NCBI GenBank assembly: GCA_963457665.1
Contig: OY735218.1
Location: 44,873,158-44,937,157 of the forward strand
Length of the DNA: 64,000 nucleotides
Origin: Thysanoteuthis rhombus
Lineage: Eukaryota; Mollusca; Cephalopoda; Oegopsida; Thysanoteuthidae
Reading direction: 5' to 3'
This document shows, one piece after another, positions 1 to 64,000 of this stretch. Position numbers and translations under genes: made by a program. Position 1 is the stretch's first letter. Each line of letters begins with the position of its first letter. The notes below the pieces were generated by a model. The model saw only the letters and a program-made list of their open reading frames with translations. It did no database searches and was not told the DNA's origin.

Positions 1-850
1 TTTCATGTTTTGGGGTCAAAGTTTTGGGGTAGCTATTTTTCCCCTTCTAGGGGTCGACATCAAGGGTTTTTTATTTTTCCATTTGGGGGATCAAAATCGA
101 GTGGGGAGAGATGTTTTTTTTATTTTCCAGGGTCAAAATTAAAGGGAATTTCTCTTAAAAGTGTCACAATGGGTGGGATAATTTTTCCCCACTTTTACGA
201 GTTGAAGGGGGAGTTTTTCAATTTTTGGGATCGAGATCAAAGGGAATTTTATTTTTACATTCAGGGGTCAAATCAAGGAAGGGAGAGTGTTTTTACTTTA
301 ACTGATCAAAGATCTTTCCCTATTTTTTTTGAGGGGGGGGGGTCAAAATCAAAGGGAATTCTTTTTGAATTTTAGGGGTCAAAATCGAGGGAGAAGATTT
401 TTTTAAATTCTAGGGATCAGATTCCAGGGAAATTTTAATTTTATTCTTTTGTGTCAATGTGTTGCAGGGAAGGAGAGCTTTTCTCATTTTTAAAGATCAA
501 AGTTGAATTTTTTTCTCTCACTTTCACGGGGTTAAATAGGAATGAGTCCAAATTGAGAGGTAATTTTTTCCACTCTTAAGGGTGTAACTTGAAGGGAATT
601 TTTTTTAATCGTAGGGATCAAAATGGGAGGAGTTTTTTTTCACTTTTAGGGATCAAAACTGAGGAGACGAAATCGAGTGGAAGATTCTATTCCAACTTTT
701 AGGGGTCGAAATCAAAGGGATTCTTTTTTCACAATTAGGAGTCAAAGTGGGGAGGTGAAATTTTTTCTTAATTTTTGGGGGCAAAATCGGGTGGAAAATT
801 CTTTCTACTTTTAGGGGCCGGAATCACAGGGATTTTAACTTTACTCTCTT
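1..850. repeat. Degenerate G/T-rich tandem (minisatellite-like) array
   Basis: The block is a succession of imperfect units of very roughly 35-55 bases. Each has a 'aggggtcaaaatc'-type core followed by a purine-rich 'gaggggaga' stretch and a T-run. Cores recur near 48, 87, 128, 265, 345, 374, 411, 612, 648, 700, 735, 775 and 813. The first 375 bases hold a 121-codon open frame, but its residues merely reflect the repeated unit (recurring GSK and FxF), so I do not call it a gene. From 850 to 1,150 a C/T-rich stretch with repeated 'cccctctttt' may be a diverged continuation. Confidence 0.6.
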
Positions 851-1219
851 TTCCTTAACTTTTTATCTACCCTTTGCCTTAACATTATGCCCTATTTAAG
901 ATATTATACATCTCTTTTTAATGTGTCCACCATTTTCAACGCAAGGCCCCTCTTTTAAATCTTTAATCACCCCTCTTTTATGAGATGAGCACAACTTTTT
1001 TCAAGTATTAACGCCCATTTTTAACTTTGTCCCTATGACCCTTTTTTGGAATATTAACCACTTTCATTTTTACATTCGACCCCCTTTTTTATATAAGCCC
1101 GACCTCTTTTATCACATTAACCGAACATCCTTTTCACATTAGCCCCCCCCTTTATTTATCAATGTAAAAAGTGGTATTAAATTGATTTTGAAAACAAATT
1201 AAACGCTATTTGATTGTTG

Positions 1220-1221
<2 letters not shown>

Positions 1222-1277
<56 letters not shown>
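1222..1277. repeat. (GA)n microsatellite
   Basis: Uninterrupted GA dinucleotide tract; a shorter GA-rich relic follows at 1,376-1,390. Confidence 0.95.
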
Positions 1278-1278
<1 letters not shown>

Positions 1279-1428
1279 AGGAAAGAGATGAAATAAACCC
1301 TTATTAATTATTGCTATGCAGAAGACCAGCTTTATTTATTGCCAGTTACTGCATTAGAGTGAAGGAAAAAAAGAAAAGAGAGAGAGAGAAAGGTAAAAAG
1401 TGAGAGGAATAAAATAAAGGGCAACAGT

Positions 1429-1443
1429 CACACACACACACAC

Positions 1444-1514
<71 letters not shown>
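1429..1514. repeat. (CA)n-(TA)n compound microsatellite
   Basis: About eight CA units run through 'tg' into roughly 34 TA units. The compound CA/TA form recurs throughout the window. Confidence 0.95.
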
Positions 1515-1516
<2 letters not shown>

Positions 1517-4318
1517 ACGATTTCTTTTGACCTCTAGTCATTTTGAAAGATAATCATCTCAGCAATACCTTTCCTTTGATGTAAAACTTGACCATATTTG
1601 GCGTAATCAAATCTTTTACCTGTAGAAGCCTGGAGCCGAATTTCGATCGATGCCCAAATATGGTAAATGCAGCAAAAAAAAAAAAAAGAAAAAAATGTCA
1701 AACATTTTTCACTTATCTCAGCATACTAACTAATAGAATCAATAAAAAAGTAATTTTACACAGAAACTACTATCGGGAATAGATTTGCTCACCAAAGGTC
1801 CTTTGAGTATACCAGTCAAATTAGTGCCAAATTTGGTTGAGTGAAGCCAATGTTTAATGACAATCAGGGCCTTTTGTGGTGTAGAGAAAGAATATAGTAT
1901 GGACACTTGCTGCCCAAATGCATGCATTATATCTAAAATTGTGCCGCTAAGACCGATCGTCATTTTGCATGCTTTCGACCTTGAAACAATCTCATATATG
2001 ATCACACAGTTTTTCTTGATGGATGAGTATCAACCGGTACGTTTGGATAAACGTAAATTCAAATAGAAATCACCCAGAGAGCACATACCTCTGCTAGCAC
2101 TATACACAAATAAAAACAAAGATAATCACTTAATACATAGCTTCAGTGCAAGAGAATTAATAGTGTAGGTTTCGAATTTCCATATTTTGGAAGATTGTCT
2201 TAATATATGAAAGAATCTATCAATCGAAACAAAGACTCGATAGGCTCAAAATTCAATCAATTGTTCCTTTACCCATGGTCCACGCTTTCAGAAATTCACT
2301 GAGAACCTTTGGAAATATGACACGGACAAACATGAACAGATATATGAATATAAATGAAAAAGAATGAAAATATATCTCTCAAACAAAAAGAAATCTTAGA
2401 TCTACCCTAACATCTACTCATTTCTTCCGAAGCTCATGCCCCAACATTCAAAATAATTACATTGATCATTCAGAACTTTTGAAGATATTCTATGGAAAAC
2501 AAACAGGTATTAGTGTTTACGTATACTTTTTCCAACTTTGTGGGCAGAATTAAACACAATTTTGCTGATATAATGAGATGAAAAAAAGGATTATGTGGAC
2601 ATTATCATATAGATAGGTGCCAAAAAAGGTCTTTTATATGGTTTTGGTATTCTCTGCGTTGGTGCAAAACTTTCAGAATTGAAATTAATGACGTTGTACC
2701 GTAAGCATCTTTGACTAAGTCAAAGTCACAACAGTACTTGAACAAACTTTTGCTTGAGTCTTGAAGGAGGGCAGGGTTGTGTGATAATTACCAGCATCGA
2801 CCATGGTTGTGTACGTTCACTTTGCACTAATGCCCGAAGAAAAGGCATGAATCCACTAATGGTCCTGGCTATAGGTGAATAGCTGGGCAGTGGGAATACA
2901 TTAGCCCTGCAAGACATTCCATTTGAGAGAAGGTTGTTCTGATGGAAAAAATACAGCTTGGCAATGGTCAAAGTTAGTCCCAAGCGAGGGCAAAGGAGGA
3001 GGATTGAGTCAGAAGCTATCAACCCTACCCCTAAACCTACTTCCTGGAGGGGTTGTAACTCTATGATCCACAAGGAGTCTATAGGAATAAACAAACAGAA
3101 CGTAAGTCATTTTTATTCAGTTTTATAATTAAAAAAAATAAATTTTGGCTTGTGTGTTCGAACACCCACCGAAGATTTCTATTTTGCCACTGAACGGTGT
3201 TTGGGATCAAAACTCCATCTCACTACCCACATTTTCCTTATTTGTTTATTGAATAATAAGATGAAAGATGATATAAAAACAATAAACGGTAAACATTTTA
3301 GAAATCTTTTTTATTCATTCAAATAAAAAATTCCAAAAGTTATATCGATAAAAAAAGTCGTTTTGATAAAACGTCGCTCCCATAAAAAGTCGTTCCGATG
3401 GATTGTGATTTGATGAAAGGTTGTTAGAAATGTAGTCGTTGTATCCCCTGGCCTCCCTCAGGCGATACCCTCTCCATTGAAGAGTATTGTTTACCTCATT
3501 TTCCTCAATAACCCATCTAATGTAATTGAATGAATTGCGGCCTGTTTCAATGAAACAACCCACATATCACGTAAATCATAAGCTAGCATACTCAGAAAGA
3601 TATTTTACCAGCTCATATATTCATCAAAAGGAGGCCTGAGAATAGACAAGTACAAAAACAAAACAACAAAGATGATGATAATGTTGATGGCCGATAACCA
3701 GAAGAGCCTATGTCCTAACAGTTTAAATGGATTGTAATCAGTTCTAGTTGGGAACAGCCATTTGGGTTGTGGACGTACACATTTGATAATAAACATCCTT
3801 CTAATAGGATATGGAATTCAGGTAAATCACAAAATATTTGGTGAAATCAACAAATTTTCACCTGAAACAGACATAACCACGTCTTGTTGTCAGCCATCGA
3901 TATTATGAAAATATGAAACATGACAACGCAACACGAAATATCAGACGAAAATGTCTGATTATATTTTGTCATATCAATGATTACCATATATTGTATCACT
4001 TTATAGATTGCAGTAATTATTCATTATCTCGTCTGTAGATACTTGTTTTTTTTCGATATCTTTTTACAAGTCTACTATGCATAAAAATAAACTTATGAAC
4101 TGACAATCATAAGTGTTATTTTCATGTAAATTAACGCCCATTTGATTCTTTGTTATAATTTATTACCCCCTTACGAGTATCACATAAGTGTTTATCCCTG
4201 GAGTAGATAGAGATTTATAATCAAACAAGGTTTTGACGTAGTGATACTAATGGGGAAGTAAAACAACCAAAGAAACGCGAGTGTAAAAGAATAAAGATAA
4301 TGAAATATACAGCCACAA

Positions 4319-4320
<2 letters not shown>
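1515..4320. other. Unassigned non-coding DNA
   Basis: I see no gene, RNA or repeat family with a second copy in the window here. The longest open frame is 122 codons (minus, 2,726-3,094) and it resembles nothing I recognise. A short segment near 3,150-3,170 has a GTTCGAAC core reminiscent of a tRNA T-loop, but no matching D-arm. Confidence 0.5.

Positions 4321-4371
<51 letters not shown>
4321..4371. repeat. (TA)n microsatellite
   Basis: About 25 uninterrupted TA units, ending just before the LINE fragment that begins near 4,400. Confidence 0.95.
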
Positions 4372-4374
<3 letters not shown>

Positions 4375-4399
4375 GTCTTTCACTCAGTGCTATAAAATT

Positions 4400-4815
4400 A
4401 TGGATTAAAGATGAACAGAACAAAGACAAAAGTAATGTCCAACAATTGACTCCCAAGAATAGCCATAAAAATACAGGGTGAGGCTCTAGAAGGGGTTGGG
4501 GTGAGCTAATAAAGCTAGAGAAAGACCATAAAAGCATAATAAAATGATAAATAACTATCGTCTGGAAAGCATTTGGTATGAATAGAGACATATAGAAGAG
4601 CGCGCTGACAATATGCTTGAAACGTATGCAATGAGTACATGATACAAGCTAAAGGTGCAAAACATGTAAACTAAAAAACGAACAGAAAATCAACTTGAAA
4701 TCGCACCGACAGCCATAGAAAGAGCAACGCTAGGTATAGAGATGGGCTGGGCACTTGGAGAGAAAAGAGACAACGGATGGAGAAAAGCAATGAACATGAT
4801 GATGATATATATAAG
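4400..4815 (+). pseudogene. Decayed RTE-like LINE, C-terminal RT fragment
   Basis: Broken plus-strand frames carry, in family order, landmarks of the C-terminal part of a non-LTR reverse transcriptase. These are a TKTKVMSNN segment near 4,415-4,445, WKAFGMN near 4,565, ERATLG near 4,725, and a WALGEKRDNGW relic of the usual WAGHxxRRxDNRW motif near 4,750. Spacing shows internal deletions, and stops and frameshifts are numerous, so it is dead. It ends in a short GAT-rich run near 4,795, like other RTE-type copies here. Family naming rests on remembered motif order, not on a search. Confidence 0.6.
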
Positions 4816-5339
4816 TGGGGTTAACTTGTCTGATCATTTTATGGTGGCTCTTTGTGGGGTGTCATTATATGAAACGTGTGATATGTTAATCACAACAAAA
4901 GATTATTCATCAAATGTAAGCAACAGAAAATATCCAGTTATAAACCATTCTGGCGAAAATTTGTCATGTAAGTCATAAAATCTTATTTACTTGTTTTTAG
5001 AGCTGTATGTACCAATTCATCTTTTTCAATCCAGATTATTGAGAAACTTTGAGGGAATGGATATTATAACTTATGTGAGATAAATGAAGCAATGCTTAAA
5101 ATCAGGTAACAGAAGGAAGATGATATTAATAAAACCATGTGCGTTCTATTTCCTTACGGACTAAATATTAAAGATCTTATGGGGAGAGGGAATGTGTTTG
5201 AGTACTTTTTCCTCTCCTACCCCAATCTGGAGATCGCTATGTTCGTTCTCATATAAATTGAAATAATAGAGAATAGGCAATCTTAGTATGAGGATTTTTT
5301 GTTTTTTGCTTAAGTCTAAAACTGTATAAATGATGATCT

Positions 5340-6786
5340 TCCGGGATATATTAATAACATGAGGGAACTTCCCAATCAAACAAAAAAGAATATATTGAAA
5401 GATGTAGCTTACAAAATTTATTACAGAATGAATCAATTTATAAGATGACAATATTGCATCAATAGTATGAATATGTATTACATTATTTGACACAAAATTG
5501 TATAAACCACAAATAGAGAAAGAGAAAAGTATACCTCGAAATGTTAGCATCATTTTCTATGAAAATAAAGGACTTGATGATATAAGGACATCCTACCAAC
5601 TTTACCAAGTGAATTTAGAAAAGAAGAGAATAAACCATTCATAACTTACAGATTAGGACCAACAACACAAAATATTTTTGAAATTATGAACACACAATAG
5701 AAACCCTTACTATAAATAAAGATCACGAAATGTGAGTGTCAGGCCTCGCAATTACGTGATTAAAAACTTGGCAACATATTGACAGGTAAACTAGAGATTG
5801 CAAATACTCCAAGTTAAGAAAACTCCTCACAAAGGGTCAAAAAATAGAGAACCAAAGTGTTTGAATTATTGTAAATGTTTTAATGAGATTAAAAAAAGCA
5901 TTAGATATTTTTATTCAGTCTAAGTCAAATAAATATCGAATGATAGAATCAGCATTCGATGGATGGAAAGAAAAAGATTGGCAAATGAAAAAATAAAACG
6001 GATGAAATACATCAACATCCCCCCAAAACGAGTTCGGTGCTAAAGAATTCTCAAGTATCAGCAGATCTCTTGGGATTTCAAAATAAATTTGTTAGAGCTC
6101 CGATGGATGAAGCTGCAAATAATGTAACATTTATATGAAAAACATATCATATTCAAAGGATATAGTCTGAGGTAGGTTAAATAGGAACACCATCATCCAC
6201 GTATAAAGCATGTACTTGTGAACCAGATGATAGTATATTTAATGACTTTGAATTATGTGGAAAGCTACGACTTGAAATAGATGAAAAATGCATAATTTAC
6301 AAATTATGTATTGGATACCTGAAATTCGGAAAATTCGGAAAATCTTATAGTAATATATACCCTGAAGATCTTTCATTAAAATGTAAACATAAAGAAATAC
6401 AAGTAACATTCTTATGTTCGGATACTAAAATCAAGGTTAGAACTTCTATTTGCAAATTGTTTCATAAACGAAATTATTTTCCGTTCTGTATAGTGCAAAT
6501 ACCTTTTAAAACAAGTAGATCTTCATCATATATATTTTACGGAACAATGTCATTTGAATATTTGAGAATAGCTGGATCAACTCATAGATTTGTTGATTTT
6601 ATAACCAAAAATTGTTTCTTTAGTTGTGAGAATAGTCAACATGGCGGCAAAATAAATAAAACTTTTGGACAATTTGATAAAGCCATGATTAGATATCTCG
6701 ATCCATTCAAAACATATCAGCTTGACCATTGGGGATTAATAATAAATATTAAAGAATATGTTTACGAGAGTACAAAAATAGAATAG
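5340..6786 (+). pseudogene. Decayed reverse-transcriptase element, probably Penelope-like
   Basis: Read across several frames, this stretch keeps the ordered motifs of a reverse-transcriptase protein family common in mollusc genomes. They are FITYRLGPTTQNIF (about 5,637-5,680), a Cys-x-Cys-rich spot (5,733), KLRKLLTKGQKIREPK (about 5,812-5,858), FVRAPMDEAANNVTFI (6,091-6,138), TPSSTYKACTCEPDD (from 6,187) and a YLKFGKFGKSY relic of the 'YWIPKxHKxP' motif (about 6,317-6,350). The last part, 6,181-6,786, is open for 201 codons without a stop, which is unusual for such AT-rich DNA; it has 11 cysteines and no catalytic YADD or FADD. I infer a Penelope-like element from the N-terminal motif set. 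The RT core is missing or unrecognisable. A host exon is the alternative for the open part. Confidence 0.45.
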
Positions 6787-6846
6787 ATAATGTATATTAA
6801 AATAAATCGATTTGCATTACTGTTAGGGGAATCAAATAACCAAAAG

Positions 6847-7366
6847 AGACGGATCTAGTCTTTGTCACTGTGAAAGATCATTGTATTGACTGGAACCAAG
6901 GAAAGGGGAAAACATTTGACTCTGGTCTATTTGTCAGACCGATAGGTAGATGGGCTTGGTGGGAGCTCGAACATAGAATGCCATGTAACACATTGTCTAA
7001 GTATGTTAATTGAATCGCCAATTGAGGCATACTATCTGCTAGAAAGTGGTTTGGTTTCGTTTCAACCATGTATATAAGGTCAGTTTATTTGATAGTTTCA
7101 AGAAAAAAAATTGGTGGAAGCGAGATGTTACGCAACGTTTAAAAATTAACTTCAAGGTTAGTTGGAAAAATTGTCAAATTCTTCGGCTGAATATGTTGGT
7201 ATGGAATCCATACGAAGAAGTTTTCCTGTGTAATTATCAAACCCAAAGATGATATCATAAGTTCGTTTATTTAAAACCGATGCAACGGTTTTGACATTCA
7301 CATGGGTAAACATTCAATAGAAATGACACGAACAGCGAGTCACGTCATCGTTAAATACTTTTTGGG
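6847..7366. repeat. Rep-2 dispersed repeat, copy 1
   Basis: Shares ordered similarity over about 510-520 bases with 22,711-23,220 in the same orientation. Both begin with 'gatcattg' preceded by a GT-rich leader, share a 'tgatatcataagtt'-like middle, and end with 'catcgt(t/c)aaatac'. No coding potential is visible. The second copy directly abuts a (TA)n tract and SINE-A. Identity unknown; it could be a non-autonomous transposon or a LINE untranslated region. Confidence 0.6.
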
Positions 7367-7660
7367 GGTAACTTACGTAAGCCCTGTTTCCGAAAAATAA
7401 ATATGTAGTATAAAATAATATAAAACAAAACACATAATACCCTGTATGGAATAACAAACTACATAGTTGAAATGAGCCGAATGAGTGGTGGTGCTTGATC
7501 AACACTGCTTGGGTATCATGTTAATATAAAATATTTAAACAGGGGAAAAACATTGAAGAGAATTACATAAATTGTACTGACATATATTGGGAAATGACTG
7601 AAGTGACACAAAAGATTTTCCGAAAAAGTCTTTTAATGTTTAAAGCTTAAAAGCCCCCTA

Positions 7661-7666
7661 GAATAC

Positions 7667-7716
<50 letters not shown>
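7661..7716. repeat. (ACAT)n-(AT)n microsatellite
   Basis: Five ACAT units followed by about 18 AT units. Confidence 0.9.
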
Positions 7717-7719
<3 letters not shown>

Positions 7720-7974
7720 TTTCTATCCGTGTTCAGAGTATCTGAACAATGATTGCATACTTTTGCTGCTACTCTACCGATTAGCTGACACCATTTAAAA
7801 TTAGTCATATCACTAAACTCTTCCCTTGACTGCTAGCCATATTGTTTTTTAAGTATAGTATTTGTAGACAATAGGGTTTCTTAAACGAAGCAGTGTTATT
7901 ATTAATTTTCCTAGTCTTACTTTCATCTTATTTCGTTTATTTTAATAACATCAATAACTTTCTTGGATATTGGT

Positions 7975-8240
7975 TATAATAAAAATATTTTATAAACCAC
8001 CCACTGTTTTACACAAAATTCTCATCTTGTTTATTTTCGGTCTATTTGTCTCTTTCAACGCAACAGTTATGTATTAAGAAATGGATATATTTGGTACGAC
8101 AGAATGAATTATAAATTGCGTTATATCATATAGAAATTCATCTGAGATGATTTCCCGTCGTTACAAGGTAAATGTATCATTAGTCCTAGACAACGTAAAT
8201 AGAATAAACAATTAAAGAAAATGGGTCTGCTGCAGGAATC
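7975..8240 (-). mobile_element. SINE-A copy 1 (tRNA-derived SINE, minus strand)
   Basis: Reads on the minus strand as the same body found at 19,055-19,232, 22,375-22,620 and 48,580-48,800. The body has a C-rich 'cccatttt' junction, 'ctatttac', 'cattaccttgtaacg', 'gatataacgcaattta', and the 'tccatttct' end. Here the body continues past that end into a further shared segment 'cgttgaaagagacaaa' (8,050-8,065 region), also seen at 22,290-22,310. The tRNA head is cut short near 8,240. Transcription of the family is expected from RNA polymerase III A/B boxes, as for other tRNA SINEs. Confidence 0.7.
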
Positions 8241-8249
8241 GATGTATAT

Positions 8250-9150
8250 ATGAATAATTGTTTATAAGTCTGTAAACTGGTTCGCGATACTATTCAGCAT
8301 TCAGTGTTTTTAACCTGTCATGAAATTCATGAAGATACACAAATAATGCTTCCTTTGCATTGGTGTTGTTTTTGGCATTGTTAAAGCACTGGAAATGAAG
8401 TTTCCTTTCATTCACTTCTCCTTTTCATTCTCGAAATCCAGACCTACTCGCGTAAGTTCTCAAAGGATCCTGTCAAACAAATCGACTATTTCACATAGTT
8501 TCTTGCTATTTTGGTATTTCTCTCTTTTACACTTAAATCTCGATACAAATACACACCTCACCATTAATCAATACATATACATAAACAGAGCACTCACACA
8601 CATCAAAGCGACTAGCATTACCAAAGTGGTGCAAATGATCTTGAACATTTGATTTGTATACTTAGAGTTTGATGGCTGTCCCCAGCGTCGAAGTGTAGAT
8701 GATTCTCAAGTAATTTTTGATTTGATTGCTATAGACCTCTTCTACTCCACCATTCAGCGAAAATCCTCCATTTTTGACACGTTCGAACATGCTTGATACT
8801 TTCTCCATAAACTATACGAATTTCGTTTTCTTGAAATGAAAAATGATCATAATATGTTAATTATTTTCTTTATTATATTCCCCGATCAAGTGTCGAAAAA
8901 TAAAATTTTGACACATTGAAAAAGTAAAATGATATGCCAGTTATCACAGTAGAATAAAAAACGATCTTTTTGAATGAAGCTAATTAAAACTAAACGCTCC
9001 TCATGCCATTTAACAAGTCTGATTGTATAATTATGAATACTAAATTTCATCATTAAAGTAGTTTACTTACCCATTTCGTTCTCTTCTATTCGTAAAACGG
9101 ATTTTATATAAATATATAATACAACTGAACGCAGATTCAATAATTCAATT
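8250..9150. other. Unassigned DNA
   Basis: No gene or repeat recognised. An 85-codon frame at 8,395-8,652 lacks any family feature. Confidence 0.4.
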
Positions 9151-9159
9151 ACGTATTGC

Positions 9160-9590
9160 TACCTTCGTCAGTAATTCCTTATAGATAGAATTGTGTAGGT
9201 TGACCGGTAAAATTTTGTTCGTATGTCACATGTAGGAATGGCCAAGTGGTAGACATCATCTTTTTGGCTTATCTTTTGTCTTTCATTTGTCCTCTTCATT
9301 TGTGCATCAATTGAGAGGGATTGATACCAGAATTTTTGATCTACCTCTGGTTCATCCCAAGTTTCCAGATTGATGTTAGTTTTCTTCACAGTTTATTTCA
9401 GCTGATCTTTGTAACGGGAAAGAGCCAGCCGCAGGGGTCTTCAGCAGGTATAGAGTTCAGTGTACAGTATCTGGCAAGAGTTCTGGTGTCACTTATACGG
9501 TGCACATGATCCGTCTATCTGAGCTGATGTTTGGTGATGACGAATTCGACGCTGCTGGCTTGGGCTTTTTTGAAGACCGTAATGTGACTT
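9160..9590 (-). pseudogene. LINE 3' end (C-terminal RT tail) fragment
   Basis: On the minus strand the frame reads LRWTGHV near 9,520, then RYKDQLK near 9,410, then NLETWDEP and a WYQSLS segment, and ends with a Cys-poor relic of the usual C-terminal zinc-finger-like tail (stop at 9,168). This order (LRWxGHV, RYKDxLK, WE...DR..WR, terminal finger) is typical of the C-terminus of a large class of animal LINE polyproteins. Frameshifts lie between 9,390 and 9,500. The upstream RT is absent, consistent with the usual 5' truncation. A 73-codon open piece survives at 9,168-9,389. Confidence 0.6.
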
Positions 9591-9599
9591 ACAAGTGAA

Positions 9600-10630
9600 A
9601 TAAAAAAAAAAATCTAATATCAAGAAACATGGAGGCTTCTTGGAAAACATCTTACTTGGTATCGTTGAAACATTAAAACTATCTCAACTCACGGTTGATT
9701 TGTATGAAATAAAATCGATCGACTCGAAGTAAAACATACGTAGCATTAGAATTGACTGACATATATTGGTATTCATAAAGAGGGGAGATGTTGGTATGAA
9801 AAACACAGTCATTGCACAATACAAGACAGAGAAGAAGAGGAGCTTCACACAGCCACTATGTGGATTGTTATATAATTCAGGTAAATGAAATAGAGCAGTT
9901 AATTTGTCCTAATGGAAAAATATGTTTCCATTTATTTAGAAATACAAATACCGTGTAATTAAAGATACACTTGATCATTAATATACAGTACTTTAAAAAT
10001 TGTAGTGCAAAGTTGACTATTTCAATTTCAAAACCTATTTAAACCTAAGATGTTAGCAGTAATACTGGATTCTACATTTATTCAAGTATTCTGTACAAGG
10101 AGAATTTGAACCACTATTGATCTTGTGTGACCTCGTGTTGACCACAAGTAAATTTGACTTCATCTCACTTTGGAAAGACGGCTGATCTCTGGTGAACAAG
10201 CATGCCCCTTTGAAACTTCCTGTTTCCTACCCCAAACAAAATTTTCTTTAAAATTTGATACAATTTGGCCAGTCGACAGAGTGGGAAACCAATTCATAAA
10301 CTTTTGGTTGGGAGGAGTAAAACATAAAGAGAAACATGATTTGACACTGCATAGGACGTGCTCGTGAAGGCCACCGCTTGGGAACCTAATTACTTCTAGT
10401 TACGCTAGGCAACCAGTTTACAAAGCAGAAACTTGACAAGAAAGAAATAAAACTAGAGTTTTGAATTTAAGATATACTTACATTCCATTATGAATAATTA
10501 TCACCCATGTATGCTTTCTGTACATCATGAATTGCACTGTGCTGCTGGTGGTAAAATTGAATTATCTTGATAGAAATACTACCAGTATGGCTTGAACCAT
10601 AAATTCATGCCTCCTACCCCAAAACCAAAC
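9600..10630. other. Unassigned DNA
   Basis: Nothing recognisable; short open frames only. Confidence 0.4.
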
Positions 10631-10770
10631 AGGTCTTGTTAACTATTCAATAGAAACCGTCATGGCACCGATGTCTTTAAGCTGCATGCTGCGCTGGGAT
10701 GATCAATTAAAATAGGAAAAAAGGCATTCATTGAATAAGTAACTTGTCTTGCCTTTTATGTGGATGTGAT
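10630..10770 (-). repeat. Rep-1 dispersed repeat, fragment
   Basis: On the minus strand this matches the distal part of the fuller copies at 15,775-16,230 and 27,475-27,900. Shared landmarks are 'cagcatgctgc', 'gacat(t/c)g', and 'accgtttctat' read in that order. Confidence 0.5.
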
Positions 10771-12316
10771 GGCGTGTTACGTGTCGACTGAGTTCATCAT
10801 GATTAGATGCATAGAGATGAACAGATTCTTTATTCTTGAGCCAAAGATAAAAAATTCGTACATAACATTTTAAACAATATTCATTATAATTACGGGAACT
10901 TTCGCATCAATCTGATGATGGGGATTCAATTTATTATAAATTGCCAGAGATAAGTGCAGGCGTTCATCTGAACTTGGATCAAATGATCAGATCCCGTTCC
11001 CAGTACTGCTATTGATAAAATATGTGTGAAACAATCGAAATAAAATCCCTCGTTCGTCATCTTTATTCGTTGCTGCGTTTCTGGACTTGTAACTCATTCA
11101 GTCTGACTGGCGTCTGTGTAGATGCAGCGGGAGACAGGCACTGTAAATCAACTCGAGAAGGACGAAAAGACCTTTCTCAATTCGGGTAATTGCCATGGCT
11201 ATTAGTGGCTAATTTGTCAATTATGTGCAAATGATGACTGCAGTCGCCAGCTATACCATTACAAATTGGATAGGGCAATAATTTAGAATCGATCGATGCT
11301 GAATTATTGCCCAGTGTTCATATATAATGGTCGACAATAGATAGAGAAGCCAAGTACTGTTCTTATTTAGGCAAGTTATGGTAAAGTTAGAAAGGTGTGA
11401 TCTTTTCCCCAAGCCCCCACCAAAAGCTAATGTACATAGTTTGAAAGTAAGGAAGCTTAAAAAAAGAGAAAAAACAAGTTTCATTTTATTTTTCTCGTCA
11501 AAAAAGTCTCAAAAACGTAATTTCTAACCCTAAACCTCAACCCCTTGGTGAGTAAGGAAATATATTCAATATATCTGGTCCCACTGACAATGAAAAGAGT
11601 AGGGACAAATGAAAAAGCCCCCAAATACAATGCAGTATATGGCTAATGTTTCTAATTTCAAATTTTTGACAGAATTAACTAAGAGAAACTCTGAAAGTTT
11701 TTGGTTTGCCAAAATCAAATTGGTACTGAAATCTAACCTCAAAATAACACCATGGATTATTGGAATTCTGGTCGACAAGAAAAAAAAATGCAACTTCGTT
11801 TCATTTCGCTTCTGTTTCCAAATTATGGACTTAGTTAGTGAAGCTTGCTAATCATTGCTTTATGGTTGTCGCCCCAGATGTTTACAAAGCTTATTTTAGT
11901 TTGGTACAAAGCTACAATCGTGAGACGTCAAGTGAGACTCGGACCTTTTCACATTCATAAAGACAGGACATGCCCATTCTTCACATCTTGCATTAGTTTA
12001 TATTTGGAAAATATCGCACCTCGAAATTATCTTAACTTCTTTTCTACAACCCAGATTTGACTCTCTGCGATTAGATGACCTTTTGCCATTGAAATGAAGG
12101 AGATTTCAGACCGTGGACAAGATTGAGGAGAATGAAATAAAGCAGCTGATGGCGATCATGCAAGATAACTTCGCAGATTGTTTTGAAAAGTGTACAGGAT
12201 GATTGAATAAAGATGTGAGCTCCCAAAGGGAGTACTTTGATGTGGACTATAGTACCATTATTCCAGACAGTCAATTGTTTCATTATTATTAGGTTGATTG
12301 ATTCTTCCTGGACAGA
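10770..12316. other. Unassigned DNA
   Basis: No gene recognised. An 80-codon frame at 11,609-11,851 has no family feature. A good donor-like site 'ttggtgagtaag' sits near 11,545 without a matching acceptor or frame. Confidence 0.4.
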
Positions 12317-12317
12317 C

Positions 12318-12353
12318 AACGTATGTATGTATGTATGTATGTATGTATGTATG

Positions 12354-12387
<34 letters not shown>

Positions 12388-12391
12388 TGTG
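12318..12391. repeat. (GTAT)n tetranucleotide microsatellite
   Basis: About 17 GTAT units with one internal TAT interruption. Confidence 0.95.
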
Positions 12392-12601
12392 TTTGTGTGC
12401 AATGTGTTTTATTTCCCTATCTTTTGCTGTTTCAACCCACGCAGTGATTCTTTGGTTGGTTGACGTATCTCACAAGCCATCAATAATCGGACAGTATCAA
12501 CTGCTATCTTATAATGTTATACTTTTGTCATACTTACCTAAACTGAATAAATATCTGCATTGAACAATACAAAATTTACTTCTGAAAAACTTCTCTGGGT
12601 T

Positions 12602-12602
<1 letters not shown>

Positions 12603-12650
<48 letters not shown>
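12603..12650. repeat. (GA)n microsatellite
   Basis: About 23 uninterrupted GA units. The 12,650-13,430 flank has no recognised gene; a 'aagatggcgcc' sequence at 13,213 resembles a YY1-type site but stands alone. Confidence 0.95.
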
Positions 12651-12653
<3 letters not shown>

Positions 12654-13428
12654 AAAGAAGGAAGTGTTCTAAAAATAAGGAACGTCACGAGAAAATAAGG
12701 AAACACTCAGAGAGAATACTTCTACCATTGTCACTAAAAACTGTACGAAACCCGGTTCATTCATAGTTACGACGAAGAGGAGGTAACTGTGTTTCGATTT
12801 TTCATATTTTGAACTATTGTTAACCTCTTCTTATCACATGAAAAATAAATCTCAATTAGAAACAAATTTCTGGACCCATCCATGGTTTACATTGCATTGA
12901 AAGTATTGAAAACTTTAGCTGTTTGGTCAAACAGACCGAAACGAATGAATACATATACCTCTTCCAATTTTTTCCACAGAGGCACAAAAAGAAATGGAAG
13001 GAAATCAGGTATAGATGAGGCAAGAAAAGATGGGTGGAAGAAAGGGAAGAAGGGGAAGAGAGGGTGATAAAAATTAAAAAAGGAGAAAAAACAAAATGAG
13101 TAGAGAGAAAAGTAAAAAGGCCAAGTAGAACCAAATGGGTTTAGAAAAGGCCTTTCTGAAACAAAACAACGATAGCGACAAATCTTCCAGTGAATCGAAG
13201 TCTCCCTCCAAAAGATGGCGCCATGATTTAATGAGAATATGTCTATTCGAACAGAAAGTCTGCAGCCTCGAGGACTTAAAAGTATTACAAGAGAAAAACG
13301 TCTAATTTCCAACAGCTTCTCTCTTGAATAATTACTTCAGTGGCCATGTTAAAGTAAAGAGACATCTGCAATCGAAAAAAAGGAATGAAACAAAAAAGTA
13401 TTTTTTGAAAGCTTTGTACCTTCTTTTC

Positions 13429-13430
<2 letters not shown>

Positions 13431-13475
<45 letters not shown>
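13431..13475. repeat. (CA)n microsatellite
   Basis: About 22 CA units followed by a short TA run. Confidence 0.95.
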
Positions 13476-13479
<4 letters not shown>

Positions 13480-13709
13480 GTATATATACTTCCTGCTTCC
13501 GCAATCCTTTTTGTCTTGTTCTAAGTGTTTCCCATTGTCTTCTTTTTCTGATTGATTAACGGCTTGTTCTGTCGTCAATTTCTAATTGACTTTGAAAGAA
13601 CAGAAATATTTTTTCTCCTCTTTACTTTATCTTCACAAAGAACAATGAATTATTCTCACGCTGACTGAATTCCCATTCTTCTCTTCTATAAATCATTGCT
13701 TTCAAGAAA

Positions 13710-14125
13710 CGACATGCACACATATGCACTCAAACACACTCACACTCACACTCTCACTCTCACACTCACAGACATGTAATCATAGTAACTTACACACACA
13801 AATACACAAATCAGCATTAAAGCACATTCGCATACACACACATAGTCACATTCACATTCATATTCAAACACGCATACTCTTACATTCTATCACACACATA
13901 CAGACACACTTGCAGATATACAAATCGACGAGTATAAACACATGAGCTCGTACACACATGCTCACACACAAATACACGCACAAACTCAAATTCAAACACA
14001 GTCTTATTTATGAACAAGTGTGCACACTCATTCACATACTCACACGCAAACACAAACACATTCCTGAAAACACACACTCATACGCCAAAAATAGAAATTC
14101 ATGCCTTAGCACTCTCTGTCACTCG

Positions 14126-14166
<41 letters not shown>

Positions 14167-14230
14167 TCACAAACATGAACAAACAACCCCCATTCATACA
14201 TACACATACCGATACATACATTCACACATA
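13710..14230. repeat. Long degenerate CA-rich tract
   Basis: Half a kilobase of interrupted CA-type sequence with a purer core at 14,131-14,164. Overlapping Thr/His-rich open frames on plus and Val/Cys-rich ones on minus are products of the dinucleotide and not genes. Confidence 0.85.
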
Positions 14231-14239
14231 AAGCGTGAC

Positions 14240-15260
14240 CGGATAGTAGAAATGAGGAAGACAGTGTAGCTTGCAAAAAAGCAATGAATAAAAATAGTAA
14301 TATAATAATTTTCTCTGCCGTATTCTGTTGGATGATATGAGATTCGGTCCAGACCTCTAGGTGGACCATCCTCATCTTCCTGCTACCACTACCACGAATG
14401 ATATACGCACGGTTCTTGTTAAAAAAATTGTTCCTTCCTCCTGATTGATTTTATTACTACTGCTGATTTCATCAACAAGTTTCAATGATATTTTCACTCT
14501 AAACACACAGAATTTTTGTAAGCACCTATTTTTATCTATATATCTATCTACATTGTCAACCATGTTTTTGGAGGGTCATGTCCCCCTTAGGATACTATTC
14601 CTAGATTCCAGGGTAACCTGGTCAAACTTGGATACAGCATGAATAGATGGACATAGACTCATTATTATTTTTATTATTATTCCACTCTGTGGCCCTAAAC
14701 AATTGTGCCAAAGGCAGCCATGTGTAAGGAACGGATGATCTAAATCAATCAATATTTACTAAGCCTTGCTGAGAACAGTACAGCAAAATGAGCGGAAATT
14801 GGGATGGGATGCGCATGCTCTATCGATTCTCCAGTTGATGAGGGCTTACCTGCTTGCTTTGAAAATCAGCATTCGAAATATTGGATTTTCACATAGGCTC
14901 AAACACAAACGACGGGAACCAGACAACTATCTCAGCTACAAAGAAGGTTATCTACGTGAAAGAAAAATTACATACAAACCTATTAACAGACACATAACAA
15001 CGCTCACAGACACAAACAGAGTGAATGACTCCGTGCGCAGACGACTTTGTCTTGACTAAAAAAAAGATTGAAGCAAAGAAGAAGAAAGAAAGAAGGGATT
15101 GATAAACGTGTTCTCAGTGGACAGTTACAACAGCTACAGAATTGAAATTTACTCAGCACATGCAGATCACCATTAGCCGCTTGCAAGAAACTAATAGTCT
15201 TGAGATAAATCTAACGTAATTCATAATCTCGTATTATTATCATTATAATTGCTATATCTA
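14240..15260. other. Unassigned DNA with a short (ATT)n run
   Basis: An (ATT)n run lies at 14,661-14,681. A 97-codon plus-strand frame (14,766-15,059) is basic and lacks any domain I recognise. Confidence 0.35.
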
Positions 15261-15267
15261 CAAATTA

Positions 15268-15325
15268 CACTCACACACACACATACAAACACAAACACAC
15301 ACACACACACACACATATATATATT
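15268..15325. repeat. (CA)n-(TA)n microsatellite
   Basis: Interrupted CA units followed by a few TA units. Confidence 0.85.
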
Positions 15326-15774
15326 TGAGCGAGTATTTGTATATTCATACGCATCCATACTACATAGAGACGCATATATATAATATACATGATAATGTAT
15401 GTGTTTATAACCATAAATGATTTTTAGCTGTTGTTACAACCTGTGTTACTATTCTTTAGTCAAAATTATTTGATAATAAATTTAGGGAAAACTTTCATCA
15501 ATTTATACGGAAAAGATTTAGCACTCTCAGACCCCCAAAATGGTGATAATGGTATGTTAGGCTGAGTTGTTGAACTTTGGGGTGATGGAGTGCAAAGGAG
15601 ATAAGGGTTGTAGGAGAGTAAGGAACTGGGTGATCGCTACTGCAGTAACGGCTTGCTGCAAAACGAACGCTGAAGGTTTTTTCCGCTTTTCGTAAAAGCA
15701 GAAGAGTGGCGTAAATCAGATTTCCAAAAAGAGAATTAGTGTTTTTTATTACAATTTCTATTCTCAGGTTTTTG

Positions 15775-16230
15775 GACTAGATATAAACTGTCAACCAAAA
15801 CTGTCACCAAAACAGTCAACACCGGTTCCTTCAGTTTCTAAGTTGATCTGACTGCCTGGTTGGCTATGGATGTATCAAGCCTACAAACTGCACCAATGGG
15901 GCTAGACAGCTGAAACATTTAATTCCTATTATGTCAAAAGAAAATATTTTTTGTTCTCAGAAAAATCTCCACCTAATCAGGTTTTTGTGTGCAGTTCAAT
16001 TTGCAATGTAAGATCATGCTAAATTGATCACTTAGTTTGTGTCCGGCAGCATTCTCACTGGTTTATGTAAAATTCAGACTTTTTTTTAGTGATCACTGCC
16101 CTAAAAGTAGTAACTTGTTCATTGATCATCCTTTTTCAAAATTTTTAATTGATCTTCCCAACTTGATATGTTACTAAATGACATTTGTCACATCACAGTT
16201 TTCATTGAATTGACGAACCAAACCTCTTTT
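15775..16230 (+). repeat. Rep-1 dispersed repeat, long copy
   Basis: About 450 bases that align in order with 27,475-27,900 (plus) and 41,190-41,620 (minus). The start carries closely spaced 'ctgtcaaccaaaac' and 'cagtcaac' motifs. The middle shares 'caatttgcaatgtaa' and 'gtgatcactgc'-like spots, and the end shares a 'tttttcaaa...ttgat' block. There is no open frame. Repeated AGTCA(A/C) motifs near both ends suggest subterminal binding sites of a non-autonomous DNA transposon, but no clean terminal inverted repeat is proven. Confidence 0.55.
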
Positions 16231-17345
16231 TTTCATTATTGTTAACGTTTCTTTCAATCACAAGGTTTTAACAGATTCTTTGTCAAATGAACTGCAAGAA
16301 TTCAGTGTAAAGAAATAGCCTCAAGCAAGACACGAACTCGAACCCTACACGTCTCTGAATGTATAGAATTCTTTTGTGCTTGATTCAAGTCTCTGCAATT
16401 CGAAATGAAGAACTGGCGTAAAAATATTTTGTAAAGTCTCTTATAGTGAAAGCTCCAAAAGTCCAACCTCGAATATAGGTAGTTACATCAATAAGTCTAG
16501 AGCTGGTTGATGAAAAAAGGATCTCTTTCCCAGCAAGATCTCTTTCCTTGTCAATGCATTCATCCAAGCCTCTACCATTAATAAGATAGATCAAACATTA
16601 TAAAGTGAAATTTTCATCCGAAAATTTATCTGATGACTATGTGAATTATTGATCCAACCATGTATGTGTACCTATTCGTTCCAGTTATCACGTGACAGTA
16701 AACTCATTCCTATTGTTCATAATTTCCACGTCATATAACTCCGTTACAATGGCTTCTATTGATACAACTGAATAATTTATTAGCTCTGTCCAAAGGGAAA
16801 TCAGTGAAATGTCCAACCGGACACTTAAAGGTCGGGGTTCGAGTGGGCTTTTCTATATAGACATCTTATTGGCCGCTATGAATTCGTGTGTTATAACAGG
16901 AATGTAGTTCTGCAGATTTTACACCCGCAAGAAAATTGCTTCATTAATGTAGTCCTCCCAGGAGAGCAGAAGTCATTTTTTGTATTTTAACCCCTTGGCT
17001 ACACATGTGGAATTTACACGCGTCGTGAGTACTCTTAAATGAATCTTATTGTACGAGGTTTGTCCGGAAAGTATCCAATCATTCAGAATACCTTGAGAAC
17101 CGGTCGTGCAACGTTGTAACCTGATAAATGTATCCTTTGTTCGACTAATAAAGCATCAGAAGGGACAGTTTCTTCTATAAATACAACTGTGAAATTGAGG
17201 GTTTTTATTTATTTAGCCTTTGAAGAATTTTTCATATTTATTTATCGTGTAACCTATTGCAGATTTGTTGGGATATCACAAACTGGTCTGGAGATCAATT
17301 TTGTTTGTCTTCTAGGTTGATTGCCGACCATATCATGAGAGCCCA
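16230..17345. other. Mostly unassigned DNA with tRNA-like relics
   Basis: Two box-B-like cores appear: 'gggttcgagttcg' on the minus strand near 16,335, and 'ggggttcgagtgg' on plus near 16,835. Both look like old SINE relics, without a convincing box A. A 69-codon minus frame (16,385-16,594) is unassigned. Confidence 0.3.
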
Positions 17346-17580
17346 CTCTTTATCAATTTTTTTCTTTTTCTTCCCTTTTTTCTTTTCTTTCTTTCTTTCT
17401 TCCTTTCTTTCTTTTACTGTCTTTCCATCTTCCCCTTTTCGCTTTTTTTCTATTCCTTTCTCTCTTCTATCTTTCTTTTTCTCTTTCATTTTCTCTTTTT
17501 CCTTCTTTTGCTTTCTTTCTTTCCTTTTCTCATTCTTTTTCGTTTCATCTCTCTTTTTTTCTTTCTCTGTTTGTTATTCT
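17345..17580. repeat. Polypyrimidine tract (CTTT-rich)
   Basis: About 235 bases almost free of purines on the plus strand, built from irregular TTTC/CTTT units. It pairs conceptually with the polypurine tract 230 bases downstream. Confidence 0.9.
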
Positions 17581-17809
17581 TAATGGTCGATTTATTTCCT
17601 TGCCATTCATTTTAATTACTTACAATACTAACAATTTCCCTCGTCCTCTCATCCACTGAGTTAAGTAATTCTCTAACCATTTCCAAACTTTTCCAAACGC
17701 TTATCTACGTTTAAACCCCATTCAATCCATATATTCTTCATTCATTCGCAGCATCTCTTTTTGTAACAGAGATTCCAATGTTTCTCTGTAAAGATAAATG
17801 AGATAAAGA

Positions 17810-18060
17810 CAAAAAGAAAAGGAAGGAAAAGGAAAGAGAAAAAGGAAAGAGAAAAAGGGAGAAAAAGAAAAGAGAACAAGAAAGGATGAAAAGAAAAGAA
17901 AAGAGGAGAAAGAGAAAAAGAAAAAAGGAAGAGAAAAAGAATATGGAACGAGAAAAAGAAAGAAAGAAAAAGGAAGGACAGAGAAAGAGAAAAAGAAAAG
18001 AAAACGAAAGAAAGAAAAGCCAAAAAGAAAGACAGATAAAAGAGAAAGAAAAGAGAAATG
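17810..18060. repeat. Polypurine tract (AAAG-rich)
   Basis: About 250 bases almost free of pyrimidines on the plus strand, built from AAAG/GAAA units. It is the complementary type to the tract at 17,345-17,580, so a transcript through both could fold back. Confidence 0.9.
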
Positions 18061-18564
18061 TATATATATGAGTATGAGGAAAATAATAAAAAGAGAAAGG
18101 AAAAAGAAAGAGGGAGATGTATATATTATATATTTATAAATAAATCGACAACTTGCATTTTGTAAAAACTTTTGTGAAGCTCAATAAAATAGTAGAACTC
18201 AATAAAATGCATGTCATCGCGTAGAACCCTTTATTATGAGTATTTTTTGTATTCACCACGTCACGGGAATTTCTCTGAAAAAGCTGAGGTACAAATTTTT
18301 TAGTCTTTGTTTTTTTTTAGCTTTGAATTTGATATGATGCAATGGATGCCCATTTAACTCATTGCTACAGTCCGTAGTCGAATTCACTTCTACGGTCTGT
18401 AAAACCAAACTTCCCAAATACACTTAATTTTTTCGGAAAAAACAAAACAAAAAACAAACAAACAAAATAAACAAAATAAAAATTATCCAATTTGTAAACA
18501 TACATCCAGAGTTTTAGTGTTGGCAAAGTCAAAAGTAAAGATTTATATTTATAACTTTCCTAGT

Positions 18565-18645
18565 GCGTATGTCTCCGTGGCATATTTGGTTAGTGTATTC
18601 ATTTTGTAAATGAGAGATCGGTGATTCGAATCCAGACGGAATTCT
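18565..18645 (+). mobile_element. tRNA-like relic (possible SINE head)
   Basis: A box-A-like 'tggcatatttggttagtg' is followed about 40 bases later by a near-consensus box B 'gattcgaatcc'. Between them an anticodon-like hairpin has loop TTTGTAA, formally a Thr UGU anticodon. Acceptor pairing is poor, so this is a SINE head or pseudo-tRNA. No second copy is recognised in the window. Confidence 0.4.
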
Positions 18646-18900
18646 GATTTTTTCTTAACTATAATAGTTTCAGTTGAGGATGTCGTGTGTACATATAGAT
18701 ATTGAAGAAATCTGGACCAGTAAGAAAGATTCATATAATGCGTTGAAATAATTTTTAAAAATTTGAAAAAAAAATGAACGAAAATATTATTATGAAATAT
18801 TTTATGACAAATTATTCTTGATCAGTATTTTTCAAGTTTTTACAATTAGATTAAAATTTTTTGCAAGAACCCGTTTTTCTTACTGGTAATGAATTGACTG

Positions 18901-18903
<3 letters not shown>

Positions 18904-18963
<60 letters not shown>
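18904..18963. repeat. (TA)n microsatellite
   Basis: About 30 TA units directly abutting the inverted tRNA-like head of the next SINE-A. Confidence 0.95.
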
Positions 18964-18966
<3 letters not shown>

Positions 18967-18973
18967 CTTGTGA

Positions 18974-19054
18974 GGCTGCTGCAGGAGTCGAATCTACCTC
19001 TGATGGGGCAGCTACTTCAAAGTAGCGATGCTCTTACCATTGAGCTAAACAGCC
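18974..19054 (-). tRNA. tRNA-like sequence (inverted SINE-A head / pseudo-tRNA)
   Basis: On the minus strand 81 bases fold like a tRNA. The seven-base ends GGCTGTT and AGCAGCC pair completely (one G-T). The D-arm is GCTC/GAGC around AATGGTAA. A GCTAC/GTAGC anticodon hairpin has a CTTTGAA-type loop, reminiscent of Gln UUG. A T-arm has loop TTCGACT. The region between anticodon and T arms is too long for a class I tRNA. I therefore call it the head of a SINE-A copy or pseudo-tRNA, not a functional tRNA. It points away from the SINE-A body that follows. Confidence 0.5.
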
Positions 19055-19228
19055 GTTTAGGTCCGATTCCTGGAGTAGCCCCATCTTTTAAAAATTTGTT
19101 TATTTTATTTACTTTGTCTAAATCAAGAGATATATTAACCATGTAACGATGGGACATCCTTTCAAATAAATTTCTATGATATAACGCAATTTGTAATTTG
19201 TTCTGTCGGACAAAATGTGTCCATTTCT

Positions 19229-19232
<4 letters not shown>
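19055..19232 (+). mobile_element. SINE-A copy 2 body
   Basis: Starts with a T-arm-like 'gtccgattcctgga' and the 'agccccat' acceptor end. The family body follows ('atattaaccatgtaacga', 'gatataacgcaatttg', 'gtccatttctcaaata') and passes without a break into a (TA)n tract. Its own D and anticodon arms are replaced by the oppositely oriented head at 18,974-19,054. Confidence 0.75.

Positions 19233-19310
<78 letters not shown>
19232..19310. repeat. (TA)n microsatellite at a SINE-A 3' end
   Basis: About 39 TA units that continue the 'ctcaaata' 3' end of SINE-A. Confidence 0.95.
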
Positions 19311-19314
<4 letters not shown>

Positions 19315-21335
19315 ACAAAGCCTTACAGCTTTAAACAATAATAATTAAAAAACTTTTTCAATAGATTTTTTTCTTTGTCACTTCAGTCATTCATTTCCCT
19401 ACATCTGTCAATGCAATTTATGTAATCTTCAAAAGTGTTTTCCCTGTTTACCCTATACTTTGCTATTATTGTACAATGCATAAATTGTCTCATGTAGGGG
19501 TCATCAATTATTTACCGTGAAATATATATATATATATATAATCACTGTATAGCTATCGGTTATGGTTAATCCAAGAATATGAGAATATTGTCATTTACCC
19601 CTCATGATTAACAAATCCATATGTACTGTTTTAAGCAAGAAATCTGTAGACCAGGTACGTATTTCAGATTTTGTATATAAAACTCAATTTTTTTTTTACT
19701 GAGAACAATGGTATGAAAAGAACATTTATTTTCGTGGACTTAAAATCAAACCCACCCAATCTTATCCCACCAGGTCTCATTCACAACACACCCATCAATT
19801 GTAACCAAACACTTTATTACATACTAACATCAAAGTAAAACGATAGAGTGAAGTGGTTTGCATAGATTAAACTTCAACCGCCAATAATACATCTAGAAGT
19901 GAATACACACAGATACATTCAAATATTTCAACTTACTGAAAACAGGTTTTAGACTACTTCAAGAGTCTCTGTACTTGGGGGAATTAATATGAGAAAGAGG
20001 AGTCAATTTTCTATTGATATCAAGTAATAAATTGAACCCCCAATGAAATATTCATATGTTCTCTAGACTAATATTTGATCCTTTTGTCTATTTGCACGTG
20101 CCTCTTCTCCGTTACAGCTACAAGGCTTAGTGACCTAATATGCAAAGATGAACAACAAAATTGATCTCTCACATAGGCTCACCTTTGGTGTCATTTGATG
20201 TCAACGGAGGCCATTTTGTCGCCAATCTCTGGTTCTAAATATTGGAAATCAATGATTCGTATATTAGAATTTCCTCCAATATTTTTCTTGTGAATAGGAA
20301 AAAATGATTTCTCACAATGGAATAATTCATTTTTAGTTTTTGGAGTTGATGGATATTTTTCCTCCAAAGACACATGCTTTCACATAAGAAGTCATCTTTT
20401 ATGAGGTAATGGTAACAAAACATACACATACACACTGAATGGCCTTTTCTTTATCTGCCAGGTCGTTCTCCTTACAGGCTTCATTGAAAATTGAGGCGTC
20501 CATTATACCTCTTAGAAATGTAGATACTCCTAAGTTCTTCAATAGGACTCACCTAGCTGTCAAGTAGCTTCTCTCACATATCATCTATCCTAACTGGGGT
20601 AGGTAAAAAGCAGGATTTGTTCATTCCCAGGATCAGTGTGTTCTCTTTTCTGTTCACACAATCTATTTTTTATGTGTCCGCATCGGTAGTGTTCTTATCG
20701 AGATGGCATTTTATCATAAGAGAATCGCTAGAAAAAGGTTATTACTTCAAATTGTTCATGTTTACATTGAATGTTCACTGTTTTTTGTTGTTTACATCAT
20801 CCTTCATCTTACCACTAATAAAGACATTGTTAAACCACCTAATGGCTGGCCAACTAGTTAGTTTGATTAATACGATGATAGGAAAATACATAGATAAAGA
20901 GAGATGGATTGACGAATTCATTCATCCATCTATCCACACATATATGCATCCATAATGAGAGATGATGGGAGTAAGATGACAGGAAAACCATGTAAAGTCC
21001 ACACACAAAGATTTCCTCCCGGGCATATATCTCCTGACGCCTCTCATTTGTACAGGATAAAAACCTATGGCCATCCTAAAATTACACTGCACAAAGAAAG
21101 ATGCCGGCATCAAATGGAGACGTCGAGATTCAACCAATATTTGACGTCAATCAAATCTGCTAACAATGAACACATATGTTCAGAATTGGAATGGGACTGT
21201 CCACTGGTAACTGAGCTGCATGTCTTTTGTCTCTTGAATACATTCATTTTTTACCCTTCTTTGAAGACTATTCTTAACACTGCATTTGCAGAAACCTGAT
21301 TCTTTGAGCAAAATTGATATCAATATATTATCATT
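19311..21335. other. Unassigned DNA
   Basis: A short TA run lies at 19,522-19,540. Frames of 112 codons (20,617-20,955) and 114 codons (20,955-21,299) on plus are not recognised and have no splice-site support that I can see. Confidence 0.35.
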
Positions 21336-21338
21336 TCC

Positions 21339-21339
<1 letters not shown>

Positions 21340-21376
<37 letters not shown>
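21340..21376. repeat. (CA)n microsatellite
   Basis: About 18 CA units, followed by a degenerate CA-rich stretch to about 21,450. Confidence 0.95.
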
Positions 21377-21377
<1 letters not shown>

Positions 21378-21769
21378 GGTACACACGCACAAGCACAAAC
21401 GCATGAACATACATGCACGAACATACTCGCACAAATACACACAGATATATACGCACATTAGCTTCGTCGTGATACAGCGGCTGGTAGTCTCGTCTCTCGA
21501 CGTACATCGGATGACCCACACTTTATGTCAGTTGAACTAAGAGCACACTCACGCACATACAAACAGATACACAGACACACACACACACACATGTGTGGCT
21601 GCATAATGTATTTTACACCGTGTTCATCGTTCCCTTGTGAGTTTGCAGCTTCGTTTTGTTATTCTCCAATCCGTTTCTTTCAAATGTTTTTGTTTTGTTT
21701 TAATGTACATCTGTGTGGATGCACTCAAGCTATTATAGACAGACAGACAGATAGACATGCACGCACACA

Positions 21770-21772
21770 CAG

Positions 21773-21857
<85 letters not shown>

Positions 21858-21868
21858 CATACATATAT
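21770..21868. repeat. (TA)n microsatellite
   Basis: About 40 TA units with one TG interruption, ending in ACAT units. Confidence 0.95.
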
Positions 21869-22169
21869 TTTACAGTTTTTCATATTTTCTTTGTTCTTGC
21901 CCTCAACGTTGTAAAAGTTAAAACATCCGTTGTTGATCTTGACATCTATTTTGATCTCTGCTCATTTGTTGAAAGAATTAATGCCGCTTGGAGTACGGAC
22001 ATTTCTTTTTTCATTTTCACAAACGAGATCAGAACATTTCTTACGGTTTCTCTGAACGGATTAAAAATGGCAAGCATGGAACTTGGTTGTGCATCCTTTT
22101 GGGATTGTGTATTAAAAATGCTTCAAACTCTTCTCTTTTCCAGTATTACAAGATCAAAAGTTTAAATGA

Positions 22170-22170
<1 letters not shown>

Positions 22171-22220
<50 letters not shown>
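22171..22220. repeat. (CA)n-(TA)n compound microsatellite
   Basis: About 16 CA units and 10 TA units directly abutting a minus-strand SINE-A scrap ('gtaaatagaataaacaatta') at 22,224-22,262. Confidence 0.95.
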
Positions 22221-22620
22221 GACTACGTAAATAGAATAAACAATTAAAGAAAATAGGTCCACAATTTCTTATTTCTTAAACACATTCTGTGGCATTGAAA
22301 GAGACAAAAAAGACCAAGAATAAACGGGATAAGAATTTGGGGTTGAAAGCAGTTATTTGGCCTCTGCATTACCGGCGGTTGTTTAGCACAATAGTAAGTA
22401 CATTGCTACGTTGAAGCGGCTACCCTATTGGTAGCAGATTCAATTCATGCAGCAGTCCCATTTTCTTCAATTGTTTACTTATTTACAATGTCAAGATTGA
22501 ATGATATATTAACCGTGTAACGACCGGAGAGCATTTCAAACAAGTTTCTATGTATTATAACGCAATTTATAATTCATTCTGCTTGACCAAGTATGTCCAT
22601 TTCTCAAATACATGACTACA
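22221..22620 (+). mobile_element. SINE-A copy 3 (with inverted scrap and extra 3' segment)
   Basis: Composite. A minus-oriented SINE-A scrap (22,221-22,262) is followed by a plus-oriented extra tail segment (22,263-22,345, shared with copy 1). A plus-oriented SINE-A then begins with a tRNA-like head at about 22,374: a D-arm-like 'gtttagcacaatagtaag', a T-loop 'attcaatt', and a 'gcagcagtccca' end. The body follows to 'tccatttctcaaataca' near 22,610. A CA/TA microsatellite comes next. Confidence 0.7.
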
Positions 22621-22621
22621 T

Positions 22622-22654
22622 ATACACACAAACAAACACACACACACACACACA

Positions 22655-22701
<47 letters not shown>
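22622..22701. repeat. (CA)n-(TA)n microsatellite at a SINE-A 3' end
   Basis: Interrupted CA then about 22 TA units, immediately downstream of SINE-A copy 3 and immediately upstream of Rep-2 copy 2. Confidence 0.95.
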
Positions 22702-22704
<3 letters not shown>

Positions 22705-22710
22705 GCTAAA

Positions 22711-23220
22711 AATACGGATTCGGTCCTTGTCAATGTGGAAGATCATTGAATCGATTAAACCAGAGATGGGGAAAATATTTGGCTCTGGACCACTGGTCTA
22801 ACTGATAGGTAAGCTTGTTGGGGTTGAAGATTGAACATGTTATACAAAATAACAAATCTATGGAATAGTCCATATGGCGTTACTGACTAGTAGAATAGTA
22901 TTTGGTTTTGTCTCAACCGTATATAAAAAGCTGATTTGGTTAAAAGAAATCTAAGATATTGATAACATTGAGATGTTTTAAGACGTGGATAATTCAGTCA
23001 ATAGTTAATGATCTTGAATTATTTTTGACTCGAAGAATTTTTTCTGATTAACTATTATTCAGAAAAATTATATCATAAGTTATTTGTATGTAGTCTGAGA
23101 TTAAATCCGATGTAACGGATTGAATATTCACATGGATGAACACTCAATAGAAGTAACACGAGCAACAAGCCACATATGTTGTTACGCTTACTGATCCCTC
23201 ATCGTCAAATACGTTTTTAG
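22711..23220. repeat. Rep-2 dispersed repeat, copy 2
   Basis: Direct counterpart of 6,847-7,366, with shared blocks in the same order throughout, including 'tcacatgg(a/g)t(g/a)aac', 'tcaatagaa', and 'ccacat/tcacgt' near the end. Confidence 0.6.
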
Positions 23221-24540
23221 ATAAAATACGAAAGTGAACCCTTTGTTTCAAAAATCCAAATCATCTGTAGAATATAAGAACATCTATATACAATGCATTA
23301 TGATAATGACCCACGTCTTCCATTCAATATGCTTTTTTTTATTTCTTTAATCATTAGTATTATTACTGTTTTTCCTCAACGACTTATCGTTTATCCGGGA
23401 ACCCGTATTTTCCATGCTTTAAACAATGAAAAGAAAGAAAATACTAGAGCCTTCCATTCTTAGAGACTTTTTGAAGAGATCTACTGTAATTCTTTGATCA
23501 CATCAAAACAAACAAACCCCCTCCAAACCCGCTAAACAATTGCCGTGCTCTGTAAAATAATAGATTATATCATTTAGGGTTTTGCCGGTCATTACTACAG
23601 TCAGTGCACATCTGCTTTGTTGGATCATCTGGGATATTTGATCAAAGTTGCAGGTAACTCTACTGTTCGGAGTATATGTGCTTAAAAATTGCAGAGAGCC
23701 CTACCATCCGTTGGTTCTGAGCTTGAAGTTGCAGACAGACATACTGTCACGATTCTTCTTCGAAGGGACAATAAAACTCTATAGCCAATCCAGCATCTGC
23801 CAATTGCAGATTGTTCACGTCCTATTGTCCAACCACAGGTCGGCCTTATCGTCGGAATACCCCGCGAAGTGTTGACAGACCCCCATAACACACATGTACA
23901 TACATGCACAAATATATATAGGTGATAGTTAAAAAGTTCAAGGGTATATACCTCGTGAACATTTCCATTTCCATATAGGTTGGAATGTTTCCTAAAGCAT
24001 AAAAGTTTCAACCATTAAGACTATGTTTGTATGTTCTGTATAAGAACGATATATCAGATTTGCTCTCTTCTCACTATGTATACCATAAGTTTGTTTTACC
24101 GAATTCTCACGTATTTCAACGCCCTATATAATTTCTTCATACCATTATTTCAATTGTTTAAGAATATGCAAAGGGAGATTTTCTAAACTCAATAATTAAC
24201 GTTATTATACAGTAAATAAAACCTTTATGCAGGTATATCTTGCTAGGTGTTAGGCCTAGACTGTATGCCTACAGGCCTGTTTTGAGTTTTACAGACAAGG
24301 TTTTATGATTAGCTTGTTGTTTATTAAGTGATATAAACTATCTTCTTACTAATCCATTTGTACTGCCCCCCCCTCTATATTTACATTACTGGTCGTACGA
24401 TTTTCTTTGGGATGGTGAAAGTTTGGATCAATTCCTCGTGGTTAAAAATTGTGATTTTTCAACGATTTAAGATACAACTATTTATTATTAGCATTATTTA
24501 TAATTTCTTGTTTTACACCCACGGACGTAAATAAAATTTT
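23220..24540. other. Unassigned DNA
   Basis: A slightly more GC-rich patch (23,690-23,880) supports a 109-codon minus-strand frame that I do not recognise. No other feature seen. Confidence 0.35.
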
Positions 24541-25100
24541 AGAAAGGCATGAAGGTAAGTGAATCAACAAACTCAAAATGCTCTCCCCTAATGGACTTAA
24601 CACCAAATTTAACTACCCTAACCACATAGATCTCTAATATCATAATAATACTCCCACTAATAATAACCTCACATCCACACTCTACCCTCCCAAAGGTATA
24701 TCTAATATTGGGAACTTCACAGTTACTCAGTCCCATACCTACTAAAACCTTTGTATGGTATTCCATATGTACAAATCAGAGCCAGCAAACTTCCAATGAC
24801 CTGTAAGGATAATACATATGAAGTTCCTTTATCTCATCATTCCAACATCAATACTTTCCCCAATTCTACCAATACAATCAAATATTAAACCACTACCCTT
24901 CAACCCTGGCATTCAATGGTCTCTTCAAGACTCACCACTGCTGCTACTATCATATCTTGCCACAGACAAGCACAGACCATCACAAACAGAACTAGGACCC
25001 ACTCATCAGGATGACCCTAAAAGATTGGATTCCAATTCTTGTTTCCAAAGCAAAGTATTAGATGGTAAATTTATTTTCTACGGAAAACTTTTGACCACTG
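24540..25100. other. A/C-rich, G-poor strand-asymmetric block
   Basis: The plus strand is rich in A and C and poor in G compared with its surroundings. It holds long open stretches in more than one plus-strand frame: 24,818-25,207 in one, and a gapped one from about 24,550. Such skew is typical of organelle-derived or coding inserts. I could not match it to a gene with any confidence. It runs into a CA/CT microsatellite at 25,106-25,200. Confidence 0.4.
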
Positions 25101-25105
25101 AAAGA

Positions 25106-25200
25106 TACACGCGCGCACGTGCACACACACACTCACATACACACACACACACATACACTCTCTCTCCCTCTTTCTCTCTCTCACACACACACAGCACATG
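25106..25200. repeat. CA/CT compound microsatellite
   Basis: CA units, then CT-rich, then CA again. Confidence 0.9.
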
Positions 25201-25335
25201 CTACTGAAGATAGGAATACCTCCAGAGCTCACCAATTAATTTATTTATGGATAACTAATCAATAAACAAAGTTTCCACACTCTTTAATCCCTGCGTCTGT
25301 CTAACTTCCTATTGTTCACATTATATGTATATATA

Positions 25336-25478
25336 TTAAGAAATGGATGTATATGATCCGACAATATGATTATGAATTTCGTTATATGATGCAGAAACTC
25401 TTATTTGAAATGATCCCCCGTCATTTCTCGGTTAATGTATCACCTGACCTAGACAATGTAATAAGAAATGTGCCTCGA
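25336..25478 (-). mobile_element. SINE-A copy 4 (minus strand, 3' portion)
   Basis: Minus-strand reading gives the SINE-A body from 'acattgtctagg' through 'gtaccaaat/gatcatat' to 'tccatttctta'. The tRNA head is absent (5' truncated near 25,478). Confidence 0.6.
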
Positions 25479-25803
25479 ATAGCTGGATGACTGATAGGAA
25501 TGTATAATGTGTACCACGGTGTCACTTACCTCTCCGTTTTAGGATTAGGAAATCAATACTGATTAATGTGTGGGAAGATAATTAACACAATTCGACGGGA
25601 GAAGATTTTCAGGTGTTAGCCTCTCATGAATGATCCACAGTGGGACAGAATCAAATGTTCTTGGAAATATATGTCCAATGAAGAAATTAACCCACCGACC
25701 AGATCCAAAGCGCAATAAATTTTGACGGACGGAAAGATCCGAACTTGTAAAACCTTATTTCGTATTTCTCTGTGAACAACAGGTTTTTGTTTGCTGGGAG
25801 ATA

Positions 25804-25842
25804 TGTGTGTATGTGTGTGCGTGTGTGTGTGTGTGTGTGTGT
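25804..25842. repeat. (GT)n microsatellite
   Basis: About 19 GT units with one TA and one GC interruption. The 25,480-25,800 flank is unassigned. Confidence 0.9.
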
Positions 25843-26034
25843 TGCATCAATGGAGAGACTGATTTCTCAACAAAATGGTACAGATAGCGAGCACATCTTG
25901 CTTGCCAATTCACATTCATAATTTCTGGCTATTTATAGCCAGTAGAAGCAACTTCGAGCATAAATGTTGCTATGAATTGCCAACATAGTTTTGATGTCAG
26001 AAACGATAGGACTGAGGTCAAATTTGATAGAATT

Positions 26035-26250
26035 AGTTGTTCTGACTTCCAAGATCATCAGTGGTCACCAGAGGTCAATTTCTGATTAAAATACACTTTA
26101 ATAGTCATATTGTAGCTAAACAATTACATTCTTGGAGGTTAATTGGTACGCGAGGTTAACCTGGAGAGAAAAAATAACAGGATAGGTGGTGCTGATTTCC
26201 AGCGTCATTGGAGGTCACTAGAGGTCAGCTTTGAAATGAAAAAAAAATTG
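26035..26250. repeat. Two-unit internal duplication
   Basis: A block near 26,038-26,095 ('ctgacttccaag', 'cagtggtcaccagaggtcaa') recurs diverged at 26,195-26,245 ('ctgatttccagc', 'tggaggtcactagaggtcag'), about 157 bases apart. Family unknown. Confidence 0.45.
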
Positions 26251-26624
26251 CTCCAGCCAAACAAAAGTACTAAAAGCTGGTGCAAATAATTTCCAACGGT
26301 TGGTTTGGATAATTTTCATATCTTGTTTATCATCTATGTTGTTTGTAAATTATTATACAACAATAAAAAGGTTTTCAGACAACAATAAAACACTAATACA
26401 CATTTATGCTTTTCCCCTTGGGTGTTAGTATGAAAAATAGTTGCTTCAGAATTTACCACATCATCATATTTTCCTTAACATCAATTATTTCATGTGTAAA
26501 TATTGTAAATGATATTTTTCTGGTTCGTTGTGTTGTATACGGAGAAATATAACAAAGAACATTTGCCTTATGTTCTTACATTTGCAGATCCTTTTTTCTC
26601 AGGCAACACAAAGTATCCTTGTTA

Positions 26625-26626
<2 letters not shown>

Positions 26627-26666
<40 letters not shown>
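26627..26666. repeat. (TA)n microsatellite at a LINE 3' end
   Basis: About 20 TA units adjoining the minus-strand LINE fragment. Confidence 0.95.
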
Positions 26667-26668
<2 letters not shown>

Positions 26669-26679
26669 TCAGTCGTTAT

Positions 26680-27050
26680 AAGTTCACTGCAGAAGAAAGA
26701 CTTTTCCCATCTCATTTCACGACGAGCGTCTTTGCGCTAAACTCCACTATATCCCACCGGCAAACTTTTCTATATCATCCCACCATCTTGTCTCCGATCT
26801 TTTCCTACTGCATTTACTGTCCCATCAATTGGTTAACTTTTCGCCCCATCTTGTTAAGTGTCCAGCCGTTTTCGCCCCATAATGGTTTATATATCTTTCT
26901 CCCTTGTCCACCAACGGGTCTGTGGAGATCTTTTCCTATCTCTTGGAGTTACCCCTTACGTTGCTCTTCCTATGGATCTCTGCGCAATATCAAGTTGGTT
27001 CTCAGTTCGTGTTTCCATTTTTCACATCTATAAGTCAGAGCTGGTACTGT
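26680..27050 (-). pseudogene. LINE 3' end fragment (C-terminal RT tail)
   Basis: Minus-strand frames give a decayed GHLTRWG relic of the GHxARR motif near 26,850, then TRWWDDIEKFAG near 26,760-26,790, and a WSLAQRRSS relic of 'WxxxAxDRxxW' near 26,730. The C-terminal FLLQ-TYND ending lies just before the (TA)n tract. The order matches the C-terminus of RTE/Jockey-type LINE proteins. Several stops and frameshifts make it dead. The RT core is absent. Confidence 0.6.
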
Positions 27051-27474
27051 TCATTATGTATATATATGTTAGATATATGTAAAGTTCTTGAAATTCGACT
27101 ATGAAAAAATTGCTCGATGTGACTCATATCCTATATTGTTTCCTTTAAAATGCCCCTATTATCCACGTGCGCTACCCATCATACATTTGTTAATATTATT
27201 GCCTCAGAAAACATTAGATGCTAATTCTAAATAAGGTGTTTTGTCCCAAAGTTAAAGTTGTAAAACATATGCCTGACTGTCCAACTCAATCTCTTTCACT
27301 ATCTATCTCTATACCGTTCCATGTAGAAAAGTTAAAAAGAAAGGCTACTGTCTCTTGAGATCATGTGAAAGGAATCTTACACATTGGTTTTGGGCGATTC
27401 GTTCAGAGATTTGTTCCCTAAACAAGATCGAAATGATAAATCTATTCTCGAATCGTAATTTCATTTTTTTTATT

Positions 27475-27900
27475 AGAAACAGTCAACCAAAACAGTCACT
27501 AAAACTGCCCACATAGTTTTCCTCAGTTTTTAAGCAAGTGTGGCTTACTATGAACGTACAGACGACCAAATCAATGGAGCAAGTGGACTGACAATTCAAA
27601 CATTTACTCCTTATGTCTACAAAAAATGAGTTTTTGTTTCTGATGAAAAATTACTCCCAATGTAAGTTTTTAGTCGGATGTGGAAGGTTCAATTTACAAT
27701 GTAAACTTATGCCAAATCAATCCGTCAGTTTGTATCCAGCAGTGTTCACACTTGTATTTTCGAAAGTCGAACGAGAGCAGTGAATCTTTCATTGGTCAGC
27801 ACTTTTTCAAATATCATATTGATAACCCCCAACACAGCATGCTGCCAAAAGACATTGATCACGTGACCGTTTCTATCGCGTGACCTGTTCTATGTTTTAG
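27475..27900 (+). repeat. Rep-1 dispersed repeat, long copy
   Basis: Full-looking copy with AGTCAACC/AGTCACTA motifs at the start (27,480-27,510), 'caatttacaatgtaa' in the middle (27,690), and 'aacacagcatgctgcc', 'gatcacgtgaccg' at the end. It contains a 67-codon frame that is not conserved in the other copies. Confidence 0.6.
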
Positions 27901-28149
27901 TGAAGATTAAGTTAAACTGAATGAATAAATTTGCGAACTAATTCAGCACAACAGCCCGCTCTTTTCATCCGTCTTTTAAATCCCTGTCTCTTCCTCTTTG
28001 TCTCCGTCTGTTTGACTCTGTATATATCTATCTGTCCGTCTGAACGTCTTTTTTCATTTTTATTTTACCTAATTGGGAAGAACAATAAAGTGCGAAACAG
28101 ATTTTTTTTCAAAATATATCTCATATTTTTATTCAATTGATTATATATG

Positions 28150-28152
28150 TAT

Positions 28153-28193
<41 letters not shown>

Positions 28194-28208
28194 CATATAC
28201 ACACACAC

Positions 28209-28282
<74 letters not shown>
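28150..28282. repeat. Palindromic CA/TA/TG compound microsatellite
   Basis: CA units, TA units, CA units, TA units, then TG units and TA units. The CA and TG arms can pair, making a long imperfect hairpin. Confidence 0.9.
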
Positions 28283-28283
<1 letters not shown>

Positions 28284-28289
28284 AACTGC

Positions 28290-29250
28290 TCGAGTACCTG
28301 GGACGACGGAAATTAAAGATACAACAGTGATATCAGAGGCTTTCAATCTGACAAGTCTGAATGCAAGGGTCATAGAAATGGGGGCTTCGGGGGGAATTAT
28401 CCTTGAATGGTAGAGCCGAGGCGTGCTGCACAGAGGTTGGCATTCGGACAAGTTCTGTATCCAACGTCTGAGCAATGGGGACTTGGAGATGCCATACTTG
28501 GTAAGTCACCAACATTCCTAAACCGCACCTTAACTGAGGAGTGGAAGATTAGAGAATCCTTCCCAATCTCGACCACGCTCAACTATGCTGGGTCAAGGGC
28601 CGTTGTAGACTCAGGGTAGGAGCGGAGTTCCTTTGCAAATGTTGTCAAGCATTGAGCAAACCTCCTTGGTCCAGCAACCTTCCACGGCCGAGAAAGATAT
28701 TGCATCAGAATTTAGTGGAGGGGACTGCTTCAGATCCGCTGCTTGGCATGTCGGAAGGGGAGCTCCGCTCTTCGTGTTATTAGGCGCCAGGTGCTGAATA
28801 CATCAATTACTGTTTTCTCTCACCTGGCGATTGATTCGAAATGCATTACCCTTTAGTGACTGGGCTTTCACAGTGGGCTGGGAAGATTGCCTGATTATCC
28901 CTGTTGTAACAGTAGAATGGAGGAAACGGCTTTGCACATCTTCTCCTACAATGACAAGGTCCACCCGCCCTGGAGCAACGTCTATGAGGTGACGAATTAC
29001 CTCACCCCCTATCTAAAGACCCTACTAGACGTGTCGTACGTGTGTGACAACATACCGCCCCCGTGGCCTGTGGTGAGACGAATGGTGCTTCTCACGTTGC
29101 TGGCTGTGTCAAGAATGATGATATGGACGATGCGATAGAAGGAGATCTATGAGATGATTGACTTCGTCACACATCAGTTGAAGGTGAAAATCAAATATGA
29201 TAGGAAAATATTGTATCACAGATTTCAACGAAAGAAGGGTATGTTCAGCG
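28290..29250 (+). pseudogene. L1/Tx1-like LINE, C-terminal fragment
   Basis: The best part is 28,740-29,250. A 'WLIRNAL' segment and a decayed 'WAFTVGWGRLPDYP' precede a CxxC...ETxxHxF zinc-knuckle relic (CCNSRMEETALHIF from 28,902; the last cysteine is N). Then come WSNV, LLDVSYVCDNIPPPWP and VLLTLLAVSRMMIWTMR, ending in the basic KVKIKYDRK segment near 29,190. This order is characteristic of the C-terminus of L1/Tx1-type elements in aquatic invertebrates. Stops at 29,138 and elsewhere and several frameshifts show it is dead. The 28,290-28,740 part is GC-richer than its surroundings and is assigned by continuity only. Confidence 0.65.
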
Positions 29251-29725
29251 AAAAAGAGCCATATGGGATTTTTTCCCATCGATATATGTTGCAGAGTCCG
29301 ACTTCTCTTCTTCTAGGAACCTGTCTCCTGTTGAAGTAAGTGATCTTTGCTAGATGAACGAATGCAGCATCTGGTCCCAACTAGAGTTGCTTTTCTTCTT
29401 TAGGAAACCCGTTCCCGGAAGTTTTTCACATCAACTTCCCTTTTTACACCTTGAAAAGTATTTTTCCCTCCCACAGCCCATCTGTATTTTTTTCATATAA
29501 CTTTTATCTTCATTTCACCTTTAGTGATTGACCCTCTTGTTTCTGGACAAAATACCAGAAAACAACGGGTAGTCTTCCCAATACTGCAGGTAAGGAGGGT
29601 CTCATATTAAGCGGCCCTTATTTTGTCAAGTTTTACATCAGAATTTTTCAACCCCTATCAAGTGCTATTTTCACTTCAAACGAACAAATTTCATTTAACA
29701 AAATTAACAGGTAATCTTATCAATC
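29250..29725. other. Unassigned DNA
   Basis: Nothing recognised before the (CAT)n tail of the next LINE. Confidence 0.4.
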
Positions 29726-31180
29726 ATCACCACCATCACCATCATCATCATCATCATCATCGCTGCATCCGTCATCGGACATAGACCTTCCACAAAATTC
29801 GCCTTACCTCTCTATTGCGGGCGTCACTGAGCCAGTACTTTCCGGGCTTATTTAGTTCGTCACGCCATCTATTTTATCGGCCAGGTTTTGCATGTAATCT
29901 CTGGGGATCCACGTTGTGAGTTGTGATGTCCAGTGGTTGTCTAACATTCTAGCAACATGAACAATGTATTGCCATTTAAGTTTTCTTATGGATTCTCTGA
30001 TATCTCAGAATCTTGTTTTTCCTCTAATATACTGTTCTGTCTTGGTATCTCTCTGTGATTCTCTCTTGTGCATGATTAAAGGTCAGTCTTTCGCTTGGAT
30101 TCCATATTTCTGCTTCATAGACTATCGGGGGGATACATATAACCCTTCTTTTAGCACAAGCGGAATTTTATTGTTCTTGAAGGTTAAGCTTCGCTTACCG
30201 AAAGCTTGCCAACCTATTGTGATTCTCCGCTTGATTTCTTCTTCTTTTGAGGATTCCATGGGGATCCATTGTCCTAGGTAGATGTAGCGGTCTACTTTTT
30301 CTAGTTCTACATTTTCGATTTTGAATGTTGTGTCTTTGTCTTCAACATATCTGCTGTAAATGCCATTTGTTTTACTAAAGTTCTTGTGGAGACCAACTTT
30401 CTTGCTATCTTTGTTCAGTCTCTCCAGCATTATCCGGGGGTCATTGTGATTCTCAGTAAAAAGGCAGATGTCGTCTCGAGACAAGCTGTGAAGAGTTTGT
30501 GTGAGCTGGTATCTACTTGTCTTACCCCTTTTCGAGCTGGAAGGGGTCCGATTCTTTGTAGCATGATGAAAGGAACTGCTATACTCTGAGATATATTTGG
30601 CCTACGCCTTGTTGAATGATAGCATCAATAACCTTGGGGATTTCCAGTGAGTCAAAGGCTTTTTCGAAGACTACAAATGCTATAGTGATAGGCATTTTAT
30701 ATTCTGCTGCTTTCTCTTTTAGATGATTTACCGAATGGAGGTGGTCAATGCTTGAGTAGCTTATTCTGAAGCCAATTTGTTCTCGTGATTGGTTTTCATC
30801 TATTGTTTTGGTTATTCGGTTGGAGATCACTTAGGTAAAAAGCTTGTAGATGTAGCAGAATAGGCTTCATGGCATGTAGTTGTTGAGATCTCTTGGGCTC
30901 CCTCTCCTGTATGAAAACATTATGATTGCAGTGTTCCAACCTTCTGGGACTTTACTCTCTTTGAAGCATACGTTGAATAGTGTGTCTAGCTTCCCAGTTA
31001 TTAGTTCATCAGCTTTTCTGAGTAAATCGATGATTATGTTATCTGGTTCAGGGGTATTTCCTTTCTTTGTTCGTTCGATGGCTTATTTCATTTCCTACGG
31101 AGTAGTTTCTGGGAAATCTTCGGTCTGGTTACTCAGGATTTATATATTTTGCGTTACTTATTTAAAGAAATAGAAGTTTT
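29725..31180 (-). pseudogene. RTE-like LINE, RT and C-terminal region (minus strand)
   Basis: Reads from about 31,180 down to a (GAT)n tail near 29,730-29,762. Ordered landmarks are a PEPDNII relic of the APGPD motif (about 31,055), WNTAIIM (about 30,930), NRITKTIDENQSREQ and HLHSVNHLKEKAAEYK (30,700-30,830), AFDSLEIPKV (about 30,640), and SRDDICLF in place of the catalytic FADD (about 30,470). YIYLGQW (about 30,280) and GWQAFGK (about 30,205) follow. Several frameshifts separate the 83- and 120-codon open pieces. The endonuclease domain is absent. The FADD decay and stops mean no activity. RTE-type assignment rests on motif order plus the trinucleotide tail. Confidence 0.7.
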
Positions 31181-31327
31181 TTTCTAAAATACCTGGGTAC
31201 GTTTCCTTCCTGTATTAGGAGTTTCGTTAATAACTTCGAAACCCCTACCAGTTTTTCGTTATTGCCATAAACGGAATTACGCTTTCCGTTTTATTACTGA
31301 GATCAGCGTGTGTGCTTTATTCTATCG

Positions 31328-31328
<1 letters not shown>

Positions 31329-31385
<57 letters not shown>
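31329..31385. repeat. (TA)n microsatellite at a SINE-B 3' end
   Basis: About 28 TA units with one CA interruption, directly at the 3' end of the minus-strand SINE-B. Confidence 0.95.
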
Positions 31386-31386
<1 letters not shown>

Positions 31387-31665
31387 AATTGTGTCATCCA
31401 CAGACAGCTGTTTCGATGTATCACATCTCTTCACTGTGGCTATAGACTTCCCATTGTCCCATCCAGTACCACGAGGCAGGATTGAAACCTTCACTTCAGA
31501 CCTGGGGGCCCAATATCCTACCTCTGAACTACGGAACTGGACGGTCAGTAAGGCTGAATCTAAGCGATATATTTATTTATGCATAAATTCCCCATTCGTC
31601 ACAATGCTCCATTCCTACGGAAGAGCATTGCATAAGCTTACAGTGGATGAGTTGCCTCACTTAAA
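31386..31665 (-). mobile_element. SINE-B copy 1 (tRNA-like core, minus strand)
   Basis: Minus-strand homologue of 62,658-62,936. The core has a box-A-like 'tagttcagaggtagga' and a box-B-like 'ggtttcaatcc', flanked by 'ccgtccagttcc' and 'ctggatgggac'. About 110 bases of shared non-tRNA sequence precede it ('gcaatgctcttcc'). The 3' part ends 'cagctgtctgtggatgaca' and runs into (TA)n. No coding. The tRNA-like part lies inside the element, not at its 5' end, which is unusual for a simple tRNA SINE. Confidence 0.65.
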
Positions 31666-32374
31666 GAGTGCTCAAACATATATTGAGAAATCTAAATATC
31701 AGACTAGTACAGTCACTCGGCATAGACCGGTTTCATCTAAAAAAGACAATGAAAAATATACTTTCGGAATGATCCAACATTTCAAAACAGAAGTGAGTAG
31801 AGTCATTGAATGTTGTGAAGTGAAACAACTCTTATCACGAAGACTTTGTTTAGTGATATTAGAGGGCCTTTCTGGAATGGTCTCCATTCAGTAGAATCTT
31901 AGATTTTATGTTTCTTTAGACATCTGTTCATTTCAAATTACACGATGTCCTAATTTGACGCAGGTCTGATCTACGTCGGTTTTCGTTAACTCCGCTTTGA
32001 ATTCTGTCCAAATTTCATCTTCTTTTTAGTAATCTGGCTCGTATTTCAAGATTTAGGTTAATATTTATTCATGTAGTCTATCAATAAAATGAATTGATAT
32101 ATTCATTTGTAAACACTTATATTAACATGCTTATAGAACAGATTTATTTTGCATCTATTGCGTTTACACCCCTTCTTCGAGGAAAGCATTCCCAGCATTG
32201 CAGCCTCAGTATAATTCTAGTATTGCTTTGGTGAATGACTTTTCTCATATAACCTTTAATCACTATTGTACTTTCCATAGAATAAACAACTAAAAATAAG
32301 CAAACTAATAGTAAAAAATGATAATGTTTTGAGTTGTGAAAATCTTTTAAAAAATTCCTCCATAACTTTTTGAC

Positions 32375-32560
32375 TTTTTTGCGTTTTATCGCAACTTTAC
32401 TTAGACCGTCACTCTACAACAGTGAGTAAACAACAGAAATCAGAAATGAAAAAAATCAAGAATAAGCTCTAGACAATACTCGAACTCGCTTCCCCTTCAC
32501 TTGTGTAAAGCATTGTTCTTACCAGCCGAGCTGCTAAAGGTCTTAGGGCTAGCAGATGAT
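32375..32560 (-). mobile_element. SINE-C copy 1 (tRNA-like head, minus strand)
   Basis: On minus, 'tagcagctcggctggtaag' (box-A-like) is followed by an anticodon-like stretch and 'gcgagttcgagtattg' (box-B-like). It continues into a body shared with 37,945-38,125 ('gttgcgataaaacgc' here, 'gttgcaataaaaacc' there). A further scrap of the same body end lies at about 32,697-32,770. Confidence 0.45.
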
Positions 32561-32769
32561 CAGATCAAACTCAAATTTCACTGTACATCCTTCTCCAAGC
32601 TACACCATTTTTAATTTGATTATACATGCACGAGTTCCACTAATAGTAATATTATCATGATTTTTTAAAAGTAAATCAAGCATTGTAAATCATCATCCAT
32701 TTTTGACTAGTAATTTCTCTCATCTTTTTAGTTTATTGCAACAGACCGTTTACCCACTGCTACAGATTG

Positions 32770-33400
32770 AAGGTCTAAGCAAGGTATGATGAAAGGCAAC
32801 TAAACAAGATGAAACGAGATGAAAGAAAGAACAAGTAAAAATTAATCACGGTTAAGAACGTTTCATCCAAGGAAAGAATAAATCAGGATAAAGAAACACT
32901 AGTCAAAATAAATGGAAGCTGTCTGAATTTTAAAAGAAATCTTGCGTAACCTCATTTGTCAACTGTCCATTGGCAAGTGTCGATGTTGTGTCCTCCCGAT
33001 CGTATCTGTTCTACTTAATTAGAAGCGTGATCTCTTCAACATGGAAGAAAAAGCAAAAAAAAAAAAAGAGAAAAGAAAAAATAGTCGAGGAATAAAGATC
33101 AAGTTAGTTGAATAAATTCGTAAACTTCGATTGTTTATTTTTTTTTGACTAAAGTTCCTTGCACTCATCGACCAGAGTGTGTTCACCAAAACTCGACTCA
33201 GTTCTGGGTGAAATAAGATTAGGAAAGAGGGAGAAGAAAATTGAAGAACAGTGAAGATCAGATATGCCTGTCTTCATCATAACAAAATATTTCTTCCTTG
33301 GAGATTAGAGTTCGAGATAAAAACGAAGGATGGAAATAGAAGAATCAACAGATTAGAATTATCAATGGCCGACCTTTTGCATTCAAAGCCTTAACACACA
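32770..33400. other. Unassigned DNA
   Basis: Purine-rich in places (33,050-33,085). No gene or second copy seen. Confidence 0.35.
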
Positions 33401-33402
33401 TA

Positions 33403-33440
33403 CACACTAACACACACACATATATATATGTGTGTGAGTG

Positions 33441-33517
<77 letters not shown>

Positions 33518-33552
33518 GTATATTTATATATATAAATGCATACACCCTACCC

Positions 33553-33604
<52 letters not shown>

Positions 33605-33626
33605 GTGTGTGTGTGTGTGTGTGCTC
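33403..33626. repeat. Palindromic CA/TA/TG microsatellite cluster
   Basis: CA, TA, TG, a long TA tract (33,449-33,507), CA, TA, a second long TA tract (33,556-33,602) and TG. CA arms can pair with TG arms on either side of the TA tracts. Confidence 0.9.
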
Positions 33627-33629
33627 CTA

Positions 33630-34735
33630 TTGTTTGATCTTCATGGTTTCAAAGCCAGGTCTCTTGAGCTGTTTGATCAGTTTATGAGATGTCAAAGGTC
33701 ACAGGGTCATACTAGACAGAAACAACTCAATAAACACTTCTGAGCTACTCCTAATACTCATACAACGCATTTTAATTATCTTAGATTGATTGACATCCAC
33801 ACAAAAGGCACATGTTAATGAAATCTTTGTTCAAATTTTGTTTGGATTGAAAGAAGGTGTGACGCTATTCATGTCCAATGGTAGAGGATGCAAGTTCAAA
33901 TCTTGTCGAAGGCTACTTCTCTACATCTCGATGCATGCTGCTTATTCAACGACTGTTGTAAATGGATCTGAGTGTTGTTATGAAAAAGACAAAATATTGT
34001 GAAACATATTCAGAGTTTTCCAGACGATAGAACTCTTTCTTGTGGTTTATTTTGTCAAGACAGCACTTCTGTTGGTCCATTCTACGATCTTCTCCAGATG
34101 TATTATCCAATTGTAATGGCGGTAAATAGATTTTTTCTCCGGTGGTAACAACGCTTATAACGTTAGATTCAGGTGTTTTTCTTCCTTTGTAAGGCCTGGA
34201 TTTCCATACCTTGTCCCAACGGACGCCATATTGAGTGGAAATTCGCCCTTATCTGACTTATACAGCCAGCTGCCAAGTTAATGTATGCTGATCTTTTGAT
34301 TTAATCTTTTCCCAAGGTCGTTCCCTGTCTATAATCTAGACTTCTTCCCATAAAAGATAGTGTTCACCTTTCTCTTTTCAGTTAGTGAACACTGGTAAAC
34401 AAAAACTGAATTTTAATGATGTTGACACCTGTGAAAATTACAAAAAGTAGTTTCCTCTGAATATGAAGTCATGTAAAAAAATCAGTCGAAGAATAAATGT
34501 GGACGGAATAAGTGTTTTGAAATTATATCACGGCATTTACCAATTTGAAATAAAAACTGAGGGTCCAGTTCAGCATTATAGTCATGTAGTAAATAGGACC
34601 TCCCCTCAGAGACCCCTAAAATGAGACTAATCACCCCAGATTTTTCTACGCAGTAATCTTGAACGTTTTAGCGATGCCATGAACATAGTCACGAACTTTC
34701 AAAAATAATAGTATAGATTATAAATACTGTTATAT
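33630..34735. other. Unassigned DNA
   Basis: A 'gcaagttcaaatcttg' box-B-like core near 33,890 follows 'ccaatggtagagg' but without room for an anticodon arm. It is probably a deleted tRNA-like relic. Otherwise nothing. Confidence 0.3.
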
Positions 34736-34742
34736 ACTAGTT

Positions 34743-35210
34743 ACCTCTGCCAACAAAGAGATATTTGTATCCAGTCGTGTCCACCCGTCTTTCTGTCTAT
34801 CCACATGATAACTCGGAATGTACTAAATGAATTTCAATTAAATGAAGGTGAATATTGAAGTGAGGAAGAGATGGATGCATTCTTTCCTTGAGAATACCTC
34901 CAAAATTTCCCTATGAATATATTTGGAAGTCCTGAAAGGAGCGAGTAAATTCTGGGGCCGATCGATGCATAATTACTTCCCCTCTATCGTAGTTATATGT
35001 CTTCACCACATAATATCGACTAAAGTTCATTTCCTTTCCAGACTATATCTCTAAAAGTTCTAAATGAATTTCAACAAAACCATGTTGAAGAGTTGTGGGT
35101 CATGAAAGACATGGATAAATTTTGGAGAAGTTCCATTAACAACTCTCCCTCCTGATAAATGTGTTGGCAGAGTTATACGTTTTCGGAGGGGTTTTAGTTG
35201 TTTATGCAAC
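34743..35210. mobile_element. Rep-3 copy 1: short element with terminal inverted repeats
   Basis: Bounded by 'acctctgccaaca' at 34,743 and its complement 'tgttggcagag' at 35,162. Between them lie two diverged tandem units, each starting with a 'gataactc/tatatctc' plus 'taaatgaatttcaa' block (near 34,808 and 35,044). The same ends and units occur at 55,870-56,390. No open frame. The structure suggests a non-autonomous DNA transposon or foldback element. Confidence 0.55.
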
Positions 35211-35219
35211 CTATGATAT

Positions 35220-36130
35220 CACCTGTAGGATTTACCAAACTAATTCGTCAAAACTCTTGTTCATTCTTATCATTAAATATACAGGTTTTCCCCAGTATCT
35301 GAAAGTAAAACGTTCCTATTAAACATGTTCTAAACGAAAATAGCGTAAAGTAAAGAAGCAATTATCATTATACACATAGGAAATTATTTTGAGTGTTCCC
35401 AGACCCAAAATAAGATTGCATCGCTCCAACTGGCAGTACTTCAATGGTTACAAAAAGGTATGACTTCAGTTTTGAAAGTGTATGTAAGAGAGCCATTTTC
35501 CAAGATGTACAACCAGCAGTGTCTTGTATAGTATTAACGTTAAAAGCTGTGCCTCATTAGAAAACGGTATCTTGATTGCTTTTCAGTGTACTTGCCATCC
35601 ATTCTAAACTCTTGTTGGGACACTGCCCTTTGAAGAACTCTTCTCAGGTGTCAGGGCGTGCAGTCAAACGAGGATATAATTCGAACAGGCAGATAAAAAT
35701 GAAATTATATCTCCCAATAGACAACTTCAGATGTGTTAGGGTACCTGAGTAGAACATATGACCCCAGTTGAGAATGACTGGATGTTACCGACAGTTATCT
35801 TGATTTTCCCCCTACGTATCTTTTGTTCGCTTTTGTATCCACTTGACAGTTTATAGGAAACTTATCTCCTGATTCCAATCGATAAGATATAAAAGAAACG
35901 CACTTTTGATTTGTAGTGATAAAAAGTTAATTCAGATATCGACTAACATGTCCATATTTAGTTGAATTGCCAAACTAGTTCAGACCTTTTTGTGACTTTT
36001 TATGACTTTTTGTAACCCTATCATGACTCGTATATAAAAAAGTCCAATGACAATCAGACTCTGCAAAATGCATTAGCAAGGCGACTCTATTTAAAATGTT
36101 ATCAACCTCGTTCACAGAACATTATACGCT
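35220..36130. other. Unassigned DNA
   Basis: No gene, RNA or repeated family recognised. Confidence 0.4.
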
Positions 36131-36135
36131 ATTCT

Positions 36136-36213
36136 GAGAAGAAGAAGAAGAAGAAGAAGAAGAAGAAGAAGAAGAAGAAGAAGAAGAAGAAGAAGAAGAA
36201 GAAGAAGAAGAAG
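36136..36213. repeat. (GAA)n trinucleotide repeat
   Basis: About 25-26 uninterrupted GAA units on plus (TTC on minus). Confidence 0.97.
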
Positions 36214-36344
36214 CAGAAGGGTGAGAAAGAGAAAAAAGAGATGAAGGGGAGGAGAAAATGTAGAAGGAACTGAATTAGAATACACACAAGAAGGAATGGA
36301 AGAAGAAGTAGTGATAGGCAATGAAAGAGGGAAAAAAGAAAACA

Positions 36345-36368
36345 AAAGAGAGAGATAGAGATAGAGAT

Positions 36369-36408
<40 letters not shown>

Positions 36409-36440
36409 GGGAAGAAAGAAAGAAAGAAAGAAAGATAGAA
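36345..36440. repeat. (GA)n and (AAAG)n purine tract
   Basis: GATA-like units, then GA units and a few GAAA units; together with the GAA tract it makes about 300 bases of purine bias. Confidence 0.9.
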
Positions 36441-36894
36441 AGCTGATGTTAGGAGGATGGAACGGATGATAGAGAAAAAATGTACTCCATTTTAAATTGA
36501 ATGGTGGGGAATTTGTTAAAAGAGGTTGAAAAGAAATAGAGTTAATTTAGGTGAATTCCCCGATGGAGAATTTTTCTTTTATTTGACTTGTTTTTGATAA
36601 AGAAACATTAGGAAGAGGAAATAATTTATTCGTTCATCTTTAGAATCGGTCTAATTCATTCATTTCAGTCATTGCCATTCATCACCAACTGAGAATAGAT
36701 TTAGCCTTCAGCGATAAAACGTTCAAGAAATGATTTCTACGTACTGTCGCCAAAGCCAACCGTCAGTTTGTTAAGATAGATTTATACGTGGATATCGAAT
36801 ATATTTTCTTAAAGACATGCGTTACAGTATCCACCCCTCTTTCTTTACTTCTCTCACCTTTTGTTGGGTAATAATTACTGAAATTGTTGGAAAC

Positions 36895-37025
36895 ACTCAG
36901 GGATCAATTTTGCGTAATCTTACATTGCAAATTGAATCCATCTCTATAAAACTATTGAGTGGAGTTTAAATAAAAGTTTTTTCTAGACATAATGAGTATT
37001 TCTTTTTTTAGATTTCCAGCTTTCT
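36895..37025 (-). repeat. Rep-1 dispersed repeat, fragment
   Basis: Minus-strand match to the middle of the 15.8-kb copy: 'ttacattgcaaattgaa' at 36,920 and 'gacataatgag' near 36,990 fall in the same order and spacing. Confidence 0.45.
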
Positions 37026-37084
37026 TATTCTTATGTTGATAGTTTCCGTGACAGTTATTTTGTCCTCATCTCGGCTCATTTCTT

Positions 37085-37135
37085 GTACACAATGTTTCGG
37101 TCGTTGTATCCTATGGTCGTCTTCAGGTGATTAAT
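37085..37135 (-). ncRNA. Hammerhead-like motif, diverged third copy
   Basis: On the minus strand CTGAAGA (37,120-37,126) is followed 22 bases later by GAAAC (37,094-37,098) and ATT. It is flanked by CAC before and GTG after, which can pair as a short helix I. A helix II equivalent is not formed in this copy. A 'cctcatct' block just beyond it, also present beside the SINE-D motifs, suggests common descent. Confidence 0.3.
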
Positions 37136-37940
37136 GGATATTCTTTCGACTGCTGAGACGGAGTAGGCATCTTGGCGTTCGGTCGGAATGTACTCATTCC
37201 ACTGTTTAATTCTGGGTGGGATTAATTTCTTAAGCCCAAATCATTTCGTTGATAGCAATTGGTGTTACAAATCTGCAGATGTCTGGAGCTTGGTAAGGGG
37301 GGGGGGCTTCAATGTTTGATGCAAGCGGGATGATTTGATAGTTGTTCATGATTTTTCCTCTCACTTTTTTAAAGTGTGAAATCCATTTTTGTGTCTGCGT
37401 TTCCAACGTTTTCTTTTAATCCAATCCCGTTTGCATAATATACCCACACATACCCGTACATTACATATACATATGCCTGCATATGCACACCCACATTGGC
37501 GCCCGTAGAAACCTTTTTGTCTTTTGTTACCTTATTTTGATTATGTGTGTATAGTCCTTCCGGATCAGGGCTACCATATGGTGTTCAGCTCCACACCCAG
37601 TTTACTCATTCATACGTCTCAATCTCCAATATTGTTCCCTGTTCAGAATTTTTGTGTCCTCACAAAGCGTTCGGTGACCTTTTCTCACCAGGCCTGGTTT
37701 TTCCATGAGCTTTCAAACGTCCTTCTAATCTAACTTTCAAAGGGCGTTCGTTCTCATCTTTGTCTTTGCAGTCACAACAACATGGAATGCAGCAAACACA
37801 GTCTTCGGTCAAGTTCACGTCTGATGTTTTTTTGTCGTGGTCAGGTGTTTAAGGAGAGTAGAACTGCTCCTGAAAACGATCCTAAGATGCAATATTTGTC
37901 ATTTTTTATTCGACGAAATGTTGTCTACCATTAGGAATAT
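37136..37940. other. Unassigned DNA
   Basis: A 69-codon plus frame at 37,524-37,733 is not recognised; a G-run lies at 37,298-37,306. Confidence 0.35.
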
Positions 37941-37944
37941 TCAT

Positions 37945-38125
37945 TTTTGACTAGTATTTTTATTCAACCTAATTTTTAGTTGGTTTTTATTGCAACTTAT
38001 TCAGAGCATCAATCTACGGTGAGTTAACGTCGTGGTTCGGAAAAAAAAAACTCTCGGTGAGATTAGATCTCACGTCATCTTTCTATCAGGAAAACCTAGT
38101 TTTAACCAGGTGATTATACAACCGG
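37945..38125 (-). mobile_element. SINE-C copy 2 (minus strand)
   Basis: Shares 'gactagta' and the 'ttattgcaac' body block with the 32.4-32.8 kb sequences. A tRNA-like part follows on minus, with 'cacctggttaaaac' and a box-B-like 'gagatctaatctc'. More decayed than copy 1. Confidence 0.4.
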
Positions 38126-38881
38126 TGATATGACAGGTAGGATTTCTTTGAACATATATATACTGACAAAGCAATCCATTGGATAACAAAAAATGAAACA
38201 ATACATACATACATTTCTATATATCTATATCTATATCTATGCATCAATCTATCAATCTCTCTCTATATATTTATCAGCAAAACTTTTCAGGTTTCTTTGC
38301 ACTGTTCACTATTTTCCTAACCCACCACTTCCCCGCTTTATAAAGCCATTTTCAGCTTTAACAAAGTAGATATATATGTGAGTAAGAAAAATATTCAATG
38401 GTAAAGCACTGAATTTTGGGATTCCCGGACTCATTCTGTATGTTGTGCATTCAAATAGAAAAAAAGTTAGTTCAATAGATTCAGATGTGGGAGTATTGAC
38501 ACTGATGAAGGACAAATGAAGCATTCGCTGGAGATTTTAGGACCAACAATAACCACATATCGTCACACCAAGGTAATAAGAAAGGTTGAAAAAAAGGATA
38601 AATGGATCCAACATGAATGAAATGCCCCAGCTGACCGCGTCTGAGGTTAGGGAAATGGGATTTTCTCGAACATTTTGAATTCCAATACAAGATAATAAGT
38701 TTAGTTATAGAGAAACCATAATTCCTGCTTTTACTGAATTCGCAACCACTAAACTTAGATAATTTTATAGAGTTTCGAAAAAGTTATTGGTTTTTCATGA
38801 TTAAATCTTAATTGTTTCTAGTCATATATTATCTTTCATTTTACTATTTGAAAAATGATATTTTATATGTAACAAACTCAC

Positions 38882-39095
38882 AGTTCAGAGGTTTTAGCGA
38901 ATGTACCAAAAGCTGAGCCCAAAGTACCACATCGACCATAAAAGTACCAAATGAAGAAGAAGATCGAAAGTACTAATACATTTGAAAAATCTATTAAAGT
39001 TAACTGAAATGCTATTAAATTTGTTTCATTTTCATCAGTATTTCCGTTTTTTACATCCTCTATACCAGTTTTACAGTTGCTTTCATTAAGAAGTC
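38882..39095 (-). CDS. Candidate exon with a predicted membrane span (uncertain)
   Basis: Minus-strand frame. The N-terminal part is acidic and hydrophilic with NES and NET glycosylation sequons. Then comes a hydrophobic run FSNVLVLSIFFFIWYFYG and a short Gly/Ser-rich tail. A pyrimidine-rich stretch plus AG precedes it (39,096-39,115), and GTGAGT follows directly after '..TCTGAACT' at 38,882. Composition and layout resemble the membrane-anchor exon of a receptor. No partner exon is identified nearby on the same strand, and no family is recognised. The frame could be chance: it is only about 71 codons. Confidence 0.25.
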
Positions 39096-39519
39096 CTTTT
39101 ATATACAGAGAGGGAAACAAAATTCATTTTAATATTATTTGATACTTTACTCAACTGAAATATAAATTGAAAGGTTATAGCAAAAACGTACCAAATTTCC
39201 CAAGTACCAGACAAAAGAGTAAAAAGTATTAATTTGGGACAAATCTACTGGAAGTGGCAGTCATGTAAATCACTGACTTTGCAGCATAGAATGGGCAAAT
39301 TATGTCCTCACAATTTTGGTAGAAAGTAGGTTAATAGATTATTTCTAATTTTGTATTGTAAGCTATTGTTAAATCAAACCTGATTATCTACTTCGATTTT
39401 CAGAACCTGAAAGAGTTTTTTCATCCCTTCAATTTGCTTTCCAGTAGTGTCGCCATTTTTACTCGACTGTATCTGTTTATCGTCTGGTTTGTTTCCGAAA
39501 GCATTGATTTCTCACCATT

Positions 39520-41162
39520 GTTCCACACCAATCCGTAACCACTAAACGTATCAAATGAACACACCCAATCTTTCAAGCTAGAATTGAAAAACAGATTCAA
39601 AATCCTTACCGATGAAAACGACACGAACATCAACGAACTCCACAGCAAAATAAGAACTTCTCTAATGGAAACTGCCTCTATGTTTAAAGCAAGAAACACA
39701 AAGACCATTTGTGAAATCTCGGACAAAACCAAGAAACTCATTGAAAAATGCAGAAACCTCAAACCACCACCACCAACAAGGGAAAAAATAGAGGAGGCCG
39801 AACTAAACAAAACAATCAAAAAAAAAAACTAAAAGGAGACAAAAGAAGGTACACGACAGCAATCATCAAAACCGCTCTCGGAAAACGTCGGAGCTTTAAA
39901 GCAATAAACAAAGCTCTTAGTATAGGACAGAAACAAATAACTAACATACTCGAAGAAAACAAAAACATAACAACAGACAGAGACAGAATCATCAAACGCA
40001 CCGAAGAATTCTACCAAAAACTCCACTCGTCAAAGTCATGGTAATTTCTACAGAGTCGAATGCCTTCTTGGCAGAGTCTATAAATGCTACATAGAGTGGC
40101 ATTTTGTATTCTACTGCTTTCTCTTTCAGCTGATTTATTGAATGGAGATGGTCCATGGTCTGATAGCATCTTCAGAATCCAGCCTGTTCTCGTGGTTGGT
40201 TTTCATTTAGTGTTTTAGTGATCCGATTGGTGACAATTTTTGTGAACACTTTATTTATGCAGTTTAGTTGACATGGGCCTGTAGTTGTTGAGGTCTTTGG
40301 GGTTTCTTTTTTATGTAAAGCATTATGATTGTCGTGTTCCAGTCTTTCAGGACTCTACTCCGTTCTAGAAACAAGTTGAACAGGTTAGCTAGTTTTTTGT
40401 AGACGATCTTACTAGCTTTTTTGAGTAGATCGATGGTGATACTATCTGGTCCAGGGGCTCTTCGTTTTTTGTTTGTTTGATGGCTTGCTTTACCTCCTTT
40501 GCCATGAGCAACAACCACATCGAGAATAAGGACATAACTGTCGAAATTAAAGATGCAGAACTGGGGAAAATAGACCACTACATCTACCTAGGACAACGGA
40601 TCTCTATGAAACCCACTAAAGAAAAAGAAATCAAGCAAAGAATCACCCGAGGATGGCAAGCCTTCGGCAGAGCTAGCTCAACCTTCGAAAACAAGACGAT
40701 CCTAATAATCTGATAGAGGAGAGTATACAACCAATGCATTCTCCCGATAGTCAGTCATGGAGCTGAAACATGGGACTTAACCAAAAGATAGACCCACAAA
40801 CTGAGAACCATGCAACGCACCCATGAGAGAATCATACTAAACCTTACATGGAGAGATCACAAGACAGCACAATATATCAGAAAGAAAACAGGGGTCCGAG
40901 ACATCATAGAATCTATAAGAGAACTCAAATGGCAATGGGGTGGTCATGTTAGAATGACAGACACCCGATGGGCATCACGATTCACGACATGGATCCCCAG
41001 AGATCACATGCGAAACGAAGCCGACGGAGAGATGAAGTGGACAAATTCATAAAATACTGGTTCCGCGACGCCCATGATAGAGAAGTGTAGCAAATCCTGG
41101 GGAAAGTCTCCGTCCAACGTCAGATGTTAAAAGATTGAGGATGATGATGATGATGATGATGT
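39520..41162 (+). pseudogene. RTE-like LINE with an internally inverted RT segment
   Basis: Plus-strand parts: the endonuclease-RT linker (FKLELKNRFKILTDENDTN region from about 39,570, to the TEEFYQKLHSS segment at about 40,030), then from about 40,500 the post-catalytic part (NNHIENKDITVEIKDAELGK, DHYIYLGQ, GWQAFGR), a C-terminal domain (ERIILNLTW, WGGHVRMTDTRW, WIPRDHMRNEA) and a (GAT)n tail at 41,138-41,162. Between them, 40,040-40,505 encodes the RT start on the opposite strand (RRAPGPDSITIDLLKKA, KDWNTTIIMLY, and a KKAFDS relic near 40,060). The FADD catalytic block is missing. The element is dead through inversion, deletion and stops. Confidence 0.75.
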
Positions 41163-41189
41163 GCATTAACACTTTCAAGACTAAAGTAT

Positions 41190-41620
41190 CAAGATGCATT
41201 ACGTCTCATAGAGAATAATATTAAAAGTGAAGGATTTACATATATAATAGTACATTTTTGCATTTTTTATGTGAACTGATCCGTTCAGTCTCTGAATAGA
41301 AACTGCCACGTGATCAACGTCTTTTGGCAGCATATCATGTTGGGGGTGAGCAATTAAAAATTGGACAAAAAGGTGATAAATGAATAATTTACTTCTTTTG
41401 CTGATCATTAAAAAATTCCGAATTTAAAAAAACAAACAGTTTTTCTTTTATAGACATATTTGATTTCTTAGCCCTTTGGTTCCATTGGTTTTTCTTGTAC
41501 GCGTGACATATAAACAGCTACCCTGTCAGCCAGCTAGTCTGATCCACTTGAAGATTGAAGAAACCTATAGTGACTGTTTTAGTGACAGTTTTATTCGATG
41601 GTTTCTAATTCATTACAAAT
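41190..41620 (-). repeat. Rep-1 dispersed repeat, long copy (minus)
   Basis: On minus it starts with 'actgtcactaaaacagtcac' (41,564-41,583) and runs to the 'atgctgcc...gatcacgtgg' end near 41,310. This is the same landmark order as the 15.8 and 27.5 kb copies. Confidence 0.55.
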
Positions 41621-41624
41621 AATT

Positions 41625-42880
41625 TTTTTAGAACCCTCACTTGTGCATGTACAAGGCATTTACAACTGGACTAATACCCAAATACCGTTGTTGATGAGTC
41701 AGACATTTGAAATGAGTCTGTTTTTTTTTCTTTAATCTTTTTTTACCTTATTGTTTGGATATTCCAATGGAAGAAGACTGTTTTCTGAAATCATGGAACC
41801 GGGTTCATCGGAATTTGTGTGATTTGATCAATCCGCTCCCAAGGGAAATCAGTGGTTGGCTTCGAAGTTAGTTTCGAAATTACGGCATTGGATAATTTTG
41901 TTTGAAATTTGATCTTTGCATTTCCTTCGTTGACCTTTTCATTTTTGTTTTCTCCCACTCAAAGTAATCTCAGTTTCTTGCGAAACTAGAGTTTTCTTAA
42001 AAAAAAAAAAAAAAAAATGGATGCAACTTATATACTGGAATAATACCGGTAAAAAACGATGGCATTATTTACCTCTGGATCGACACTCCTGCCAAAGATC
42101 AGAGTATCAGTTCACTCCTCTCGGATCAAAATGTAGTATCTGCGCATCACCTGTAGTCATCGTACCCCTCTTCGTTTCTCACTTTCATTTTCTGTCTTTT
42201 TGTTCCTTCTTCTTTCCTTTCTCACTCAAAAATATGCTCTTTTCTTTCTTTCTTTCTTTCTTTTTTCTTTTTAGCCATCATTCTCCTCTACATTTAAAAA
42301 ATTTTTTTCATTCATCTTTCCACACCTTTTCCTTTTCACTTTGTTACCCCCTCTTTCTTTTTTCTTATTTCCTGAAAACATTGATCATCATCATCATCAT
42401 CATCATCATCATTATTATTGGCTTGATCGTTATGTCATCGTTCCTTGTTTTTTTCCCCACCGTCTCCCCTCAAAGCCTCCTTGTCGCTCTCCCGTACAAG
42501 ACTGTCAAAATGGCGTTCTTGCAATTTTTGTATTTCCTCTGCGGATCGATGCAACTTCTGCTGCCTTCCATCGATTTCTCCATTCACCAAGAAAGGTAGA
42601 ATCCTCTTCAAGTGATGACCAAAAACTCTTGTCCGACAATGCCAGTCAATGAAAAAATAATCCTACTTCAATTCTTATTGTCTTCATTCTGAAAGTTAAG
42701 CTTGTTTCTTTCCTATGTATAGATTCCTTTTTTGTCATATGGCAACGCATTGTTATTCAATAATTCTGGCAGTCTTTTCTTGATTTGAATAACCAATCAG
42801 ATAAATTTTTATTTATGGTGAATGGAGTAATAATATTCATCCTTATAACGTCCAGCAAAAAGAAAGTTTTTTTTCTGTTG
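41625..42880. other. Unassigned DNA with CTTT- and CAT-rich tracts
   Basis: Pyrimidine-rich from about 42,170 to 42,370 with (CTTT)n at 42,240-42,262, and (CAT)n at 42,384-42,412. The 192-codon plus frame here (42,021-42,599) is Phe/His-rich low-complexity and I do not call it a gene. Confidence 0.45.
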
Positions 42881-42884
42881 GTCT

Positions 42885-43085
42885 GTCCGGACGGTATTCA
42901 GCCATTAATTACTAACGATAATGAACACAGACCGAAATATGCTTCCTTTGTTCGGTGAGCAATTAGCTACTGGAATAAATTACCGCAGTAGGTAAAATCA
43001 TCTAAAGCTGTAGATAGTCTGAAAAATAATTGAAATAAATTTAGAAATGAAAATATACATTAAATAAAAACTTTTTGGAGTTGTC
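42885..43085 (+). pseudogene. LINE 3' end fragment of a second type (WNxLP tail)
   Basis: The plus frame shows YWNKLPQ near 42,970 followed by a KSSKAVDSLKNN segment. This is the C-terminal signature (WNxLPxxVVxAxSVxxFKxxLDK) of Jockey/CR1/L2-type LINE proteins. Only about 60 residues remain, with stops within. Distinct from the RTE-type copies. Confidence 0.5.
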
Positions 43086-43089
43086 AAAT

Positions 43090-44440
43090 GAAATATTGAG
43101 AAGAATTTCGGATTCTTACAGGGATAATTATGCAGAATATATGCTTACTAAACCCCTAAGTTGCCAAGAAACATGATATTGATATTTCAGTTGCCATGGA
43201 CTATGGTTAATCATTTTTTTACGATGGAACCGTCTTGTAATGAATTATAGTCGGTTGGGTTACTCGTTTATAGTTAATAACTTTATCTATCTATTGTAAA
43301 AATAGAATCTCTTTACAAGGGAAATGGCACTTTGCACCCATTGGGCCTTCACACACATCTTAACGCTCTTTCCACTCCTCCAAAGTCGGCAAAGTCTTTT
43401 TTCAGTATCAACATCAGCTTCATCACTGCATTGTCATTAATCTCGTGAAATCATTTTGAAAAAGGGAAACAGTTCGAGAGACCTAGATAATGTAATGTTA
43501 TGTCATGAAAAACCCTGTACGAGACCGGGAGAATGGGCAGGTTCGATCATTGTGAATGTAACAGCCACACAGTACGTAAGCTCAGCCAAAAAAGTCTCGT
43601 TGCCCACTGAGTAACTCCAAAGTAGTGTGTTTGCTCTTATATGCGCAGTAAAGTCCATTCTGATTGTTTGCCTGGTTGAATCAAGGCCGTGTAAGCGCTT
43701 ATAAGGATATTTGGCAATATTTTTGGCAAAAATTTTTTAAGGTAAGCAAGTCCTCTCCTTTTGGGATAATAGCCCGAAACAAACTTTTTGCAATCGAATT
43801 TCTCACAATCATAAGAATTGGAAGCAGTAGATTTGGAACATCTAAAACGTCTATTCTTAGGATCCGTCTATCTTGATAGCAAGAGGAGGATGACGTCTAG
43901 GAAAGAGAAACGGAGAAAGGGAAAAGAAAAAAAAAGGAAGATGAAGATGACAAAGTGAAAAAGAGAAGGAGGAGGGAGAGAAGAAAGGAAAAAAAAAAAC
44001 CAAACAAAACGAAGAAAGTATGACGATTAAAGTGAACGCACAGATACTACATTTTTTTTATATTTTCATGTGCAGAGTAGAAAGATATGATAAATAATAT
44101 TAACCAACAAGATTGAATTCATGGCGCTTATGAAAAGTCTTTTTACGTCATAATAACTTTTGACACAATGGAAACATTAGACAAAGGTTAGACAAGTGAA
44201 TGATGACCGTGGCCAAAAGAGGTGATCCGAGGACACAAGGAAGCAGGGGTGGTGATGCTTGATATTAACATGAAGGATATTCCTAGCTTTGTAAACTCTG
44301 ACATTAACAAAGAACAATTGACAAAAGATCGATTTATGTTTTAGCTAAATACGTATTCAGATTCAACATATGTCAGTAAATAACAATGTAACTTTTACTG
44401 AGATGTCGAGAACTGGATATGTTTTCATCTTTCATTCTAT
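43090..44440. other. Unassigned DNA
   Basis: A purine-rich stretch lies at 43,880-44,010. A 70-codon plus frame at 43,664-43,876 is not recognised. Confidence 0.35.
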
Positions 44441-44444
44441 TTAG

Positions 44445-44489
44445 TTTTTGGTAGACTATTTTTATATTTTCATAGTCGAACAACATATG
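44445..44489 (+). CDS. Candidate 45-nt microexon (uncertain)
   Basis: A pyrimidine-rich acceptor 'ttcattctatttag' ends at 44,444 and a near-perfect donor 'atg|gtaagt' begins at 44,490. The 45 bases between are open in one frame for 15 codons (FLVDYFYIFIVEQHM) and a multiple of three long. Splice-site quality is the only support; no neighbouring exon is secure. Confidence 0.25.
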
Positions 44490-45240
44490 GTAAGTTCTAA
44501 CTACAAGGTGGCACAAAAGTCACGACGGGGTCAAAAGCATTCATATCTTTTTAGTTCTAACGTTTCTAAGATATTGTTTTCAACAAATGAGATATATAAA
44601 CAAAGGAAAATAATTAATCTATGTGTGGAAAATGGTTTCTTACAAATGCAATTCATGCATAAGAATATAACACTCTGCATCACTTTTCGAAGGATAATTT
44701 CTCTGTCCACTGATACGATTATCAGCATTTCTTGCTGAACATAGTCTCGCTGTTCCTGCAGTAAGACAGCAACATTTTTGAAAACGTGCAAACAACCGAC
44801 TAATCATGGATTAAGATGAGGGTGTCTGTATGTTCAAATAACGAAAATATACACCTTGGGTTTACGTTGGAGGTATTCAAAGTAAACCTCTATTATTTTA
44901 CTTCGTTGCACAGGTGTGAACTTTTACATGATGGGTTTTTCAGGGTTCATTCATATTCTATGCAGAGGAAAACAAAAACTATCAAAATAGAAAACATTAT
45001 GCTCGCTTTAAATCTCTTCCTGACTTTTTTGAGATTATACCGAAAGGTCTACCCGATGTTTCAATTTACTTGAAAACACAAATAGACATGATTAAAACAC
45101 ACTCAATCATTAATATACTCTCCTTATTCAACCTATCAATTGGTCTTCCGGTATCAGATTTGTAAAATTAGATTTTGACCTGAAAGCAAGGACTTACTGA
45201 TTTTAAAACTCTCTTTTTAAAGTGAATGTTTGCCCAACGA
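44490..45240. other. Unassigned DNA
   Basis: A plus frame from about 44,940 to 45,164 (after 'gggtttttcag') is open for about 75 codons with ordinary-looking composition. No domain is recognised and the donor side is poor. Confidence 0.25.
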
Positions 45241-45261
45241 AATGGTCTTCCGAACTCCTGA

Positions 45262-45262
45262 A

Positions 45263-45330
<68 letters not shown>

Positions 45331-45331
45331 G
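45262..45331. repeat. (CAT)n tract: 3' tail of the minus-strand RTE
   Basis: About 23 CAT units on plus, i.e. (GAT/ATG)n at the 3' end of the LINE that reads leftward from 46,465. The longest such tail in the window. Confidence 0.95.
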
Positions 45332-46465
45332 TCTTTTAGCGTCCGTCGTTGGACATAGACCTTCCCAGGATTTGCCACACTTCTTTATCATGGGCGTCAC
45401 GGAGCCAGTACTTCCTGAACCTGTCTAGCTCGTCTCTCCATCTAACATTTTGCCGGCCTCGGTTGCGCATGTGGTCTCGGGGAATCCATGTTGTGAGTCG
45501 TAATGTCCATCGATTGTCTGCCATTCTTGCAACATGGCCAGCCCACCACCATTTAAGATTTTTTATGGATTCTATGATGTCTCTAACTCTTGTCTTTTCC
45601 CGGATGTACTGTGCTGTTTTGTGGTCTGTCCATGTGAGGCCCAGCATTATTCTTTCATGTGCACGTTGCATGATTCTCAGCTTACGGGTCTGTCTCTTGG
45701 TTAAATTCCATGTTTCAGCTCCATAAGTGGCTATTGGGAGGATGCATTGGTTATACACTCTTCTCTTTAGGATTAATGGGATCTTATTATTTTTAAAGTT
45801 GAGCTAACTCTGCCAAAGGCTTGCCATCCTAGTGTGATTCTTCGCTTGATCTCTTCTTCCTTTGAGGGTCTCATGGAGATTCGTTGCCCTAGGTAGATGT
45901 AGTGGTCTACTTTCTCAAGTTCTGTGTCCTCGATTTCGATCTTAGTGTTTTTATCTCCAATGTGGTTGTTGCACATGATCTTCGTCTTGCTGAAGTTCAT
46001 GTGTAGGCTGACTTTCTCGCTCTCTTCATTTAGTTCATCTATCATTAGTTGGAGGTCGTGTAGGTTCTCTGCGAAAAGGGCTATGTCGTCTGCAAATCTG
46101 AGTTTGCTCAGATACTCGCCGTCTATTTTAACCTTAGGGATTTCTACTGAGTCGAACGCCTTTTTGAAGTCGATAAATGCTACGGCAAGTGGTAGTTTAT
46201 ACTTTGCTGCTTTTTCTTTCAGTTGATTTATCGAGTGCAGGTGGTCCATGGTCGAGTAGCTTCTTCTAAAGCCAGCCTGTTCACGTGGCTGGTTTTCATC
46301 GAGTGTCTTTGTGATTCGGTTGGTGATGATCTTTGTGAAAAGTTTGTATACACAGTTGAGTAGGCTTATAGGCCTATAGTTGTTGAGGTCTTTCGGGTTT
46401 CCTTTTTTATATAAAAGCATTATGATAGCAGTGTTCCAATAGTCTGGGACTTTACTGTGTTTTAG
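45332..46465 (-). pseudogene. RTE-like LINE, RT and C-terminal region, best-preserved copy
   Basis: Two long minus-strand frames, 45,773-46,507 and 45,336-45,758, differ by one frameshift. Order: WNTAIIMLLYKKGNPKDLNNYRP, KIITNRITKTLDENQ, AGFRRSYSTMDHLHS, AFIDFKKAFDSVEIPKV, then directly KIDGEYLSKLRFADDIALF (FADD intact), YIYLGQRISM, GWQAFGR, the second frame with ERIMLGLTW, WWAGHVARMADNRW, TTWIPRDHMRN and a stop at 45,336. Some 70 residues usually lie between EIPKV and KIDGE; they are missing, so RT is defective. The endonuclease is absent. It is truncated at 46,465 against a CA tract. Confidence 0.8.
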
Positions 46466-46570
46466 ACACGCACACACACACACACACACACAAACATACT
46501 CATTCACACATAATGACGAAAATTATTTTTTTTAAATGTGTGTGTAAGTGTGTTTGTGTGTGTGTGCTAC
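46466..46570. repeat. (CA)n / (GT)n junction between two LINEs
   Basis: CA units at 46,466-46,490 and TG units at 46,537-46,565 can pair with each other. They sit exactly between the truncated 5' ends of two oppositely oriented RTE-like copies. Confidence 0.85.
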
Positions 46571-46599
46571 CAGAGGCAGTGACTTATTTGTAATAAACA

Positions 46600-48176
46600 G
46601 ATATGACATACCTTACAAAATATGAAGACTTTATTTTTTTCTTGGAGATTCTGCCACTTAACCAGACCAAGAGCGAGATCGACTACATACTGGTAGAAAA
46701 GAGTGATACAATCAAAAATATTCAGGCTCTAAATCATGTTAATGTAGGAAGCGACCACAGAGTAATAAAATGCAAGATGCATTGCACAAAAACTCCATTC
46801 TTCCAAACAAGGAGCAAGCAACAAGGAAAAAGATATACAAGCCGCGAGTTACCAATTCAAAGATTTCCCAGAAGTCACTTCGTGGGAGGTAAAGCAAGCC
46901 ACCAAACCAAGAAAGGAAGGAAAGGCCCCAAGACTAAATAACATTACACATTACCACAGTGTTATAAGAAAAGAGGACCCAAAAGATCTAAACAACCAGA
47001 GGCCGATAAATCTACTCAACTTCTATAAATATTTTACCAAAGTGATCATCAACTGAATCAAAAATCTAAAATGCTAGATGAAATAAACCACAAGAACAAA
47101 TTGGCTTCAGGAGAGGCTACTCAACCATGGACCATTCAGTAAATAGAATGAAGAAGAAAGCAGCAGAATAATATATATAATGCCACTCGTTTTAACATTT
47201 GCTAACTTCAAGAAGGCCTTAGACTCAATGGATGGTCACTGATGCAATCATATCACAAGGTGTATACCCTGTATGTGTAAGAATATTTCAACATATCTAC
47301 CGGCTCAGCAAATCCTTTATCAGGCTGCATGAAGACTGTGGTCCTTTCCAACTCGAAAAAAAAGTTGGACAAAGAGATACCAGCTCAGACAAACTCTTCA
47401 CAGCCTGCCTCGAGATGATTTTCTGAAACGTAGAATGGAAGGTAAAGGAATAGACAGCAAATACGTAAGTAACCACAGATTTGCGGATTGCATCGTCTTT
47501 TTTGCTGAAAATAACGTTAGACCAACCGAATTAAAAAAGCAAGAAAGTTGATCTCTACATGGACTTCAGTGAAATAAATGTCATGCAAAACAAAGATATA
47601 AAAGACACGAACACAAAATTCAGAATTGAGCTGAAGAAATTAGACCACTATATCTCTCTCGGACAACGAATCTCCATTGTATTTTCAAGAGAAGAAAAAA
47701 TTAAGCAAAGAATCCCTCTAGGTTGATGAGTTTTTGGTAGGGCAAGCTCAACCTTCAAAGATTAATCCTGAAAAGTAAGGTGTACAACCAGTGCATCCTC
47801 CCTATGGAGCTAAAACATGGAACATAACCAAAAGATTAGAACGATGCGATGTGTACATGAGAGAATCATGCTCAGCATCACATGGAAAGATCACAAGATA
47901 ACACAGGAGTCAGAGATAGAGAATCCATTAGGGAACTCAAATGGCAATGGGCCAGTCACGTAGCAAGAATGGCAAACAAGCGCTAGACATCCAGACTCAT
48001 ATCGTGAATCCCAAGAGATCAAACGTGAAAATGTTGTAAAGATTGGGATGGTGTGACGAACTAGACAAATTCAGAAAGTACTGGGTCCGTGATACCCACG
48101 ATAGCGAGGTCTGGCGAATCTTGGGGAAGATCTATGTCCAACGGCAGACGCTAAACGACTGATGATAATGATGATG
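46600..48176 (+). pseudogene. RTE-like LINE, endonuclease end to (GAT) tail
   Basis: Starts within the endonuclease (SEIDYILVEKSD near 46,671; GSDHRVIKCKM near 46,750, carrying the conserved SDH). The linker is shortened. RT landmarks follow: a decayed 'FRRGYSTMDH' near 47,110, FKKALDSMD near 47,205, an RFADCIVFFAEN where FADD has become FADC near 47,480, and GQRISI near 47,660. The C-terminus (WASHVARMANKR near 47,955) and a GAT-rich 3' end at 48,161-48,176 complete it. The 64-codon frame at 47,232-47,426 retains the block deleted from the copy at 45.3-46.5 kb. Many frameshifts; dead. Confidence 0.75.
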
Positions 48177-48317
48177 TCGTAAACTAATAAAATTGTTTAA
48201 AAGGATGCAATCATGGGCAAGAAACACAGGGTTTGTGTCTATTCAAATACTTATGAGCAGTAATTCTAATATGAATAACATATTGTTTACATAAAAAAAG
48301 ACTGCTCATAAGTATGT

Positions 48318-48350
48318 ACACACACACACACACACACACGCACACACACA

Positions 48351-48402
<52 letters not shown>
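48318..48402. repeat. (CA)n microsatellite with a short (TA) end
   Basis: About 38 CA units with GC and GA interruptions, abutting the 3' end of a minus-strand SINE-A. Confidence 0.95.
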
Positions 48403-48403
48403 A

Positions 48404-48562
48404 TTAAAAATTGCGTTATATTATATTGGAACGATCTCCCGTTCTTACAAGGTGAATGTATCACTTGGCCTAGACAACGTAAATACAATAAACATTCGAA
48501 GAAAATAGGTCTGCAGCAGGGATCAAACTTGCGAGCGATAGGGTAACTGCGTTGCTCTGTTC
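48404..48562 (-). mobile_element. SINE-A copy 5 (minus strand)
   Basis: Minus reading: a D-arm-like 'cagagcaacgcagtt', a T-loop-like 'gtttgatccctgctgc', then the body through 'acgttgtctaggccaagtg' to 'aatataacgcaattt' at the CA tract. It lies about 20 bases from, and opposite to, the next copy. Confidence 0.75.
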
Positions 48563-48579
48563 AGAAATGATTATAAATA

Positions 48580-48800
48580 TTTTATGGTAAGAGCAACGCT
48601 ATGTTGAAACGGCTAACTTATCGGTCGTATGTTTGATTCCTGCAGTTGCCCCATTTTTTTTGAATGGGTATTCTATTTACAATGTATAGGCCAAGTGGTA
48701 TATTCACCGTGTAATAACAGGAGATCAGTTTTTATATTATATTATAACGCAATTTATAATCACTTCAGTGGGATCATATATCCATTTTTTAACAATATAT
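48580..48800 (+). mobile_element. SINE-A copy 6 (plus strand)
   Basis: Head 'ggtaagagcaacgct', T-arm-like 'gtttgattcctgcagttgcc', the 'ccccat' junction, and body landmarks 'ctatttacaatgtatagg', 'attcaccgtgtaataac', 'ataacgcaatttataat' and the 'tccattttttaacaata' end with a short TA run. With copy 5 it forms a head-to-head inverted pair. Confidence 0.75.
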
Positions 48801-48804
48801 TTAT

Positions 48805-48925
48805 ATATATATGTATCAAGTATTTTATATCAATATAACATCGGTATATGAGAAAAATCATTATTACTTATCAATAGAATGCATAGAAATTCATCATCCA
48901 GGAGCATTTATTTACTCTCACAAAA
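48805..48925 (+). repeat. Local duplication, unit 1 (partner at 49,535-49,655)
   Basis: The segment with 'attttatatcaatataaca', 'gtatatg(a/g)g(a/g)aaa' and 'agcatttatt' recurs in the same order 730 bases downstream. The unit follows directly on SINE-A copy 6 and overlaps a 60-codon frame that the second unit does not conserve. Confidence 0.5.
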
Positions 48926-49147
48926 TAGATTTTTTTCAATTCAATAAGATTAACGACCAGCTGTGGATATCTTCACTGAAAACGAGGATATAATGCCCCT
49001 ACAGACTGAATGAAAAGAAAAGAATTTTAACGATTAAATATCCAAGTTTTAGTATTTAGTAAATACCTGCAAAAAATGCCTCGACTTATTTTTTGATGCT
49101 CTATCGTTTGGCAAAAACACATTTAAAAATCTCTATCTTTTCAGAGT

Positions 49148-49396
49148 TATTTAATGCGAAAGACGGGTCCCTCTTATCAATTATGCACTGATGATCATTT
49201 TCACTTATTAAAACTCAATGAATCTGTAACTTCTATAAGCTACCTCAGTTGCTGTAAACGCAATGATCTTGATATAATGGGCTATCAAATGACGAAATTA
49301 AGCCCCCAAAAGAGTTTAAAATATATAAATGAATCTTCAAAAAACATGTTATCGAATAGTCAAAACTGCATGCTACTGTCTTTAATGGTTTCATAG
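49148..49396 (+). CDS. Candidate exon (uncertain)
   Basis: A strong acceptor-like 'ctctatcttttcag' ends at 49,145-49,146 and the following frame is open to a stop at 49,394. It reads SYLMRKTGPSYQLCTDDHFH and on for about 80 codons, with an LSCC pair, two NES sequons and ordinary amino-acid use. It is not low-complexity and matches no transposon motif that I know. No donor is needed if it is terminal. A chance frame is the main alternative. Confidence 0.25.
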   Translation, partial: YLMRKTGPSYQLCTDDHFHLLKLNESVTSISYLSCCKRNDLDIMGYQMTKLSPQKSLKYINESSKNMLSNSQNCMLLSLMVS

Positions 49397-49534
49397 GTTT
49401 GGACAGTTCAGTGACCAAAATATTTGATAGGATTCTGGAAGTAGAAAGGTAAGATTGGATAGCAGAGTAATTCTGTCTTGAGGAGAAATTAAAGGCGTTC
49501 TACACATCCATAGGTTATACATGTATATATGTAT

Positions 49535-49655
49535 ATATAAATAAACCAACTATTTTATATCAATATAACATTAGTATATGGGGAAAATAACGATTCTTAT
49601 CAATACATCCAAAACATACAGAAATACAACATCAAAAAGCATTTATTACTATATG
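49535..49655 (+). repeat. Local duplication, unit 2
   Basis: Diverged partner of 48,805-48,925. Confidence 0.5.
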
Positions 49656-49659
49656 TGTG

Positions 49660-50338
49660 TATTTTTCCTAAAAAGGTCATCTCGTACAAAGTCTAATATG
49701 TTTATGAATTCGTCAAGGGTAATAGTTAACTCATTTTATTAGATTAAGTGCAAGACAGATGGTGTGTATTTTCCTTACAAGAAAATATTTTTTGCTCCTC
49801 TAGGGAAATTCAGCAAACCACAGGCATAGAGTGTTCCCTCAGGCCACCCACCCTTCAGTCTCCTCCTCTTAAAACAAAGAAAATTACTCTATTAGAAAAT
49901 AAAGAAGAAAAATATATATAATATCGAGATTTTCAATCGATCATGATTCGTTTCTGTTTGGGTGAATGATAAGGTTTGTCACTTGTTGAACATCAGCATC
50001 AATAGATCACATCATTGAAATTATTCCAGATAAGAGCAAAGATGTACATGTTCTCTTATTGAAAGTATTGTCAACACCAACTTGCTTGCGGGGGATTTTT
50101 GAAAATTATATGGTCACATCGCCGACTGCGCGATTGTTAATAAATACGATACACCCCCACTACGCTTAATAAGGACAAAGTGTTCTTTGATTGGGAATTG
50201 TTTAATCTTATTTATATCGCCAAACCAGTGTAAAACAATTTCCGCAAAAGACAATGTTTTTTTCTGTTCAACTTCCAACTCTAAACTGGCACAAAACATT
50301 TTTGGAATAGGGAAGAGTCAATATTTTGGATGTCATGT
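49660..50338. other. Unassigned DNA
   Basis: Nothing recognised. Confidence 0.4.
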
Positions 50339-50339
50339 G

Positions 50340-50345
50340 TATGTT

Positions 50346-50393
<48 letters not shown>

Positions 50394-50420
50394 TGTGCGT
50401 GTGTGTGTGTGTGCGTGTAT
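50340..50420. repeat. (GT)n microsatellite
   Basis: About 30 GT units with a few TA/GC interruptions. Confidence 0.95.
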
Positions 50421-51700
50421 TTGCCTGTGTGTTTGTATGTGTTTGCAATGTGTTTCAAATTTTAGTTTTTTCTAGATTTCCTTTGTCATATTATTGGTTT
50501 GTTGGTTTAAAATTATTTTAGATATAGGTAATTTGTTGCAGTCTTCTACTATTAGTTCTTTATCACTTGTTTGTTTATTTATCTCCCCTAAGGGAGGAAG
50601 TGAGGTTTTAATCTCTGTGCTTATGACTGGTCGTTATGAATTATTTTGGTTGTTTTGGAGTGTTTACAACACCTCTTATCAGTCGTGTTATGGATTATCA
50701 ATTGTAACATTGATGGAATGGGATTCGTTACAGGAGATATATTTTATATTGTAGTTAGCTGTCTACTGGTTTTTGAGTTTGCTCTTACATGGTGTTAGTT
50801 GTTTGTGTTTAATTCTTTCCATGTCTTTAGTGGTTCAATTTTTACACATCAAAGATAATCATAAATGAGATTGTGATTTGTCTCAGAGGATTAAATTGAG
50901 CTCATAAAGGCTTGGGTTTAATAAGGTAACAGTGGTAATTGATTTTGGTGTACTGCATGTGGGATATTCGTAGAAATTTTGAGCGATGGCAAAGCCTGAC
51001 AGTTACTTCATCTTTTTCTAATCAGTAAGTCTGTTTTTAATAAAGGTGAAAATTTCGATATTTTCATTCAAAAATGGGCAGCACAGATTTTCAGTATTCT
51101 GGCACGCAGTATGGATTATGATGTATTGTTTTTGTATTTTTCATTTAAAAAAGGTGAAGTATGGTTGGCTAATCATTATCTAAACGGCGATTTGCATATT
51201 CTTATGTGACATTTCGTTTGTAAGGGTTTCTCTATAGTTAAGATTTCAGCCTGATATACAATATTAGATCTCAGACATTTGTTTTGCAAAGGACACTTAT
51301 TCTTATTTGTACAATTGCCGTCTGGTTTGCTTTTTTTTCATTTGTGTTATTCCTTATTTCTTTGTTGTGATGAAATATAATTTTGCACCCTGAGATTGAC
51401 TGCTTCGTAAACGCACACATTATGTCCTGACACTTCATGGTGTCATCCAGAGGTGAACAAATCACAAATGCTTTTGTGAGTAACTTACCCACAGAAAAAC
51501 AGGTAATTTTTTCATAAAGAAGTAATTTTCCTGCTTTCAATTCAAAAAAGTCGAATAAGAAAAACAAAAAAAACGTATTTCTTTAAAGTTTCGAAACTTA
51601 CTAACCACCAGAAAAATAAAACGTTATTCTTCGAAAGAAAAAAAAGTATGTTTTGTGGTTTCACTCCAACTATTGTAACACCTTTAAGAATGATTGGTAA
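50421..51700. other. Unassigned DNA
   Basis: T-rich plus strand with several 60-100-codon frames, none recognised (50,494-50,754 plus; 51,271-51,567 minus). Confidence 0.35.
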
Positions 51701-51709
51701 TGGTAATTG

Positions 51710-51950
51710 CTTTGTTTACAAGTAATCTGATAGTTCTAGGTTCAATCCCAGTGTGAGACAATAATAATACTACTAATGCTAAGAGGGGAGTGCGGTCAAT
51801 ATACTACCGTCGGTTAAATAAAGGGTTCGGTTCGTTACTTCCCCACACCTGCCAGATGATACCTGATGAAGGCTGTAGAGTACAACGGCCGAAACGTTGT
51901 ATGAAAAACAACCAAGATGAGGATGGTCCGAATAATAATAGAAATATTGG
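51710..51950 (+). mobile_element. SINE-D copy 1 (tRNA SINE with hammerhead-like motif)
   Basis: The 5' end is truncated in the tRNA head, but box B 'ggttcaatccca' survives at 51,740. It shares with 58,440-58,720 a long well-conserved body: 'gcggtcaatatac', 'ccgtcggttaaataaaggg', 'ttccccacacctgccagat', the hammerhead-like motif and the 3' end 'gatgaggatggtccgaata'. A 68-codon frame over it is fortuitous. The high similarity of the two bodies compared with other SINE families here suggests recent activity. Confidence 0.75.
51858..51903 (+). ncRNA. Hammerhead-ribozyme-like motif in SINE-D copy 1
   Basis: CTGATGA (51,863-51,869) is followed by a hairpin GGCTGT/ACGGCC (six pairs, one G-T; 8-base loop) and GAAAC (51,891-51,895), then GTT (51,896-51,898). 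ATAC just before the core and GTAT just after GTT can pair as helix I. This is the arrangement of the hammerhead core (CUGANGA, helix II, GAAA, NUH). Deviations: one extra A between core and helix II; the cleavage triplet would be GUU; helix III would be only the self-complementary ACGT, which in known cases works as a dimer. Activity unknown. Confidence 0.4.
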
Positions 51951-53640
51951 AAACGGAATTTACAAACTTAGTTTGAATTTCACACGGGACACTTGACTCA
52001 GCTATAATGACCTTGAAAACGGCATGAATCCACATTTTTCAATCAAAAAAAGAAAAAAAAGACCCCCCATGTATATTGTCGACTTTGACCAAGTCCAGAC
52101 AGTCATAGACACATAGATAGAATGTTTGTGCATTCTGGAGAAGACTTTTATCATCTTTTAGTCACAAACATTTTTGTTGCTGATGTCAGTATAATTTGCA
52201 TAGATATTTCACAAAAGTTTTAAAGAGGAAGAAAATCTCAAGAAAATTTTTTTCGTGCGACGATGAAATACAAATTCTTGAAGCATTGCAATTTTTCCCA
52301 TGTGTATGTTTTACTACAAGCGAAGAAAATAGCATTTAGTGCGTGTTTGGAATATTTTAAAGAAAGAAAAATGTCAGTCTCCAAAGACAATGTTGCTAAT
52401 GTTTTATGACGTATTCGTTTTTTGTTTAGTTTTATTTGTCTCAGCTTATTTGTTTCAAATGATTTTTTAGTTTTGTGGTCATCTCAAATCGAATACTTCC
52501 TAGAAGAAATCGATGTTTTTTTCATTTTTTCGAATAACTTTGCGATCGTGTGAAACATGTTTCTGCTGAGCAGACCCTAGCATAGCATCACAACCGTGAC
52601 GGATCAAATTAAATCTTCTCAGCCCTGTGATCCTATTTCGGAGGTTAGGTACAGGACCAAGTTTAGCTTCCAACCCTCTGGAGTGAGTGGCTGCCCTGAA
52701 CAATATCTTTTCATGGCTCAAATATTTACTATCGGCATTTTTTAGATTTTTGTTCAGTAATACATATGCAGGTATCGTTTCAATTTTTGGAAGTTCGCTT
52801 TGCACCCATCATTTTACGAAAAAAGATGAAAGAATAAATTACGTTCGGCGTTTGTTGTGCAGTAAATAGTTACAGGGGTAGCACGCACATCCTTCATCTC
52901 TCGCATACACTCAAGTCTCCCTTACATTCCCCCACCCCAGTGAATCAGCCTGAAAATATCACCCTCATCATTTTAGATAGCTGGAAGCGCTAAAATATTT
53001 TGGTGATGGTAATTGCTTTTTTCCCATCATTTCAGCTTACAATTCTTTTTGATAAAAACACTCTATTGTCAAATAGTAGATTAAACCTGTACACATGCCT
53101 CTATGAATCCACAGTATAAGTAGTGCGTGTCCTTTCCAATGGGTATGACAACCTTTTACGGTTTCTACTTACCTTTTGCTCACTCACTTCTCTGTCAACC
53201 ATCATGGCATGTCAGGTACAAGACATTTATGGTCAAAGGAGGATAATTGCTTTTTTGTTCAATGATGAGTTTGTCTTGCAATGTTGGTGCAGTGACATAC
53301 ATTCTCAATGTGTACTCAACTATTATGGCCCTGTAGGAGATCAAAGAGAGAATCTGGAAGAAAGTTCTTAAACAGACCTTACAAGGGAACTAGGAAGATT
53401 GTGAATTCGTTCCCTTCATTTTTGGAACAGTGCTGAAGACACATGCAAAAAAGGTTGGATAGACCTTAATCCTAACTTTTGCAAAAATACCGTAAATAAT
53501 GGACATCCAAGAAAAGTTTGAAATTATTCAAGAATAAGTTCTGCCTCGAATGATGGAGAAATGATAAATATGTATGCAATGCAAATAGCGTCAGTAGTTT
53601 ACATTGCCAACGGCTACATCTATTTAGATTCCAACAAGCA
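51951..53640. other. Unassigned DNA
   Basis: A 101-codon minus frame (52,500-52,805; segment LGPVPNLRNRITGLRR) has ordinary composition and is GC-richer, but I recognise no family. A plus frame at 53,123-53,371 is unassigned. Confidence 0.3.
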
Positions 53641-53659
53641 GCAAGATACCGCGCAGTTA

Positions 53660-54250
53660 ACTAATATGTATCAATCTATTGATTGGTCAGTGGCTAAATT
53701 GATTGTGTATTTCCCACCACTTACAGGGACTGGCAACCGACCATAGTTGAAATTTAAGATTTCGGATGCTGATTTTCAAGCAAGGCAAGCAATCCCCTCT
53801 CAAATTTTACCTCATTTAACTTCATTCTATCATAAATAACTATCATGGTTAATCAAGGGGCTTGCTCAATGGCTAAAACTGTTGTATATTTTCCAGCTAC
53901 ACTACTGATCAATGCTCGACCCTTGGTAGCAATAGTTGCAGATTTTCACGGTAAGCAGTAAGCATTCCCAGTTTGATAGATTGGCGGAACACTAACTTGC
54001 GACCTTCATATTTCTTCTGTACCAATCTGAGGTGTGTTTATATTTTTAGCTGTGTGTAAACGCATGTAAACACAGACACACACATGCATGCAATGAGTGT
54101 GTGTATGAAATTGTATGAGTCTTTTGTGTATGTGTGTGTGTGTGTGTGTGGACGCTTCGTTGTGCAACAAAAGTCGTGTTAGAACCCCAAATAAAAGCCA
54201 ATATTTCGGAAGCTGATTTTCAGTGTTGACAGCAGGTAAGCACTGCTCAA
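53660..54250 (+). repeat. Three diverged tRNA-like units in direct order
   Basis: Units near 53,680-53,800, 53,860-53,970 and 54,150-54,250 share a box-A-like 'ggtcagtggctaa' / 'gctcaatggctaa' (first two) and a downstream 'tttcgga(t/a)gctgattttca' block (first and third; 'gcagattttcacgg' in the second). All are followed by a 'caagcaa/taagca' run. They look like repeated insertions or a tandem array of an old tRNA SINE. Confidence 0.4.
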
Positions 54251-54384
54251 TATACGTATATACTCCTACATATCTTTTTTTAAATGTATTTAAGCATAAT
54301 TCTTCGAAAGGTCAAAAGTGAAGGGAAACCTTTCCTCCTTTAAGGAACAAAAAGTGAAGCGAACTAACCTCTGGCAAACTTTTG

Positions 54385-54543
54385 TCTTGTCTTTCCCAAC
54401 TACGTTTCCTGTTCCACCGGCATAAATCAGTTAGACTTTTTATCCAATCTGTTGTCCATCTTCTCGTTATGTGCCCAGCCCATCTTCATTTTGTACGACA
54501 TCCTTCATTCACCCTATTTACGTAAGGTGGACAGAGTGGTTTG

Positions 54544-54545
<2 letters not shown>
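54385..54545 (-). pseudogene. LINE 3' end scrap (GHxxRR-type tail)
   Basis: The minus frame reads RWAGHITRRWTTDWIKSL near 54,440-54,495, then a WNRKRSW relic, a match to the C-terminal GHxARRxDxRW segment of RTE-like LINE proteins. About 50 residues with a stop. It abuts a (TA)n tract at 54,549-54,594. Confidence 0.5.

Positions 54546-54548
<3 letters not shown>

Positions 54549-54594
<46 letters not shown>
54549..54594. repeat. (TA)n microsatellite
   Basis: About 23 TA units. Confidence 0.95.
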
Positions 54595-54599
<5 letters not shown>

Positions 54600-55620
54600 G
54601 TATAACTCAATACATACTTCTATTTTTAAGCAAAAGCCTTTATCAAACGATATGCACTTTGAAATTTGGTGAACCTTTCATCCGTAAATTTGAAAGATCT
54701 TTCAATGTATGGAATTTATCAGATCTGCTATCTCCTCTTATGGGTTATCCGACAATGCAGAATCGAAAACACTGAGCAAATATTCAGTGCTGTCTTGCGA
54801 TCTCTCTATTTGCGAATTATTAAAATAATAAGTGATATAGTCTATTTGCTAATATCATGTGTGTATATAAAGTCTGACAATCATCATCATCATTATCATC
54901 ATCATGGACAAATGACATGCCGACCGTGGCAGTGCAAACCTTTGCTTATCCCCTTGTTCTTATGGGATTCTGAGTTTGTTTTTAAGTGTTTCCCTTAATT
55001 ATGAACGTGAAACATATTTTAATCGTATTAATTAGTTACAGATGAATCAAATTAACTTATATCGAAAATATCATTTTGAGTCTGCTATACTTGGTAAGGT
55101 TACGGGGGCTGAGCATAATGATCTGCCAGAAACAGTTAACCATATATTCAGTCTAATCAATCTCTTTCACTACTCTTTTTCCATGTATATGTGTGCGTAT
55201 GCATATGCCTGTGTATACATATTCGTGTGCACTTACATGTCTGTGTTCATGTTCCTATTTTGTGAATATGAAATAAATGCTTCTCATGATGTGTGCATGA
55301 GAGTTTTCATGTTCATGAATGTTTACATGTTCAAGCATTTATGAGCGTTTTCATCTGAGTGTATGTGGACACACACTCAGACAAGCATACACACACTGAC
55401 ACACGCCCAAATAAGCATTCGTGCGTATATATTCATGTGAATACATTTTCATGGGTGTGTGCGTTTTTTCGAATGATTTTCATGCGTGTGCGAGTGTTTG
55501 CGAGTTTAAATTTGTACGAGTTAATGTACACGCAATTTTGAATATCTTTGAGTATGTTTATGTGTGTACATGTTCATATGTGTGTAAGTTTTTATGTTAA
55601 TATAGATCTTTGCGTTTTCA

Positions 55621-55652
<32 letters not shown>

Positions 55653-55780
55653 CTCTTTCATGCATGTGTACTTATCTGTACATATGTATGCATTCGTGTG
55701 TATTGCTGTACGATATCGGTGCCGTCGCAATGGATTTCAGACCCATTAGACATCATTAGCAAAATAAATAATTATTGATT
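54600..55780. other. Unassigned DNA with (CAT)n and TG-rich tracts
   Basis: (CAT)n-like at 54,880-54,906. A degenerate TG/CA-rich stretch covers 55,180-55,720 with (GT)n at 55,626-55,652. A 110-codon plus frame (54,666-54,998) spans the CAT run and is not recognised. Confidence 0.4.
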
Positions 55781-55869
55781 ACTGAGTCTACCTTAATGAT
55801 CCCCATGAATGTCGAATAAATCCATAACGAACGTTATCCATTATCAATTAATTCTATTCTGTCGCGTCT

Positions 55870-56390
55870 TCCTGTCTTTTCATCTGTTTGTCTCACTGTC
55901 TGTCTACACGATATCTCCGAAAGTTCTCGATAGATTTTAATGACATTTTGTTGGCAAGGTAGGGCAATTGGGGTAATGAAGAAGAGTATAGATTTTGAGG
56001 CGGATACAGTAATTTAATTTTGATTATTTGGAATAGTTTCCCATTTTACCCACACATTTAAGCATATGCATATATATCTTTCCATTCGATATCTCCAAAA
56101 GTTCTCAATGAATGGCCATAAACCTTGGCGGAAGGGTGGACGATAGGCTACGAAAAGGGTGATTGAATTGCATAATTATCTCTGCTACATCTTATATGTT
56201 TACACCACATGATATCACCAAACGTTCATGACTATCCATACGATATATTCAAAAGGTTCCAATAAAATTTTGTTGAAGGGTGGGTAATTGGCTAGCAAAA
56301 AGTGATTAAATTTAGGAGGGATCCATGCGCAATTACATCTCCGGACAATGGTGTTGGCAGAGGTATGCACTGTCGGAGTGTTTATTAGTT
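55870..56390. mobile_element. Rep-3 copy 2
   Basis: Ends with 'tgttggcagaggt' at 56,352-56,364, as in copy 1. The left inverted repeat is not clear. Three internal units start near 55,910, 56,088 and 56,240 with 'gatat(c/a)t(c/t)caaaag'-type sequence followed by 'gaagggtgg'. Copy 1 has two units, so unit number varies. Confidence 0.55.
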
Positions 56391-56399
56391 TTTAACAGG

Positions 56400-56640
56400 T
56401 ATTTCTTTGCAATTACTCAGATGGTCACTTCACAAACATCTGCTATGAACGGACATTAAGAATAAGCAAGCGAGACTTGATTTTTTAAAAATTTCAGACT
56501 TTTTTTCAGTGATCTATGCCAAGAATAACTTATCCACTGATACCATATTATTAATTGAGCACCCCAACACAGCCTACTACAAAAAGATGTTAGTCACGTG
56601 ACTGTTCTTATTGAGTGACTGGTCGTATGAAAGTTTCCGT
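56400..56640 (+). repeat. Rep-1 dispersed repeat, 3' portion
   Basis: Matches the distal half of the family: 'cagtgatctatgcc', 'caccccaacacagcctac' and 'gtcacgtgactgttc' in family order. Immediately adjoins Rep-3 copy 2. Confidence 0.5.
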
Positions 56641-56713
56641 TAGAAGCATAACGTCAACTTAGTAGACAAAAAAAAAAAAAAATAGTTCAAAAATTTTGTC
56701 TTTCAAATTTGCT

Positions 56714-56955
56714 TCAGTGAACAAACTGCAACAGCCATGGATATTATATTGAGGAACCAATTGGATTTTATCGGGAGAACATTAAAACATGAACATTTTG
56801 GTGTCCTATTTGTTTTAAGAAAGAAAATAAATGCAGTTCATTTGAAAATTTCATTTAATGTTAGTTGTGACCAAGGTGTTTGCCATAGCGAAACAGTTTG
56901 TAAGTTCATCTTGCAAACTAATGAATTCGTTTCTCATTGTGATTCAGCAATTTGA
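56714..56955 (+). CDS. Candidate exon (uncertain)
   Basis: A good acceptor 'tctttcaaatttgcttcag' ends at 56,713. The frame then runs open to a stop at 56,953 for about 80 codons (MDIILRNQLDFIG in the N-terminal third; five cysteines towards the end). Composition is ordinary and no transposon motif is seen. It is preceded by Rep-1, so the exon would sit just downstream of an insertion. A chance open frame cannot be excluded. Confidence 0.25.
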
Positions 56956-57241
56956 ATTTCATCAATGACTAGTTGTAGTTCAGCCACTCGCGTAGAGCGA
57001 AGTTTTCTCAAAATCAGATATGATGCAAAGGAGATTTATTGTTCTTGACACATCTATTATGTAAAACAGCTGACTCTCTTTCTCACAATGCAGCCCGTTA
57101 AACACTTTCACAGCTTAGACAAATTCGGCATGCGTACTCAATGGGGGCATAGTGGAATGATTTTTAAGGGGTTTTGAAGGGAATCATATTTGCAATGAAA
57201 TTAAAATTCAAAATGAACTTTTAATATCCGTTCAGAACGTA

Positions 57242-57245
<4 letters not shown>

Positions 57246-57287
<42 letters not shown>

Positions 57288-57310
57288 AACTGTTAACTAT
57301 CTGATTATAT

Positions 57311-57403
<93 letters not shown>

Positions 57404-57405
57404 TA
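57246..57405. repeat. (TA)n and (CA)n microsatellite cluster
   Basis: TA at 57,246-57,284, CA at 57,310-57,328, then about 32 TA units to 57,394 and a CA end. No gene in 56,960-57,690. Confidence 0.95.
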
Positions 57406-58395
57406 ACACACACAAGCCGGAAACAACCCAATAGAACGAGTTTTAGCCAGTTTTTCATGTTACCGACAGCAGTGATAACATATTGGTCATTTTTTCTGAA
57501 AAACAAGTTATTTAGACTTTGAACACAGTCGTTATTTCACAGAAACGGAGAAATAATGATTGGTTGTTGTAAAATTGTTGCCATTGGAGTATCATTTTTG
57601 GTTGTAAACCCTTCTTTTTAAGACTGATAGAATTTCCTCATACTTGATGATTGATTCTGCTCCTCTGAACGCTTCTTAGCCAGAACAAAAACAACGCTAT
57701 ACATTGTCACGTACAACGCCAGAATGATCTCTATAAACATGCTCCCAATCGATCTTAAAAATCAAAAAGAAGAAAATCGAATGGGAAATTATGGGTCTTA
57801 GCAAAATTGGTAGACCCAGAGTAGAACTGATCAAACTAAAGAACAATCATTCCTTCACATCTATGGAAAGAAATAGGAAAACGAAGCGGAGTTGACTTTT
57901 TATTCATAAAAAAGACAAAACCTTCTCAGATTGCATGGCCAGTCACCGTACAGCTGCATAGAGGTACAAACTGTACATAATTCAAATCTAAGCACTCACT
58001 TCAAAGTCAACCAAGGATATAAACAACTTCTACGACGACTTGAACTCCATATTCCAAAACACCGAAAATACTTGAACGACATCCAACGCCTAGGAAGGAC
58101 GAAGTAATGTAAGTTGCGTTGGTAAATTTGGATACAAAATACAGAATGATTGATGTAAGGATTTTGCTTAGCAACAGCGTACGGGTTCGAAATCATGAGC
58201 ATTAGAGAATGGACTCGAAGGAGTTCAAATCACTGAAACAAAATTGAAATTGTATTGAAGAAGACGATTGTGACCTCGTCAAAGATATTCAGGTCCTAAA
58301 TAAGGTCAATGTAAGAAGTGACCACTGAATAATAAGATGTAAAATTTAAATCAACATCACGAAAAAGTGTTCTGTAGCAAACTGGAACCATTTAG

Positions 58396-58721
58396 TATAT
58401 CCCAGAATTTTTGAGATGAGGTATTATTATTATTTCTATTGAAATGGACACATAGCGCAGTGGTTACAGCATCAGACAAATTACTGTTAAGTAATCTGAT
58501 GGTTCTAGGTTCGATCCTAGTGTGAGACAGTATAACAATACTACTAACGCTAAAAGAGGGGAGTACGGTCAATATACCCCCGTCGGTTAAATAAAGGGTT
58601 CGGTTCGTTACTTCCCCACACCTGCCAGATGATACCTGACGAAGGTCGTGGAGTGCAACAGCCGAAACGTTGTATGAAAAACAACAAAGATGAGGATGGT
58701 CCGAATATCAATAGAAATAAA
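58396..58721 (+). mobile_element. SINE-D copy 2, inserted in the RTE, with target-site duplication
   Basis: Flanked by identical 13-base copies 'tggaaccatttag' (58,383-58,395 and 58,722-58,734); LINE coding continues on both sides. The tRNA-derived head has box A 'tagcgcagtggttacagc' (58,453) and a perfect box B 'ggttcgatcct' (58,508); the anticodon-like loop contains TGTTAA. The body and 3' end match copy 1. Before the head, 'tattatttctattg' is an inverted copy of the 3' end 'caatagaaata', an odd feature for a SINE. The element is probably mobilised by a LINE machinery, as for other SINEs. Confidence 0.85.
58631..58675 (+). ncRNA. Hammerhead-ribozyme-like motif in SINE-D copy 2
   Basis: CTGACGA (58,636-58,642; the variable core position is C here, T in copy 1), hairpin GGTCGT/ACAGCC (one mismatch), GAAAC (58,664-58,668) and GTT, with ATAC/GTAT flanking as helix I. 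Same deviations as copy 1. Confidence 0.4.
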
Positions 58722-60055
58722 TGGAACCATTTAGCGTACAAAAAGAGCCTCATCAATCTGGCTAGAATTCAAAAGCAGATTTGAACTTCTCGACGAATTC
58801 AACAACAAAGTAACAACCTCTATTATTAAAGTCACGAATATGTTTTACATATTTGCACTAAATAGCAAACGAGCCATCCTTAATCTCACGGTAAAACTCA
58901 AGCCACCAACTATAGGAGAAAAAATTGAAGTAATCGAACTAAACAGAAGCACTCAAAAGAAACAAAGAGGTTGCAAAAGACGATACACAACAGTCACCGG
59001 ATCTATCCAAAAAAAGTTTGGAGTTCAAAGCTATTGACAACAAACTCTCAATACAAGAAGAATTCAAATAACTAGAGTACTCGGAAAAATAGAGACGTAA
59101 CAATCGATAGGGACCGAATAGTTGAACGTAACCAAGAATTCAACAAAGAAACCTTTTCCTCCAAACAAGGGACACATAATAATGAACAAAATGCAAAAGT
59201 CACGAGTTGAAAAAATTGAGGAGTTCTCAGACATTGTTCCATTCAAAGAGAAGGAAATCATCAAACAAAAAAAGAAAGGCCCTAGAACCAGAAAACATCA
59301 CCATTGATCTACTCAAAAAAGTTGGTGAAGTCATCAATAGGAAACTAGCCATTCTATTCAACGTATGACTCAGAGTAGGATAAAAAAGACTGGAACACTG
59401 CAATCATAATGCTATTATATAAATAAGGGAACCCGAAAGGGGACCCAAAAGATCTAAACAACTATAAGCCAATAAGTCTACTGGAATGTGTCTACAAACT
59501 GTTTCTTACCAGTGATGACTATGAATTGGTATCTTCATTCCGTAAATTAACTGAAAGAGAGAGCAGCAAAATATAGAATGCCACCTGCTGTAGCTTTTGT
59601 TGACTTCTGTGGAAATCCTCAAGGCCAGCACTCAACAGGAAGTAGACTCCAGGGTCTTATCTATAGGGGATACGACAAGGTGACAATAGCTCACCAAAAC
59701 CCTTTATAGCCTGCATCGATATGACCGTGCAAAAGCTGGTCGGGAAAAATTAAGGAATCAAAACAGACGGTAAATACCTAAATAACCTCAGATTCGCTGA
59801 CAAAGTTGTCTTTTTTGCTCAGAACCTTCGTGATCTCCAAATATTGCTAGACGAACTGAATGAAAAAAGCAAAAAGTTGGGCGTCGCAGTAAAACAAACT
59901 TCATTCACAACAAACATGATGAAGGCAAAGACACAACGATAAACACTGGAATTGAAAAAAAAGACCTCTAGATCTACTTAAAACAACAAATATCCATGAC
60001 ATTTTCAAAAAAAAAAAAAAAGAAATCATGCGAAGAATCATTTTTTTCCAGTCCC

Positions 60056-62200
60056 GACCGAAAGGTGATGCTTTGGTTCACCAATGGTCAACTGTAGCGT
60101 AAGTTTTCGCCGTAACAACTAGAAGTATACGAACAATACGAAGAACAATCCTCACCAAATGTTGGTTAATGAATCTTCCACTGTTTATCTTTTCTATCAC
60201 GTTAAGCAAAGCAGATATATAAAAGTAATATTTTCCTTCAGTGAATTGAAATCACAACCAAATGATTACTAGATGACTCTCTTACCAGTCGAACAAAACC
60301 AGTCGAATCAAACCGACAAGTCTATGTTTACGAATTTCTTTTCCATGAACACAATACAAACGTTGCATTTGTATCTTCTGATGGAATAGAAGTAGGAGTG
60401 GAGTTAGACCCTGCAACAACCAGGCTTGTTCAATTCTAGTATGGCTTTCATACTCTCACTTTTAGACCAAGCCTATTCATAACACTCACCTGAGGCCCCA
60501 ACTTCAGGGAAGAGAGGGAGGATAAACTTTGAATATGAATTCCCAGTGGTTATGAAAATTTTGGTCTGGTGGGGATACGCAAAAAAGCCCCTAATGCGAT
60601 GACGTGCATAGTATTTTTTTCTTTTTAAAAACTTATGACTATGGGAAGGAAAGAAAACAGAGAAACAAAGAAACATAGAGTCGCACTGTTCATTATATAA
60701 ATGGATTAATTTGTTTACTTATAGTGGTCGAATGACCTGTTTGACTGATAACACTGAGGCAACACAAGTCTTTCACAAGAAAGAAATGCTAGTGGAGATT
60801 TTCTTGGAACAGATATCAGTGACAAAAAATCGTTTCTCATTCATCATGTGTTTTAGCGCAATTTATTAGTTTATTTACTTCTTTGGGCTTTCTATATATT
60901 GTTCAGCATTTGGTCTGTCAAAAAAATTATACGTAACTGCAATTTCGTCTTTGCTTATCGTATTCCCATCTTTGCTAAAATCTCCAAAGTTATTTTACTG
61001 TCTCCTTATTTACAACCGACCGAAGCTACCGCGCTTACGCGCCAAAACATTTTCAGACCAATTTTCCATCCCTGTTGCATATTTCAGTAGAAAAACGGGA
61101 ATGGAGCAGACGCAAATATTGATTCTGTCACCGATGAAGAGTTCGAAGTACATTTCGCGTCGTTCCAATAACCTTCTGGAAATTATTCCGTGCTTCTTAC
61201 CTACAGAATAATCTAGACGTTTTTCCGAAAATATCTTGGGGCTTTTTCAGTTAGTTACCACTAGAACCTAACCTCTATAATTCTAAAATACCAAAGTCTA
61301 GAAAAATGTCACATTTTTTTTCGGTGACTACAAAGTCTATTGATGGTGTTTGTTTGGGAATTTTAACAGTTATTAGATCTTGAAGAATCGAAATATTTCG
61401 ATAAACAGTTTCTTCACATATTCTCGCTTACAATATTTGAGAGTTAAACACTTCAAATATATTTATAGTACAAGATAATGTTTAAGTCTAATCAATTTCA
61501 TACGAGTTCTTATTGAAAGGTGACTGTACTCGTTTGAATAGAAGAGTCAATTGTTTCAAATAGTGGGCAGAAAATATTCTTATAAGCAAAATATACATTA
61601 TATGTTACATATACTATGCATTAGTTAATCCTTAGGACAAAATTCAACGATACATTTGAATTTCCATGAAATGATCTTTTTTATGGAAAAAAATTGTACT
61701 GGAGTCGTTTTATCGGAAGAGCCCATTGTTCCATATGGTGAGATGGATGTATTTTTACCAGCAAAATTTTTATCTTTGAGTAGAGAGAAAATCATTGGTA
61801 TGTACGGAGACCAAGAAAAAACAATCCTTTTGACAAAGAAAAAGTCACTTTGTTCATGACAGACATAAAAGTTTAGCAGGAGAGGGGATTATTGATTTTT
61901 GCAGTTGTGTTCCCTTGGTGAAATTTTCCGGGAACAGCTTTATCGAAAGTGTTTCGAAGAGATACCAGTCGCCCTGACTCCGATGAATTATCGACAGGAT
62001 TTGCAATTCTGTTTTTATGTCTACTTCACAGGAACTTTTTTTTTTGGTTGGGGAGTTTCCGTTTTTTTACATTTTCTTTATCTTTTCATTATCCGCAGAA
62101 ACAAATCCGAGACACAAGCCAACGTGTGAATCTCTGCTCAAACCTAACAAATAGACTATGTAAAAAACAAACAGCGCAGAGCATGCACACACACACGTGC
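60056..62200. other. Unassigned DNA
   Basis: A plus frame open from 61,629 to 61,859 (77 codons) follows an 'atccttag' acceptor-like site and has ordinary composition (EEPIVPYGEMDVFLPAKF). It is not recognised and is the weakest of the candidate exons. No repeat family with a second copy was seen. Confidence 0.3.
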
Positions 62201-62213
62201 AGTAGTACACACT

Positions 62214-62344
<131 letters not shown>

Positions 62345-62441
62345 TCGGGCGATTTCGTTTTGTTTTTCTTCTTTTCTTCTAACATGGAAAATCTATTTTT
62401 CTCTCATGAGTGGACAAGTGGTCGGAGAACTGTACGCAAGA

Positions 62442-62443
<2 letters not shown>

Positions 62444-62505
<62 letters not shown>

Positions 62506-62544
62506 GTAAGTGTGTATGCATGCATATGCGTGCACATATATATG

Positions 62545-62575
<31 letters not shown>

Positions 62576-62590
62576 TTACTTGTGTGTGTA

Positions 62591-62654
<64 letters not shown>

Positions 62655-62655
62655 T
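62444..62655. repeat. (TA)n / TG / (TA)n / CA palindromic cluster
   Basis: TA tract 62,444-62,505, a mixed TG/CA spacer, TA 62,540-62,575, TG 62,581-62,609, TA 62,610-62,645 and a short CA end. It spawns many IYIY-type spurious frames on both strands. Confidence 0.95.
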
Positions 62656-62657
62656 AT

Positions 62658-62936
62658 TTACGTAGGGAAACTCGTCCATTATAAGCTATTATGGCAATGC
62701 TCTTCCAACTCTGGAATGGAGCACTCTGGTGGATGGGGAATTGTGTGTAAGTAAAATATTTCGCTTAAATTCGATCCTTTTGACCGTCCAGTTCTGCGTA
62801 GGGCAAGGTAAAATGCTAGCCTCTGGGTCTGAAATGAAGGTTTCAATCCTACCTCGTGGTACTAGATGGGATATTGGATAGTCTGAAGAGTTATAATACC
62901 ACAAAACAGCTGTCTGTGGATGACATAATTAATATA
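62658..62936 (+). mobile_element. SINE-B copy 2 (plus strand)
   Basis: Same layout as the minus-strand copy at 31.4-31.7 kb: 'gcaatgctcttcc' leader, 'gaccgtccagttc', box-B-like 'ggtttcaatcc', 'ctagatgggat', and the end 'cagctgtctgtggatgaca' directly followed by TA/TG repeats. Box A is more decayed here than in copy 1. Confidence 0.65.
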
Positions 62937-64000
62937 TATATATGTGTGTGTGTGTGTGTATATAGCTAATTTATGTTTTTATATACATACATAAACACAC
63001 ACTAGCTATATACACCTGCATTTATCATAAAAAAGGTAAGTATAGGTAAATGATCGTGTAGTGGCTGCGTCTGCATTGATCTAGCACTTCTACACAGTGA
63101 AAAAGGACCAACAAGTAGTTTTCAGTTTCTATGTGATTCTACCTGGCTGTGTGTGTCAAGCGTACCCGTTGCACAACTCGAGCGATCAATTTGAAAACTC
63201 GAAAAATCGAAAACTGAGTTTTGGTGACAATTTTGATTGACAGTTTTTAATAGTAGCACTCATATACTTGTGCTATCGAGGGTACCCCAGGTTTGTTTGG
63301 GGTGATCATTGATTATAATCTATTTTGGCTTCCTAAGCCCGCTGAAGCTTCACCAGACCCTAATTAACCGTACCTTTTGGTAACATATTCTCTCCTCTGT
63401 CAGTTTCCAGCTCCTAACATTACTGGACGAGGATTTTACCCATAGCTATCGTGAGAGGAGATTAATCCATCTTTTTCTCGATGGCATTAATGCAAAATGA
63501 ATACAGATTGTCCCACTCTGAATTTGAATTCGACTCGCCAATCACATTTCCTGCACTTCTAATCGGCTTGGCTACCGGCATCTCCTCTTTCTAATCAAAG
63601 CCGCCGGCTCTATGGTTCATGGCACACTGGGCAAGCTGAAGTTCGGTACCCTTAAAAGTTTGATTGAGCCTGTTGTCAGTCATGAGAATTTTCTTTCCCA
63701 ATTATTTCTTTGGTGTTTTACCACAATATATAGTATTTGAAAAGTTTTCCTGGAAAATCTGACTTCACATGAAGAAATTTTTGTAATTTTGACATTCTAT
63801 TTGTTTAATTAATTCATTTCCTCATTTAGATTCGGAAATTCTTAACGTCTCAGGCAATCAACAGGAGCTCTCTTGCATTGGAGCCCTTGAAAACTGTCTG
63901 AGTTGCCATTACTTAAGGTCAGTTGTGTTCGTAATCGAAGTCAACCAATAAATCCTTCCTGTTTCAATGAATGACATCCTTCATCCTCCCTTTCAGGAAA
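62937..64000. other. Mostly unassigned DNA; possible Rep-1 end at 63,170-63,260
   Basis: On minus at 63,210-63,255 the sequence 'ctgtcaatcaaaattgtcac' resembles the start of Rep-1. The remainder shows no gene or repeat that I can support. Confidence 0.3.

Follow-up and report, generated by a model that had tools for sequence, protein, structure and literature searches.

A hammerhead-bearing repeat in Thysanoteuthis rhombus, read as the end of a Penelope-like element

The repeat and its hammerhead-like motif

The window, the whole 64,000-nucleotide stretch of Thysanoteuthis rhombus DNA that we analyzed, contains two copies of a repeat, called SINE-D in an earlier, sequence-only reading, and one copy of another repeat family, here called E; all three carry a hammerhead-like motif (Table 1). 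The SINE-D repeat is about 307 nt long including an optional tail of about 34 nt. Copy 1, for which we found no inverted part and no target-site duplication, ends at the first of two end sites (site 1) described below. In the 2.73-Gb genome, a 24-mer spanning GAAACGTTGTAT in the repeat had 6,965 exact matches, and we found 13,383 matches to 22-mers of the tail with up to two mismatches, while control patterns that ran the 24-mer and the tail 22-mer backwards gave 0 matches. The head of the repeat contains the letters TAGCGTAGTGG and GGTTCAATCCC, which resemble the A- and B-box consensus. tRNA-finding programs made no call in six copies of the repeat, and Rfam made none in four. Elsewhere in the window, we observed a tRNA-like sequence with a long (AT)n run behind it (18,973-19,054, minus strand) and, by eye, broken LINE-like reverse transcriptase frames (45,339-46,522, minus strand).

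Table 1. Positions in the window of the repeat copies, their flanks, and the parts of their hammerhead-like motifs
Feature	Position	Strand	Details
Copy 1 of the repeat ("SINE-D," read as a solo PLE pLTR)	51719..51946	+	Consensus 45-272, 5'-truncated
Copy 1, hammerhead-like motif	51859..51902	+	CTGATGA 51863-51869, extra A 51870
Copy 1 motif, helix I (ATAC/GTAT)	51859-51862 with 51899-51902	+	
Copy 1 motif, helix II (GGCTGT/ACGGCC)	51871-51876 with 51885-51890	+	
Copy 1 motif, GAAAC and GTT	51891-51895; 51896-51898	+	
Copy 2, left target-site duplication	58383..58395	+	TGGAACCATTTAG
Copy 2, inverted 3' tail lying 5' of the copy	58396..58440	-	Consensus 307-263
Copy 2 of the repeat, direct, full head	58444..58720	+	Consensus 1-273, site 1 end, no tail
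Copy 2, hammerhead-like motif	58632..58675	+	ATAC, CTGACGA, GAAAC, GTT, GTAT
Copy 2, right target-site duplication	58722..58734	+	TGGAACCATTTAG
Family E copy (second, older pLTR-like family)	37060..37289	-	Ends at GATGAGGACA
E copy, hammerhead-like motif	37088..37129	-	CAC, CTGAAGA, extra C, decayed helix II, GAAAC, ATT, GTG

The sequence-only reading had placed a CTGA(T/C)GA core in two copies of SINE-D, and we recovered both: CTGATGA...GAAAC at 51,863-51,895 and CTGACGA...GAAAC at 58,636-58,668, each on the plus strand. Helix II of copy 2 (GGTCGT/ACAGCC) has one mismatch. The majority consensus of 41 copies reads ATAC-CTGATGA-A-GGCCGT-AGAGTACA (8 nt)-ACGGCC-GAAAC-GTT-GTAT, in which helices I and II are both paired, helix II by six perfect pairs, and the type I core CUGANGA...GAAA...UH is present. 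Helix III is absent from the motif, which has only a self-complementary ACGU without a loop; judging from these letters, helix III could form only between two RNAs, through the ACGU. We read the motif as a real, minimal type I hammerhead without helix III. The sequence-only reading is supported in that the motif has this layout and lies in a retroelement, and in that Penelope-like elements (PLEs), which it had named, are described as carrying hammerheads that lack helix III (PMC7761336; PMC11167929); scattered animal repeats carry them as well (PMC7761336).

We then asked how far chance would produce such letters. The loose pattern CTGANGA-N5..35-GAAAC occurs 3 times in the window against 1.15 expected, and at least 3 occurrences were reached in 8 of 100 shuffles; thus, the loose pattern is weak evidence. 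A strict descriptor, requiring at least three pairs in each of helix I and helix II and a GUH-like site, was satisfied by 2 sites in the window but by none in 60 first-order Markov resamples, and the loose site at 37,094-37,126 (minus strand), the third of the three, did not pass it. Nor are the three sites independent, copies 1 and 2 being 91% identical by descent and the third belonging to another repeat family.

That third site had been taken for a diverged SINE-D copy without helix II. Its letters, CTGAAGA...GAAAC, are where they were said to be, and the variable core position is indeed T, C, and A across the three sites (CTGATGA, CTGACGA, and CTGAAGA), but the site is part of family E and not of SINE-D. 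We found 44 places matching E, the window copy included, when the best 40 of 702 candidates were scored; the others are 78-89% identical to it. Helix II is missing in the window copy, as had been noted, but not in the family: the majority of 25 E instances is CAC-CTGAAGA-C-GGCCGT-AGGGTACA-ACGGCC-GAAAC-GTT-GTG, with the same six pairs as in the repeat, and therefore the loss in the window copy is decay. The motifs of the two families differ in the free core position, the extra base, loop II, and helix I; in helix I, one U-A pair of the repeat is C-G in E, and the pair beside it has been lost. Both families keep an extra base ahead of helix II, A in the repeat and C in E, which had been listed as a caveat. 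An extra base at the same place is known from a viroid hammerhead.

We noticed two further hammerhead-bearing repeats. One, with B-box-like letters, lies in the window at 31,380-31,560 (minus strand) and 62,790-62,930 (plus strand) and at loci L041, L042, L043, L047, L056, and L084. It ends in a minimal hammerhead, CCACA-CTGAAGA-GTC..GAC-GAAAC-AGCTGTC-TGTGG, whose helix III is a four-pair self-complementary stretch without a loop. Seven copies covary (score of 0.354 versus 0.183 for shuffled copies), five of which were found with the Rfam model, and this repeat may also be a PLE end. The other (CCTGAAGAATCCCAAACAGGACAGAAAC...) lies in the middle of loci L044, L046, L048, L049, and L051 to L055, with a head-to-head inverted copy in L049.

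Insertion ends and the adjoining reading frame

We read the ends of 41 insertions: copies 1 and 2 of the window, together with the 39 other sequences that best matched window positions 51,750-52,000. Every direct copy ends at one of two sites (41/41), either at consensus 272-283 (site 1; 24/41) or at 303-307 (site 2; 17/41). These sites are about 34 nt apart and bound the tail. An inverted piece lies upstream of the direct copy in 29 insertions (28 identified by script and L029 by eye) and is absent from the other 12. In 26 of the 29, the outer ends of the two pieces are at different sites and the insertion has exactly one tail, with the direct copy ending at site 1 in 16 and at site 2 in 10; L034 and L102 were assigned to a site despite offsets of about 10 nt. 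If each end were chosen independently, 26 of 26 would be expected with a probability of 1.5e-8. The remaining three (L004, L100, and L109) have an inverted piece whose outer end is internal; two of them, L004 and L109, carry no tail on either side. We found no tail at both ends in any of the 29. Two pattern lists likewise contained 0 sites with both tails, against 0.7 expected, which is not significant. Among the first 100 listed 24-mer sites, all 15 neighbor pairs within 700 bp are head to head, against 0.13 expected. A script that allowed shifts and one mismatch, and for which no null was run, detected direct repeats of 9 nt or more in 21/41 insertions.

In locus L008, the approximately 300 nt between the inverted and direct pieces of the repeat form an open frame that ends shortly before the direct copy. 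We used this frame piece as a DNA query. Among the best 40 of 1,666 candidates scored, itself included, there were 39 other places 93-96% identical to it, and 38 of the 40 reach within five bases of the query end. We fetched 10 of the 40 copies. In all 10, the stop of the frame is followed by about 40 nt and then by the repeat with its head, which begins at consensus position 1 in nine and at position 6 in one; the repeat ends at site 1 in eight of these copies and at site 2 in two. A near-palindrome (...GGTTGTCCACATGGACACATAG) immediately precedes the head; some "solo" copies, L038 among them, have these letters there too. Because the end of the frame runs into the repeat in 10/10, we take the repeat to be this family's pLTR and its lone copies to be solo pLTRs. 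The tRNA-like boxes are then part of a pLTR, and the stripped-down form of the hammerhead follows from the repeat being a detached PLE end.

Just upstream of the frame piece in L147, we found VYSIPCCCGHEYTGESCRPLKVRVEEH / NRVYSIPCCCGHEYTGESCRPLKVRVEEHRKA, which is 41% identical over 39 residues to L066 (pairwise E value of 5e-8), a GIY-YIG sequence by Pfam. Pfam gave no match for either of the two new frame pieces, and the PDB gave none for the first. From the GIY-YIG resemblance, the insertion ends, and the usual C termini of PLEs, the frame is best read as that of a PLE, seen here at its C-terminal part, and the family presumably encodes a PLE reverse transcriptase. In the consensus, the letters after the hammerhead read as a frame, MKNNQDED(S/G)PNNNRNNNNTSSQKFRDI, that would be the start of the element's reading frame and would put site 1 at 15 codons and site 2 at 27. 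Family E has the same frame start, M-N-Q-D-E-D, together with tail-like letters. About 230 bp are common to its window copy, L117, and L118, and a simple A-/B-box pattern found no match in L117 and L118. Of four head-to-head E loci read by eye, two have the tail on one side only and two are ambiguous. E has the appearance of an older PLE's pLTR.

Older relics were also present. PLE-like sequences with a GIY-YIG endonuclease, which we call P1, occur in eight copies (L082 to L085, L087 to L089, and L091; mostly ~4,000-5,900), about 66-80% identical in pairs, and a search with one gave at least 150 matches. A second relic, P2, was seen at one locus, L086; a piece of it that looked by eye like reverse transcriptase had no support from Pfam. 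Neither relic family has a significant match to the repeat. Two match lists of at least 150 entries each contained no long open frame, except for one row of 1,848 residues with internal stops that may be a withheld stretch. Runs of N, which mark withheld stretches, lie near the GIY-YIG search matches in L063, L070, L079, L082, and L090.

Origin of the repeat and possible action of the motif

We consider it very likely that the repeat is a PLE pLTR, present mostly as solo copies, that carries a hammerhead, then an apparent frame start, and then an optional 34-nt tail and is primed at two sites. Against this reading count the lack of Pfam and PDB matches to the frame pieces, the three internal inverted ends, the 12 insertions with no inverted piece, and the failure of P1 and P2 to match the repeat. 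In the mechanism that we propose, the PLE enzyme would start reverse transcription at two fixed positions within the element, one on each side of the tail. Each of the two cut target strands would prime one cDNA, one per site, and the two cDNAs would join head to head. Synthesis that stopped at the 5' end of the pLTR would leave a solo copy.

The sequence-only reading had made the carrier a tRNA-derived SINE, which was not supported: the repeat and its head follow a GIY-YIG-like frame at all 10 junctions read, no tRNA was called in the copies tested, and in the junction copies the repeat is part of a larger element and not an element standing alone. We considered trans copying of a SINE by a PLE, for which no partner was found, and rejected it in favor of solo pLTRs, given the L008 frame piece and the 10 junctions. 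A separate tRNA-like SINE that a PLE had captured or become fused with, and that still multiplied in trans on its own promoter, would account for the box-like letters in the head and for the large excess of repeat sites (6,965 exact 24-mers) over the 1,666 PLE-frame candidates, although these numbers come from different kinds of search and are not closely comparable. We think this unlikely, as each of the 10 junctions has the head inside the pLTR, no separate element is needed to explain solo pLTRs, and the tRNA programs were silent.

Two other readings fared worse. Animal retrozymes with type I hammerheads are suspected of using PLEs (PMC7229834; PMC7761336), but copying of the repeat as a retrozyme through RNA circles is very improbable here: there are no tandem neighbors among the 15 close pairs, all of which are head to head, and the two ends of the repeat fall some 50 and 85 nt beyond the hammerhead site rather than at it. 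Hardly credible at all is an ordinary SINE copied by a LINE, with inversions by twin priming. LINE insertions do show duplications, truncations, and inversions, and the internal inverted ends in L004, L100, and L109 would suit them, but 26 of the 29 inverted pieces begin at the second of two fixed sites and the GIY-YIG-like frame is joined to the repeat in 10/10.

We next considered whether the motif of this pLTR acts. The sequence-only reading had pointed to Rfam hammerhead models and to compensatory changes as checks on the motif. The models matched nothing in the window at the gathering score and nothing in 51,740-52,000 with permissive filters. Across the genome, RF00163 gave 16 matches when the best 73 of 299,496 candidates were scored, 2 over the cut-off and 14 below it, all of them in other repeats and none in SINE-D. 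The repeat went unmatched in the window, among these scored genome candidates, and in the four copies tested. Compensatory changes gave no useful covariation within the repeat. Among 55 instances, non-CpG letters were changed in 12/605 core positions and 64/2,621 others; with two duplicate rows removed (53 instances), the counts were 11/583 and 61/2,581. The copies decay neutrally, and the core has no extra conservation. Family E shows a core that changes less than the rest (13/275 versus 133/1,298 non-CpG letters, p 0.003), in copies picked by likeness to the window copy, a choice that may favor the central part of the sequence, to which the core belongs. In helix II of E, 123 of 150 cells are paired, and six cells have changed from G-C to A-T on both sides.

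These results bear on a rival view of the motif, that its hammerhead-like letters are past cleaving and serve only as a binding or priming structure. This is a real possibility, if somewhat short of an even chance. The motif has no helix III and no Rfam match, and predicted folds other than the hammerhead layout are better: -13.8 versus -12.9 kcal/mol for the consensus, -11.6 versus -10.7 for copy 1 (by 0.9), and -10.7 versus -6.0 for copy 2 (by 4.7). In a longer piece of the repeat, the predicted fold favors a downstream hairpin that occupies the 3' side of helix I. The green anole PLE does not need its hammerhead for insertion in vitro, as mutants still insert (PMC11167929). The lower rate of change in the E core speaks against a motif past cleaving. 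The hammerhead belongs to the element and, if active, would most likely need a second RNA or the PLE protein. A bolder version, in which a hammerhead formed only as an ACGU-paired dimer joins two PLE RNAs, an enzyme dimer holds two templates (site 1 and site 2), and the tRNA-like head is a promoter for short pLTR RNAs, seems to us unlikely. If the dimer pairing were true, it would explain why readable two-ended insertions have exactly one tail; if the head were an internal promoter, short pLTR RNAs could produce the flood of solo copies.

Comparison with known systems

The original observation of a hammerhead-like motif stands; we read the carrier as the end of a PLE, not as a SINE, and the motif is of a published kind. 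Solo PLE pLTRs can therefore pass for tRNA-like SINEs with a ribozyme, which is a trap for repeat annotation. The thousands of copies are also a natural record of PLE insertion, the mechanism of which is still described as unclear. Both start sites were used in every two-ended insertion whose outer ends we traced to the two sites, and the clean way in which the tail switches from one end to the other is the most useful result here. The schistosome Sm-alpha SINE-like repeats also carry a hammerhead and are not known to be PLE pLTRs. A search of openly licensed papers found no description of the present repeat family.

The ends of the repeat match published PLE insertions. Such insertions have a 31-bp tail on one of two inverted pLTRs, duplications of 8-10 bp, and palindromes at the inverted junction, and the pLTR extends 12 codons into the frame, or 22 with the tail (PMC3846280). 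The green anole PLE has two internal start sites, which flank the tail, and a hammerhead with stems I and II whose cleavage requires the PLE protein (PMC11167929). Thus, Poseidon of the green anole and the Adineta Penelope families share with the repeat a GIY-YIG-like frame end ahead of the pLTR, a hammerhead limited to stems I and II, a tail of 30-40 nt between two internal ends, and inverted head-to-head pieces with short duplications. Unlike theirs, the pLTR described here has a tRNA-like head. The extra base before helix II may be a further difference. Animal non-LTR retrozymes are, like the repeat, small, with type I hammerheads and a suspected use of PLEs, but they differ from it in being tandem and in having other boundaries. 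Minimal type I hammerheads in animal genomes also lack helix III, and here one is tied to a particular PLE family. Both the motif and the element are of known kinds, and what is unusually clear in this family is the traces of insertion and the exchange of the tail between the two ends.
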